From positions 129,513 to 193,512 of the forward strand of contig FN648136.1 in NCBI GenBank assembly GCA_000310025.1: a DNA stretch of 64,000 nt, in the 5' to 3' direction. Source of the stretch: Ectocarpus siliculosus. Taxonomy: Eukaryota > Sar > Phaeophyceae > Ectocarpales > Ectocarpaceae. Shown here piece after piece: positions 1-64,000 of the stretch. The notes under the pieces are model-generated. The model worked only from the letters and a program-made list of their open reading frames with translations, searched no databases and was not told the DNA's origin. The translations under genes were made by a program, and so were the position numbers. How positions within the stretch are numbered: the first letter of the stretch is position 1; the number at the start of each line of letters is the position of its first letter.

Positions 1-193
1 CTTTCCATGGAAAGGTTTCCGAAACCATGGAACCCCCCCCCCTATAGGTTCGGCAGAGGTTCTCAAGTTTCCGGGAAGACCAGGGGGCAGGCATTTCCCC
101 ACGCATTTCCCCCCCCCCCCCCCCCTTTTTTGGGCCCCCCCCCCCCCCCCCCCCCTCCCGCGTCCTTCCGCATCGACCGTTCGCACGAAACAG
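1..193. other. Low-quality-looking window edge / intron end with long poly-C runs
   Basis: This stretch lies just upstream of the G6PD terminal exon and should be intron. It is dominated by C homopolymers (about 107-155), with short T and G runs between them. The texture resembles the degraded read ends around the N gap near 40.9 kb, so some bases may be unreliable. The intron would end with AG at 192-193. Confidence 0.5.
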
Positions 194-449
194 CCCCGAC
201 GCCTACACGCGCCTGGTGCTCGAAGTGCTTCGGGGGAAGCAGGCGACCTTCGTGAGGAGCGACGAGCTCCTGGAGTCGTGGAAAATATTCACGCCGGTGC
301 TGAACTTGATCGATGCCGGAGAGATCCCGCCGCTGCCGTACAAGTTCGGCACCCGAGGCCCCGAGGAGAGCGACGAGCTCATCGAGAAGATGGGCTACAC
401 CTACAACAAGAACTACGACTGGGAAGAGGCCCACAAGGAACACAAATGA
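194..449 (+). CDS. G6PD: Glucose-6-phosphate 1-dehydrogenase, C-terminal exon (partial gene)
   Basis: This is the last exon of G6PD, the NADP-dependent first enzyme of the oxidative pentose phosphate pathway. The exon begins after an AG at 192-193. A preceding AT would make the first codon Ile, giving the family-typical IPDAY. Downstream are other C-terminal hallmarks: DAYTRLVLEVLRG, then RSDELLESWKIFTP, then a GTRGP motif shortly before the end. Translation stops at TGA 447-449 after a charged tail. The catalytic and NADP-binding parts lie outside the window to the left, so cytosolic or plastid location cannot be judged. Family identity is secure from the conserved spacing of these blocks; the exact 5' splice site is inferred. 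Confidence 0.92.
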
Positions 450-2778
450 CAGTCCCGAGGGGGGAGGTTAGGGCGATCCAAGCTGTGACGATAAGGTTGG
501 TCGGGGTTTGGTAGCCTAACACCCCCAAACCTTTTTTTCGCTTTTTCGCCAAAAGCTTGCGTTTTTTTTTTTGCGTCGTCTGGTGTACATGCTCACGCCT
601 ATTCTTTTTTCCGGCGGTGGGCAGGTTGACTAACGATTTACTGGTGAGGATGTTCAGGTCCCAGGACAGGTCAGGGGCAGCCCCGGCGACAGTCTGATTC
701 CAACTGCAGTTGTTGGGTGATCATCACCTCACCGGGTCTTCCACCGACCTTTCTTTGCCCTCCCTTGAAAGGGATCGACGCCTGGATTGCAATTTGTATG
801 GTATGCATGTGCATACGATGGGTGCATAATTGGATCAAAGGGCCACGAGGCTTTGTGAGGACACAACCGTTTTGCCTCTGAGTTCATAAGAGTTTGGCGG
901 ACAGAAAGAAACTCACGGCTACAACAAGAAAATATTTTCGGAGAAAGAGAACCAAACGTCACGGAGGCGAATTCGTCGTATCGTAAGTAAGTTGGTGGGA
1001 TCATGGTAACGCTTGCTTGTTTTGTCTTTGTGATGGTGACGAGTTGACGTCATGGTCTCGGCCAAGACTTGAGTTCGTTGTTGTTGGGAGCTATGGGGTG
1101 GTAGATATTTACCAAGTACCAATCAATACGGTACGTGGTAGGAGTAGACCTGTTGCATGTTGCGAACGGTGACGATCGGTTATGATTCTTGTCGAGAAGT
1201 TGACAGAGCCGATGTATGTGTTGCGGGAGGGATGCCGGCCTACCTATGCATACAGCCAAAGATAGGTAAAATAACATCGAACGTAGAATTTATGGGATCG
1301 GTGGTTTTCAAGAAGAGTTGAGAGACGTTTGCCAGCAAATCGCGCGCTACGACGGGACGGGAAAGGCAGTGCGGTATCGTATCGTCCTCCTGACGGGCGT
1401 TTGAACAATCCATTCTGAATTTATCGGGATCAACACCGCAATGGTGCAGCACCTCTCTCTGTAAGTCGTCTGCGCCGCCACACCCGCACAAGAAGATTTA
1501 CTTCTCATTGTTAATGTTAACTTTTTCTTAAGAACGCCAGTTCGCCCGATCTTGCGAAAAGTTCCCCAGCGATTTGCTAGAGACGGACCGCCAAACGAAT
1601 CTTCTCGTGTTGACGTCGGGAAAGGATATTGTTGCCCATTTAGCATTCACAAAGCGTGTGTGTGGTCGTCCCATCATCTATTCTGGCGCCGGTTTACAGG
1701 CCTTTCGGCGTATGATATACCGTATATGACACAAGATAACACACCCCCTGGACCGATTTTCAAAGCTCGATTACTCCACGACGAAGAGGATGCATAAACG
1801 AAACAATACGTTTTCGAACAGCTCTCGACGAGACGGTTCCAACGCCGCCGTTTTCGGCGCTGTGACTCTTCCTGCTGTTGAGAAATTGAGCTTTGAAAAT
1901 CGGCCAAGGGGGTGTGTTATCTTGTGTCATATACGGTATGCCTGACGCATCAGCCGGGGTTCACACATTGGGCAAACGAAATAAAACCGGCATGCTGTTC
2001 TCTTTTGGAAAAAATCAACGTTAGGCATGCCCCGCTGCAAAATGTCTTGCGTCTGGCTGGGCTCACAAATGAGGGGAAAACATGACTCACGAACCTCCCC
2101 CCGAGTAACCATCAACCAACAACTCCAACGAAGCACAACGGCAGTGCCTCAACAGATATGTTTCGCTACTGTAATTATTCCTCCCGTCGCGTAAACGGTG
2201 CCCTATTTAGCTGCCTGTCATCACTTCGGAGAGGGAAAGTAGTCTGCGACATGCCTTCCCGCGCGTGTACTGTACGGTCATTGGCGCTTGGCCGCAGCAG
2301 GTGTCGCGACTTTTCTCTTCACGACAACCGGTGAGACCCAAAGGCCTGCAAGGATCGCAACGTGGCACACCTGTCGAAAAGGGCGGGAAAGCAGCAGTGT
2401 ACCGTGTTCGAAATAAACTGTCAACCCGGAAGAAAAGTCATATAGCCCATCTTCTCCGGTGACGATATTCACAAGGCTGTTTCGAATGTAGTACTGCTGA
2501 CGTGAGCATACTGCGACAAAGACGCAAATATCACCGATAGGCAGAAGACTCCGCGAGTGCTCGAGCGTTCGGGCCACCCCACCAATCCTGCCGCACTCAC
2601 GCACGCACAGGACTGCCTGATCACTTCGGCTTCACAAACAGTGAACTACTGCGTACGTGTGCTACAGTACTGTAGAAGCACCATATTCAGTACATGTTTA
2701 TGACAGCTTCAAATGTTGTACGGAGAGTGTTCACCTACGTAGCTCTACCGCTGCATGGTCAAGAGTCCCCAACGCTCG
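450..2778. other. Intergenic region between convergent G6PD and ALG3
   Basis: The 3' flanks of two convergent genes lie here. Apart from one foldback repeat (1718-1938) I see no coding exon: open frames on both strands are short, without splice logic or recognisable motifs. A short further ALG3 exon cannot be excluded, because a GT follows the last recognised ALG3 residues. Confidence 0.5.
1718..1938. repeat. Foldback (MITE-like) element, copy 1
   Basis: Arm 1718-1768 is the near-perfect reverse complement of arm 1888-1938: about 51 bp with two or three mismatches, outer ends beginning TACCGTATATGACACAAG. The spacer is about 119 bp. The centre contains CGAGACGGTTCCAACGCCGCC-like sequence that recurs in copy 2 at 5735-5937, which shows a dispersed family rather than a chance palindrome. 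No transposase is encoded, so the element would be non-autonomous. Confidence 0.8.
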
Positions 2779-5187
2779 CTACTCTATGTAGCTTTGGCAG
2801 GGGTGTCTAAGCCCACCCACCTGTAGCACACCGGAAGACAACGCGGTAGCGGGGAAGACATTGAAGCCGACCTCCACACCGCAGAGCACCACCAGGCGAA
2901 GGGCCACCGGGAGACCCGTTTGCCACAGGAGAAAAGGGAGCGTGTGGTAGTACCACGAGTAGAACTGGGACATGGAAAAGAGCGAACAGCGCCAAAAACG
3001 AAAACGACAAAAACAAATCCGATCGGACATCATGTACACCAAGCATAAAAAAGAGATCGCGATACATTTGAAACGTCTCAAAGCTTCGGTTCGCCGGGCC
3101 GGCTATTTGGGGCCCGTCACACAGCGTTTCCAATCGGCACCCCACCCCCCATGCCGAAACTATTAACTACGAAAGGACAGAGATCGCCAACGCTGGCGAA
3201 TTTTCGATGTCCAAAAACCTGAGGGCGTAGCGTCTGCTGCGAAGCTACTCCGTCCTCACCTGATAATGCAGGCTACGGCAGAACACGATCCCGATGAAGT
3301 TTGACACGAAGAGGGTCTTGACCACATATTCCGGGTGGAGACGCGCATTCACGGCGCCCCCGGTAGCCCCACCCGCCCCCTCTCCGGCACGCAGATCGCT
3401 GGCCGAGAAGGTCTCGACTTCTCGCGCGGACCGCAACCACTTTGATGCGAAGAGGGCCAGCACTGCGAGGGTGAGGGCCAGCAGAGCTATCGACAGTCCG
3501 GGGCTAACGAAAGCTTCCTCCGTCAAGAACTTGAAGTTAACGGTCCACTCAAACTTGAAGACGCGGCCGAGCTCGAACGATCGCGACAGGTAGGCCACGG
3601 GGTGATGCAGCAGGAACGGTGCTCCAAGGAGAAGCTGCCGCACAGAAGCGAGCGAAGACGAACCACAGGGCAAGGGCACCGAGCGTGACAACCAGCGGAT
3701 GGCGGTCGTACGGCATTGCAATGGACGTGGGGAGAGTGCAGAAGTGGGCCGTGTGTTTTGTGTGTGTGCGTTAATTCGTCTCATCTGTTCTGGGTGCCAG
3801 TCTAATACCTTCCGGTGCATATCTCAAGCACCAACCTGGGGCATACAGGAGGACGGTAACACAGAGGATTTTTGTTTTTCTCGGCGCACAGAACGAAAAA
3901 CCCTAGAAAAAATGCTTATTCCGACCTCTCCAGACGAAACACCTGGGGTGTCATCACCGTATCCAGCCTCTGGGCCGAGATTACTTCCGTAACAACTACC
4001 GGAGACAAAATTTGAACTGGCAGGTCAGGGCATGCGTAAGAAAGTCTCGGCCGGGGATTGCCGCACCAACACGAGCGAGTGCCGCAAGTACCACCCGCCC
4101 ACCCCCACACGCACCTGCACCCCGGCGCAAATGGAAAGGCAAACCGCGGCGCCCCCAACCCCGTTCGCCTGCACAAGGAGCAGCAGCAACCCTGGCGCGA
4201 AGAGCAGAATGTTCATCTTTACGCCCACGGCCAAGCTGTAGCTCACGCAGCCCAGACGCCACCTGTAGGCAACGAACCGGGCATGGACGGGAGGTGATTA
4301 CCGCTAGCGGCGAGCTTTCCCGACGGAGAGCCGCAGGCAAGACAATCAAGGCTGAATGAAACTTTCTCGCTAGCCTCGCGGGAGCGTCTCATACGCGCCT
4401 GTACAAACTGGGAAACTAGTCGCAGAGTCGAGGTCGAGGAGGCAACTACCTGTTGAGGAGAAAGAGGTACACCGCCCCATACAGGAGCCACATTGCCACA
4501 CCATCGTTGAACAGCCGGAGCACGAAGATGGAATGGACCCTGCCGCGATGAAGACCGAGAACGAAAAAAAAAATGGGACAAGTGAAAAAATTGTGCGCCA
4601 ATCAGTCTCAGCGTGATGGTTTTTTGCGACTGTGTAAGCCTTGTACATGGCTTGAGACCCACTTGCGATTCAAGCGCAAACGCGCAGTTGGCACAAACTG
4701 CTGTCACCACTCGTGGTCCAGAATTATTTATGGGACGACACACACACTGAATATCCGACTTTAGGACCGAATATCGTGATTGGCCCATAGGTTAGCGCGG
4801 TCGACGTCAATTCAAGAAGCTACTGTAACACACGTGGATAGGCCAACATCCTCAGCCGTTCTGGCAACCCCTGAGCGGCTCACAACTAGCGCCATCGCTG
4901 GCTCCCAGGCATGTAGCACACGCACCTCCTAGATGTGCATACGAGAAGAATCGACCAGAGCGGCATCGCACCGCTTCCCGCCCTGCGGTAGATGGACAAC
5001 ACCATCACCATGAGAGACACGTACACGCCCATGAAAATGTATTGAGCGGTGAAAATGTCTTCACCGCGGTCCGTCACCCAGTACAACAACTGCAGCGAAA
5101 AAGGGAGCCAAAGCAAGGCAGGCAGAGCGATAGACGAAACAAGAGACAAGATATGACATGCATGTTGAGCGGAATCTCGCAGATGCA

Positions 5188-5221
<34 letters not shown>

Positions 5222-6187
5222 ACGGCGGCTGCTGTTGGGTCGTGTTGTGTGCAATGATTTGCGCGTGTTACATGTGTCTCGTTGTTTATGGCTTTCGATG
5301 TACCGCTCCGATACATGCCGCAAAACGGGGAGGCTTGGGGGACAAGCATAAACGCGAATTTCGATCTCGATTGCATTGATCACAATGTTCAGACCTCCTT
5401 GAGAACACAACCCACAGATATCGGATACTACGGTAGGACGCTAGAATTCCTCCCGCTCTCACCGAGTAGGCGTACACAAATCCCGCCGGATACACGAGCG
5501 GACCTGTGTCTCCCCGGAGATTGAGGTAATTCCTTTCTCCGTCAAGAAAGCCCTTGACTTCTTGCATGTACGCCACCCAGTCAATTTCTGTGTCTTTGCG
5601 GATCGATCCGAGGACAGACGGTGCACCACGGAACGGAGAGGAGAGGGGCGATACATTCAGCGAACAACCAACCGCATGGTTCACAATATTCAACGGGCAA
5701 CACTTTTTCACTACAGTACTGCCGTCGGTCGCAGAAGATACCACACTCCCTGGACCGAGCTTTTAAGTTCGACTACTGCACGATGAAGACGATGCCAAGA
5801 TCAAGCGATGAGTTTTAGGAAAACCCTCGACGAAACCGTTCCAACGCCGCCATCTTCCTCGCCGTCAGAAGTAGCTGTGTCTGCGGAGAAAGAGTAGCCG
5901 AGCTTTGAACATCGGTCAAGGGGGTGTGATATCTTACGCCACAAAAAGGCGGCAGGATATACTGCTGCAACACACCCCGAGGTCGTGACATGGACAGGGA
6001 ACGGTAGAGGATGACAGGCAGAAGCTCTCTCACATGCAATACGCGCGATGATAATCCCGCACAAGGCTATCTCCGCGAGCACGGCACCGGCGAGCGCAAG
6101 CGAGACTAGCCCGCCGTCTCCTCTTGCATCGCTCCGAGCCAGAGAGCTCGTGGCAACCCGCAGCAAACGATTAGCAGTGCCGAACAT
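2779..6187 (-). CDS. ALG3: ALG3: Dol-P-Man:Man5GlcNAc2-PP-Dol alpha-1,3-mannosyltransferase
   Basis: This ER-membrane glycosyltransferase adds the first lumenal mannose to the dolichol-linked N-glycan precursor, using Dol-P-Man. Exons (minus strand, phases all join): 6187-6034, 5593-5463, 5089-4926, 4539-4450, 4262-4115, 3634-3260, 2964-2779. Diagnostic blocks run in family order: [102 protein letters not shown] and [14 protein letters not shown]. Multiple hydrophobic membrane spans are evident. Reading through after GVLQ gives a stop at 2779 and about 415 residues, near the usual 430-460. A GTGGGT at 2820 could instead be a donor to an unseen last exon. Intron 1 (5594-6033) carries a foldback repeat and intron 2 (5090-5462) a CTG microsatellite. 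Confidence 0.94.
5187..5222. repeat. (CTG)n microsatellite in ALG3 intron
   Basis: About eleven uninterrupted CTG/GCT units lie in the intron between ALG3 exons 5593-5463 and 5089-4926. They read CAG on the transcribed strand. Confidence 0.9.
5735..5937. repeat. Foldback (MITE-like) element, copy 2
   Basis: This copy lies within ALG3 intron 1. The left arm (about 5735-5772) matches the right arm (about 5900-5937) in inverted orientation: GATACCACACTCCCTGGACC against the complement of GGTCAAGGGGGTGTGATATC. The interior is clearly related to copy 1 (shared CCTCGACGAAACCGTTCCAA). It is more diverged than copy 1, so it is probably an older insertion. Confidence 0.7.
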
Positions 6188-7504
6188 GGGCGTTCAGGGA
6201 ACTGCAAGCCAGCGTAGTGCTGCTTGCAGCAGTGAGTAGAGATGTGGTCGCTGAACAGACAGATTGGCTGCTCACTAGCAGAGGGCGACGTGTGCGCGTG
6301 TACGCGGGTTTTTGGTGCCAAATGCCTATTTGAGGGAACCAGGGAGTTGTACGATTTAGTCGCGCGGCGGGTTTTTGGTTCGGGCGGGAGTACGACATCC
6401 CCCCCCCCCCCACCGTCTCGCTCTCCTGTCGCATGCATGTAGACAAGGTGGGCGAAGCTGGCACCTGGCGCCCCAAAGGCAACCATGGAGGAAGAGAATA
6501 TCATCATGATCAGGGGCTTCCCCGTTTCCTTTCCAAAGGTATGAGACACACGCCATTGCTGGCTTGGTGTTGTTGATTCCAACGGCAGCGTAATCTCTCT
6601 GTTGTGCCCTATGCGATAAAGGGCAGACCTCTGTCCTTGGTCCCGTCTGCTGCTCCTTGCAAGAAGTGGACAGCCATGACAACGGTGCAGTGGTTGCGGT
6701 GCACGAGTGTCGGGCTGCGTCGGCCTACAAGCAACTACCCCCGCCGTATGTGGTGGACAGCGTTTCAAATCCGTTAGAGATTTTCATCATCTCAAATTCA
6801 AATTTCACAGAAAAAAATGTTCCTGGTTCCTGGTTCCCCCATCCATCCGCAAAAATGATGTCCGTGATGATGTGTATGCACATGGCATGTGTACATGTAT
6901 ACGTCGTGATCGAGACCCTATTGGATACTGAAGTATACTGCTGTACAAGATATACTTTGCATTTGCCATGCACCACCCACGATGAACATTCATTCATGAG
7001 AATCCTCATGATCAATCCTAAGGACTGCCACCCAGCGTACCTCACAGAGGAACAGGTGTACAAGTACAACATGGAGCATTACGACTCCGTTCGGAAATAC
7101 CAGGGACCATTGGGACAATCACATTTTTTAGTATGTTTCGAATGATCCTTTTATTGCAAAAAAAGACTGGTAGAGTAGCAATACAAGGTAGACTACAGCA
7201 TTACAGTGCCTTTCGAAGTAGTATTGCTGTACAATTTGTAGTCTACACCCGAGGGAAGACGCCGCTTCTCAGAAAATCTCTTCGAGAGTCGAGAGCGTGC
7301 AGGCACCGTGTTTCGGCCAGTGTTTCTTTCCGGAAACCTCGCTTGAGCTATCCATATTTTAACAAGGAACATTCATAACATTGTGAAATGAGTTTTTCCT
7401 CGTTTCCGAGATGTACATGTCTGCATACAGAGTTACTTGTTTCGATGCCGGTCTCATCAAGCCCCCATCTTTTCTTCGCGCCTCTCGTATACACCTGCTG
7501 ACAG
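6188..7504. other. Region between divergent ALG3 and FANCJ; probably holds the FANCJ start
   Basis: ALG3 starts at 6187 on the minus strand. The first recognisable FANCJ exon begins at 7505, so the promoters and the FANCJ initiator exon(s) should be here. I could not identify the FANCJ start. Other contents are a C homopolymer near 6400, a codon-biased unassigned open stretch at about 6985-7145, and an imperfect inverted repeat at about 7190-7247 built on GTAGACTACA. Confidence 0.5.
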
Positions 7505-10500
7505 GGCCGCAAACCGTTCGCGCCGCAGCTGGCCCTCATGTCCAAGCTATTGGTGGGCGTGCAGAAAGGCGAGAACTGCCTGCTAGAGAGCCCGACAGGG
7601 ACGGGGAAGACCCTGGCGTTGCTCTGCGCAGCTCTCGCGTGGCAGAGGCAGCAGAGGGAGCAAGGGGTCGCGGCGGAGACGAGCGATTGCGAGAGCGAAG
7701 AGGAACCGATGATCGACTTGGGCCCGCACGAGCCCCTCCGGTCTTTCAACGACTTCCGGTACGTGGAGCCCAAGGTGCAGCAGCAAGCTCCCATCGAGCT
7801 AGCCTACGAGGATGCTGTCGAGCCAGGCAAGCAGGAGGAGCCGGCGGGAGACCGGACCAGCTTCTACGATGACTATGACGACGACGATGACGACGTGTTC
7901 GAAAGCCCCAAGAAGAAGCGCCAAAAGAACAAAGACGTCGAAGAAGAGATCGATTCCCCCGAAAACAGTGATGCTCCGCACCGCGATTCCCACCAGGATT
8001 CTCCGGACAGCCCCGTTCCCGACGAGCCCAATCTCGGCAAACCTCCGTCGGAGGCGGTAACGCCCGACGACGTGAAGCCCAAAAAGCGGGGCAAAGCGGT
8101 CAAGCAGGAGGCGAGGAGGAAACGGGCGCCCCGGGTGTACTTCTGCTCGCGAACGCACTCGCAGCTGAATCAGGTGGTGGCGGAGCTGCGGACTTGCCGG
8201 ACCGCCTTTCAGGACACCTCCGCGGTGGGCATCGGCGACGACGGGAAACCGTTTAGCATGGCCTTGCTCGCCTCTCGCAAGAGCACGTGTATCAACCGCG
8301 AAGGTCAGCTGCCAGACGGGGATACTTGTTTTCCACGCCCCGCATGCCTTGCCTGCTGTTTCGTGCCTTTCAGAGGTTTAAAGAGGCTTGAAGCTGGAAC
8401 AAAATATGGGACACCCGGAGAAGAGGAGGGAGCGACCGCACCATCGAAGTTACATATTATTTTTGTCATTGTTTTCTTCTAGCGAGGTTCTCTCTGATAA
8501 TTCGCTTTTGTTTTGCGTTCGTGTCGCCGCTGGTGATACGGCCGGCGGCTCGCTGGCAATGGGCAAAGCTTGTGACTTCTTCTGATCTGCGGGGCCCCTT
8601 TTAATTCTCTATTCCGCCGCCATCCTCCCGGCAGCCTGCAGCGACCCCAAGGGCATCGACGATGCTTGCAAGCGGCTGCTGAAGGAGAAGGCTTGCACCT
8701 ACTACAGGTGCGCGAGTAAATAAGAGCTGAGAGTCACAGACGGCGAGGGAGGGAGAGAGAGAGAGAGGGATGGGTTTCGAGCCTTGTTCGAAAGCTTATG
8801 TGTGTTTGTGTTTCTTTGTCGAAAAGCTGTTGCCGGCGGTGACTTTTTGCGGTGGTTCCCAAAAGCAATCCGCTGGAAGCTTCTCGAGGACGTTGGCCAC
8901 TGCAACCGGTGTTCTCGTGGAATACAACTAACTGCCTGGCAGATCAAGGCCGGCGAAGTTCCGCTAAACCTTCCTCCGTGTTTCTGGCTCCGCTGCCAGG
9001 CGAGCAAAGTGGGCGCAGACCAAGCTTCCTCCTGTGTGGGACGTAGAGGAAGCTGTTCGCATGGGACAGGAAAATCAGGCATGCCCCTACTACACGGCCC
9101 GAGCCTCTCTGGTCAACGCAGACTTGGTCCTTTGGTGGGTACCCGCGATTTTCTTATCTTAACCGTGTGTAAGGACACGCAAAACAAGCTGGACAGCGAC
9201 TAACAACTTGTTGGCGCAGCAGCCGAACGAATGCCTGTCCGCCTGACCCTCCAGCGGAAGGCTGGCTACCCGTCGTTGCTGTACATGAGCTTTCGCCGTT
9301 GCTGTACCTTTTCCTCCGATCAATGCTCTCTCCCACACTTGTGTGACGGGGCCTCTTTTTCTCTTTACGCGTGCCCCTGACGGTTCTGTGCCTTTCTTGG
9401 CAGCCCGTACAACTACCTGGTGGACCCGGGTGTCCGCGAGATCATGGGGATCAATCTCAAGAATGCGGTGGTGATATTCGACGAGGTATGCAACCATCAA
9501 GCCTGCGGCGTGTTTGCTCGCCGCAACAACAGTCCCAGCCTATTTCGTTTGCCTCAAAGTCACTCGAAATGCAAAAGCTGTACCTGTGCGATGGTTGGTA
9601 CATCCTTCCGTCTTTTCTCGTTTGCGTTTTTCCCTGTGCATGTTGCGGCATTCAGTGGAGGACCTACCAGGATCCACGCCGAGGATGTTCTCCACAAAAG
9701 TTTGCATGATTCTTAATCCGAGAAATGGTTTTGTTCGGACACGGGTGTTGACGTATCCAGGCGCACAACCTGGAAGACTCCGCGAGAGAGGCCGCCAGCG
9801 CCAAGTTGTCGTTGCGTGCTCTCGCCAATGCGGCCGGCGAGATGCATCGGCTGGGGGCGAAATGTGAGCAATTCTTGTCTCACGACAGCAGTATGCGATA
9901 CAGGGCTCTCAATAGCCGCGCCGCTTATAGTACTGTAGCTATCCGACAAGGGCTGGTGTTTTCCGTTCGTGGGCTGGTGTTTTGATGTGTCGGCTGGGAC
10001 GTCCCCCTTGCAGGATACTTCTAGAAATGTGCCGCAGACTCCTGCTGCGTGCACGCGCATGGGTACGCAGTGTCGATCAAACGCGTTTCGTGTGGTACGA
10101 GTTTTTCGCCGGACCCAAGGCAGAGCGATTCGCCCATACAATGCACCCGTCAAGCACCCTCACCGTGCGAAGCGCGGAGTTTGTGGTACGTTTTATGCAC
10201 CGCCTTTTCCAACAGCGCGGCTAGTGACAGACGACGCATACGGTCGTGTGCAACCTCGCTCTCGGTAGGAGTCAACCTCCCGTTCCAGGACCCGAATTTT
10301 CGAGATTGGATGCGCTTAACCCCGTTGCTGTATTCCCGTTCCTGTGGTACCTCTGTCGGTCCAGCTTTGTCCCTATCTCCCTCGTATGACCTACTGCGGG
10401 GAGTGATCATCGGCGTTCAAGCCTTCCTCGAGGAAGAGGACTCGCGTCTCACCATTGGCAGCTACGAAAAGGTGTCGTGGAGGATCGTGTGTTGTTGCGA

Positions 10501-13500
10501 TTCCTGTGAGCGCGCGATTTCGGCGTGTATGCTGCCCAGCACGGCTGGCTGCTTCTGCCCCCACACCCGGACGGCGCTCGTGCTCATGTCCGCGTGTTCC
10601 GTGTTAAAGGGTAATCCTTTAGACTACCCAGTCAGCGGTGGCCAAGTAGTCCAGTCGATTTATTAGGACATGTAAAAGGTGGTTCTCAGGGGGGCGTGAG
10701 GTAATCATGACGCATGTTCCGGCCGCACTTTTGCCCAGGCGCACAAGGTCTACAAGGGAGCAGAGGCTCTCGGATTGATGCAGTCGAGGGCGGGGGTAAC
10801 CTCAGAGTCCCTGGTGTACCTTAAGGAAGCTCTCAAGATGGTGATCAACGAAGACGGGAACGCAGACCCATATGCCAGGGACCAGGTGACCAAAATGCGC
10901 AAGTTTTTTGTGTGTCCTGGTGGGAGACCCGAGTGTAAGGTCTTGGCACGTGAAGTTATTGTTACGTAGTATAATTTGACGAGCCGTTCGTGATGGATGC
11001 AACAGATCAAAAGCGTTGATGTGCATTCATCGGGTTCGTCCGCTGTTTTTACCCCTTCGAAGGGGTGCGTGCTCGTTACGGCACACGCGCCGATCGACGT
11101 GTACTACATACTGCTGTAGGATTCAAGACCCCGGTGCCCCGTTCTCGAAAGGGGTATGCACACAAGCATCCGATGATGATCAAACGTCTAAGACCTGCGA
11201 CCCCCCCCCCCTCCGCGTGCCGCTCTCTACAGGCCGACGGCGCTAGCTTCGACCATCGGCTCGGTGGGGATGAGGTGCTGAGCAGTGGGTCGGTACACGT
11301 GACCGCCTCGCTCGTCAAGGTCCTGGGGTTCCTGCTCACAGAAGGCATGGAGAACGTCGACCACTACAAGATGGTGGTGCTGAGAGAGCGAGGGCCTTGG
11401 GAGCCGGTTTCCTCGAGGGGGAGGCGAGGGAGGAACCGCCCGGGGTCGGGGTCGATCACGGCGATGGAGACGTACCTCTGCTTCTGGTGCCAGAGCGCCA
11501 GCACTTGTTTCTCCGAGATCGACAAGCAAGTGCACTCCGTCGTCCTCACTTCCGGTGAGAGGGGAGGGGAGGGGAGGGGAGGGAAGGGAAGGGGGGGGCG
11601 GACGGAGCTGCTTGTGGTGCGATGAATACGTGCAGGGGCCGGCGAGCTATAAATCAAGCAATTGGACTTTTTAGTCAGACGTCGGGTCGGCGAGGTGTGG
11701 AAGTCGGCTGACTATATAGTCTAATGGTTTGATTTCGTCTTCCACATAGTTTAAGAGTCAAGGGCGTCTGTCTGTTCTGACGTGGTGGGCAGCAACCTCC
11801 GACCACCCTATGCATATGACGCGAGACACATATCCCGCGCTTGGAATGGGAGTCCGTCGTGCCGCATACACACATAGAAGGAAGGCTAGGCCACATTGTT
11901 TTTGCAGTTGGGAAACGCTGCTGTTGCCCCCCCCTCCCCCCCTCCCGTACCACGTCGCCCCCAGGAACCCTTAGCCCGATGAACTCCTTCGCGGGGGAGT
12001 TGGGCATTGAATTCCCTCACCGGCTGGAGGCGAACCACGTTATCAACGTCAAGAAGCAGTGCCTCGTTACCAGCGTTGGGTACTTCGGCAAAGTCAGTCT
12101 GGACGCAAGGTAAAAGCTGAGATGATGTAAGGTTGCAGCATGTGGCACGCAGGTTCAAGAGTGACAAGCGCATGGCCTTAAGTTGGTGCTTGGTGGTAAA
12201 GGCAAGTCTGGCAAGGGGGCGCGAGAGAGGTAGCCAGTGAAAGACGACTGTCATGCGTGCACCGTCGTTATGACAGTCGGAACGCTCAGCTTTTCTTGTT
12301 CAAGGTTAGGATCGGCAGGTTATTCCAGGGTGATGAAGCGCTTGGTGTCTTTTCGAGGGCACGTCTTTCGTGGGTGGCTTTCGGGTCGTTGCAATCGAGA
12401 GGCTGCATGCCCATGTCCTCGTGTCCGTCAACACTGTAGAGCTATGAGCAATGGTTTGATGTCGTACAATGAGGTCCTCTCCCCGATTGTCTTGCGCGAC
12501 AGCAGTAGCTCGCTCGCACCCTTGTACCCGTTTCTTGACCACCACCACGAGAAATGAGGCAGGCGTGTCTCTGCCTTCGGTCCTCGTGAACAGCCGCGTC
12601 AGGTGAAGAACAAGGTTTTAATAATAGTACCACCTTCTACTTTGCGCTCGTTGCGCTCTCTTGACGTTCGACAGGTACACGAATCAGCACGACCTAAAGT
12701 ACCAAGACGCTCTCGGCAACGCCCTCCTCCAGCACGCGCGCGTCGTCCCCGGGGGCATCCTGGTTTTCTTCCCGAGCTACGGGTTGATGGACAAGATGCA
12801 CGACCGATGGGAGGTGGTTAACACCGTTACAATCGTCTTGTCTGTGATTTTCAACACTAACAACCCTAACCCTAACCCTAACCCTAGCCCTAACCCTACT
12901 GCTGTGTACCTACCTCGTTAGATGATTTCGCCTAGATCCCCTTGGCAGAGTTGGTCGCGGCACTTCGTTTTTTCGCTACGACTAGACGCTCTGCGGCCGA
13001 ATATTGTACAAAAGTATCACGAGGAGACCCTTTACCGCAAACGTATCGCATGCGTGGGGGGGAATTAAAGAGGCTATCAGCGGGGCCCCCGAAGGGGATA
13101 CAGGGTCGGGGCGATGCATCCCGAGGTAGTCAGCCAGTTGTTTGAGAGGTCACGATTCCTTTCGTACGGCGTATTTTTCGCTTCACGTTGTTCGACTCGT
13201 TTCGTGCTTCGTCAGGTTACGGGCTTGCTGCAAGCTCTCCAAGAGATAAAGGGGGTCTACTTGGAGCCGCGGGGGCAGGGAAAAATCGACGGCGTGCTGG
13301 CGGAGTACTACGTGAGCGTCGCGCCGTTGTCCGTTTTTTTTTTCTTCCTCGCAGGACTTTGGGGAGAGAGCTACCTACTCGCATCGAGACTGATGACACC
13401 GCTGTATAGAATCTCCGTCTTAAATTTGCCGTTCGCCGACAGGTATCTTTTCGAGTCCGTGCACACTGCTTGCTGCCCATCTTGCGCCAACGTCTCAGAA

Positions 13501-16244
13501 ACAGGATGGTGCGCGTTGTTGGCCGGGTACATGTAAGTGTGTTGATGCGTGTCGTTCGGCCTTCCCGTGTTATGTCCACCACGTCAGGAGGATATCGCGG
13601 CCGCCAGGGAGAATCAGTCATCGAAGGAGAATCAGTATCATTCGAGCACCCGGACTGGCGCGATGATGTTGGCGGTGGCCAGAGGCAAAGTGAGTTTGCC
13701 GATGCAGAATAGATGTCGGGGGGCGCGGAGGACACGATACGACGCGACGCGTTCAGGCCTGCGCCGATTGTCTTTGCTGATGTGTGGCACAGGCACCCTG
13801 GTCGCTTAGATGCGAGATGGTTCAGTCGGCGGTCGGCGAGCGAGCGACTCGCTGCGGCGGGGCTCGGTTCCACGACAGCGTGTACCCTGCAGGCAGTTTT
13901 TATCTTAAAGCTGACACCACGGCACACGTGGTCCACAAGAACAATTTGTTTTACTACTGCCGTACGTGGCGTGCTCTCCGTGAACACGTGCACGACCTCT
14001 GGACTCCCAATCGCGGCCCGCAGGTGTCAGAAGGCATCGACTTCAGTGACGATGCGGCTCGGATGTGCGTCATCGTAGGGATCCCTTATCCGAGCTCCAA
14101 AGACCTCCAGGTAGGGTGGGTTTTAGGGGGGACATGCGATACGTCCGTTCGTCGCTTACTGCCTTACCTTAGAGAGGGGCGAATCCCAGCAGCCCGGCTG
14201 TACGGAAGACGAAAAAGAGCAGCGTTATGGAACCCAAGGGGTTCCGCGAAAGTGCTGCTTATCTACATGCGGTTCAGATGCCCGTGTGAGGAGGAGCCCG
14301 GTACGAAAGGAACGGTTTGCTATCGTGACTGCGTCAGCAACATGTCTGGCAGAACAAGCGCAACTATTGTAGTTCAACCTACCACGCGAGCTTGAACTGT
14401 GAGGGCGGTACTGGTAACAGTGCAACCTCAGCAGCATTCAGCCCGTGCGGCTCGTCCAGCACGCCGCATACGCCTTCACGGAAGCCGTACAACGCCTTGC
14501 GGCCACCCAGGGATTTTTTTCGAGAGTTAGACGGTTCGCCCAGAACGGCCAAGATGTGCACCCCAGGTGACATACATATTGTATCACACCTTTTGCACCG
14601 ATTTCCAGAGCTCGATCAGTCCACGACGAAGAGCGTCTCTTCGCGTGTTGATTCTCGTCCGCGGGATACGTTTGTCGTGTCCCCCCCCCCCCCCCCCCGC
14701 AGGTGATGCTCAAGAAGGAGTACCAGGACCAGCGCAGGACAAGGGACCCGCGGCTAGTGGGCGGGAGGGCGTGGTACAGCCTCCAAGCGTTTCGCGCGGT
14801 CAACCAGGCCGTCGGCAGGCAAGGAAAGGGCGATGCGATATGGCCCTGAAAAACAAGTTTTGGGACGGTGTTATTACACCCCCGCGCCGTTGCACTTTGA
14901 GACGAAACCTCTCTTGTCCGACTCTGGAGGTTCTGGTTGGGGTGTGCTTTGCACCCCTCGCGGGCGAACAGATCACCCGTGACTTCCGTCAATGCCCTAT
15001 CGCAGCCGATTTCGGTACCGCAATTTCCTCGATACAACAAGTACCCGCCCTTTTGCACGCCGTCCTACTATGTGTCAGGTGTATTCGGCACAGAAGCGAT
15101 TTCGGCGCCATTGTTCTGTGCGACCCCCGCTACGCTTCCTCGACGGAGACAACCGCCAGCCTGAGCAAGTGGGTGCGATCTAGCGTGAGGCAGTGCAGGA
15201 GCGTGGAAGTGTCCCTCCCGCTCGTTGAGGCGTTCTTCCGGCAGCACCAACCGCAAAAAGACCAGCATCACGCGGTACAGCCGGAGGCTTCCGCTTGTGC
15301 CGGCTCTAGCTCTGTCGGTGGCGACGGCGACGCCGGGTGTTGCGCCGGTGGTAACAACGGGACCGGCGATTGTGGCGAGAGTCGGGGGGGCCTGGAGCAC
15401 AAGCCGGAGGGTGCAGCGGAAGGGTCGCTTGACCCTGGACTCGTGCAGCAATCGCTTTCGCAGGTGCGTTTTGGGGTTGTTGCACTTCGGAGTCATGTCG
15501 GGGGAGAGTGCCCGAATTCCCGAAGAATGCTGCCAAAACTCTGAACGCCCACGGTTCACCATCGTCGTGTTGAACGATTTACCGAGTCAGCACAATTGGC
15601 GTCTTGGATCTCACCAGATGTTCAGGCAAGGCTGCGCGGCCTCCAATCCGACCGACGACCCTGCGAACGGCGGTGCTGCGAGCCTTACCCAAGGGACCGA
15701 TGGCCGTACCGCGCTCCAACTTCTCTCTCAAGGGACGACGACGAACGTCCCTCGCGTTAACCCGACGATCACGGCGCACGAAAAACCACACGCCGATCCT
15801 GAGCCGAGGCGGCCAGAAGGGTCTCTGTGGTGCCGCAAGGGAGGCGCTCTGATCTCGGGGGCTCCCCCAGGTGCGATCTCGGGTGTTGGGGTCGGTGGAC
15901 CCCGTCTAGCGACGGCAATGGCTAGCACTCACCTCTACCGCACGATCATCGCCCTGACCTCCGATTGCACGACGTCGAGCGGGGGCAGCGAGGACGGCTT
16001 GCCTGACGCGGCCACGGTGATCGAGGTCCCGCGAGGCTGGCCGCTCGTTGAGAAGGTGTCCCAGGGGGAAGGGCGGTGGGTGGCTGGCGACGGCCTGGTG
16101 TACGCCCCCTTGTATTGCTCGTGTCCCGGCTGCCGACTAGCGCACATAGGGGAGAAGGTCATAGCGGCGGGACTAGGCTTCCAAGAGACGATCGGCCAAG
16201 CGTGGTTCTTCCCCTCTCTCGTTCATGCCGTCGGCATCGACTAG
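7505..16244 (+). CDS. FANCJ: FANCJ/BRIP1-type Fe-S DEAH DNA helicase (5' end not resolved)
   Basis: This is a superfamily-2, XPD-like 5'-3' DNA helicase, which in other eukaryotes acts in crosslink repair and G-quadruplex unwinding in the nucleus. Exons with matching phases: 7505-8303, 8635-8707, 9000-9134, 9404-9485, 9761-9863, 10365-10471, 10739-10885, 11233-11554, 11965-12109, 12675-12813, 13216-13311, 13588-13689, 14024-14110, 14703-14818, 15079-15463, 15618-16244 (about 1154 residues). Visible motifs: Q motif FAPQLALM; Walker A ESPTGTGKT; an acidic insert with NLS-like PKKKRQK; CSRTHSQLNQV; the four Fe-S cysteines (STC, DDAC, KAC, ACPYYTAR); LCPYNYLVDP; DEAHN split by an intron; LTSGTLSPM; VSEGIDFSDD; and motif VI QAVGRCIRHR. 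CLLESPTGTGKTLALLCAAL favours FANCJ over RTEL1 or XPD. Only the initiator exon is missing. The intron after 14818 uses a GC donor. The 208-residue last exon is a separate Cys-containing module. Confidence 0.93.
11555..11600 (+). repeat. GGGGA-repeat, G-quadruplex-prone tract at a FANCJ splice donor
   Basis: Directly after the GT donor at 11555 the sense strand runs through several GGGGA units and ends in a 7-G run. At least four G3+ tracts with one-base loops fit the canonical quadruplex pattern. It would be present in the pre-mRNA. Confidence 0.75.
12858..12899 (+). repeat. Interstitial telomere-like (CCCTAA)n array
   Basis: About six CCCTAA units, one changed to CCCTAG, lie in the FANCJ intron between exons ending 12813 and starting 13216. 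There is no sign of a contig end, so this is an internal array. Confidence 0.85.
14581..14640. repeat. Partial foldback-family fragment in FANCJ intron
   Basis: The segment with ATCACACC, then CACCGATTT, AGAGCTCGAT, CAGTCCACGACGAAGAG aligns with the left arm and adjoining interior of copy 1 (about 1735-1790). No right arm follows, so this is a truncated copy. Confidence 0.55.
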
Positions 16245-17865
16245 ACATGCTTGAGTGCATGCGGGTGAAAGTGCTTGGTTTTTAGTTTTACGACCCCTGT
16301 ATGTTGAGACATGTGATACATTCGGTGTGTGGGAGCGAGAAGGGGACAGGGCATGATTGACTTTGTCTCGCACGAGCTTTTAACTCAAGGTATCATGGAT
16401 TTCGTCAGCAACGGTTGGTTGCGTTGTGCACGGAGCGGGATCGATGGATTGAGGTTGTGGTATTTTCATGGCGACTCGTGTTGATGTTGTTTTTCTTGAG
16501 TGAGTCAACGCCCGCGTTGGGATTTTTTTTATGACGAGGAGTTCATACCCAAGCGGGTGCAGCCCTCTCATCTTCCTGACGCTTGGATTGCAATGACACG
16601 GCCTGGTCATAAGCGCTTGATCGAAAAGAAAGGACTGACTTGATCGTCGTTACCCTTGAACCTAAACGTTTGTGAAAGTGTGAGGTGAGATTTCGTTTTT
16701 GTTTGGCGTCCCATTTATTCTTACGTACGTCAGTCTTTGAGAATACACACACCAAAGAGAGAAACGAGAAAATACCCCGTTCGAAGGCACGCAATGATGT
16801 TTTCTGGGTGGGTGCATCAAACGGGGCTCACACAGGAGGCAGTCCACTTTGGATCCGAAGACAAGAAACAACGGAAAACGAACATCAAAACGCGAGCTTG
16901 TCCCGGCAAATATACCACAGAGGGATCCAAAAATCAAGTCAAGAATGGAGGAGCTGTTGCTCTAGCCGCACCATTCCCCGCCCAAAACGTTGTTTCTCTC
17001 TCTACACGCTTCAACCAAGATGAACACGTCTCCCCCACGTTTCTAGAGTGTTCTACCCAATATTGCCAGGAAACAGCACAGTAAACAGGTCTCACCCACA
17101 ACGGGCAACTCGATACCGCTCGACAACTACATACATATACAATGAACGTTGGTCATATCTGTCCCCCTCTCGGTCCTGGCGAGACGGACAAGGCCGAGAG
17201 CTTTGTGTGGGTTCGAAATGACATGTCCCCCCGCTTGCAGCCAACTTTTGCGTCTTTGGGTGATGTTGTGTTTCGATCCATCATCGAGAGCCTGATATTC
17301 TTTGGCCTGGACTACAGTACACATTAAAAGCGTCCCCGTGAGTGTAGACGTTTTCAAATTATTGCCGTCCGAGCTACTGTAGACTACATTAGATGGGCCT
17401 CTCCCGAAGCATGTTCAAAAGACTATCGTAGCTCAGCGCCTTGTCCGGCAAATATGGTGTGGTTTCGCAACGACTGCAACGATCACCAACATGTACGTCT
17501 AGACCAATAGTACGTCTAGACCAACAAGCACGTCGAGCTTTCGGCCGAGCAGTTGCATCGTAAAGCATGGTAAAGCCCAACGTTGGACAACAACTGCGAT
17601 TCTTATGGTAGAAGGACGCTCGCCTGGCGTTGGACTTCGGTCCCGGGAAGATCGAGAGCTCGAAGAGCTTCGGCTGCTCCCATCCGAGAAGTAGCTGGTG
17701 GTGAGAATGACGCTACCTCCCTCCCGCTGTGTCATGTGTGTTGGCCGGTTGGTCCTGCCTATTACTTCGAGGAACAGATCACCGCCCGTCACGTCCGTCT
17801 TCGTGGATGCCACCGGGGCCTCCGGTCACCCGTGAAGGGGTTTATTCTCGCCGTCGCTGATGTCT
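16245..17865. other. Intergenic region between convergent FANCJ and ankyrin-RING genes
   Basis: No coding exon is recognised. A short direct repeat of TACGTCTAGACCAA occurs twice at about 17494-17523. Open frames on both strands are short and without family motifs. Confidence 0.5.
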
Positions 17866-20800
17866 TCAGCGCTGGCTTTGGGCCAAGATGAAACTGGAAG
17901 ACGGCCACGCACCGCTTTTGTCTCCACAGATGTTTGTACTAATGCTCCAATCCCCGTCGTCACTCACTGAGTTGGTGTCTCTTTCCACGACCTGATTCCC
18001 AGAATTGGACACGTTCATTGGACTACTTCTGGAGTTGGTCTCCTCCTCAACAACATCCCCTGCAAGTAATAAGGCTCCTGGCAGATTCGCCGGGTGCGTA
18101 GTCTCTGCCGTCGTGTCCGAACAGTCTGTGCATGCTCCGCCTACAATCTTGACGGAGACGGAGCATGCCCGCGTGGGCCTAACGCTTCGGGAGAAAGCAG
18201 CACAATCGCTTTCTTTGAGACGAACGGTCTCGTGGTCGAGATGGTTGTCAGCAACACTTTTGTTGACACGAACGGTCTCGAGGTCGAGGTGACTGTCAGC
18301 GGTAGTTTCGTTGAGGCAAGCGGTCTCGAGATCGAGAGGGTCGTCAGCGGCACTACCGCTCGCGGCTTGCACGGTGCCCAAAGCGGTACTGATTTTGCCA
18401 CCACCGCCGGCCCCGTCCTTAAGCTCTGCGAGTGTACCCAGCGTACAGGCATGTAGTTCTTCTTGCCTTTCATACTTGCGGTTGTCAGTGCCGCATGTGG
18501 CCTCGCGTGGGGTTGGCGTGGCATCTCCGTCGCCGACAGTTCGGTCAGGGAAGAAACATCTTTCTGCGTCCTGTCCGTCACCTCCTTCAGAGGCGTCGAC
18601 CCTGGCTCCAGATTCCACTGTTGTTGTAGTCTTCGAAGGATCACCGTTGCCACTCGAGTTAGCTCCCTCGGCTATTAACTCAGAGCAGCTGCTTTTTGAG
18701 CTACCAGCGGTCTGGCCTTTTCCTTCACCACTAGCAGGGCGGCCAGAAACGTAACTGCCATCCGCCGGTCGAGGGCGGTCGAGAACAGCGAGCTCTGGTT
18801 CGTCGAGACTTGCGGCGCTAGAACCCCCGCCGGAAAACACAACGCCTGGTCCCTGCATCCTGTGGATGCCATCATCACAGGCACCGCTGGTGCCGGTCGA
18901 GTTTTCGCTGGTAAGAGTGAAGCGACCACGTGGCTTCTCCGTCCCACCGCCTTCGAAGCTTGCGACGCTACTGCCAGCAGCGATACTCCCGCTTTCAACC
19001 ACAGGTGGCGTCGGCGCAGGGGAGGGCGTTCGGAGAAGAAATCGCTCTTCCAAACCCCGTCGTTCCGCAGTGACCACCAAAATTTCTGCCCTGGTACGCC
19101 GGACGTCTAGCTTTAGATCTGCGTTCTCTGCCACCAGATCCCGCACCTGATCCCGAGAGAAGCGTGAGCAGAGGCACGAAACCCGCGGTGTGCATGAGCG
19201 AACGAATACATACGCAGGAAAAGCCTGTGGTTGCGATTGCAAAGGAGTATCCACGATCTATCGATCGTCGGACCCCATAGTACATAACTAAGGTGGATCA
19301 TCTGTGTGGTGGAGGCGACGGGAAAAGGGTCGCATGCAATACGGCGGCTAGGGAGCGAGTGCAACGACTAGATAGCCTCGACCCGTAGCTCGCCGAAGTT
19401 GTCCCGGCGTCGTGTATAGACCTGATGATCTGCGATACTTTTGCGTGCCGGGGGAACGAGCCGTGTATTCGAGCCCTAGAAATGACGTGGCAAGGCACAA
19501 TCCCGGCCGACTACTTGCTGCCTCTTCCGCTCGAGCTCTACGATTACGATATGCCTAGCGAAACTCACTCGGCGGCTGAACCTTTTCAACTGCGCCCTCA
19601 TCCCGGCGCTTTCGTCTTCCAAAGCTGAAACGCGCTCGTATACTTGTCTGCTCTCCAGGAGCCGGTACCCTCGCACGGGGCAGTTGCAAAGAGGGCAACT
19701 GCCACCGAGCATACACGTTTCGAGAGGTAGGGATAGGCGGGAAGAGAGGCGACCGACGCAAGGTTTAGGGACATGCAGGTTCCAGAAAGCGAAAAGCCCT
19801 CTCCCAACGTAACGAACCGACTTCAATCTCAACGTAAGATTGTGCACTCCCGAGGGAATGGTCTCTGTAGAGAGGGGCCGCAGCTTCGGTGCTAGGCGAT
19901 AGTAGTAGCACTCAACGTCATGGGCTTGATTGAAAAATGTTTTCCCACAGATACAGTCCATGTCGTACTTGCCTATTCATCGCGGTCATGGAGTGTCACT
20001 CACCCACATAGGAAAAAACGATTTGGCGCTTAAGCTGTAGAGTCGTCCTCGGTAAATTACTCACCGTATTGATAAGAGATGCCTCCGTATGTAGTCAACA
20101 CCCAAAACTACGAAGTCGAAACCCGTGCTGCAGTCTATGTGCGCTCACACCTCAAATCTACGCATATTTCTGAATCAGCAGCAAAAAAACATAGCTACCG
20201 TATAGAGAGGTTACCTCTGGAGCGAGTTGGCACATGAAGCACACGCCGCAAGGTGTCGGCAAGGGTCAAGTACGGCCTCCTTAACCTCCACTTGACAGAC
20301 CGGGCATTCCGGCTTAACGGCTGCAGAAAATGTGGCGCGACTCTCATCAGAGGAGTACGCCATCACCTCCAAGCGTTCCCTTTCGGCCCTTTCAAGCTGG
20401 TCCTCGAGATGGGACACCTATGGTAGGTTGGAGGAGAGGATAAGCACCGCAGAACAAGGGGTGCGTAAATCGAAAAGACTCGCGGAACTTAGCATTCTTC
20501 AGGTTGCACGCCAATCGTGAGGCGTTGCCGCTATGTACGAGCCGGTGCAAAGGGAGTGAAAAACGGCTCCAGTGAGGTGACATAATGGATCGAAAATGCG
20601 AGTTTAGCGCTATTCATATCTGTTTTAGCGACGTGTGCTGGTACTGCTGTTGAACCGACTGGCAAATTCGGCACGGACTGCTGGCAACCCTGTGCTCTCA
20701 TTTCCGGCTTTTCCCCACCGTCTACCAAGCAAGCGGGATGAAGTTCAATGTTTCCTTGAGGTCGTACTCGGGACGAGGTAAACGAGACGTTGCCACGCGC

Positions 20801-22862
20801 CTCTGCGCTGGTACCTTTGATCGCAGAGAATCCACCACACACTCCAGGGAGGACGATGCTGGAGGTGATTGTGCGGGGTCGACGCAACGAAGGCAGCAAG
20901 GGCGCAAAACAGATGGAACACAACACCGGTGGGATTCGATTGTTAGCTCTTTGAAGTCATACCGTGGTTTATCTGTTGTGGAACCCAAGGTCAACATTGG
21001 ATTCTAGGCGATATCTAAAACATGTTTGACGGTCGTTCGTCGCTTTCTGCGACAAACATGTGAGCCGTGCAGCATTTTCCTTGAGGCATAACCTTGGCGA
21101 ACAAACTGACTTAGAATTGAGCACTTGAAACCAATGTCCCAAATAGAGAGCACGACGTTGGTTAATATGGTGCATGGAGCCTGGGGCGCAAGTGGCGCGG
21201 GCACATTCTGGCCCAAACTGCACACAACTGGTACCAGGTTCGATGTCTAACCTTAATCGAACGCCACTCACCGCCCTTAATCCGTCGGCGGTGACCGACA
21301 ACAACCTCGCTTAGTTCATGCGCGCACGCAGGGTCAACAGAATCGGGGGAGCCAGCTCCAATTACGTGGTCCGGGAAAGATCCGTTGCAATCCTTCGCAG
21401 AAGAGTCTGCTCCATACTCGAGCAGGACTTTGGCGACCTGGTCAAGCAGGACAGAAGGCGCTGTTCTTATGGGGGTAGGATGTTTGCCACAACGCACCAG
21501 TTGAAAGCATGGGATATCGGCGACGAGAAGGCAATGATCCCGGGCTCTTGTTGAATGCCCTACGAGGTACCGTATTGAGCGAACAATCAATACACTCGAA
21601 AACCCATCACGACGCAACCCCTCAATCTTGCTGTGTAGAATTTGGGTACTTGACGATGCTTTGGAATTCTAACGTACTGTATAAATTTACGGTAGTCACT
21701 CTGACCTCGAGTTGTCCCCAACAGCAGGCGAGGTGCAAAGCTGTAATGTTATCGCGCAGGTCCGACACCTGAGCGGACCGAACACAGAGGCGCGAAAGGG
21801 CAGCGATAACTGTATCAGAACACCCTTTCTTGCAAAAACTAATACCACCATTATTTACGTTTATTTGCTATCGCGCCGTAGGCAATCGACTTCGATACGT
21901 ACGGCCGACTACTCTGTGCGGGTAGAAGGGGTCGATCAAGTCGAGCAGGCCTGGGAGAGCAGTTTACCCTTCACTGCTGCACCTGCAGATGAAATGCACG
22001 TGCGAGAAATGTAAGGCTATCGTGCATGAACAAAGGCGTTGCTTTGGCCTTGCCATAGCCTAAACGCCTACACGCTGACTCAATTTACCCTTGCGTTGGC
22101 TCCGGCTTGTAGAAGCATACGCGCCACTTCGGCGTGCCCGTTCCAAGAAGCGAAGAAAACGGGCGTCCATCCCGATTGATCCATTGCATCTTTGTCGGCC
22201 CCGCACTGCAGCAGAAGGCGAACAACATCAGTATGTCCTTGCTGGGCAGAAAGGTGGAGGGGGGTGGCCCCTGTTTCATCTCGGTCATCCACGGGGGCCC
22301 AGGCCTCGAGTACAAGACGCGCCACTTTCAGGTGTCCTTGGTGACATGCAAGATGAAGCGGGGTTAACTGCCGCAGAGTCGTCGCTCCCGGGTTGGCTCC
22401 GTTGGACAAAAGAAGAGACGCTATCGCCGAATATCCCTGTGACGGCCATCGAGATGCATTCAGTTGGTAGCATGATGATCATCGAGCCTGGCTTCCAACG
22501 CATTTAATTTAAAGGAAATGTAGAACCGTCGTTAGAGAGGACGCGGTGTGCCTGTGTCGTTCCCATTTGTTCTGGACTGTAGTGACACCAGTAGTCTAGA
22601 CAGATACGACAACATTTAATATCTTGCTGTCGGTTGTGTTGGGCCTTTTTTGTACATCTGGTCAACACCACCAATTTTCCTAGCTGTACTCTTTGAGGCT
22701 CCCAGCGATTACCTGGCGACAAGCGATATGCAGGAGCGTCCTTCCAGTGTTTGGATTTGCCAGGTTAGCCTCAACCCCACTCTCCAAGTATTCTCGTACG
22801 GCGTCAACATCGCCATCTTTCACGGCGTGGCGCACAGCGTCGCTGTTCAGCTTCAGTGCCAT
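17866..22862 (-). CDS. Ankyrin-repeat, RING-finger protein with long Ser/Thr/Glu-rich tail
   Basis: Probable E3 ubiquitin ligase that uses ankyrin repeats to bind a partner. Exons, phases consistent: 22862-22713, 22436-22089, 21768-21706, 21437-21272, 20972-20815, 20417-20215, 19698-19569, 19146-17866, giving about 832 residues. Residues 1 to about 230 hold ankyrin repeats (TPLHLACHQGHLKVARLVL, TPLHLSAQQGHTDVVRLLL, TPVFFASWNGHAEVARMLL, TALHLACCWGQLE). At about 333-370 is a C3HC4 RING split by an intron: CPVC, DPCRH, CASC, CPLC. RING fingers with this DPCRH/CxxC/CPLC spacing are often last in the protein, but here a coiled-coil-like stretch and a 426-residue low-complexity tail follow. The tail contains a 17-residue repeat. 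The substrate is unknown. The Met at 22862 starts directly before a typical first ankyrin helix. The gene lies head-to-head with the KH gene. Confidence 0.85.
18205..18355 (-). repeat. 51-bp tandem repeat encoding a 17-residue motif
   Basis: Within the tail of the ankyrin-RING protein about three in-frame units follow the pattern LD-[L/H]-ET-x2-[L/V]-[N/K]-x-[T/S]-x-ADxH. They begin LDLETACLNE, LDLETVRVNK and LDHETVRLKE. Unit length is 51 bp. Confidence 0.8.
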
Positions 22863-23285
22863 GTGGCGAGCAAGCCCCCGTGCTGCTGGTGCTGCTGCAG
22901 GCCTCGCGCGTGTTGGGTTCTATCACGCGGTCCATCTGAGATACCCGAACCTACACATGTTAACTGCTGTGCCGTAGTTCACCGACGTTGGATAGTAAAT
23001 AGTGATGGTGCTCTCTCGGTTCATAACGATCCTCGCCTGGTCGTGTAGTCGAATTTCGAATTTTCAGGAGAAATAATTTCTTCCGGCCGTTACACACCAA
23101 AACACGCCTCACGCGTACCCGCCCTCCCTCTCTATCACGACGACGCCAAAATTAGAGCGAGAGACAGAGAGAGGCGGTCAAGGCAACATCACAACACAAC
23201 ACTCAGGCGTGGCGAGCGATCAAAGGAACTAAACACCGCGAGCTTTCTCTAACCAGGCGTGACAAGCACCTAGCCGGCGGTAAAT
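22863..23285. promoter_or_regulatory. Shared promoter region, ankyrin-RING (-) and KH (+) genes
   Basis: Only 423 bp separate the two divergent start codons, so the promoters must overlap or abut. A GAGAGACAGAGAGAGG purine tract at about 23157-23173 lies in the probable KH 5' leader. No TATA box is convincing. Confidence 0.5.
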
Positions 23286-26200
23286 ATGGCGGACGCTCTC
23301 CCCGATGATCCCGTAGCGCGCGCGAAGGCCATCGCCCTTAAGCTCACGGCCACCACGTCGACTCCTGCTGCTGCTGGCGGAGGGGATGTGCCACCAGCAG
23401 CTGCTCCGGAGGCCGCACCCGCTCCCGCTTCTGAATCAGGTTAGCTTGGATCCGAGCCGACTCGCGCCGAGCGATCAGCATCCTCATGAAGCTGTAGGCC
23501 TGGCTTTTCGGTTTGTTTACGTGCTTGACTGGCGTTGTGGCGTGTTGGGGTGGGGACACCTGCGGGGCTCCCCCTCCATTTATCTCGATTTTTTTTGTCC
23601 TGTTTGGGCGCCAAAGAGAGAAATCAACACACGTCCGTGTGTGAGCCTGATGATGCGTGTGTGTGAATGTACCGCGGCCCCGCCCCTAGATATCGATGGG
23701 ACGTCCTCACGAAGGTTCATGGAAAGGATCATTCGTTCACGCCTGTCGCTGCCCGTTGTCTCTCTCCCCACCAACGTGCCTGCTCTGGCTGCTGCTGCTG
23801 TGTGTAATTGATTGTGTTTTGTTTTTCTAGAACTCGGCAAGCGGAAGAACCGATGGGGCGAGGATCCACAACAGCCTGCGCCCTCCATGCCGGCCGGATT
23901 CGGACTCCCCGCCGCTCTCATGGCCCAGGCCACCGCCGGCGTGCCGACCGCGCGCAAGAAGATCATGGTGCCCGTTAAGGAGCACCCGGAGTTCAACTTC
24001 ATGGGCGTCCTGATCGGCCCTCGCGGGAGCTCGCTTAAGGCGATGGAGCAGCGCACGGGGGCCAAGATCCTGATCCGCGGCCGCGGCAGCACGAAGGAAC
24101 CCTCTTCCGACCCCGAGGCGAACGAGGACATGCACGTCGTCATCGAGGGCACGGACGCCGCCGTCGCCGTCGCCACCCAGGAGATTGAGACCATCTTCAA
24201 GGATCCCCAGCGCGCCCTGATCGTCAAGAGCGAGCAGCTCAAGAATCTCGCCGACCTGAACGGGAGCGGCGCCTATGGCGGCGCCTCCGGCGGCGCGGCG
24301 GGCGCCTACGGGCCCGCGGGCGGCGAGGAGTACGAGGTGGAGATGGGCGTGCCGAGCAAGATGGTCGGGCTGATCATCGGCCGCGGCGGGTCCAACATCC
24401 AGTCCATGCAGCGCGACTACCAGATCACGATCCAGATCGCGAGCCAGAACGACGTCCCGGCCGACTCGGAAACCCGTCCCGTCAAGCTCAAGGGCGGCCG
24501 CCAGTCCGTGGAGCAGTGCCGCAGCCAGATCAACCAGATCATCACCGACAGAGAGAACGAGCTCCAAGGGGGTTTCATCCCGGGAGGCGTCGCCGGCGGC
24601 GGCGGCGGAGCTCACTACGGCCCCGGGCGCGACTCGTCCTCCCAGGCGACCAACCACCTGACCATCCCCGATGACAAGGTGGGCCTCGTGATCGGCAAGG
24701 GTGGCGGCACCATCAAGGGCGTGCAGGGGCGCACCGGAGCCAACATCCAGATCCCCGGCGAGGCCGACGCCAACGACCGCACGATGCGGACGATCGTCAT
24801 CTCTGCGGGCACGAAGGACGCGGCCGACCGCGCGATGGCGGAGGTCCAGAACATCCTCAGCGCCGACGCCGCGTCCGTCGGGGGAGGGTCCGGCGTCCCG
24901 CCCGGGTCGCAGGTCCTGCACGTCATCATCCCGGATGACAAGGTGAGAGCAGCAGCAGCAGCAGCAGCAACAGAGCGATACCGAGTGCTGTAGTAGGGTT
25001 AGGGTTCGAATCTGTCTCGAGAATCAAAAAAGCTTGTTAAGATATTGATTGATGCGGTAAGTACCTCAGCTCAACCTGAGGCAGTGTACGCAGATAACCC
25101 CCGTTCCAATTTTAGTTTTCTTGTGTTGGTTCGCCGGTGCAACTGCGGTACTGCTGTAAACCCTGAGGAGTCCGCATAAACGTAAAACCCGGAGTATTTC
25201 GGTGTTGTTGTGATTCGCACCAGCTGGCATCACTGATACTCGAGTGTACGGGCTTAAACAAACTCACTCAAAATAAGCACAGCAGTATCCCGCAGGCTTT
25301 CTTCCCCACTCACTCCAAAGTAAAATATTTTTAACACTTCGACTGCTGTGGTGCTACAGCGAACGAGTCTTTCGGTGAAATGTGTGTACGTTTCCTAAAA
25401 CCCGGAGTTCGGTGTGAAGGAGATGCATGTATATGGCGTGAGGACTGGCGTTAGAAACACCCGGGTTGGTGCGGTTGTTGGCACGTCTAGCACGGAGCCC
25501 AGGACAAGGGCGGGGTGGGTGGGTGTAAGTTTCTGAAACATGGTGCCGTATGCATAGCAATGACCACGTTGTGAAGGTGTTTTTCGTGACCTTTTGGGGG
25601 TCGTGAGAACACGTCAAGCTTGGCACCGGCAATGACAGCAGTAAGGTGGCGTGGGTGGCTAGGTGAGATGGAGCTCTATGTAAGCAGCGGCTTTTTGCTT
25701 GTGTGCTCCAAGTACAGAGTCCGTTGTATCTGTTCTACCACCCTCACACACGCCCTACCCCAAACCGCGGCCCGCTTTTTTTACACTCTGGGTTATTTCT
25801 CCTAAACCCAATGATCAGGTGGGTCTGGTCATCGGCAAGGGCGGCTCGACCATCAAGGAGCTCCAAAACCGCACGGGCTGCCGCATCCAGATCCCCTCCC
25901 AGACGGACCCGGGAACCTACCCTCCCACCCGCCGCGTCACCCTGACTGGGGTCGGAGAGTCTCCGCACAACGCCAAGCGCGACATCGAGATGATGGTGCG
26001 AGACGACGAGAACCGCGGCGGCTATGGACGAGGCGGCGGTGGCGGCCCTCCCCCCCACCAGCAGGGATACGCCCCCCCCGGCGGCGGCCGCTACGGCGGG
26101 CCCCCGGCACCCTACGGCGCCCCGCCTCCGCAGGGGTACTACGGCGCCCCGCCCCCGCAGCACCAGCAGCCGTACCAGCCGGCTCCTTACGGGCACCCGC

Positions 26201-27718
26201 CGCCGCAGCAGTACCAGCCCGCCCCGCAGTACCAGCCGTACGGGCAGCCGCCACCGCAGCAGCAGGTATGCACGATCTTGGGGGTGAATCTGGTCATGTT
26301 GCCGACGCGTGTGATGAAAGTATTTAGGCGTTTTGGGTGATACGTAAGTTCATGTCAGAGGTTGTTGCATTTGCTGAGGCTGGTGCTTGGCGGCACGGGT
26401 AGTAGTAGTCATACCCTGGTCCACCATTCGAGCTGATGTATGTGTGTGTGTCCAAATTAGAGCACTGGCGAGCTGGTAAGCACGCCTTCGGTTGTACATG
26501 CGAACAGGGATATCAGATGAAAGGATAGAACATGTAGATAGTTCCTCTTGGCCTCGTCATGACTTGTTGCAAGCAAGCCTTGGCCTTAATTTTGCCGGAT
26601 CCTTGGTCGGAGCAAACGATGTCGACATGGCACGCAGTCCCTAATGTTTGGATAAATATTTTCAGGCAAGACCTAACCTACCAGTATTTGTTTTCCCTCC
26701 CGCTGCCGCCACCGCCCGTCTGCTGGACCTGTATGAGCAGCCCGGGTACCCCCAGCCGGTCCCGTACCAGCCGGCGCCTCAGGCCGCACCGGCACCCGCG
26801 GCCCCCGAGCAGGCTCCCGCGCCGGGTCAGATGCAGCAGCCGCCTGCCCAGCAACAGCAGCCCCCCCAGCAGCAGCAGCAGCAGCAGCAGCCCCCCCAGC
26901 AGCAGCAACAGCAGCAGCAGCAGTACTACCAGCAGCCGCAAACCCCGGCCCCCGCTCAAGCTCCCGCCCCGCAGGCGGCGGCGGCGCCAGCTCCCGCACC
27001 CGGTGCCGTGGATATGTCCCAGTACCACGACGTGAGTGTGCGGGACGGTTGTGTATCGTACCCCAAATGCTGTAATTGAGTTGCATCTCAGTCGATTTGA
27101 GTGTTGGTCTTTCTTCATCGCTGCTCTTTCGATAAACGCCGTGCCGCTGTGTGACGACCTGTAGTTTGAATATTTTGAAGTTTTTCCGTGAGCAGAAGGA
27201 AATATATCTATTTGATAGTTTTATGCGGTCACTCTCCCTTTTGAGGTTGTGTTTTACTTGCCACTCCGACGCAACAACAATATCCCACAGCGTGTGGCGG
27301 ACGTTGCTAGGGCTGCTTGTTAATTATGTGCCAGGGAGCGCTGCTGTGATGCACCGCCCTCAGGCTTGCAGTCTTGGTTGTCTGGTCTGCACGCAAAACT
27401 TACTGGGCGACGTGTAATCAAATGTTTCTTGCGTTTGTCGCCGGTACTTCCAAAAAGATCACTCATTTTTCAACAGGTTTACCTATGTGTAATTTCCACG
27501 CAGAAATCCCGTGCCTAACCTTTAACCCTACTTCCTCCGCTCCCTTTCGTCTTAACAATAATCACGCTTGCCAGCAATTCTGGCAGTACGCGGCGTACTA
27601 CGGAGAACAGGTGGCGCGCGACCAATACGGTGCTTGGGCGCCTCCGGCCGGAACCCCACCCCCGCCGGGCATCACCATCCCTCCCCCGGGCCAGGCAAAC
27701 CCGCCGCCTCAAGCCTAG
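23286..27718 (+). CDS. Four-KH-domain RNA-binding protein, Pro/Gln-rich C-terminus (SF1/FUBP-like)
   Basis: Probable nuclear single-stranded RNA/DNA-binding protein. Exons: 23286-23439, 23831-24942, 25819-26265, 26741-27031, 27575-27718, about 715 residues with all phases joining. After a short Ala/Pro N-terminus comes KRKNRWGEDP, then KH1 (about 95-175), an SF1/BBP-type maxi-KH with PEFNFMGVLIGPRGSSLK. KH2 has VGLIIGRGGSNIQ, KH3 VGLVIGKGGGTIK, and KH4, split by an intron exactly before VGLVIGKGGSTIK. All four GxxG loops are intact. A Gly/Pro/Tyr then polyQ tail follows, ending in an AAYYGEQVARDQYGAWAP segment that recalls the Tyr-rich C-terminal motifs of FUBP/KSRP. Mixing an SF1-type first KH with FUBP-like KHs leaves the orthology open: a splicing or mRNA-stability role is inference. 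Confidence 0.88.
26868..26931 (+). repeat. CAG-rich polyglutamine tract in the KH gene
   Basis: CAG/CAA units broken by CCC codons encode two polyQ runs within the Pro/Gln-rich tail. Confidence 0.85.
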
Positions 27719-28449
27719 AATGGCCAACACAAGAGGTATGTCGTGAGTGGGAGACGTGTGAGGCAATCACGCACTCTTGACTTTGCAGTCAGCGCGGGTG
27801 GTGTCGTCATAGAGTCACATCAATTCCGGCCGCTGTACGCTGTACTCCCCCCCCCCCCCTCCGGGTCCCCCCGTAATGTCTTCCTTTTGTCGTCGAAATT
27901 TCCCCGCGTGTGTACCATGTGTAACCCCCTCTCGCTTGCCTCCTCTTTTCGTCTCTTTTCGTCTCGTCTCGCTTGTGTCGCCCCTCCTTCAATTGCTTGC
28001 GTCGTTTCACCCTGCATGGTTTGGTTCATGGTTCATCATCAGTCACGACACACAAGACACCTTCGTGAATCCGCCCGCGATGATGTATGCTGCCGCATGA
28101 TGATCCGCATGATCCACAATGCCTGTATCGCCTGAGATGACGACGCCGGGGTCACGAACGATGCATGACGCATGCTTGAGATATCAATGACGCGACGAGA
28201 TGTGAAGCACCTCGTTTGGATGTAAGAGTATTTAGTAAAAGCAAGGTGTCTTGGTCTCTCGTGTGTGTGGCGTGAAAGACCGCGTGCGCAGCGACTATGG
28301 CGTGACCGTGATGCGCTGCATCGAGGGTCGAGGAAACGACCATGTTTTTGAGCGGGGGAGTAGGGGGATGTGCTCGCAGTGTTCCTTGTTTTTTTGTTCC
28401 TTCGCAGGCCGCCGACGTTGAGCACCCGGTTCACTGTACCAAACGCTAG

Positions 28450-28480
<31 letters not shown>

Positions 28481-31400
28481 ATAGCAGCAGTACCGAAGAT
28501 CGCCATCGTCATGGACTGCCTGCTGTTCCTGTTTTTTTTTTTAGTTTGGTTGATAGCGATGATGATGTTGTCCTTGTAGCCGCGGCCGTTGTTTCTTCGG
28601 GATGCCTTGACTTGTTTTTTTATGATGCAAACTCTTTCCGTCTTACTTATTACACATGCTGTCGTTTGTTAGAGCCATGTCTTCTGCTCCTCTTTACCAT
28701 CGCCCAAGCGAACTGATGCATCTGTTTTACAAGCCGTTTCCAGACAACGTTTTGTGCTGTCGTTTCATCCTACTGCGCACAGGGCCCGACCTTTGGAAAA
28801 ACGATAGTTCGAATCATCTTTCGACCGGTTGCTGTTATTTATAAATCAGTAGAAGTTTAACTTCTGTCCCCAATGGTCCTGTGACATGAAACTACCAAAC
28901 ACGATGATGACACGCGCGAATTGCTTTTACAAAGCCCCGGTGTCAACGCAGTTAACTTTCTAGCCCGGCAGGCCTGCTTCACAAGTCCGACGGAAGATGG
29001 CGCCGGCTCTCTTGGCGCCCCAATTTCGGACCTATGCGGTGTTTCTTGGGGTCGCCTGTCTTTCTCACCGCAACTTCCATCAATACCGTACTTAGACGTC
29101 GAACTTTCGCGCTTGAATGCCCCCGTAACTCTAGTGTTTTAGTGCGGAGACTTACGACGTGACTGTGGCTGTATTTCGTTGTTGGAATCCCTATCCATTC
29201 ATTTTTGTGTGCCGCCCCTCTGTCCTCGCGACTCGACCTTCTACAGTTTTTTTGCGCGTTGCCTTGGGGTTTTATTTTTGGTCAGTTCTTGTTGGCCATT
29301 TTCGCAGATTGACTACGACTTCAAGCTCGAGCCTATGTGTCACCCTTGAAACTTGGGCTGTAGCTTCCTCCTCCCCACCCGCTTCTCGTCATCGTGGCAC
29401 CTGGCCTTGCTTGAGGCCACAATCTCCGCCCCAACTTCGATTCACATTGACTGCATAATAGACATCTACGTCTTCCACTTGCCCACATCCCTCCACCAAA
29501 AAAACGAAACCGCCTCGAATTCGACTGAGAGAGGCAACCAAACGATCTGTGACAATTAACGGCGCGGTGACGGCATCAAGGTAGAGGCGTTGTACACACG
29601 ACGAGTGAAAGAAGAAAGCAAACAGTGTTCGGTAAAAAAACAAAACAATGTTGACATGGATGTGAATCCACCGGTGAACACAGGCATTTGCATAGACAGA
29701 AGGTAGCGGCGCCTTCTTCCCTGGCTGGGCTTCAAAGACGCGATGCTGGTGGTGGAGGGTGTTGTTGGGTGGACTGTACTTTCGATTCAATGCAAACCCG
29801 TCGGAAAATTGCGAACCTGCTGCCTTTGCCGCTTTCTCCATGACGAAACCGTCGTCGTCAAGCACCATCATCTCTATTGATCATGCATGATGACCACGAA
29901 ACGACCCCAAAACTAAAAGAAAAGTGAGGCAAGCTGCGTTGCCATTGTTACATGCAAAGCCCAGCACTAGGCCAGAGATCTCCATCCCTTGCCTGTGTGA
30001 AGGCCGCTCATTTGTTTGGTCTATGTTGAACCTTCCTCATCCATCCCTTCCTTCCTTGATTGACTTTCTTGCTCCAAAATTGCCATGCGTTGATGACCGA
30101 AGTGCTTATTGATCGAATAATAGTAATACATCAAGTTCATGGGAGCGAGCGTGGTTCTTGACTGATCAACTTACACCTCGTGGGCGTTGCCCTACTTTCG
30201 TGGTGGATGCGGGCAGGCAGGGGGTTCCGTTCACTTGACATATGCGTAAGAGTGGGCGTTTTGTTCGGGACTCCGACAACGTCTGAGAAGGGAAGTTTAC
30301 ACTTCCTATTCCTAGTGTTGTATGAGCCGTGTTTTGATGGTAAGATTTTTATTATACATGTGCGCGCCTACAGTACTACCCGATGTGTCCTACCGTTGGT
30401 AGTACGCGAAAGACGAAACAGACGTATTCCACGCATAAATTCCATCGTTTTTGTCTCCCCAATTTCCCCTGTCTGTGTGGTTACGCCCACACGCACGAAG
30501 CTTGCTCCCACTTGCCCGATGATTCGTGTGAGAAACGCCTACATACTGGAATGCCCCACAAAACCTAAGCTGATTGGTGGTCGGAAGCGGTTTTGCTCGT
30601 AGAACTTTGTTGCGGGAACTTTCGCTCATCTCCGCGTGCTAGCCTTGGCAACACAACATATAGAAAAAATAGGTTTGAGTGCGTAGATTCGTCCCAGCCA
30701 TACGTGGCCCAGCAACGCGGAAAACGAGTCCAAAGTTCATCGATGCATGAATTTGACTTCGCCCTATGTTAAAGAGGGAAGAAATGAGGGCTGAATCGTT
30801 GTCGCGCGAAACAACCATCTGTGCCGAACCCATGCGGACATACAAAACCTCTTGTGTTGACCCCCGGGTGATGATGCGTTCACACAAAGGTACACTGACG
30901 TCCGGAAAAACGGGACGTTGTATCCTCACAGATCGATCGCCTATAAACTCACCATCATTTCTCGGTCTGAGTCTGTCTGTCGTTAAATAAGGTATCAATA
31001 CCCTCTCATCTGCAGGAGGAGGGTGTTTGCAGCACTTCGGTGTCGACGCGCCGAACTAAATCTTGAGTAATGTAGCATGCACCGAGGCAAAATACTGGCA
31101 CCACTACAATACATGACCCAAGTCTGCGTGTTCTCCTTGGGACCACGGTTGGATGACGTAAGTAACGTCATTGATGGCTGGTTTACAAATGCATTTAACT
31201 GGTTGTACGATTTCCAGAGCCCAGTCCGATACGACTGGTGTTGACGTGAGCGCGCGGACTAAAGAACGTTGTTCGAACACCTGAGCACAAAAAACTTCTC
31301 CAAACACTCCAAACACTGCCTTAAATCCTTCGAAACATTGAATACAAGCCAGTCAGCAAATTCTCACACAACCAACAAAGCGGGCGACGTTCGACAAAGC

Positions 31401-31601
31401 TCTCTGAGCTAGCTTTGTCAAAGCAGGAATGAGAAGAAAGAGCAACGCTTCTACATGCCGCTACCATACGATTTGCGCCAACTCCCCCCCCCCCCCCGTC
31501 ACAACCAACACGACAGCCATGTGTTTAATTAAGATGGTGTTCTTATTCAGGACCAGACGGGCCTTCCGTCTTTCTGACTGCTACACCAATCACCCCCCGG
31601 C
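27719..31601. other. Gene-poor region between convergent KH and AcD/SAM genes
   Basis: Nothing is recognisable as a conserved gene in about 3.9 kb. Poly-C tracts lie at about 27848-27860 and 31487-31498, and a CTG microsatellite at 28450-28481. Two minus-strand open frames (29389-29871, 160 codons; 30639-30998, 119 codons) have neither family motifs nor clear splice context. I regard them as unproven. Confidence 0.5.
28450..28481. repeat. (CTG)10 microsatellite
   Basis: An uninterrupted run of about ten CTG units in a gene-poor region, followed by a short AGCAGCAG stretch in opposite phase that could pair with it. Confidence 0.9.
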
Positions 31602-34600
31602 TCATGCCCTTGGCGGAAAGTTGAGGTTTTGCACCTCGTGAAGAAGTTTGATGCGTGGCCCCTTGGGAAACCCTAGGTCCTTCAAGTCGTCCTGACACGA
31701 AAATTACAACGCAACGGGGGCAGACGAATACGAAAGCGGGAGAAAACCGTCAGTATCCGCAACACAACAAGATTTACCGAACAAGGGCCGCGGAGGGGTG
31801 CGTTCGAAAAGTAGCCCAGACGTTTCAACAATGACCCCAACTTTATAACGTTGCAGGGCAACCGCGGGCTAGTGCAGGGGTGTTCTCATGCACGGAGAAA
31901 CACTTGCGCGGAAAACAACACTGCTGCCAATCAATAAACGAAGATGCGACGAATGGAACATGTGGATTGGGTACATTCAATACTGCGACCGGGGATAAGA
32001 CCAACAGGATGCTCCAAGAACGCGTCTCCACACACACGATACCAGGATCTGGACAACAACGGACAATTGAAGGGCGTTTGATCTGGCGCACTCGAGTCAA
32101 CCATCACCTTCCGATCGCCAAAGCGGGTCTTTTTCTTGCACTAAAGCTACCGGCTGTTTTGTATAAAAGGCTACAAAACGGAACGAACCACAAGACACGC
32201 ACCTCGCCGAAAAGCCGCAGCGCGTCCAGATCGACCTCCGCTTCCGCCAGAACCGCAACGTACTTGCTCAAATTCAGTCGCGCCAGCACATCCACCACAC
32301 CGTTGCCGTTCGACGAGTCGGTGTTCTCCCTGCCCTGGCCCGATTCCGGCGAGCCACTCGAAGCGTAGTCCGTCGACCCGTTACATGACGACGACCCTGC
32401 CACGGACAAGGACCCAGCCGACACCGTTGCTGTCGTCGTCGAAGAGGGGAGCGTGCCGGGAGTATCATTCCCCGCGTCACTGCTCAGAGGAGACTCAACT
32501 CCCGAGTCGGGGACAGACAAGAAGCTCGAGCCCACCCCCGATGTTGATCCAAGACCCGAGCCCGAGCCCGAACCCGGGGACTGAGGAACCGCGTTTCCGA
32601 GGTTGCTGCTGCTGTTGTTGCAGCTGCCAAAGTTCTCCCCCGCTAGCAACCCGGACCCGAAAAGTGACTCAGATCCGCCACCATGAGCGGTGCCGGAAAG
32701 AGGTGCGCCCCCCGTCCAGTCGGCACCCCCGCCGCTCGCCAAAAAATCGCCACCGAGCAAGCCCGGCCCAACCAAGGTCTGCGGCTGACCCCCGTGGTGG
32801 TTGGCCGACAGATGACCGCCGCCAAACAGTGACTCGTGCGGAGACACGTGCCGCAGGGGCTGTTGCTGCTGCTGTTGCTGCTGGTGGTGCGTTCCGCTGC
32901 CGTTCATGTACAGAAGGCCGTTCGACGGCTCGTACTGACCCTGCGAAGACCCTCCGCTCGCGCCGTCGTGTCTCAAGCTGGCGAGGAAACGTCTGTCCCC
33001 GCCGAGAGGGGGCGAGGCCGATGGCGTCGCGGATATCGAGGTCAACGGTGCGGCCGGGTGCACTACCGGGGGCGACGGCGACGACGACGGCGGCGGCTGC
33101 GTCAGCTGCTGCTGTTGGGTCTGCGCAGGAGCATTCGCGAATCCACCCAGCTCTCGCGGCGGCGCGGAAACAACGACCGCGGGTGCCGCAGAGGGCGCGG
33201 CGGGAGGGGTTGCTGGCGACTGCGGCTGTGGCTGCGGCTGCGACTGCGACTGCGGCTGTGGCTGCGGCTGTGTTGGCGCCGCCGCCGCCGCCGGCGCTGG
33301 GGCTGGCGCTGGCGACGGCACGTTCGATTGTGGCAGCGGATTCGGGTCGCTACGTTCGACATCGACTTGCCCGGCACCACGACCACGTCCTCGCGCCCGG
33401 TTGCTCCCGGGCGGCGCGGTGGGTGCATTGACGCCCGAGCCGTCTTCGTTGCCCCCTCCTTCCCAGGGGGCCTTGGAGATCGGGGTGGTGCCCTCGATGT
33501 AGCCTCGCAAAATTCCCATCAAATAGGCGGACTTGTTGTGGATGTCTCGCCGGTGCTTGGAGGCCTCCTTGTAGTTCTTGAGCGCCGCCAAAGCCTGCTC
33601 CTCTCCCAGCCTCGACAGCTGCTTGATGAGCCCAACGTCTTCGAGGACGGTTTTGTCCTTGCCCGATTCGAACAGCTTCTCCAGCTCTTTCCGCACCGGA
33701 GCCTGGAGGTACGTGATCGGTCGGACCCCCGAAGAGTTTCCGCCGCCCCCGGGGCCCCCGTTTCCGGCCGCCCCCGTCCCTTGAGAGGAAGAAGTCGCGG
33801 TCGCGGACGGACCTCCCGCCGCGCCGTTCATCGCACCGTTCCTAGCGCCGTTCGCGTTCGGGTTATGGCCATTCGTCGCCGAGGACGACGATTGGCCTGC
33901 CGACCCGTTCGTCAAGTGCTGGCCGTAGCCATTCGAGCTCGACTCGAGAGCGTTGCGAGCCTGGTGCATCGCGTTGCCGGGGACACCGACTATGGCCACT
34001 CCGTCTTGGTACTGCTTGAGGAAGCCTATCAAATACCCGCAGCGGTTCTCGATGGCATCTCGCCCCCGGCGCTGTACTGTCGCGCGGTACTTCTTCAGCG
34101 CCGCCAGCGCCTGCACATAGGGGGCGCGGCGGAATTTCCGACACAGGTCGTGAGCGCCAAAAACAGCGTTTCCAAGAAGAAATGGTGTAGTTCCTCCGCA
34201 TCATCACGTTTTCGAATGCAACAAGGACATTGGGTCATCACTAGGCGCCGCGTTTGCGAACACAACGCGCGTCAACGCATGTCATAGAAAGGGGGGGAGG
34301 GAAGAAGTGACTGACTTCGGGCTACAAGCGGTGGAGCACGGGACAAGCAAGTCCTTCCGGGCGCGGGAAACGGTAGAGAAAACAAAAACAAAATTCACCC
34401 ATACGCGAAACCGTGCAAGTGTAACGCAGCAGCAATCTCGCAGCATACGAGAGTACTGGCGTCCGTCCGCAGTCACCCTGCTTTACATTAGCCTTCACGG
34501 GCTCGCTGCTCGCCGCCTGGGATACCCAACCCTAACCCGCAATAAGCAACAGGTGCCTCGTCTTCAACGCTGCCTACAATCTACTGAAGACTCGGGGAAA

Positions 34601-36205
34601 CCCACACACGTTGACGGAAAACACTCTCCAGCACTACAATACATATCTAGCTCATGCCGCTTTCACCTGCTCTTCGGGCACCTTCGCCAGGAGCTCCATC
34701 AACGCGCGGTCCTCGTATACGCAGCGGTCGAGCACCGGATCGAAGACCCCCTGCACCGCTTGGGACACAGGGGGGCTCAGCCGCTCCAGGAGCCTCTGAG
34801 CCGACCCCGCGGTGGCACCCGGGGCCGGGCCAAGTTTGTACGACTGTATCAGCGACATGAGGTACGCGGCCTTGTTCTGGATCCGCCCGCTCCCCTGGCG
34901 TTGCACGTTGGCGCAATACGTATCCAGCACTTTGAGGGCCTGCGAGAAGCGGAGAGGGCGGACGGGAGAGAAGAGAGCACGGAGGTGTGGTGTTTTCCGC
35001 AAAGTTAATCAATCAATCGGCGGCAGTGGTAGATGTGTTGTCCATGTTCCTTCTGAAATAACGTCGGCGGCGAGTCGTTGACGATTGTTCTTTCCGACTG
35101 GAAGTGTCGCTTCCGGAAGGGAGGCATGCAGATCTTCTCAAAACAATGCTTCGACGTGAACGCCGCGCACCCCACGCCGAGATTTTTGAAAATTTGGGTC
35201 GGTGTTGGTGTAAGGTCGTTGTCTTTCATTGCCAGCCACAACGACCACCAAAAATAATCTCACATCGATGCTAGCTATCTCAAGCAGCTGCCGATGCGGC
35301 CGTATTCGCATGAGAGGAACGACGAAAGGGTTCAAGTGTAACGCCGGATTTGTGTGAGTATCGAACATGATGGATGTCATTGTTGTTGTGTGCGCTTTTC
35401 TTTTCGGCAACAACTGATCTGTTATTTTTTGAAATGGGCAACTGCTCGCGACAGCAACTAAAAATAAGGACTCTGGTGGTGCTGCGATTAATATTTCGGA
35501 TCAAACTGAGAATATAGAATGTCGTAGCTCCGATAGAGTCGACCTCTGTCGACATACGCAAGCGAATCCGCGAACGCGGACGAAACGGCGTTTCTTTGTC
35601 CATAAGGCGGATACAGGCATACAGGCTGCGGGAGGAGGGTAGGAGGGTATGGTCAATTCCACCGCATGAAAATCAAATTTACCTCCAAACTGAAAGGCAG
35701 GCATTTCCTTCGGGCCTGTGCTGCGTGCAACGCCCGTGGGCTGCACACGTGAATCAATGGCACGATAGTTTGTTTCCATCTTGTCGAAGCAGCTAACCCG
35801 CGTGTACTCTCCTTCCCACCAACCGTTTAAATACAGTTCAGGGTCCGGAGCAAGAGCCACGCGTTGCGCGATGGATTCACTCTCGCATCTCGGTCCAAAC
35901 AACAGCAGCAGCTTGCAATTTGAAATTTGGACTTCGTCAACTCTGGACAATGAATGCTGTTTCGTTTGCCCACAACCAGATCACAGGCCACCGACGCCGT
36001 ACAACACCAGGTGCTGTCGGCGCTACATCTAGCCGGCCGGACACTAGCTATCCCATTGGCGCGCGCACACCTGTTTCGTTTGCAGCTCCGACAGCCCGGT
36101 CAGAAGGGGATCATCCTGAAGAGAGGTGCGATCCAATCCAGCCAGCGCCGCCTTCCGAACGGGTCCTCGTAGCTTATCCACCGGCCGGGTGGCTTGGCGA
36201 GGCAT
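31602..36205 (-). CDS. Protein with three tandem hnRNP Q acidic-domain-like repeats and C-terminal SAM domain
   Basis: Exons: 36205-36071, 34939-34667, 34110-32203, 31691-31602, about 801 residues, all phase 0 joins. Three copies of a helical unit resemble the N-terminal acidic domain (AcD) of hnRNP Q/R. Repeat A is PVRKAALAGLDRTSLQDD...LQTKQ then ALKVLDTYCANVQ...IQNKAAYLMSLIQSY. Repeat B is VFDPVLDRCVYEDRALMELL...PEEQ then ALAALKKYRATVQ...IENRCGYLIGFLKQY. Repeat C is ELEKLFESGKDKTVLEDVGL...GEEQ then ALAALKNYKEASK...IHNKSAYLMGILRGY. A long Gly/Ser/Pro/Gln-rich linker follows. The C-terminus is a SAM domain split by an intron (RLNLSKYVAVLAEAEVDLD, then DDLKDLGFPKGPRIKLLHEV). No RRM is seen. 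hnRNP Q AcD and SAM are protein-protein and RNA-regulatory modules, so a role in an mRNP scaffold is inferred. The initiator Met at 36205 is the nearest in frame and is tentative. Confidence 0.82.
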
Positions 36206-38934
36206 GGTGTAGCTGGCAACTGCAAGTCGGTTGGTGTGGAGACAATCAGGTCCAGCAGAGGTATGTAGCACACAGCAGAAGCAGCAGAAGCAGCACTAAC
36301 AGCAGCAACAGCACAGCAGCCGCAGCGGATGATTTCGGCGCCAACCTCTCTCTCGGAACGACTGCTACCAACCAAAAAGTGGTTGTAAGTTTGGTTCGCA
36401 AATCAAAACTATCGGGCGGCCTAGCTGTGCATCGACCAACTACGACTATTCCTGGTACTTCAGTTACCAGCAATGTGCTCACCGACTTTCACCAGCGCGC
36501 GGGCTTCCACGGATTCGCCAGCAAAGGCGCGTGCTTTGCCACACAAAATCATTTATGACGAGGCTTTCCCTTAACCGGGGACGTGTGTCGTTGTCCCCCC
36601 CCCAAAAAAAAAAATGCCGTGCCGTCCTCGCCTGCCGCACCCGAAGCGGTTTTCATTCAATAAATACCCTTCTTGTTCACATCCACAAAGGACTTCCCCC
36701 ATTTGCTACCATAATTCACACATTGCCGTATATATGGTTGTCCCTAACAAAGAGAAGACAGAGCCTTTTAGGATTATGTCGTGTTGCGTATTTGATGATC
36801 ATCCCATGTCGTAACGGCTGCGCTCTCTTGATTATTGTACAAGTAGTGGATCATCGTGGATACGTACATGGATACCCTTTCGGGAAACATACGACCGGTA
36901 GGTCGGCTATTTTTGCTGGATGGGGGTAGAATGGGGGCAATGCGATATCATGACTCCAACAACAGCAGTCTCATTTGCAATGCAACGCGTGGATGCAAGT
37001 ACAGAAACCAAATTGGTGCCTGGCGAACATGGATATCTGCAGCAGTATATTACAGCAAATCGACGATTGGACTGTAGGTAGGTTGAGTCGGAACAATATA
37101 ATATTGTATCTGTACTGGAGGGGTCTCCGAGGCACATGTAATAGAAGTACGAGTATTCGTTCCAACGGAGAAGTACCTCTGCCTGTACAATGGCGTCACT
37201 GTAGTGTCACAACATGATTTGCATCGAACAGCGCGCACGCCCGTAGGTCACACACACGCAGATACATCGAGTTGTTCGTCCATTTTCTCTCTCCTATTTA
37301 TTGGTGGTGAATCAAGGTGGCGTTCAATAGAAACGGCAGCGTTACTCCGCGCTTGACTTTGAAACAGATTTCCGGTCTTCGCGGAGGAAAAGCAGTGTGT
37401 TTGTTAACGGCTAACACGCGGAGTGGAAAGGAGCCCCGCATATAGGGGCACAGCCACCAACAGAGAGCGCCTTCCATACTCCTATTTACGACCGTACATG
37501 GAATCAACACAGAAGACAGTCATACCCAGGCCTAAAACACCTCTATCAACCAAACACTTATCAGCATGCAAATCTCACGACTATTTTCGTTTGAACAACG
37601 GTAATCAATCGTCAAACACGGGGCAAATCACCGTCGTACTTATCCATTTTACAAAACTTGACCGACCCCCCGAAGAGCCGAGCCACACCCTACTAAAAAA
37701 CATCACCTATCAATGCGCCCCCCCGCGACAACGACGAGTGGCGGTTAACATGACACGACAACTTGGCCGCGGTCTGATAAAACGCACGTTTGCAACGGCG
37801 CGCACCATCTATTGTTAGACATACTTCCAAAGAATCTATGTGTTGTGTGCTGTCTTCAAGGGCAGGGTCGGTCGTAAAAGTGAATGGAGTACTGCTGTAG
37901 ACTAGACCTTCCTTCCTCCCATACATGCCTTCCTTCTTCTCCAAGACAGCGAAATGCACTTGCATCACAGCGTGCACTCACCACGCACAGAAGAGTTCGC
38001 GTTGGGCGGATAACGGCTGTGTGCGTTAACTCTTACCACACACACCGCGTTACAACCACACCCCACCCTTGTAGAGGCTGGATCTGCTGAGGCGATCTAT
38101 CCAACTACACATCCTGGCTGCATTCTGCCCGTAAAAAAGGAGCCGCGTATTGCTGTGAGCGGACAGGGGGGGGGGGGGGGGCTGCACGCATTTCCTACAT
38201 AGCGCCTAGTCCTCCTCTTTGTACCAGTCCTGCGATGCCCACCCCCCGCTCTTTTGTCCAAATGATATCGCCTGTCGCTTCATAGGATCTCGGTCTTTCC
38301 CGCGCTGTATTGTTTTCCCCCCGGTGCTGACCTTGTACGCCTGCCACGAACAAGTATCGGAGATGAGCATTGGCGAGGAAATTATTTTAGGCATCACAAC
38401 AGAAATTGGTTGCCCTTCGTACAATTTTTATTGCTTTGGCGCTTGCTTACTGACCTTGCCTAAGTAGTCTGTCTGGTCGTAAAGCAAGAGCAACTGGCGT
38501 GAGCGAACTCAAATGCAGCGACAAGTAAAAAAAAAGAAAAACGCGATACAAGTATAGTGCCAAGGCCATAGGTTAGACCACCAACAGAAAACCTTAAATT
38601 TTGTACACGCAGAAGCTAACAAGCCGTTTCTTTGTTGGAGAAGGCGGAGCTCTAGGTTGGAAGTTTACGTTTATTTACGTCGGAGAAACGCGCGGCAAGC
38701 CATGCGTGCCCCGTGCTGTTGTCATTTCGGTGACCTTGTGACGCCGGAAATATATGAGTAGCCATATTCTGCCTAAGGACAAGAGTTCACCACGATTGTT
38801 TGATGGCAAGACGACAATAACATCAGCAACCGCAGCAACCACGACGATGGCGAGTCTAAACCAGTATTACTAAACTGTAGCTCAACTCAGGGGCAAGGCG
38901 TGCTGGAAAACAGTAGTATGGTATGCGAGCTGAT
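36206..38934. other. Gene-poor region upstream of the AcD/SAM gene
   Basis: It lies between the probable start of the AcD/SAM gene and the 3' end of the AKR gene, both minus strand, so it should hold the AcD/SAM promoter and 5' leader. A G homopolymer of about 17 bases lies at 38165-38181. I see no conserved exon. Confidence 0.45.
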
Positions 38935-41900
38935 CTAAAAGGCGTGCAGGACAAAAGGTAAGCGGCTGTGAGTAGGTTGTGTCGCGTGTTGCTCGCTCAC
39001 GTCATGCGCCGCCTCAAGAATGGCCACATCCTCCGGCAGCAGCGACCAGCCCAAGCACCCCACTATCTCGTCCGCATGTGCCTTTGTCTTCACTCCAGGC
39101 AGCGGAACGACACCCTTCGCTCTGGTCCCACAAAAAAAATCAACAGACGGGGTGCGCGAATAACATCGCGTGAGCAAATGTAAGTGCGTGTATGCAAACA
39201 AGAACGGGAGGAGCACACTGTTCCATGAGGTGACGCGCGCGCGGGGGCGGCAGGGGTAGGTAGCGATATTCGTGAGTTGGAATATTTCGGCTCGACCAAA
39301 CGTGAATTGAAGAGTTTGTATGGTGCGAACATCACAAGAACTCACGACATGACAGGATAGCAGCAAGCCTCGCGGGGCACAAGTCTCCCTTGGGCCGAAA
39401 TCCCCTAGGGATACCACGTGTAGAAATCCAGGAGGAAAGAAACACGGCCGAAGCAAACACTTCCCAGCAGCAGGACAAAATGCATTTCGCCGGGCACTGC
39501 CCCCCTCTCTCTCTCTCGAGTGTGCCCCACCCACCTGACGTAGTTAATAGCGACTTGTGTTGTGCTGATCTTCTTGAGCTGCGGGGGCGGTGCCTGCTCC
39601 TCTCCGTCCTCTAGCGCCTCGAAGGCTCTCCTCTGCTCCTCCTTCGCCTCCTCCGCCAACCGTCCTTCTACTCGCTTCGCCACCTTGCTCACGAAGAGAG
39701 AGAGAGCGAGAAAAAGAAACAAACGAGAAAGAAACAAACGGGAAAGTAACACAGGGTGAGCATAATTTAGGCAAAAAAACATGGTAATTTCTCAAGCAAA
39801 AGGGCAGATGGCGGAGACAAGCGGTACTTACTTCCTCCAGTGCTTCCGTCGAGGCTGCAGCAGCAGCATAGCGAAAGCAACATCATTCCCGCCTGTTTCA
39901 ACCTTCGACTGCGGAGCAATAACTCACCGCGGCCAAAGCCGTGTGGATGGGAGTCACAGGAAACAGGTCCTTAAAAAGATACTTGGGATCCCCCATCTTT
40001 CCACCAGTCGGGTTGGACGCCGTATAAACGCCGGTTGCCAACCCCTTCGCCAGCGGGGTGTGCCCGAGAGGCACGACACCTGGCCAAGAGAAAGCAGCAA
40101 ACGGGGCGGAAGAGGAGATCAACGGCAGAGCTTATGGGGGTTCTCAAGCGCCTGAGCGAGGCGGTTAACATCAGGGAGAGTCAGAATGGGCCAAGAACGC
40201 GACGTCAAAAGCACACCGGAATGTGCGACTCGAGTCTTGTTTGCTTGGGTCGTTTCGCTTGCCTGTGCCCCTAACCTACAATTCTGCGTGTGACTGGTGA
40301 CGAACGAACCCGGCACGGAGCGTACCAACAGAGCGTTCGTAGTTTTGACAACAGCAGGCTTAGCTCGGCAATCATCGAAGCATGAGCGCTTCCTCACGCG
40401 GCGGGGCAGCTCTTGGGTTAACGTTAAAAGAGGAGCAAGATCACTCACCCAGCCTTTTGCACTCGGCGAGCGTTCCGTCTGTCTCAGCGTCTCGATTAAC
40501 CAGAGAGTACTCGAACTGGTTGGAGGCAAGGGTGATGCCGTGCTTGCCCAGCTTCTCGGAGAATTCGCGCATCTACTCGTCACGACAACACCAGTGCCCC
40601 CCCCCCCCCCCCCCAAAACCCAAGGGGAAACAATGCCCAAAAAAAAACCCAAAAACGGTTAAGAAAAAAAGCCGAAAAGCCAAAAAACCAAGGCAAAGTC
40701 TAAGTTCCTTCCTGGGCCCAAAAGCCTTCATGATTCACCACCAACGGAAAAGTCCAATGAAACCCCAAACCTGCCACCCAAAATAGGCAAAACCTGGACT
40801 CCTGGCAAAAAAATGGCCAAAAAAAATTTTTCGCTTTCCAAAGGCGTTTNNNNNNNNNNNNNNNNNNNNNNNNNNNNNNNNNNNNNNNNNNNNNNNNNNN
40901 NNNNNNNNNNNNNNNNNNNNNNNNNNNNNNNNNNNNNNNNNNNNNNNNNTGGGTTTTTTTTTGCTGGGGTTGTTTGGCTTGCCTTGGCCCCTAACCTAAA
41001 ATTTTGGGGGGGGAGGGGGGGGAAAGAACCCGGCCGGGGGGGTACCAAAAGGGGGTTTGTAGTTTTGAAAACAGCGGGTTTAGTTTGGCAATTTTGGAAG
41101 CATGGGGGTTTCCCCCCGGGGGGGGGGGGTTTTTGGGTTAACTTTAAAAGGGGGGCAAGATCCTTCCCCCCCCCTTTTCCCTTTGGGGGGGGTTCCTTTT
41201 TTTTTAGGGTTTTGTTTAACCAGGGGGTACTTAAACTGGTTGGGGGCAAGGGGGATCCCGGGTTTCCCCCGTTTTTGGGGAAATTGGGGCATTTTTTTGT
41301 CAGGAAAACCCCAGGGCCCCCCCCCCCCCCCCACAGAACCGAGGGTGAACGAATGCACAAGAACAAGCGCAAGAACGGTTAGGATAACAGTCGGACATGC
41401 GAGACAGCGATGGCAAGGTCTAGGTTCCTTCGTGGGCCGAGAGGCGTTCATGATTCACGACCAACGGAAAGGTCGAGTGAGACCCAAGACGTGCAGCCCA
41501 AAATAGGCAAAGCCTGACATCTTGGCAAAGAAATGGCCAAGAAGATTTTTCGGCTTTCGAAAGGCGTTTCTTACCGTACGTGTTATTACTAGTTCCTGAA
41601 AGCACTTGTAGAGCAAAAGTGCACACGTCGGAGAAACACGTGTAGTGTAAATCGAAGGACGGGAATACCACCCGGGCGAGGTAGTTTCTTTGCCGTGCCG
41701 GGAGGGAGCGAGCTTGCTCCCTTGCCTTCACATCCTACGGTGCCAAGATTCCTACGTCCTACGTACGGCACGACAGTCGGTCGAGCAGGTCCAGGCGAGC
41801 CGGCTGACAGGACTATGGGTGACAAACACACTGACCGTTGATGGGTACAGGTCAAACCTGCCCCATGATGTTGTTGTGGCGATGCGAGGCATGCCAACGT

Positions 41901-44900
41901 GATCTTTGCCCCCCATGTTTACTCCTGAATGCCCGCAAGCCATACGTAAAAATCTCGCTACTAAAGCTGTGTACAAGAGCAAAGGTTCGACTGACCTGCT
42001 GGGCATTGAAGTTGGACACTCCCACCGAGCGGCACAGGCCTCGATCGCAAGCCCTGGACAGCCCTTCAGCCAGAGCATCCATTCCTCCAAAGTACGGGAA
42101 CGGAAAATGTACCTGAGATAGATACCATGCCACCACAGCGGATAGTGCCGTGTGAATCATCATCATTATGATCATTATTATGATCATCATGATAGTCGGA
42201 ATCGGAGGCACCAGAACTTGGCCAAGCAGCACAGGTACTCCATCCACACCAGTGATGCGTTCTTGCGCTGCATCGCACGACAAGGATGTTCCACGGCAGG
42301 GCAAAACTTCGTAGCACATCACCACACCGCTATGCCGTGCCATGGAAAAAGTGTGGCGGATTCGCTTACGGTTCGCGAGCGAGGACGCACGGCAGCAAAC
42401 AAGACACTTGCTCCCAGTGAACACAAGCGCGTGCCGTGGCGTGGGCAAAGAGCCGACCAATGATCTCGTCAACGCCTTGGAAATATTGTCGGACAGCAAC
42501 ACACCATTCATTGTCAGAACATGGGGGCTTGACACGAACAGACTCCCAAAACACACACCGAAATGGATCAGCACATGAGAGGCATGACACGAACAGCGTC
42601 CCAAAATACACACACCGAATGGGATTCCACGGTAGCTGCGGTGGTAATTCCCAACGTCTCGCCACCACCCCGGGACACGCCCGTCAAAAGGGCGAGTCCA
42701 GCAAGCCGCTCGCGCAAGCAGCCCGTACCTGGTACAGATCTACGTATGCCCAGCCCCCCTTCTCCAGCGTGGCCGTCAAGGCCTTGGCGATCGCTCGTCG
42801 CCCCGCCCTCCACGGCCCGCCGATCAGAAACTTGGTCCAAAATATCGGCATGTATTTCGCCCCGATCAAGGGGCGGCCCTGTCGCGCGAGTGAGTGTTGT
42901 GTGCGTACTGAGCGACGAGGGGGAAGTAGGAATCGGTTTCGTCCCAGATTATTGCTGTAAGCGTAACGTAGGGTTAGCTCTTTGAGCCACAGCGTTCCTA
43001 TTTAGTGCGCGGTCAAATCCGAACGAAGCGCCAACGTGGTTCCGTGGGCGGCAACACAACCCCGACCCAGAGAACGGAGGGGCCGAGCGTTACGGTAGCT
43101 GCCCTCAGCATTTATGTATTAGTGTGAAATAGAGAGCCGACCTCATGAACTATATCTGTTCTTCCACATCTTGGAACGTATGCCACACATTCTGAAAAAC
43201 TCTATGCACCTCCGAGGGCTGGAGACCCCCAAGCCAGCGGAGAACACACGCGCTTGCACTATTTCAAGCCCGCATCGCTTCGAAGCCACTGTACCGCAAT
43301 GCTCTCCTGTCGCAGCGTCAGTTTCCATGCCTCGTCCGTGTAGATGAACATCTGCGTGCTACCTGACACGAAGGGTTACGCTACCTCCATTCATGCGAGC
43401 CAAACGCTTCCATCAATGCTCTCGGGAACGTTGCGCTTTTCTCGCACAGTCAGCAGCACTCAGCCCATAGCCATTACGAGCAACATGCAATCACCAAGAC
43501 TCCAGCAGCTACGCCGAAGTAAGAGCATTGGGACACTGTCTCACGTTTTCCTCCGCAAATCTCCCCAAAAGTTGCTCCGCGCTGAAACCTTCCGGAGACG
43601 ATTTGTACCCGTACACGTCCGACGTGTCGAAAAAGGTTATCCCGGCATCCATCAGGGTATTGTACGCCCCCTGTTTTTCAGTGCGGGTAAAATATAATAC
43701 AAGCAATGGGCGCCTTGGGATGATGACCACACAAAGTCATCGGGGGTATGATATCTATTTATGTCTTCTCGGTGACGTGGAGGCGCACGGACGATAGAGT
43801 GGGGAGTGCTAGGACAAAGAGGCGGAAGCCAACACAAGTCTAATACAATTGACATCATTCACAGGCCGTTGAAATCTAAAGGTAACAACTGGTTGAGGTT
43901 CAATGCCCCATGAGCGAACGAAAAACCGCCGTCCATACTATGGTACTGCAGTATCCAGCAACAACGATGCACCTGAAGGTCCGCCGGGTTGAACTCGCCC
44001 TCCTTCGGCTTGTACTTGGGATCGCTCACGAACCCTACTTTCTTGTCCCCCCAAGCCATGGTGCCGACGCCCATATAGTTGGGGATCTCCAGCTTTCCCT
44101 TCTTAAGCATGCTCCTGCGATATCATGGCAACGGTTGCGTTTGGGCTCGGTAATGTGCATAGGTACCGTAAGAGTCGGAGAGATGGCACCCCCGTGTTAG
44201 CGTTTTTGTACAGCGTATTTCTCCACAACCAGGGGGGTACCACTGCCGAAAAGGGGAGTTTTGGAAACATCTCGTCGAGGGCTTTCCGGAGAGGTATCGG
44301 TTGGTGTTCACACCCTCCTAGTTGTGGAGAAATACGCTATACAAAAACGCTAACACAGGGGTGCCATCTCTCCGACTCTTACGGTATGTCAAAGGTGATG
44401 TCAATGGTGGGTACACACCTCTCGCTTCAACACACCGTCGTATTCCGCGTTCTGCTTATTGGAACTCAGCGACAAGTTGAAGCTGAACATGTCGCAAAAC
44501 CAACTCCACTCTCTTGCATGTGCCGTCGTCCGCGCTGCAGTGAAGGATTCCGGCAACGCTGGGATGCAAGTATCGGCCGTCTCGCATGGCCGGGTGATGG
44601 AGTCAATTCCATCAGTATTCATAAAATTCTTCGAGACTGTGAAGCCACAGACAGCGTTTCAACAGGCGACCAATGTACAGACCAGCATGGACATGGCACG
44701 GAACCGTCCATTTTGTGCGTAATTCACTGCAAAAGTAACGAGAACGTACCGTGCGCTTGTGGGGGACGAACGCTAGAAATAGTGCGCACGCGTTTCAAAC
44801 CTGGTTCAAAACTGGTTCAAAACTGGTTCAACACTGGTTCATTGTCCCCAAGTTGTCGCAAAGGTTACTGGGTTCTTCTGTACCGTCACTCTACGACCCC

Positions 44901-45590
44901 CAGTTAGACGAATACCGCGTCACAGAGTAGATGAATCAAACAAAGCAGGCGTGGAGAACGTCGGCAGGACGCGGCTCATGCACGTTCTCTTCACAGCAGC
45001 AGTACTTTGGACAAACGGTCATGCTCATTGCCACAAGCCTGTTCTAAAATGCCGTTACTGTTTGCCTGCGGAATGCTTTTATTCATGCGCTATGTTGACC
45101 GCCATTTGAGAGCCTCCTGCCGCGGTGTGGATAACATCATTGATATCATCGCTTTGTGCAACAACGCAGCAGCAACACTGACTAGACGGCGACGAGAGCG
45201 AGTCGGCGTGCCCACGGCGTCGGGCCTGGGTGTTCGCAGTCCACACTAAAAATCAGTGACATGTTTCCGTTTGTATGCAGGTTTCCTTTTGATGAGCAAA
45301 CGACCCCATCTTCATACGGCGGGAGAGTAGAGCTCGCCATGGAAACCTGCTATACTCAGCCTGTTACAACAGGGTATAAAAGCAGCAGTAGTCGCTTCGC
45401 ACAATACGCCGGTCGCGCACCTGGGGAAGACGAAAGGCTTGTCGTCCCCTCCCTCCGTTGACATCTGGAGCGCAGCCTTTGCATAGGATCGCGCCAGCGG
45501 TGCATGGTGGTGGCCAGCTAGGGGAGCAATGAAGCCGTTTGCAGCCGTCATTGCTGCCAGGAACACCACTGCCGCCATGATAGGCGCCAT
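38935..45590 (-). CDS. Plastid-type aldo/keto reductase (exon duplicated by assembly artefact)
   Basis: NADPH-dependent aldo/keto reductase. Exons: 45590-45421, 44114-43973, 43670-43545, 42878-42729, 42112-41996, 40572-40449, 40079-39928, 39683-39535, 39121-38935. A small exon near 39830-39853 (STEALEE) is likely, but its phase is unresolved. The N-terminus is a hydrophobic signal peptide ending AANG, then FIAP, matching the heterokont ASAF-type presequence, so the enzyme is predicted in the plastid. The tetrad is present: Asp and Tyr in FFDTSDVYG, Lys in FWTKFLI, His in DLYQVHFP. Also seen are SVGVSNFNAQQ, ASNQFEYSLVNR, TPLAKGLATG, QVAINYVR and VVPLPGVKT. About 445 residues. The substrate is unknown. 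A degraded second copy of exon 40572-40449 lies right of the N gap and is not a real exon. The first intron contains a foldback repeat. Confidence 0.87.
40225..40849. other. Left copy of an artefactually duplicated assembly segment
   Basis: Bases 40225-40600 read cleanly and contain the AKR exon 40572-40449. After a C homopolymer (about 40598-40614) the remaining bases are a degraded, A/C-smeared version of the clean sequence at 41331-41572. Examples are GGTCTAGGTTCCTTCGTGGG on the right against GTCTAAGTTCCTTCCTGGG on the left. Confidence 0.9.
40850..40949. other. Run of 100 N (assembly gap)
   Basis: Exactly 100 N, a conventional placeholder for a gap of unknown size. The flanks are mutual copies, so the true gap is probably absent or negative. 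Confidence 0.98.
40950..41572. other. Right copy of the duplicated assembly segment
   Basis: Bases 40950-41315 are a degraded, G/T-smeared version of the clean left segment 40225-40600, including a corrupted copy of the AKR exon at about 41175-41295. After the C homopolymer (about 41317-41332) the sequence becomes clean and continues normally into AKR intron sequence. Confidence 0.9.
42530..42622. repeat. Short direct repeat in AKR intron
   Basis: Two units of about 36 bp begin at about 42530 and 42588, each starting GACACGAACAG and continuing through TCCCAAAA to ACACACACCGAA. They are separated by about 20 bp. Confidence 0.65.
44164..44386. repeat. Foldback element with about 73-bp terminal inverted repeats, in AKR intron
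   Basis: Arm 44164-44236 is the reverse complement of arm 44314-44386 with about five mismatches. Both arms start from TACCGTAAGAGTCGGAGAGA at their outer ends. The spacer is about 77 bp. The arms differ from the 1718-1938 family apart from the shared outer TACCGTA. No coding capacity, so MITE-like. It is placed in the intron between the presequence exon and the first catalytic-domain exon of the AKR. Confidence 0.88.
44798..44843 (+). repeat. Minisatellite of AAACTGGTTC-type units
   Basis: About four units of 11-12 bp, CTGGTTCAAAA-like, in tandem within the first AKR intron. Confidence 0.8.
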
Positions 45591-47033
45591 GACCGCGTCC
45601 TTATGTGTGTCTGTCTGGCGCCGGTGTGTGAGCGAGTTTCCTGCGGACGTTTGCCTGCCTCACTTGCTCCTCCTCGGGTAGTGTATATGCGTAGATGTGT
45701 AGCCTTGCTGCTGCCAGATACACCAGGCAAGCAACTGCCTAAATGACCTCCTCCACTCGAGCTATATTGCGTGTAGCTCCCGTTCAAACTACTACTCCCT
45801 GTCGCTTCGTTCTCTGCTACGCACAGGTCGAGGCCGACGCCAGACAGGAGGAAGCCGGGTTGCCAGTTGCGGGGGCGGGATTGCGGGGTTGCTGCCCCAG
45901 CAGCACCCCTTCCACAAATGGTGCATTACACGGAACCCCCAATCTTAATCAAATTGACAAACTGACGACATTCGATCCGCATTTACATGCAGGTGCGTTG
46001 TTCGACGATGATGGTAGAGGCGACCGGGATACGATCGGCCTGTGTGTTTGGGGGGGGAGATGGCCAGAGCGAATAAGAAGGGAGCAGAGGTTGTTGGTGT
46101 GTAATAGGTGGACTACAGCTCTATCTGGTTCGTAGAGGGCGGCTCCCGGTGACCAAACAAAAATCAAAAAGATATTGGTGCTACATGTATACGAAGTTTT
46201 GTTTGTACTCGGACAAACATCGTGACAAACTTCAACGATGATTGTCCATTGATGACTACTAACTCTTCTCCTCTCTGCTACGTCGCGAACGCCAGAATAC
46301 CCAAAACTCCTGTCCTAGACTATATATGTACTGCTGTGGTGCTCTTCATGTCAACCGCTATAATACCGAGATTCACAAGATACAGACAGCCGTTTGGTCG
46401 GAACATTGCCTTACCCAAGGCATTCCAATGTGTCCCTTCCTTCTTCTGTTTATTGCCCTGTCTCCTCTAGACTACCTGCACATGTTCTAGTTCATCTACT
46501 CTTCTTGGCCCTTGTCATGTACGATGGATGGAATTTGGTGTACAGCAGGGAGAAACTGATTCTTATTCATTCAGCGGGCAAATCATCTGCTCACCGTACA
46601 CCCATCGACCAATCAATGTTAGGCATCAATACGATCAACACAAGCAACTTCGTTTACTTAGCTTGCGGTAGGTCATACGTGTTTGCTTACAGAACTTCAT
46701 TGGACCCCGGTCGTTTTCAATTCTTAGGCCCTATCGACAGGTGCTGCAACTCGACGAATGGTTTCCAAACAGTAGACCGCCTTCGACAACCTCGAGGCGG
46801 CTGTGAACATAGAAAAGACGCAGCTGGGGCGAGGGATGGGGGCGCAACCCCAGACTTTGAAATAAGGCATGACGTTTCGATAAGCCAACAGCTAGGGAAG
46901 GCCATGAACGCGATCGACCGACGGCCGGGAGTACACACAAAATTGTCCGCCCTAACTAGAGAGAGCATTATGTTCAGTATTGCCTCCTGGAAAAGCGAAG
47001 GAATGCCATAAATTTTCTCGTTCAGCGTCTTCA
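45591..47033. other. Region between AKR start and PH-protein gene end
   Basis: Both flanking genes are on the minus strand, so this holds the AKR promoter. A plus-strand open frame at 46394-47011 has no recognised motif and overlaps an equally plausible antisense frame. No gene is called. Confidence 0.45.
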
Positions 47034-50000
47034 CTAGGCATCGGAGTCTATCCACCGGTTGGGTTGACGGTGGCCCAACGCCTGAAGGGGGAAGCCCGAC
47101 GCGCCGTGCTCTGCCAGGGAGTACCTTCCTTCGCCACTTGCCCCCGCTACGGGTGAATCGTTTCTAGGCGTCTTCGTCTCGTCATCCCGATCGTCATCAG
47201 TAGAGTTGTCGTCGGAGTCTCTAGGGCGGCTGGAAGGCTTTGCTCGTCTCGAGGGAGCTGTCTTCGGGGGGGCTACCCTGCTCCAAAGGCAACACCGGCA
47301 GACAAAATTATCCCGTTTCTGAGGGAACGGTTTGGTCGTCATTATTGGGACGGCACCATAGTTGGTTGTCGTGATGGGACACAAGCAAGAAGGTGTAGCC
47401 AACCGATAAACCCGAGCAAGACCCGACACATCGACATCGGTATCTCTCCATCGGTAATACCTCTCCACCAGACGAGCTCTTAAAGAGCAGCAGCACTTGG
47501 AGCGAACCGTCGATATTTTCAGTCTGCCGAAGGGTGAAAAACACACATGCGGCGACCTACCGTATGCCTTTCGTCTTTCGACGTAGTTGGACCGGGACCT
47601 TCACGCCGCCAACTGGCGAAAGCAACCAAGCGATGCATTGGCCTCAGATACAACAGTACACGCCCCTCTAACCGGTCCCCAATAGCCTACAACAAGGCCA
47701 CCCGATTACGAATAGCAACACAACGGACACAACACCATGGTGATTCTTGTTGAATCATTCTCTGTATTTTCCGTTGCTCTTACCCGGGAGGAGGTGCGCC
47801 GCGTCCCCGGCGAGATTTCCGCAGCAATTCTGCCGGGGGAGGCCCTGCCGGCGAAGGGTACGCTTTCGCAACAACCCCCCGCGCGCCTCCGCTGCTATCT
47901 CGCTTGCAGTCGTCTAGACACTCACTCTCCACTTGCGCCTCCTCGTCAGCCTCTTTCGCCGCGGTCTCCAACGCTAGGACGGCGGCGGCGGCCCGCCTGC
48001 GTTGTTTCTCTACCTCGAGGTTCAAGTTGTTTCCCCCGTGGTCCTCGAAATCTAATGCAACCGGTCTGGAATTCCCTGAGTGCGTCAGTGTTGCCTCGGT
48101 ACATCGCGGTCGCTGGTGAGCATGCGTGGATGACGACCGGGGTGGGCATTTCGTGCAAAGGACGGGTTATCAGAGGCTTCGTCCCCGCGGATTCGTTAGA
48201 CTACAGCTGAAACGAGAGTACCAAGCAGCCCGCCTTGCGCGAAAACACATGGCATTCTAAACCTGGTGGTGCAGGTGATCAGTGACCGGGGCCTCACATC
48301 TGGCGTTTCTCCGCCATCGTTCCACTCCAGATCCGCCGCGCTCCTCCTTCGACCATTCGTCGTTGGCTTCGGAAGGCCATCCGAACCACCAGTATTCCGC
48401 TCGCAATCTGTAGTGCTCGGGGATTCAGCTAACTTGTGTGTCAGGAACTCTTTCGGCGGAGGGACACCGCCACTGAAACCCACGGCCTCCGTGTCACGCC
48501 GAGAAATGTGTCGGTGAAGTCGAGACGTTGCCGACTGCCCCTGGTGAGGACCCTCCCAATCTCCGATTTTGAGGCGCGGGACTGCTAGGTCAATGTCCGC
48601 TTCCTCGTCGACCTCTTCCTTCTCTTCGTCCTGGTTACTCTTTCTGGGCACGCTCGCAGGCGCAGGGTTGTCTTCGGGTTGTCGCACTTGTACGATGTGC
48701 GCAACGACTGGGCTTTCGCCTTCGTCAAGCTCAATGGTTTCCACGTTTTCGTTGTCGGACGAGTAGTAGGCTCTCGATTTCTTCGTCATCTCGTCATCCT
48801 GTGACTCTGGTGGCCGTACGACGACCATGTCGGAACTGACAGTGCTGCCTTTCTCCCCAACACTCGTGGGATTTAGGCCCTCGTCTAGACGACCCGCGTA
48901 TTGTCCACACGGTCCTAAGTCTCTTTCGTCTGCGACGTCTTCATGGCCATCTTCGTCGCTGGCACTCGACGGGAGGCCCGTGAAACATGACTTTGACGTA
49001 GCACCCGCGTCGCGGTCGTCTCTTGTGTCACCAGCATTCCTGCAGTTCCTCGTGGGGCTGGCAGACGTATCGCTGCTTTCTTCCTCGTCATGACTGCTCG
49101 CCTTTGCGACACTCTCGCCTCCACTTCCCCTCGAACGTTGTCCCTGCTTTCTGCGCCGGGTACTTCCCTTGTCGCAGGTGTTTCCACGGTGGACGAGCCT
49201 GCCACTTGAGCGTACCAATCTTCTGTCTTCATAATCCTCACGACGCCGATGGCATGGACCCTTCGAGACACGTTCATTACCACCCCTTCGGCCACGTTCA
49301 GCGTCGCCTCGATGGCGTTGTTTTCTCGCCACGTTGCGTGAATCTCTACGTGGTGTGCTCCACGATGCGTGGGGCTCTTCAGGCGCTCCATGATCCCCAG
49401 CGCTCTGGCCGCGGTGTCTCCCGTTGCGATCTCTTTTTATATCGTGTCCACGAGCTGTTTGGAAATACTCTGACTGTGAATCGCTCTCGTTGGTCGAGGG
49501 ACTACTTTCTACGCCGTCCACGCTGTGGTTTTCTTGCGGGTCGATCACTGGCTTGTCGCGATCTTTCGCAAATGACTTGTCTACTACAGCTGGAGTAAGC
49601 GAGGTGTCGGTTGGGCTGGTCATCCGAAGGTCATTCTCCATCCTCCGGACCGATGCGTTGCCTGCTGCGTCAACGGGGCAACGCGGCCAAGCGGGCACGA
49701 CATGCTTCACGACTCAAAGGGGTTCGTTAACGGTTTCAGTCATGCCACGGTGGATGGGTTGGGGGGTGTAGACCACCGTTCCTCAAAGGTTTTACGTGTG
49801 AAGCTATCTAGCATTTCATGTATACATACAGACAAGACAATATGGAATCACCAGTGATCGTAACTTTAAGTGCGTGGATATTCACGCGCCAAGAGATTTG
49901 AACGGGTACACTCTCAACCGTAGCGCGGCAATAGGAACAGCCGGGGTAGGCTCCACACTCGCATCAGCAGTGATGCTGTTGTGCAGAACACAGAAAAAAA

Positions 50001-50757
50001 ATAGTTCTCACGTCCGAGAATCGCGAATGCGTGTGGGCACAGCTTGGCCAGCCCCGTCACCCACAGGTTGTGCTGGGCCCTTGTCTGTGCATACAGGTGG
50101 AGCGTACGTGCCGCGGAGGTAACAATTATGGTGTCCTGGTCTTCCGCTATCTCGGTTACATCCTTCAGGTAGATCCAGCCACGGATCTCAGGGACGTTGA
50201 ACTTCTTGTAGTAGCAAAGCGCCAGCTCTTCGCTTCCCTGTGCGCATGAGCCGGCAGGCAGGCACGACCGGGAGGATACCGTTTGAAATTCGTTACGGAT
50301 GCGGTCGTGGATTTGGTACTGTTCGGCATCAATTGGACGGTTCTGCAAGTACTCGAATAAGCTGAATGTAGTATCTAGCAGGGTTCTCTCACCCTCACCG
50401 GAAATAATACAACCTCTATCCATTTTCTCTTGTTCGAACAATGGGACGTTTATTTTCTCGAACTGCCGTGGAGATCGCCCCTTCACGATCTCCACAGAAC
50501 GAGATCGCCATTCTTTTCGACGTTTTGTGCAGCTTGTTGTCTACCTGGTAAGTACGTACCCCGAGATGTCCATGATCACAGAGCAGAGGGAACACTGGAA
50601 AACATGTAGATTTGACGCTCATACTTGATTATTAGCGCACCTCGATGCTCTGGATTTTGAAGTATCGCTTGTTGATATCCCCTGTCAGGCCGTGGAGCCG
50701 ACTGAGCTTAGATTTCTCCTTCATCAGGTACCCCTGTAGCTTCAATGCATCCTCCAT
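47034..50757 (-). CDS. PH-domain protein with long Ser/Arg/Asp-rich tail (3' exons tentative)
   Basis: Probable membrane-lipid or protein adaptor of unknown function. The secure exons are 50757-50641 (MEDALKLQGYLMKEKSKLSR through KRYFKIQSIE) and 50237-50012 (ELALCYYKKFNVPEIRGWI, LKDVTEIAEDQD, RTLHLYAQTRAQHNLWVTGL). Together they form a complete N-terminal PH domain with the GYL start and the invariant Trp in the final helix. The next exon starts at about 49712 and encodes roughly 500 residues of charged, disordered sequence. That frame stops at 48196, but a GT at 48221 in phase with an exon at about 48051-47850 (a coiled-coil-like segment, NLEVEKQRRRAAAAVLAL) suggests the gene continues. A similar acidic/Arg-rich frame ending at TAG 47034 may be the last exon. 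The gene lies head-to-head with TIM14, 280 bp apart. Confidence 0.7.
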
Positions 50758-51037
50758 CCCTTCCCCTATGAATCTCGAGTCTAGATGCAATGTTGTATGC
50801 GCCGGGCGTGCATACTCTCCGCGGCCAGTAACGAACGATGATTTCGGGCATTGTTACCGATCTGCTGCCTACACAGCAGCAGACAGGGCTCGTTGGTCGT
50901 TTCAGAGGAACCGGAACCTTTCGGGGGGTTCGTGACGTGGACTCTCCCCTGGGTTATCTCGAGGGTACAGGGTGCGAAGATGGCCACAAACTCATCTGGC
51001 AAGCCACTGCACTGCGGCTGTGCCCTCAGTTAGGAAC
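50758..51037. promoter_or_regulatory. Shared promoter region, PH gene (-) and TIM14 (+)
   Basis: The divergent start codons are 280 bp apart, so the promoters and 5' leaders must share this interval. No TATA-like element is clear. A minus-strand open frame crosses it but has no support. Confidence 0.5.
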
Positions 51038-54000
51038 ATGGCTGCTCGTCCACTGGTGCGTATTGCCGGCCTCAAGCCTTCGGTATCTCATCGATGTCCC
51101 CTGCCATTGCTGGGGAGACTCGGTGCCACAAGCAGCAGCAATCGGGAGAGCGGAGCAAATGATCGACACGCGAGAGCACAGGCACTGGTTTCACAGGCTC
51201 GAGATATTCACGTCAGTCGGCGCAACGAGTCTTCTGTGCTGATTACCGGTGCTGGAATCGCTGTATCCGCCATGGTCGCTCGCTACGGTCTCATGGAGTA
51301 TCAAAAATACCAGGTCAGCTTTCTCATGAATAGCAGTCAGGTACTGCAACAGCGTGTGGTTTTCATTTCGGTCTCATGAACACTACAGAGTACTGCTGTG
51401 CTACTTTGCTGTACACTGCTGTCGTCTACGCAACTGTCAACTCAGCAACTCAGCCCTCTTCGAGGTCCCAAGTGATGATGCACCCACCGCCGTGATTGAA
51501 AACTAGCTGCGTGGTGCTATAAACTTGGGATTTCCACTGAACCAGTACGTATTCTTCCGTGGTATGCATAGCTTCTACCTCATGCAAAACGTACTACACT
51601 AGTATTTTACAGTGAAGTCCTCCTACCGCAGCACTCACGCCACGATTGCTACTCGTGGGCGGCTCTTGACTTCACTTTCACCAAACACCGACCCCACGAC
51701 TATTTTCTTCCAAGGAGATTCCATCCAAGCACCTGTTTCCTTCTTAGCAAGACCGATAAGATCAAAGTCTAGGTGTTCCTTTACTGTCGTTGTGTGGAAG
51801 AACGGACTTGGGAAGCGCGTGGAATTGCTTGCTGAAAACAGTGTCCGTGAGCCCCCAGCGGTAAGTTGCCATCATCGCCATCGTCCTAATTTAATCGAGG
51901 AAGGCATTTTATTATTTTATGGGCATGGTGATGCTGCTGGCGACGATGCTGCGGGTGTTGCTGTTACTGCCGTTGCTGGTGTTGACCCGCAGCAAAGTCC
52001 TGCGGCGGTCGCGGTGACTACGCATCGCGCAACGCAACCGGGGCGCTGTGTTATTCAAAAGAACAGAGAGAATGTTGACCAAGAGAGAAGAACGGCGCAC
52101 ACGGGAGGAGAATTGGAAGAACGTGTTGTCGGGAGTCAGTGGAGAACGTTTAGATATACCGCGTGGGCCCGGTAACTAATACTACTAATATCCACCGAAG
52201 GGTGGAATCAACAGAGCCCTACAGTAGCGCATGAAATGGCGAAATGGCTCGAGATTACGCCGAAGTGCTATAATGCTCTGAGGAAATGGATAGAGCGCCA
52301 CGAAAATCTTTCTGCGGAAGAAAGCGAGAACTCACTCAACCGGCCGCGGCATCGGAAACGAAAGGGTAACTCTGCTACTGTCCTGGGCATATTCTTCAAA
52401 CTAATGTCGCAACATCCATTGCGGGGGATAAGTGACGGGTGGCGCACGGCGTGTAGGCACGAGTGCTCCCTCACGTTTGGTACCTACCGTCGCTGACCGT
52501 TTCTTAAGTTTGAACACATGGCAGGTGATTAAGGGCCTCGGCAAAATCCAAAACATCCAGACACCGGCTCAACTGTGTACCACGTTGGACCAGGAGGTGG
52601 CTGGCACCTCTGCCCCTGAATGAAGGAGTAGGTTGGAGAGAAAGAATGGCGAACTGAGCCACAGTAGTACGTACAACGATACACACACGCGGCGAACGCG
52701 AGAGACAAGGGGGCTCTGTGGATATTTGTATTGCTTGACCCCTTTCATCCTCTCGCGCGCAGAAAGAACGAGAGCAACGGAAAAGGGAGCGTGAGAGAGA
52801 GCGGTAAGACAGAGACAGAAACAACGACGATAAGTTGCCTTCCAAACACACACAAAAACCCTGCCGTTGAAAAAATCTCCAACTGTACTTGCGAAACAGC
52901 AGCGTCAGGCCAGCACCCATATCCACCGTATAGTTATGCACTCGTGTTCTGTTTTCGTTCTCTCTCGCCCCCAAAAATAAACATGTGGAGAATAGAGGCA
53001 CATTGCACGGCGTAAATTTTCACGATGCGCAGCTGATATACTTGGCGCAAATATCACCACAGCGTGAAGTGATTGCAAAATCAGTACCTGTGCGGTTTTC
53101 GGAGACAGCCTCCACCAGCAACACCTTTTTGCCGGCGCTTGCATCTTTCACACAATTTACGAAAGCGCTCTGATAACATCCCAGTTTGTTTTCTGCCCTT
53201 GTCCACTTCCGCCCAATGGCCGTCAGATGTTACCTTGCGCGGTTTTGCCGTCGGAACTCTGGTGGGACAACATCAACCCCGTGCAACGTTGAGAGGCCTT
53301 TGGAATAGTGCCCCGTGTGCCATTTCTGCCCTACTGGTGCCGTGGGGACTACATGTAGCCTTGCTTGTTTCTGAAGGCGACTTTTCCCCGCCCACGTGAT
53401 CCCGCACAGGCTGCCCATCCCGAAATCACGGAAGAAGCAGACTCGGGAGCAGCAGGCGACCAAACCGCAGCTGGCGAGACAGGCAAAGCTTCGCCGCAAG
53501 GTGCCGCTAAAGGCGCAGGAGCAAGCGCCGGCGGGTTTTTCGGAGCGTTCGGGAAACGGCACTACGATGGGGGGTTCGAGGAAAAGATGACTAGAAAAGA
53601 AGCGGCCCTCATTTTGGGAGTACGTGAAAGCGCAACTGCACAAAGGATAAAGGTGTGTGTTTGTACAACATGCATGACCTCGAGCCTTTTCCAGCCCGCT
53701 GTCCAGCAACATTTTGGTTCCAGTGGGTCGGCAGAGAAGCCCACTTGAGCCGTGGTAGACACGGATATTGTCAAACCTTGTCCTTGTCACGGACGAAGCA
53801 ACAGCAGCTAATGCTGTCCTTGGAACTCATATGTTTCGACACGGCGAAAAATCCGAGCGTTTTGTTTGACAACCCGCATCCCGTGATTTTCACCGTTTCT
53901 CGCTGGCACCGTTTTTTTTTGCGTCAGGACTCCCACCGAAGAATTTTGATGATCAATCACCCCGACAAGGGAGGGTCCAAGTACATGGCGGCCAAGATTA

Positions 54001-54038
54001 ACGAAGCCAAGGAAATCCTCCTCAAGGGAAGAAAATAG
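51038..54038 (+). CDS. TIM14: TIM14/PAM18, J-protein of the mitochondrial import motor
   Basis: Inner-membrane J-protein that stimulates mitochondrial Hsp70 at the TIM23 channel. Exons: 51038-51313, 53410-53652, 53928-54038, giving 209 residues with phase 0 joins. The N-terminal part starts [13 protein letters not shown], Arg-rich and acid-free, consistent with a mitochondrial presequence, followed by a membrane span ([19 protein letters not shown]). A family-specific block follows: [20 protein letters not shown], then [20 protein letters not shown] and KINEAKEIL, with the HPD catalytic motif intact. A Gly/Ala-rich linker of about 45 residues makes it longer than the usual 110-170. The first intron (2.1 kb) holds a dispersed repeat and a short unassigned open frame. 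Upstream in-frame codons exist, but the Met at 51038 gives the best presequence. Confidence 0.94.
52541..52730. repeat. Dispersed repeat, copy A (TIM14 intron)
   Basis: Highly similar in inverted orientation to about 56812-56995. Shared blocks include CCAAAACATCCAGACACCGG, CAGGAGGTGGCTGGCACCTC and CGCGGCGAACGCGAGAGACA. It lies in the long TIM14 intron. Confidence 0.85.
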
Positions 54039-54621
54039 GCTTCCGGCGGTGGTGACTGTAGCACAAAAGAGTGGCGCTTGTATTCTTGTTCGTGTTTTCA
54101 TTCGGTTGCCTTGTTGGTTGCGTGGCAGTTGGGGACTGCCGTTGGTGTTGAGGTCCGTGGTGCTGTAACAACTATTGGCGGAAGAACTAAATGGTCCCTG
54201 CTCCGCTTTGGATTGCGGCAAGATACCTGCGAATTGTGTACACACGTTTGCGTATCCGCTGCTGACAGGGTGGTAATGGAGCCTCTCAATGAGTGCTGGT
54301 ACCGGACTATTGGGTCATGTGGCATGTCCATGTCCAAACCAAGCAAGTTCACGACAGCTGTTTACTGTAAATCATGCCCGATGCACGAGATACTCCAATG
54401 GAGTGCCTCAAGACTGACTACTGCTTGCTGTAGCAACACCCCCGGGCCCGTGCGACCCTGACATCTATAGCCATAATGACGGCCATAACCTTGAATCGGA
54501 GAAAAGACACGAACTGGACAAAAACCTGAACCGCACTGGTTTCATGCTCTCATACTACTTTTACAACTTTCATGCAGCAAAAGAGCCCTACAGCACAACC
54601 AAAAATGTATACTTATGTTTT
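54039..54621. other. Intergenic gap between convergent TIM14 and SEC13
   Basis: Holds both 3' ends in 583 bp. No coding exon is seen. Confidence 0.5.
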
Positions 54622-56482
54622 TCAGTAGTGAGGCGAAGGCGTGGGACCTGCCTCCTCCGGCACCGTAGAAATACACTCCCACGCACCCTCCAGGTTCTGC
54701 TTCCAGAGCGACACATCGCTGTCACCCGACGACACGGCGAGAACGTTTCCGGTGATAGACCAAGAAACACGCCACACCGGCGCCGGGAAGGTCTTCATTT
54801 CAGCCGCTGCCCAGGGTCCCGAGGCTTGCGACTGCGTCCAGATGACCACACCTCTGTCCTCCGAACAGCTGGCGACGATATTGCACGGCATGCCCGTCGC
54901 GGGCGCCCAGGCCACGTCTCGCACCCAGTCCGAGTGCCGGGGGGAGGAGTCATGGGAGCTCCCGTCTTCTTTCCACACCGTCTCCCCTACCGCGCATCTG
55001 CGTATTATTGGTCGGGTGCAAAACGTTCTTAGTTGTTGTCCAGAGAAGTGTGATTACCTTCAAGCGGCGGAAAACAGCCGAACCGCAATGAGTTTCTTTG
55101 CTAAGTTCGGGTTTACTGCTCTCCGCAATTCTCTATATAGTGCCTGACGCAACCAAGTAACATCTCAATCAGATGTCGGGCAGAAGAATGATACAGCTTA
55201 TGAGTGATCTTCGTCTTTGGTCCGAGGGAGGGGCACATGGCAAATGGCGCAAATCTGTGTTTGGGATAGAAAGCTAATCTGCTGCAAGCTTGGGAACCCT
55301 TCGAGAGAGAAACAAGTCGTCACATGACTGCAGGCCCCAAGCACATGATTGCACAAGCACTAGAAAACATGGAAGTGCCACCTTCGCTCTACGCGATCGT
55401 GGAATTATTTTTTCGCTTCCAACCCACGACCCGGCTTACCTCCAAAACCTGACCCGGTTGTCGCAGCTGCCGGTGACTAGCCGCATGTACACTTTCTCGC
55501 CCTCCCTCGATCCCAAGCTGTTGAAAGGCGCCCAGCTCACAGAGTTACAGCCAAGTTTGGAATCTTGGATGAATGTGGTATGCCACTCGTCGTTCGGCTG
55601 GTGCTGAAGAATGCTCACGCGGCCGTCACTCGAAGCGCACGCGAGCATCAAGCCTAGCTCATGGGGCGCCCATGCAATGCTGTACAGCAGCAAGCACGGG
55701 ATAGCGTAGGGCGTACAGTAGTAAAGGGTGTGGATTTCATTTTTCAATTTGCCACCTGAACGCTTTTGGGGGCCAACTAACTCTATTATAGTGCACTGCA
55801 ATCTGGCAAACATATGCAAGGACCATAGCGCAACGCTCGGCAAATCGCTCGGTGGGGAGTATTGTATGCATTTGATCTGGAGACTCGGGGTGAAATACGA
55901 TGGATGTGGGACGGGCCACGGGGCAACCGACACCAACCGCTACTGCGTGACCTGCGTCATGTTACTGCTTCAGAACCGTAACCACCACTCGAATGTAGTA
56001 TTCTGGGATCGAGCACAACGCGCTACAGCAGTAGCAAGTACCAGGATGTCTTCCAGCAGTCCGGCATGCGAATGATGTTGTTCCAGAGAGTGAGACGTTT
56101 CGAATACTGTGAGAAATCCACCGTTCGCGTTCAAAGTTAGTTATCCGCACCTATTTACACTGGACGTATGGAGTTCGTGCTTGTGTACCGGGCTCCAGGT
56201 TCCCGGCGGCGTCTCCCGGTGGATGATGACGGATTTATCGTAGGAGCAGGAAGCCAGGAGCACGCCAAACTTCGGGTGTGCCCATCCGACTTGCCAAACC
56301 GGACCGTCGTGCCCGGAGAGAGAGTCGAGTTGGTTGTGGTGGCTGTCCCCGACAACCTCGAAGATGTTGATCTTGCAATCACTTGACGCGGTAGCGAGCT
56401 TCTTGCCATAGTAGTCCAGCTGCGCGTCGTGGATGTTACCGCTGTGATGTGTGTCTATCGTTTGCAGGGCGGTCGTAGCCAT
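54622..56482 (-). CDS. SEC13: SEC13, WD40 subunit of COPII coat and nuclear pore
   Basis: A beta-propeller that pairs with SEC31 in COPII cages and with NUP145C/NUP96 in the nuclear pore Y-complex. Exons: 56482-56151, 55679-55440, 54997-54622. They sum to 948 nt and 315 residues, close to the usual 300-320. Family blocks: [149 protein letters not shown] and VSLWKQ. There are six WD repeats, and the missing blade would be donated by SEC31/NUP partners as known for the family. The start at 56482 ([13 protein letters not shown]) matches the family N-terminus. Confidence 0.96.
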
Positions 56483-57629
56483 GCTGCGGTTGCCCCGTGT
56501 CTATTCTCCGCACCTAAGATGTGGATGTTCACACGAGAGACTGCTAGCAGCACCCTCGAACACACCCAAGCGTGTACCTCCACCACTAGACACGGCAGAC
56601 TAAGGTGCCAGGCGTTTGCACAGACAGAGCAATTTCCAAAAACAGCAGGTGTACGTGCGCTAGCAAGGCAGCCGGTCGTCGTTGGCTCTGTGCCTGCGCT
56701 CCCCTTCGTGTCTTCCGTCGGTTCGGTATTCGGTACTCCGTGCTGTGCTCACAGGTGCTCAGCAGGTGGTCCCAGACTGGACGCGAGTGATCGAGGTGTG
56801 CGTGAAGAAGTATCCACGGAGCCCCCTTGTGTCTCGCGTTCGCCGCGTGTGTGCGTCGTGTGTGTGTAGCTCAGTTCGCGATTCTTTCTCTCCAATCTAC
56901 TCCTTCGCTCAGGGGCAGAGGTGCTAGCCACCTCCTGGTATCGGTCCAACGTCGTGCCTACACAGGTGAGCCGGTGTCTGGATGTTTTGGATTTTGTCGA
57001 GGTTATTTCATCACCCGCCATGAACATCAAACCCAAAAAACAAGGTCAGCACAGCGGGAGCGAGAGTTTACCAAACGAATTAGGGAGGACTCGTGCCTTC
57101 ACGCCGCGCTGCCCACCCCTCACATATCTCCCGCAACGCATGTTGCAACTTATGCTTGAAACTTCTGCCCGGGATTGTTGCTGGGCTGGCTTTTCGTTTC
57201 CGAAACCGCGGCCGGGTGAGTGCGCGTTCGCTTTCTCAGAAAGGCTCTCGCGTGGCGCTCCGTTGACGTCCTCTAGAAACGGCGTTCTCCAACGAAGGAC
57301 TCTGGCGTACGCTATCAGCCGGAGCAATTCGTTCTGTTTCGCCGAGAGTGTTGCTGGTTCCCTCATTCGCTGCCTTGCACCACCGAGACCATCCGCTAGT
57401 TTAAATGTTCTCGACCTGATTCCCGACCGCTGCACGTTATTCCCGTTCTCCTCCCGTGTGCGCCATTCTTCTCTCTTGACTCGACATTTTCTCTCTCTCT
57501 TCTTTTGAATATTATTACACGTCCCGGCTGTGTTGTCTTGCGCGACGCGTATTCTAGTCACCGCGGCCGGAGGGCGTTGCTCGGGTCAGCACCAGCACCA
57601 GAACCAGCAACAGCCGCAGCATCATCAGC
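56483..57629. promoter_or_regulatory. Intergenic region between divergent SEC13 and CNOT4
   Basis: Must contain both promoters and leaders. About 190 bp of it (56812-56995) is a dispersed repeat whose other copy lies in the TIM14 intron. A pyrimidine-rich stretch (TTTTCTCTCTCTCTTC) at about 57488 lies before the CNOT4 start. Confidence 0.45.
56812..56995. repeat. Dispersed repeat, copy B (SEC13-CNOT4 intergenic)
   Basis: Inverted copy of 52541-52730. Here the order is GTGTCTCGCGTTCGCCGCGT, GGGGCAGAGGTGCTAGCCAC, GAGCCGGTGTCTGGATGTTT. There are a few indels, for example an extra ATCGGT near 56942. Confidence 0.85.
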
Positions 57630-60600
57630 ATGCCCAACAGCAATGCGTTCAACGACTCGGACGATGGCGATGACGCCGTGTGCCCCCTCTGCTGCGAGCC
57701 CATGGACCTCTCGGACAAGAACTTCGTCCCGTGTCCGTGCGGGTACCGGGTTTGCATGTGGTGCTGGCACCGCATCAAGGAGAACTACACCGGCCTCTGC
57801 CCCGCGTGCCGCTCTGAGTACGCTGACGACCCCCACGCCTTCGCCGCGGTGGACAAGGAAGAGGTCATCAAGAACGAAAACAACAAGAAGAAGCGGGCCA
57901 AGCAGAGAGACACCGACTCGACCGGCGCGGCGGCGGCGGCCGCGGCGGCTCGGGAGCACCAGCACGCCCTGCACCTCAGACACCACCACCAACACCAGCA
58001 ACATATGCAACACTTGCATCGAGAACAGGTGCAGCAGCAGGGTGGGGGCAGGGGCGGGGGCGGGGTGGGGGGCGCGACCTCGGTGGCAAACAGGCGCGAG
58101 CTGGCCAACATGCGCGTCGTGCAGCGCAACCTGGTGTATGCGACCGGTTTACCGGCCGGCCTGGACTCCGAGGAGGTGCTGCGAAGACCGGAAAACTTTG
58201 GGCAGTACGGCAAGATCTACAAGGTGAGGCTTGGCGCTTCTTGTTGAACTGGTATCGGGGGCGACCTACCCTTGAGAGCCGTGCCTTCCTTCTTTGTCAA
58301 CCGGACCCTCTTCCTTGTCAACCGGACCCTCTTAGCCTGGTGGGTGATGCATGTTTCTGTGTTCTGTATTCATGTGTACAGCTGTCTCGGTACATGCCAC
58401 ATTTATCCGGTATGCACAATTTAGTGCTCGGGGCCGAGATTGCTTGTCGATGTCTCACCCCATGGTGGGTGATGATGAGGTTGCGGTTCTTTCTACGGGT
58501 GTGTCATTTTGATGATTGGAAAGACCTGTCGCTGGATGTGCGGTCGTTGCGCGTAAACGTTAGGCTGCTCCTTCCTGTGCAATATGGCAACTTTGGTCCC
58601 CACGGCGCCCCCCCCCCCCCCTCCTTCCTGGCGCAGGCGCTCTTCATGAAGATTAAAATTTCAAAAATTGGAAACATAATAACCCACCTGAGCACATGCT
58701 CTGTTTTGCTTGTCTTTGGGAGAAAAAAAAAATGGCCCGTGTACTTGGCAAGCTCCCGTTGCTCGCCCGTTTCATATTCCCGTCATCACCTCTGAGTTGT
58801 GTAGACGGTTCCAGCACTGCTCAGTGGTAAGATCAGGCTTCCGGCTTTGACGAGGGTGGCGCAAGCTTGCTCACATGTTATCCTGCACGGCAGCAGTAGT
58901 GTTTTGCAACCTGGAGGTATGTTGAGTGAGTGCATGCAGCCGTGTGTGGGCGAAATCGTTTTTCTGAGAGGTGGCCTGACTGTTTCGCAGTCTACTTGCT
59001 CTGCCTGTATTTGTTAGTTTAGTTGGGGTGGGAGGGTTCCTTCCGACATGTTTATTTTTGTTGCCAGCATGTACTCGCCGAGCAATCGCGAGCCACTGTT
59101 GGTCTACTATAAAAACATTCCTGATTCACAGGAATGCACGACGGACAGATCAGACGCGCTGTTTCTGGCCTGGTCGCTTGTTTCGGCTGCCTCCTTCGTG
59201 ATGAATCCGACCGATGTCCACTTTACCCCCCAGTGCCCCCACGTTACCCCCCAGTGCTTTTCCCCACCATGCAGCCCGATGACGAGGCACTCCTTTCCGA
59301 GTTGTTCTTGTGAGGGACCGTGCGCCAACCTTCCTCTCCTATTATCCCTGCTGCCGTTGTAACCACACTCCTACAGATCGCCATCTCAGTTTCACAAGCG
59401 TCTGAGCCGCGCCCGGGGAACTTCAGCGCCCATATCACATTCGCGCACAAAGAGGATGCTCTAGCCTGCATCCTCGCCACAGACGGGTGAGTCCGCACCC
59501 TCGCCAGCACTATTACACGTTCCCGCCCGCCTCGGCGCTGTTTGTATCAGCAGCATGAGGAATGCGGTATTCGTCCCCCCCTTGCGTTTTTGTGTTTTGC
59601 AGAGGTTGGGTTACGCTCCAATTGTGGGCTTCGTCGTGTGTTTGTTGGGTGCGTTGAGAATTTTCCGCTGGGTTTTTCATCCGGGCTTGTGTCTGGTGGC
59701 TTGGGGCAGAGGATAGTGACAATTGTTGTCGTGGGCACACATGTCTTTCACGGGTTTCTCTCTCCCTTTTTTGGCAGATTTTGTGCATGGCAGCATCGCG
59801 AGTCAGTTCTCTGCCGTCGCATCCCGTCACTTGTCCTCGGCGTGTACAACAGGAGTCCCGGCTTGTTCTCAACTGCTGTTTTGAACCAACTGCTACTCTT
59901 GCGCGCATGAAAATACTTTTCTCACCCACCCCCGCTCTCGAAACCGGCAGGTTTTGGCTCGAAGGCCGACAGTTGCGCTCGAACTTCGGAACGACAAAGT
60001 ACTGCGCGACGTACCTCCGGAATTCCCCTTGCTCGAACCCGGACTGCCTATACCTGCACGAGCTAGGAGACGAGGAGGATCGCTTCACCAAGGAAGAGAT
60101 TCAACAGCGTTCCCTGCTAGCCCCGCCAATCCCTCCCGGCGCTGTGACGGTGACGGGAGGCGGGGGACCCAGCGGGACCGGTATGCGATGCAACTCGCCG
60201 TATCTACCCCCGCCGGTGTACGAGTCTTCCTCTAACGGATCGAGCCATAGAGAGAGCGGGACGCCGGCAAGGTCGCAGGGGCAGCAGGGGGCAGCGGCTG
60301 CTGGTGGGGCGACGGCGGCGCAGCGGGCGGCGGCGGCGAGAGGGGCTAAACCGGCCGGACAGGTACTGAAGCGTGTCATATGATTTACAACCCGTTTGAG
60401 TACCGCGATGTATCAAATGATTGTTCAGTACGTGACCGTTGTCGCGTCAGAGTGGTGGATCATATCTCACGCGTGTCAGGCGAGGCGGTTTTCGGAGAAA
60501 TATTTCCGGAACGTCAAGTACGAAACTATCCGGTAGGTCGTAGTCAAGGACGTACCACCCACTTGTTGTACAGGGATGCGATGTGAATGCACGATGTTCT

Positions 60601-61767
60601 CAACATCGAGTCTCGGCCGCGCGGTTATTGGTTGCAGCGTAAGGCACGGGGAACTGCGTGCATCAGCTCGCACGTCCCCCAGCGTTCGTTCTTGTACACT
60701 TCGCCATTGCATTATTAATAGCGAGTTTCCCTCAACCAAGGTGCTAGCGATTCATCCCTTTACTGTACGTCGCTATTCAACCTCTTGTTCGGAACCGTTC
60801 ACTTTGCAGGCTGCTGCAGCGCCAACGGCGTTGAAGACCTCGAGCTCCACTGGGGTGGCCTGGGGCGGGGCAGGGGCAACAAATGGGCCAAGTGCTCAAT
60901 CGTTGGGGGAGCGAAGCGGGGTAGCGGTGGTTACCCGGGGGAAGGGGCCCATGGGCGTGGCCAGCCCCACCGCGTCCCCTCACCTCCAAGCGCACAACCC
61001 CACACGCCTGCAGGAAGAGTGGCCTTCACTTGCAGACACGGCCGCGCCGGCGCCGGCCCCAACGCCGACGCCCGCCGCCACGACTACGAATCGCACCAGT
61101 AGGAACCGCCGCAAGAAGGAGAAGCAGCAGCAACAACAACAGCAACAACAGCAACAGCAACAGCAGCAGCAACAGCAGTTGCCAAAAGAAAGTGGGGCGA
61201 CTGCTTCTGCTGCTGCACCTCCAAAATCGCCACCTCAGGAACGAGCGGCGTTGGCTCCAGCTGCTGCTGCTGCTCCTGCTGTCGCTGTGCCCTCTTCGCC
61301 TGCTCCGAGAAAGCCTCCCGTAGTGTCGCAGCCGCCAGGCCTTGGCCCGGTAGCTGGGGTTCCTGCTTTGCCACAGACCTCTGCTGCTCCGGCAGGCGTT
61401 GCGTCAAGCCCAGGCGATGCAGCGGCGGCGGCGGCGGGTGGTCCACCTCTGGGACAAGATGGAGTAACCGGAACCACGTCGGCTGGTTCCCAGGATACAT
61501 CGTCCTCGATGTTTTTCAACCCGTTTTTCAGCAACGGAGGGCGCGGTGCCGCCGGCGGTGCCGGCGTTCCAGACATGCCTTCGGTCGTCTCGGCGCCGCC
61601 CCCGCCAGGGTTTAGCGAGCCCCCGCCCGCCGCTGCCGCCGCTGCAGCGCCGAGCGGTCCTGCCACGGCATCTTCGTCCTCTCCGTCAACAGTTGCGTCA
61701 TCTTCGCCTCTACAGGAGACACAACCGGCGCAGCCGGCGAGGTCGTTGTTCGAAGAGCATTTTGGCA

Positions 61768-61804
<37 letters not shown>

Positions 61805-63482
61805 CAGCGACAACGTGTTCAACGGCGGAATGTTCTCCTCGGCGGCGATCGGGGGGGGGCTTTTTGCCGGTGGGGCTGGGACTGGGCCCGCTGCATCCGC
61901 TGCTGGCACCGCACGCGCTGCTGGCTCACCGCCCCCCGGCTTGCCCTCTGCGCCTGGGGCGACGGACGTTCCTCGCGTATCGCAACAGCCCGAGCGATCG
62001 TCGCCCGCGGGAAGGGAACCGCAGGACTCTCCTGCCGAGCAGCCACAGCCAGACATTAAGGCGTCCATATCTGAGCTTCTCCACCGTCCGACGAAAGGAT
62101 TGGGCAAGGGCGCGGCCGCCGATGGCGAGAGCGACCTGTCCTTCTCCTCTGTCGGTGCTGGATCAGAACCTACGGGCTATGGGCTGGACGGGACCACGTC
62201 GACACCGGCGCACGTGGCTGCGTCTCCGTTTGGTGCGGTGTCTGGCGGGGGACACTTCGGTGGTGCGTTCGGCAGCGCGTTGTTTCCAGTGTCAACGCAC
62301 CAGGGGGGCGCCGCACGTGGCCACGGGGGGCTCGGGGGCACGGACGGTCCAGGGGCGGATCTTTCCGTGGACCCGTTCGCCAACTCGTCGGGGGCGCTTG
62401 CGCGCATGCTGGGGGTGACGTTGCCCCCCGTAGACTCTCACAGCTCCTTAGCGCGCAAGATGAGGTCGGGTGTCGGCGTTTCGCCTGTTGGTGGGGCTAT
62501 GCAACAGGACACGTCGCCGTCGCGTTCGCACGTGCCGCCCCGTGGCGGCGGTGCCTACGCAGATTTTTCCAGGGATATGGACCGCGGTCGGCCGGGGGCG
62601 CATGGTGGGCCTGGGAAAGCGGGGGCTCGGGACGCCTCCGGCGTGGAAAGGGGCGGTGGAGCACGGAACGAGTACGGGGGTATCCACAAGGGTGGCGGTG
62701 CGCTCCAGGACAACCACCAGGCATCGCGCTTTTCGTTTGCCCAGGACGATAACTCGGGCATGTCGTTCTCGCCCGCGAGGGGGTCACCGCAGATGGGGCC
62801 TGATCCGCGTGGGTCTCCCGGAGGGATGGGGAGCCCTTCTCACCCAGGGCAGCACCACCACCTCCACCACCACCACCAGTCACATGCGCATCGGCCATTC
62901 GGCGCAGCGGGACAAGGAGCGGGGCAATCGGTGACTCCACCGCAACTAGGCGAGTTTGGTGGTGGAGCCGAAGGGCATTTCGCGCCGCCGCCCCCGCCGC
63001 ATCACCACCACCCCCACCACAGCCAGCACCACTTCCAGCAGCAGCAGCAGCAGCAGCGACAGCCTCCGCCGCCGCCACAGCAGCAGCAGCAGCAGCAGCA
63101 ACAGCAACCATCACAGCAGCAGCAGCAGCAACAACAACAGCAACAACCGCAGTACTCTATTCAGAACGGGATGGCATTCCTGCAAAAGGTACTGCCGGGG
63201 GTATCGCTGTCCTACGGCGATGCCAACCGCCAACAACCGCCGGCTGGGGCCGGCGGTGGTGGCCAGGGGCAAGGGCAACCGCAAGGGCAACCACAGGGGC
63301 AGGGTGGTGCCTCCTCGGCGGGCGTGCCGACCACGAGCGGTGGCGTCGGGTGGGGAGACACAACGACACAACGCGTAGACCCGGCACAAGCGTTCGGTTC
63401 TTCGATGTGGACTATGGCGCCCGCCCCGAACGCTCCCCGCCAGCCCCAGGGCAGCCGGGGCGGGGGGTATGGTGCGTGGTAA
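57630..63482 (+). CDS. CNOT4: CNOT4/NOT4: C4C4 RING, RRM and CCCH E3 ligase of the CCR4-NOT complex
   Basis: E3 ubiquitin ligase linked to mRNA decay and co-translational quality control. Exons: 57630-58223, 59377-59486, 59951-60362, 60810-63482, with phases joining to about 1262 residues. The N-terminal C4C4 RING (about 18-60) is diagnostic: CPLCCEP, CPCGYRVCMWCW, GLCPACR. An RRM follows: VVQRNLVYATGLPAGLD, RRPENFGQYGKIYK, AHITFAHKEDALACI, and LRSNFGTTKYC. Then comes a CCCH finger, C-x8-C-x4-C-x3-H, in YCATYLRNSPCSNPDCLYLH and GDEEDRFTKEEIQ. Human CNOT4 is about 575 residues. Here the extra length is a Gly/Ala/Pro/His-rich tail with polyQ blocks (about 61127-61176 and 63031-63150). An Ala/His-rich insert separates RING and RRM. 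The tail has no domain I recognise. Exon 4 is one 2.67-kb open frame ending GGGYGAW. Confidence 0.94.
61120..61180 (+). repeat. CAG/CAA polyglutamine tract in CNOT4
   Basis: About 20 consecutive Gln codons, mixed CAG and CAA, just after the basic RNRRKKEK stretch. Confidence 0.9.
63031..63152 (+). repeat. CAG/CAA polyglutamine cluster near CNOT4 C-terminus
   Basis: Three Gln runs separated by short Pro or Ser insertions, preceded by a His/Pro-rich stretch. Confidence 0.9.
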
Positions 63483-64000
63483 AGAGTGGCGACTTGGTTG
63501 GGTGCGGCGGCTCTGCAGCCAGCCAAAGGTTGTGCGCACACGTAAGGTGGGCCATGCGCGTAGGAAGCTGGCGGTTTAGTTTTTGCTAGCGGATACTCTC
63601 GCACATGCGGGGATAAGCACCAAGGGGGCAAGGGAGCTTTTTTTTGCAACAGCTTCGTTTCGTTGCGTAGTCCATGTCTGGAGTGGAGTTGTCTTGGGGG
63701 TGTTTTATTTTCCGCGGTTTTTCTCCTCTGACTGGGGTGTGAAGCTGTAACCTCGCTCGGAGATGTGGAAAGAGGCCAGATGGGTGATCGTGTCCGCGAA
63801 ACGGGTATCGTGAACCCTGTTGCGTGCTTACAGCAGTATTACCCGCCTCATCATATCCCGGGGTCGGCGGTTCACGTGCGTGGGCGTTTCCTGTAGCTGC
63901 GTGTACACCTACTCCGGTAGCTATGTTTTGAGAGGTGGTTCGAGCAAGTGAGGAGTCAATGGAAGACCCATACCGAGGCATGCGTGTTCGTTGTTTTTTT
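63483..64000. other. CNOT4 3' flank to window end
   Basis: 3' untranslated and intergenic sequence. No further coding exon is recognised before the window ends. Confidence 0.5.

Follow-up and report, generated by a model that had tools for sequence, protein, structure and literature searches.

In the window, that is, the whole 64-kb stretch of DNA that was analysed, the interval 40235–41569 is almost certainly an assembly artefact: one locus has been written down twice, as two contig ends, one corrupted after and the other before a poly-C tract, with a gap of negative size between them. The duplication has no biological content. First of all, the window contains a single run of N (40850–40949, 100 in length), and the best local alignment across it pairs 40235–40849 with 40955–41569 over 615 columns at a constant offset of 720, with 463 identical positions and no indel. 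Such an alignment of the two sides had been proposed in the preliminary description of this DNA, and its gap-free course and constant offset bear out the claim made there that one locus was assembled twice. The identity of the two copies in this local alignment is 75%; that is to say, about a quarter of the positions differ. On the left, the overlap runs through to the final base of the contig end; on the right, it starts 5 bases inside. When 40225–40849 was searched against its own genome, two matches were obtained, which are the two known copies, and no others. The excess amounts to 720 bases (620 of sequence and 100 N), give or take the true length of the C run, in line with the earlier estimate that the true sequence is about 0.7 kb shorter.

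The two copies are complementary in their arrangement. In the left contig end, segment A before the C run is clean (40235–40596), has an ordinary composition and holds an exon of an aldo-keto reductase (AKR); it is followed by a run of 18 C (40597–40614) and by a degraded copy of segment B (40616–40849), of the kind that forward reads give past a C run. The 100-N placeholder (40850–40949) then stands between contig ends that overlap, as the N run and the alignment together indicate. In the right contig, segment A comes as a degraded copy (40955–41316), of the kind that reverse reads give past the run, followed by a run of 16 C (41317–41332) and by segment B in its clean copy (41336–41569), which is intronic sequence of the AKR gene. 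The same order, clean A, poly-C and degraded B on one side and degraded A, poly-C and clean B on the other, had been read from the letters before, and the smear fractions and the neighbour test given below both agree with it.

The degraded halves are distinguished by their smearing. Before the C run, the fraction of bases equal to the preceding base is 0.623 in the right copy versus 0.230 in the clean left copy; after the run, it is 0.532 in the left copy versus 0.296 in the clean right copy. Among same-sized pieces of the window, excluding those that overlap about 40590–41330 or N, the two degraded values were reached by 0 of 1,251 and 0 of 1,257, respectively, and a trinucleotide entropy as low as that of degraded B was found in 7 of 1,257. 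In the neighbour test, each degraded flank was oriented in the direction of a read passing the C run, and for the null the contexts were re-dealt among mismatches of the same true base in 1,000 shuffles. All 55 mismatches in B and all 96 in A (151 of 151 in total) are identical to the clean base that immediately precedes or follows, the shuffled means being 38.6 and 58.9 and the maxima 47 and 70; in other words, the wrong call is a neighbouring true base. The preceding base is matched by 54 of the 55 mismatches in B; among the 96 in A, 79 equal the preceding base and 67 the following one. Matches at two or three steps are at or near chance, except at offset −2 in A (38 versus 26.2, highest shuffle 40). 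Since every mismatch obeys the neighbour rule, the differences fit superposed ladders after polymerase slippage and not the divergence of a true duplicate.

Two similar segments that adjoin and are 75% identical could be taken for a true tandem duplication whose copies have decayed by mutation, but the decay would then have to hit complementary halves, switching from one copy to the other exactly at the C run, and to turn each changed base into its neighbour with no indel in 615 columns. Moreover, the identical coincidence would be required at the 17 other 100-N gaps described below, and the differences do not lie over both copies regardless of the neighbouring base, as a decayed duplication would have them. 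A tandem origin is thus exceedingly improbable.

The mismatches left by read-phase smear also carry a bias towards certain bases. On the read strand, G is retained least (34 of 70 in B and 51 of 101 in A); A is retained in 69 of 74 and 76 of 86 positions, and C in 43 of 50 and 88 of 99. The bias towards A/C on the plus strand of the left copy and the bias towards G/T in the right copy are a single bias when taken in the read direction. The preliminary description had spoken of substitution to repeated A/C or G/T; the bias is indeed there, and its nature can now be put more exactly, namely that the adjacent base is copied, base by base, with a dye bias on the read strand. The neighbour rule together with the loss of G is the pattern expected of ladders superposed one base out of phase with unequal dye heights. 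A strong bias of substitution would also be in keeping with a cellular process (deamination or RIP-like) that hypermutated one of the copies, but the read-strand bias runs from G to A and from G to C, and its strand flips at the C run. The new base also depends on the adjacent base, and deamination yields only C to T or G to A, whereas other substitution classes are numerous here, for example G to C with 14 of 55 mismatches in B and 18 of 96 in A; the probability of such a process is vanishingly small.

The superposition of ladders was also put into a mixed-ladder model whose parameters are two phase weights and the dye heights (A and C high, T lower and G lowest). Its agreement with the degraded sequence rises from 0.764 to 0.914 in B and from 0.734 to 0.884 in A, and on held-out halves it reaches 0.897 and 0.853 (B) and 0.890 and 0.878 (A). 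In the negative control, in which calls were re-dealt among sites of the same true base (5 shuffles each), the values were 0.764–0.777 (B) and 0.734 (A). The model predicts 40 of 55 mismatches in B and 64 of 96 in A and misses the other 15 and 32, respectively; it is a sketch rather than a full account. In summary, the idea that the degraded halves arose as reads passed a long C run is upheld by the neighbour test, the mixed-ladder fit with its negative control, the constant offset and the 17 cases on another contig.

The duplication very probably came about as follows. Capillary (Sanger) reads would have entered one stretch of A, poly-C and B from either side. At the long C run, slippage of the polymerase by one base may occur, either in the sequencing reaction or earlier in the clone; homopolymer slippage is described as a recognized cause of stutter in traces of the Sanger type (PMC10643650). 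The later positions of the trace would then hold the true base mixed with its neighbour, and the base caller would write the stronger dye, so that forward reads would give clean A and corrupted B, and reverse reads clean B and corrupted A. With about a quarter of the positions differing, the two contig ends would have been too unlike for the assembler to merge; mate pairs would still have made them neighbours in the scaffold, and a gap whose size came out as negative or close to zero would have been entered as 100 N. The assembly is presumably a Sanger-era one of Ectocarpus. A type III polyketide synthase exon of this genome, detected with PF00195, agrees with PDB chain 4b0n_A at 90 of 93 aligned residues, and 4b0n is the enzyme of Ectocarpus siliculosus. 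Ectocarpus v1 is described as resting on Sanger data with 1,561 scaffolds (PMC7386250).

According to PMC2864568, false duplications that adjoin a gap in diploid assemblies classically arise in a different way, namely when the two haplotypes are assembled next to each other (heterotype false duplication). But a 25% mismatch that is confined to opposite halves and obeys the neighbour rule is not allelic variation, and the Ectocarpus genome, provided that this is the organism, is described as haploid (PMC7386250), which leaves this origin extremely unlikely. The copies differ by sequencing error and not as alleles, as is evident from the error signature rather than from reads.

The artefact touches a gene. 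The AKR exon lies at 40449–40572 on the minus strand, exactly where it had been placed before, and is intact, with an AG acceptor and a GT donor; its boundaries, its splice dinucleotides and the AKR alignment all speak for it. Peptide pieces of the surrounding frames, joined by eye, match AKRs whose structures are known, best of all 5dan (E 2.9e-15), and the residues of the exon fall within the AKR alignment. In Pfam, 43509–43736 matches Aldo_ket_red with 26.1 bits against a cut-off of 24, and 41852–42739 remains below that cut-off with 18.8 bits. Pfam gave no AKR match for the exon alone (40441–40572), the best being HTH_NDX with E 0.26, below the cut-off. At the offset of +720, a shadow of the exon is found at 41169–41292 on the minus strand, in which both splice dinucleotides are lost, reading AA and GG instead of AG and GT. 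The shadow frame (41080–41454) has no Pfam match, which proves nothing given that the intact exon is likewise without an AKR match. That is to say, the exon is present intact once, accompanied by a corrupted shadow. As for the concern that a false gene model could arise here, the shadow frame is open, and a predictor using open frames alone might take it up; but the risk is limited because both splice dinucleotides are missing, and a predictor that depends on splice sites would probably skip the shadow exon.

The artefact is systematic in the assembly. Runs of at least 18 C after a non-C base number 1,998 and 1,874 on the two strands of the genome (3,872 by one pattern). The survey covered 100 listed runs, all on contig C1 between 45 kb and 3.63 Mb, and two extra runs (L016 and L022), which together make up 83 loci, and the recurrence rate thus rests on one contig. 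Of these, 25 contain a 100-N gap, 39 only gaps of other lengths (some of them truncated where the fetched piece ends), and 19 no gap at all. An overlap was taken as qualifying when it had at least 50 columns, ended no more than 10 bases from both gap edges and scored above ten shuffles plus 10. A qualifying false duplication was found at 17 of the 25 loci with a 100-N gap (17 of the 83 poly-C/G loci), namely L005, L007, L015, L028, L029, L032, L039, L040, L051, L053, L056, L058, L069, L077, L079, L080 and L088, with overlaps of up to 655 columns. In the two-way test, 1,391 of their 1,420 mismatches are explained by a neighbour, versus a shuffled mean of 972. At L056, the run close by is a G16 instead of the C18 on the list. 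The other 8 of the 25 have no qualifying overlap: at L016, L066, L068 and L084 the two contig ends join within the run itself, and at L034, L050, L055 and L062 none was found at the 100-N gap. Twenty random C1 loci served as a control; 5 of them are wholly N, none has a run of at least 18, and the only 100-N gap (L099) shows no overlap, so that the control for gaps away from runs consists of a single gap.

A second false duplication (L109) lies at the start of the window. It begins before the window (contig C44, 128,779–129,717), and its right copy occupies positions 1–205, with a degraded flank and C runs at 109–125 and 135–155. Within L109, 480–897 aligns with 1001–1418 over 418 columns, 310 of them identical, without indel and with a 100-N gap between; 100 of its 108 mismatches are explained by a neighbour (shuffled mean 77.8, highest 91). 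The adjoining frame, one frame chosen by reading, belongs to a glucose-6-phosphate dehydrogenase exon and corresponds to the C-terminal domain of that enzyme (PF02781, E 8.7e-18). The case that had been described singly is therefore a real artefact but not a singular one, as it recurs at 17 C1 loci and at the window start. If C1 is representative, 17 per 100 listed runs times 3,872 gives about 660 cases, with a Poisson range of about 380 to 1,050. There is an even chance that the assembly, which is widely trusted on account of its Sanger basis, carries several hundred such false duplications, with about 0.2 Mb doubled and corrupted, and that some exon-like shadow frames entered gene models which were later lifted to newer assemblies.

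The side on which a flank is degraded can be predicted if the reads enter from the contig body. In the window and the 17 C1 loci, 24 flanks were testable, and 23 of them show the degradation where it was predicted (L056, with no run inside the overlap, was left out of the count); the exception is one flank of L029, 53 columns long, which is clean in both copies. The errors set in at the run and affect what a read reaches after it. In the as-predicted flanks pooled, 1,439 of 1,479 mismatches are identical to the clean base next to them and 40 are unexplained, and G is retained least both past poly-C (336 of 514) and past poly-G (543 of 918). A contig end often consists of one low-quality read, and generic low-quality tails left untrimmed, to which the poly-C would be incidental, might be held responsible. 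But the smear begins at the run, on the side just given, the gap-distal side of the run is clean in 17 of 17 testable gap loci, and L099, the 100-N gap away from runs, has no overlap, although this last point is thinly tested with a single gap. Generic tails are therefore a very improbable cause.

Corrupted ends occur without an overlap as well. Among the 39 loci with gaps of other lengths, 17 have at least 35 bases between the run and the gap, and this stretch is smeared in 14 of the 17 and not in the other 3, versus 0 of 17 on the far side of the run and 1 of 298 background pieces. The contrast between the two sides of the run indicates that many contigs end at or just past a long C or G run and that their last stretch is unreliable; these contig ends look corrupted. 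The smeared run-to-gap stretches, e.g., L033, L064 and L083, have no partner copy in the fetched piece. The other 22 of the 39 runs are no more than 34 bases from the gap, and at three of them (L008, L011 and L063) the far side passes the smear threshold. Among the loci without a gap, 1 of 19 passes it: at L078, with a G run at 901, the flank on one side reaches 0.48, which may reflect concealed smear within a contig or be a chance value.

For users of the assembly, the artefact is a useful warning about a reference genome. The bases that separate a long C or G run from a gap are to be distrusted, the true size of a 100-N gap beside such a run is often negative, and shadow exons or apparent tandem repeats at run-side gaps are false. 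The neighbour-copying rule allows errors of this class to be tested for cheaply and without reads, and could be applied to other Sanger-era assemblies. In one Ectocarpus paper, the Sanger v1 contigs are treated as unlikely to hold misassemblies (PMC7386250); as presented there, this view concerns the structure of contigs and is not contradicted here, where local error at contig ends is observed. V2 is described as comprising 176.99 Mb placed and 17.97 Mb unplaced with 11,588 gaps, and 18,278 of its 18,412 gene models as having been lifted to V5 (PMC11541908); therefore, shadow exons in old models could still matter.

As for the literature, none of the matches listed deals with this artefact in Ectocarpus or with false duplication at C or G runs, which is no proof of absence. 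There is a close likeness to the negative gaps of the PBJelly paper (PMC3504050), which lie between adjacent contigs expected to overlap from mate-pair distance but showing no overlap in sequence; at the window locus and the C1 loci, the contig ends overlap across the gap. That paper also links low-quality flanks to the formation of gaps. Validated examples given there were trimmed by 1–43 bases, whereas the overlaps here reach 655 columns, and the cause here is identified as phase smear after a C or G run. The homotype false duplications, as the Vertebrate Genomes Project terms them (PMC9516828), are alike in being under-collapsed sequence that results from read errors and not from haplotypes, and the window too holds two adjacent assembled copies of one locus with a gap between. 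In that account they are defined by k-mers and read depth, whereas here they are recognized by the error signature, and the error is mechanistically specific, with copies corrupted in complementary halves. The false segmental duplications from haplotype mis-assembly (PMC2864568) share the adjacent duplicate contigs with a gap and the duplicated exons, but their cause as given there is heterozygosity, and here it is slippage smear. Finally, the homopolymer stutter of Sanger traces (PMC10643650) shows additional peaks that precede or follow the true one by a single position, arises from polymerase slippage and is worse at homopolymers, in the same manner as proposed here; as treated in that source it is a problem of reading a single trace, whereas here it has been fixed in a genome assembly. 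The known kinds are thus negative gaps and homotype false duplications, and what is added here is the specific cause and the frequency in this assembly.
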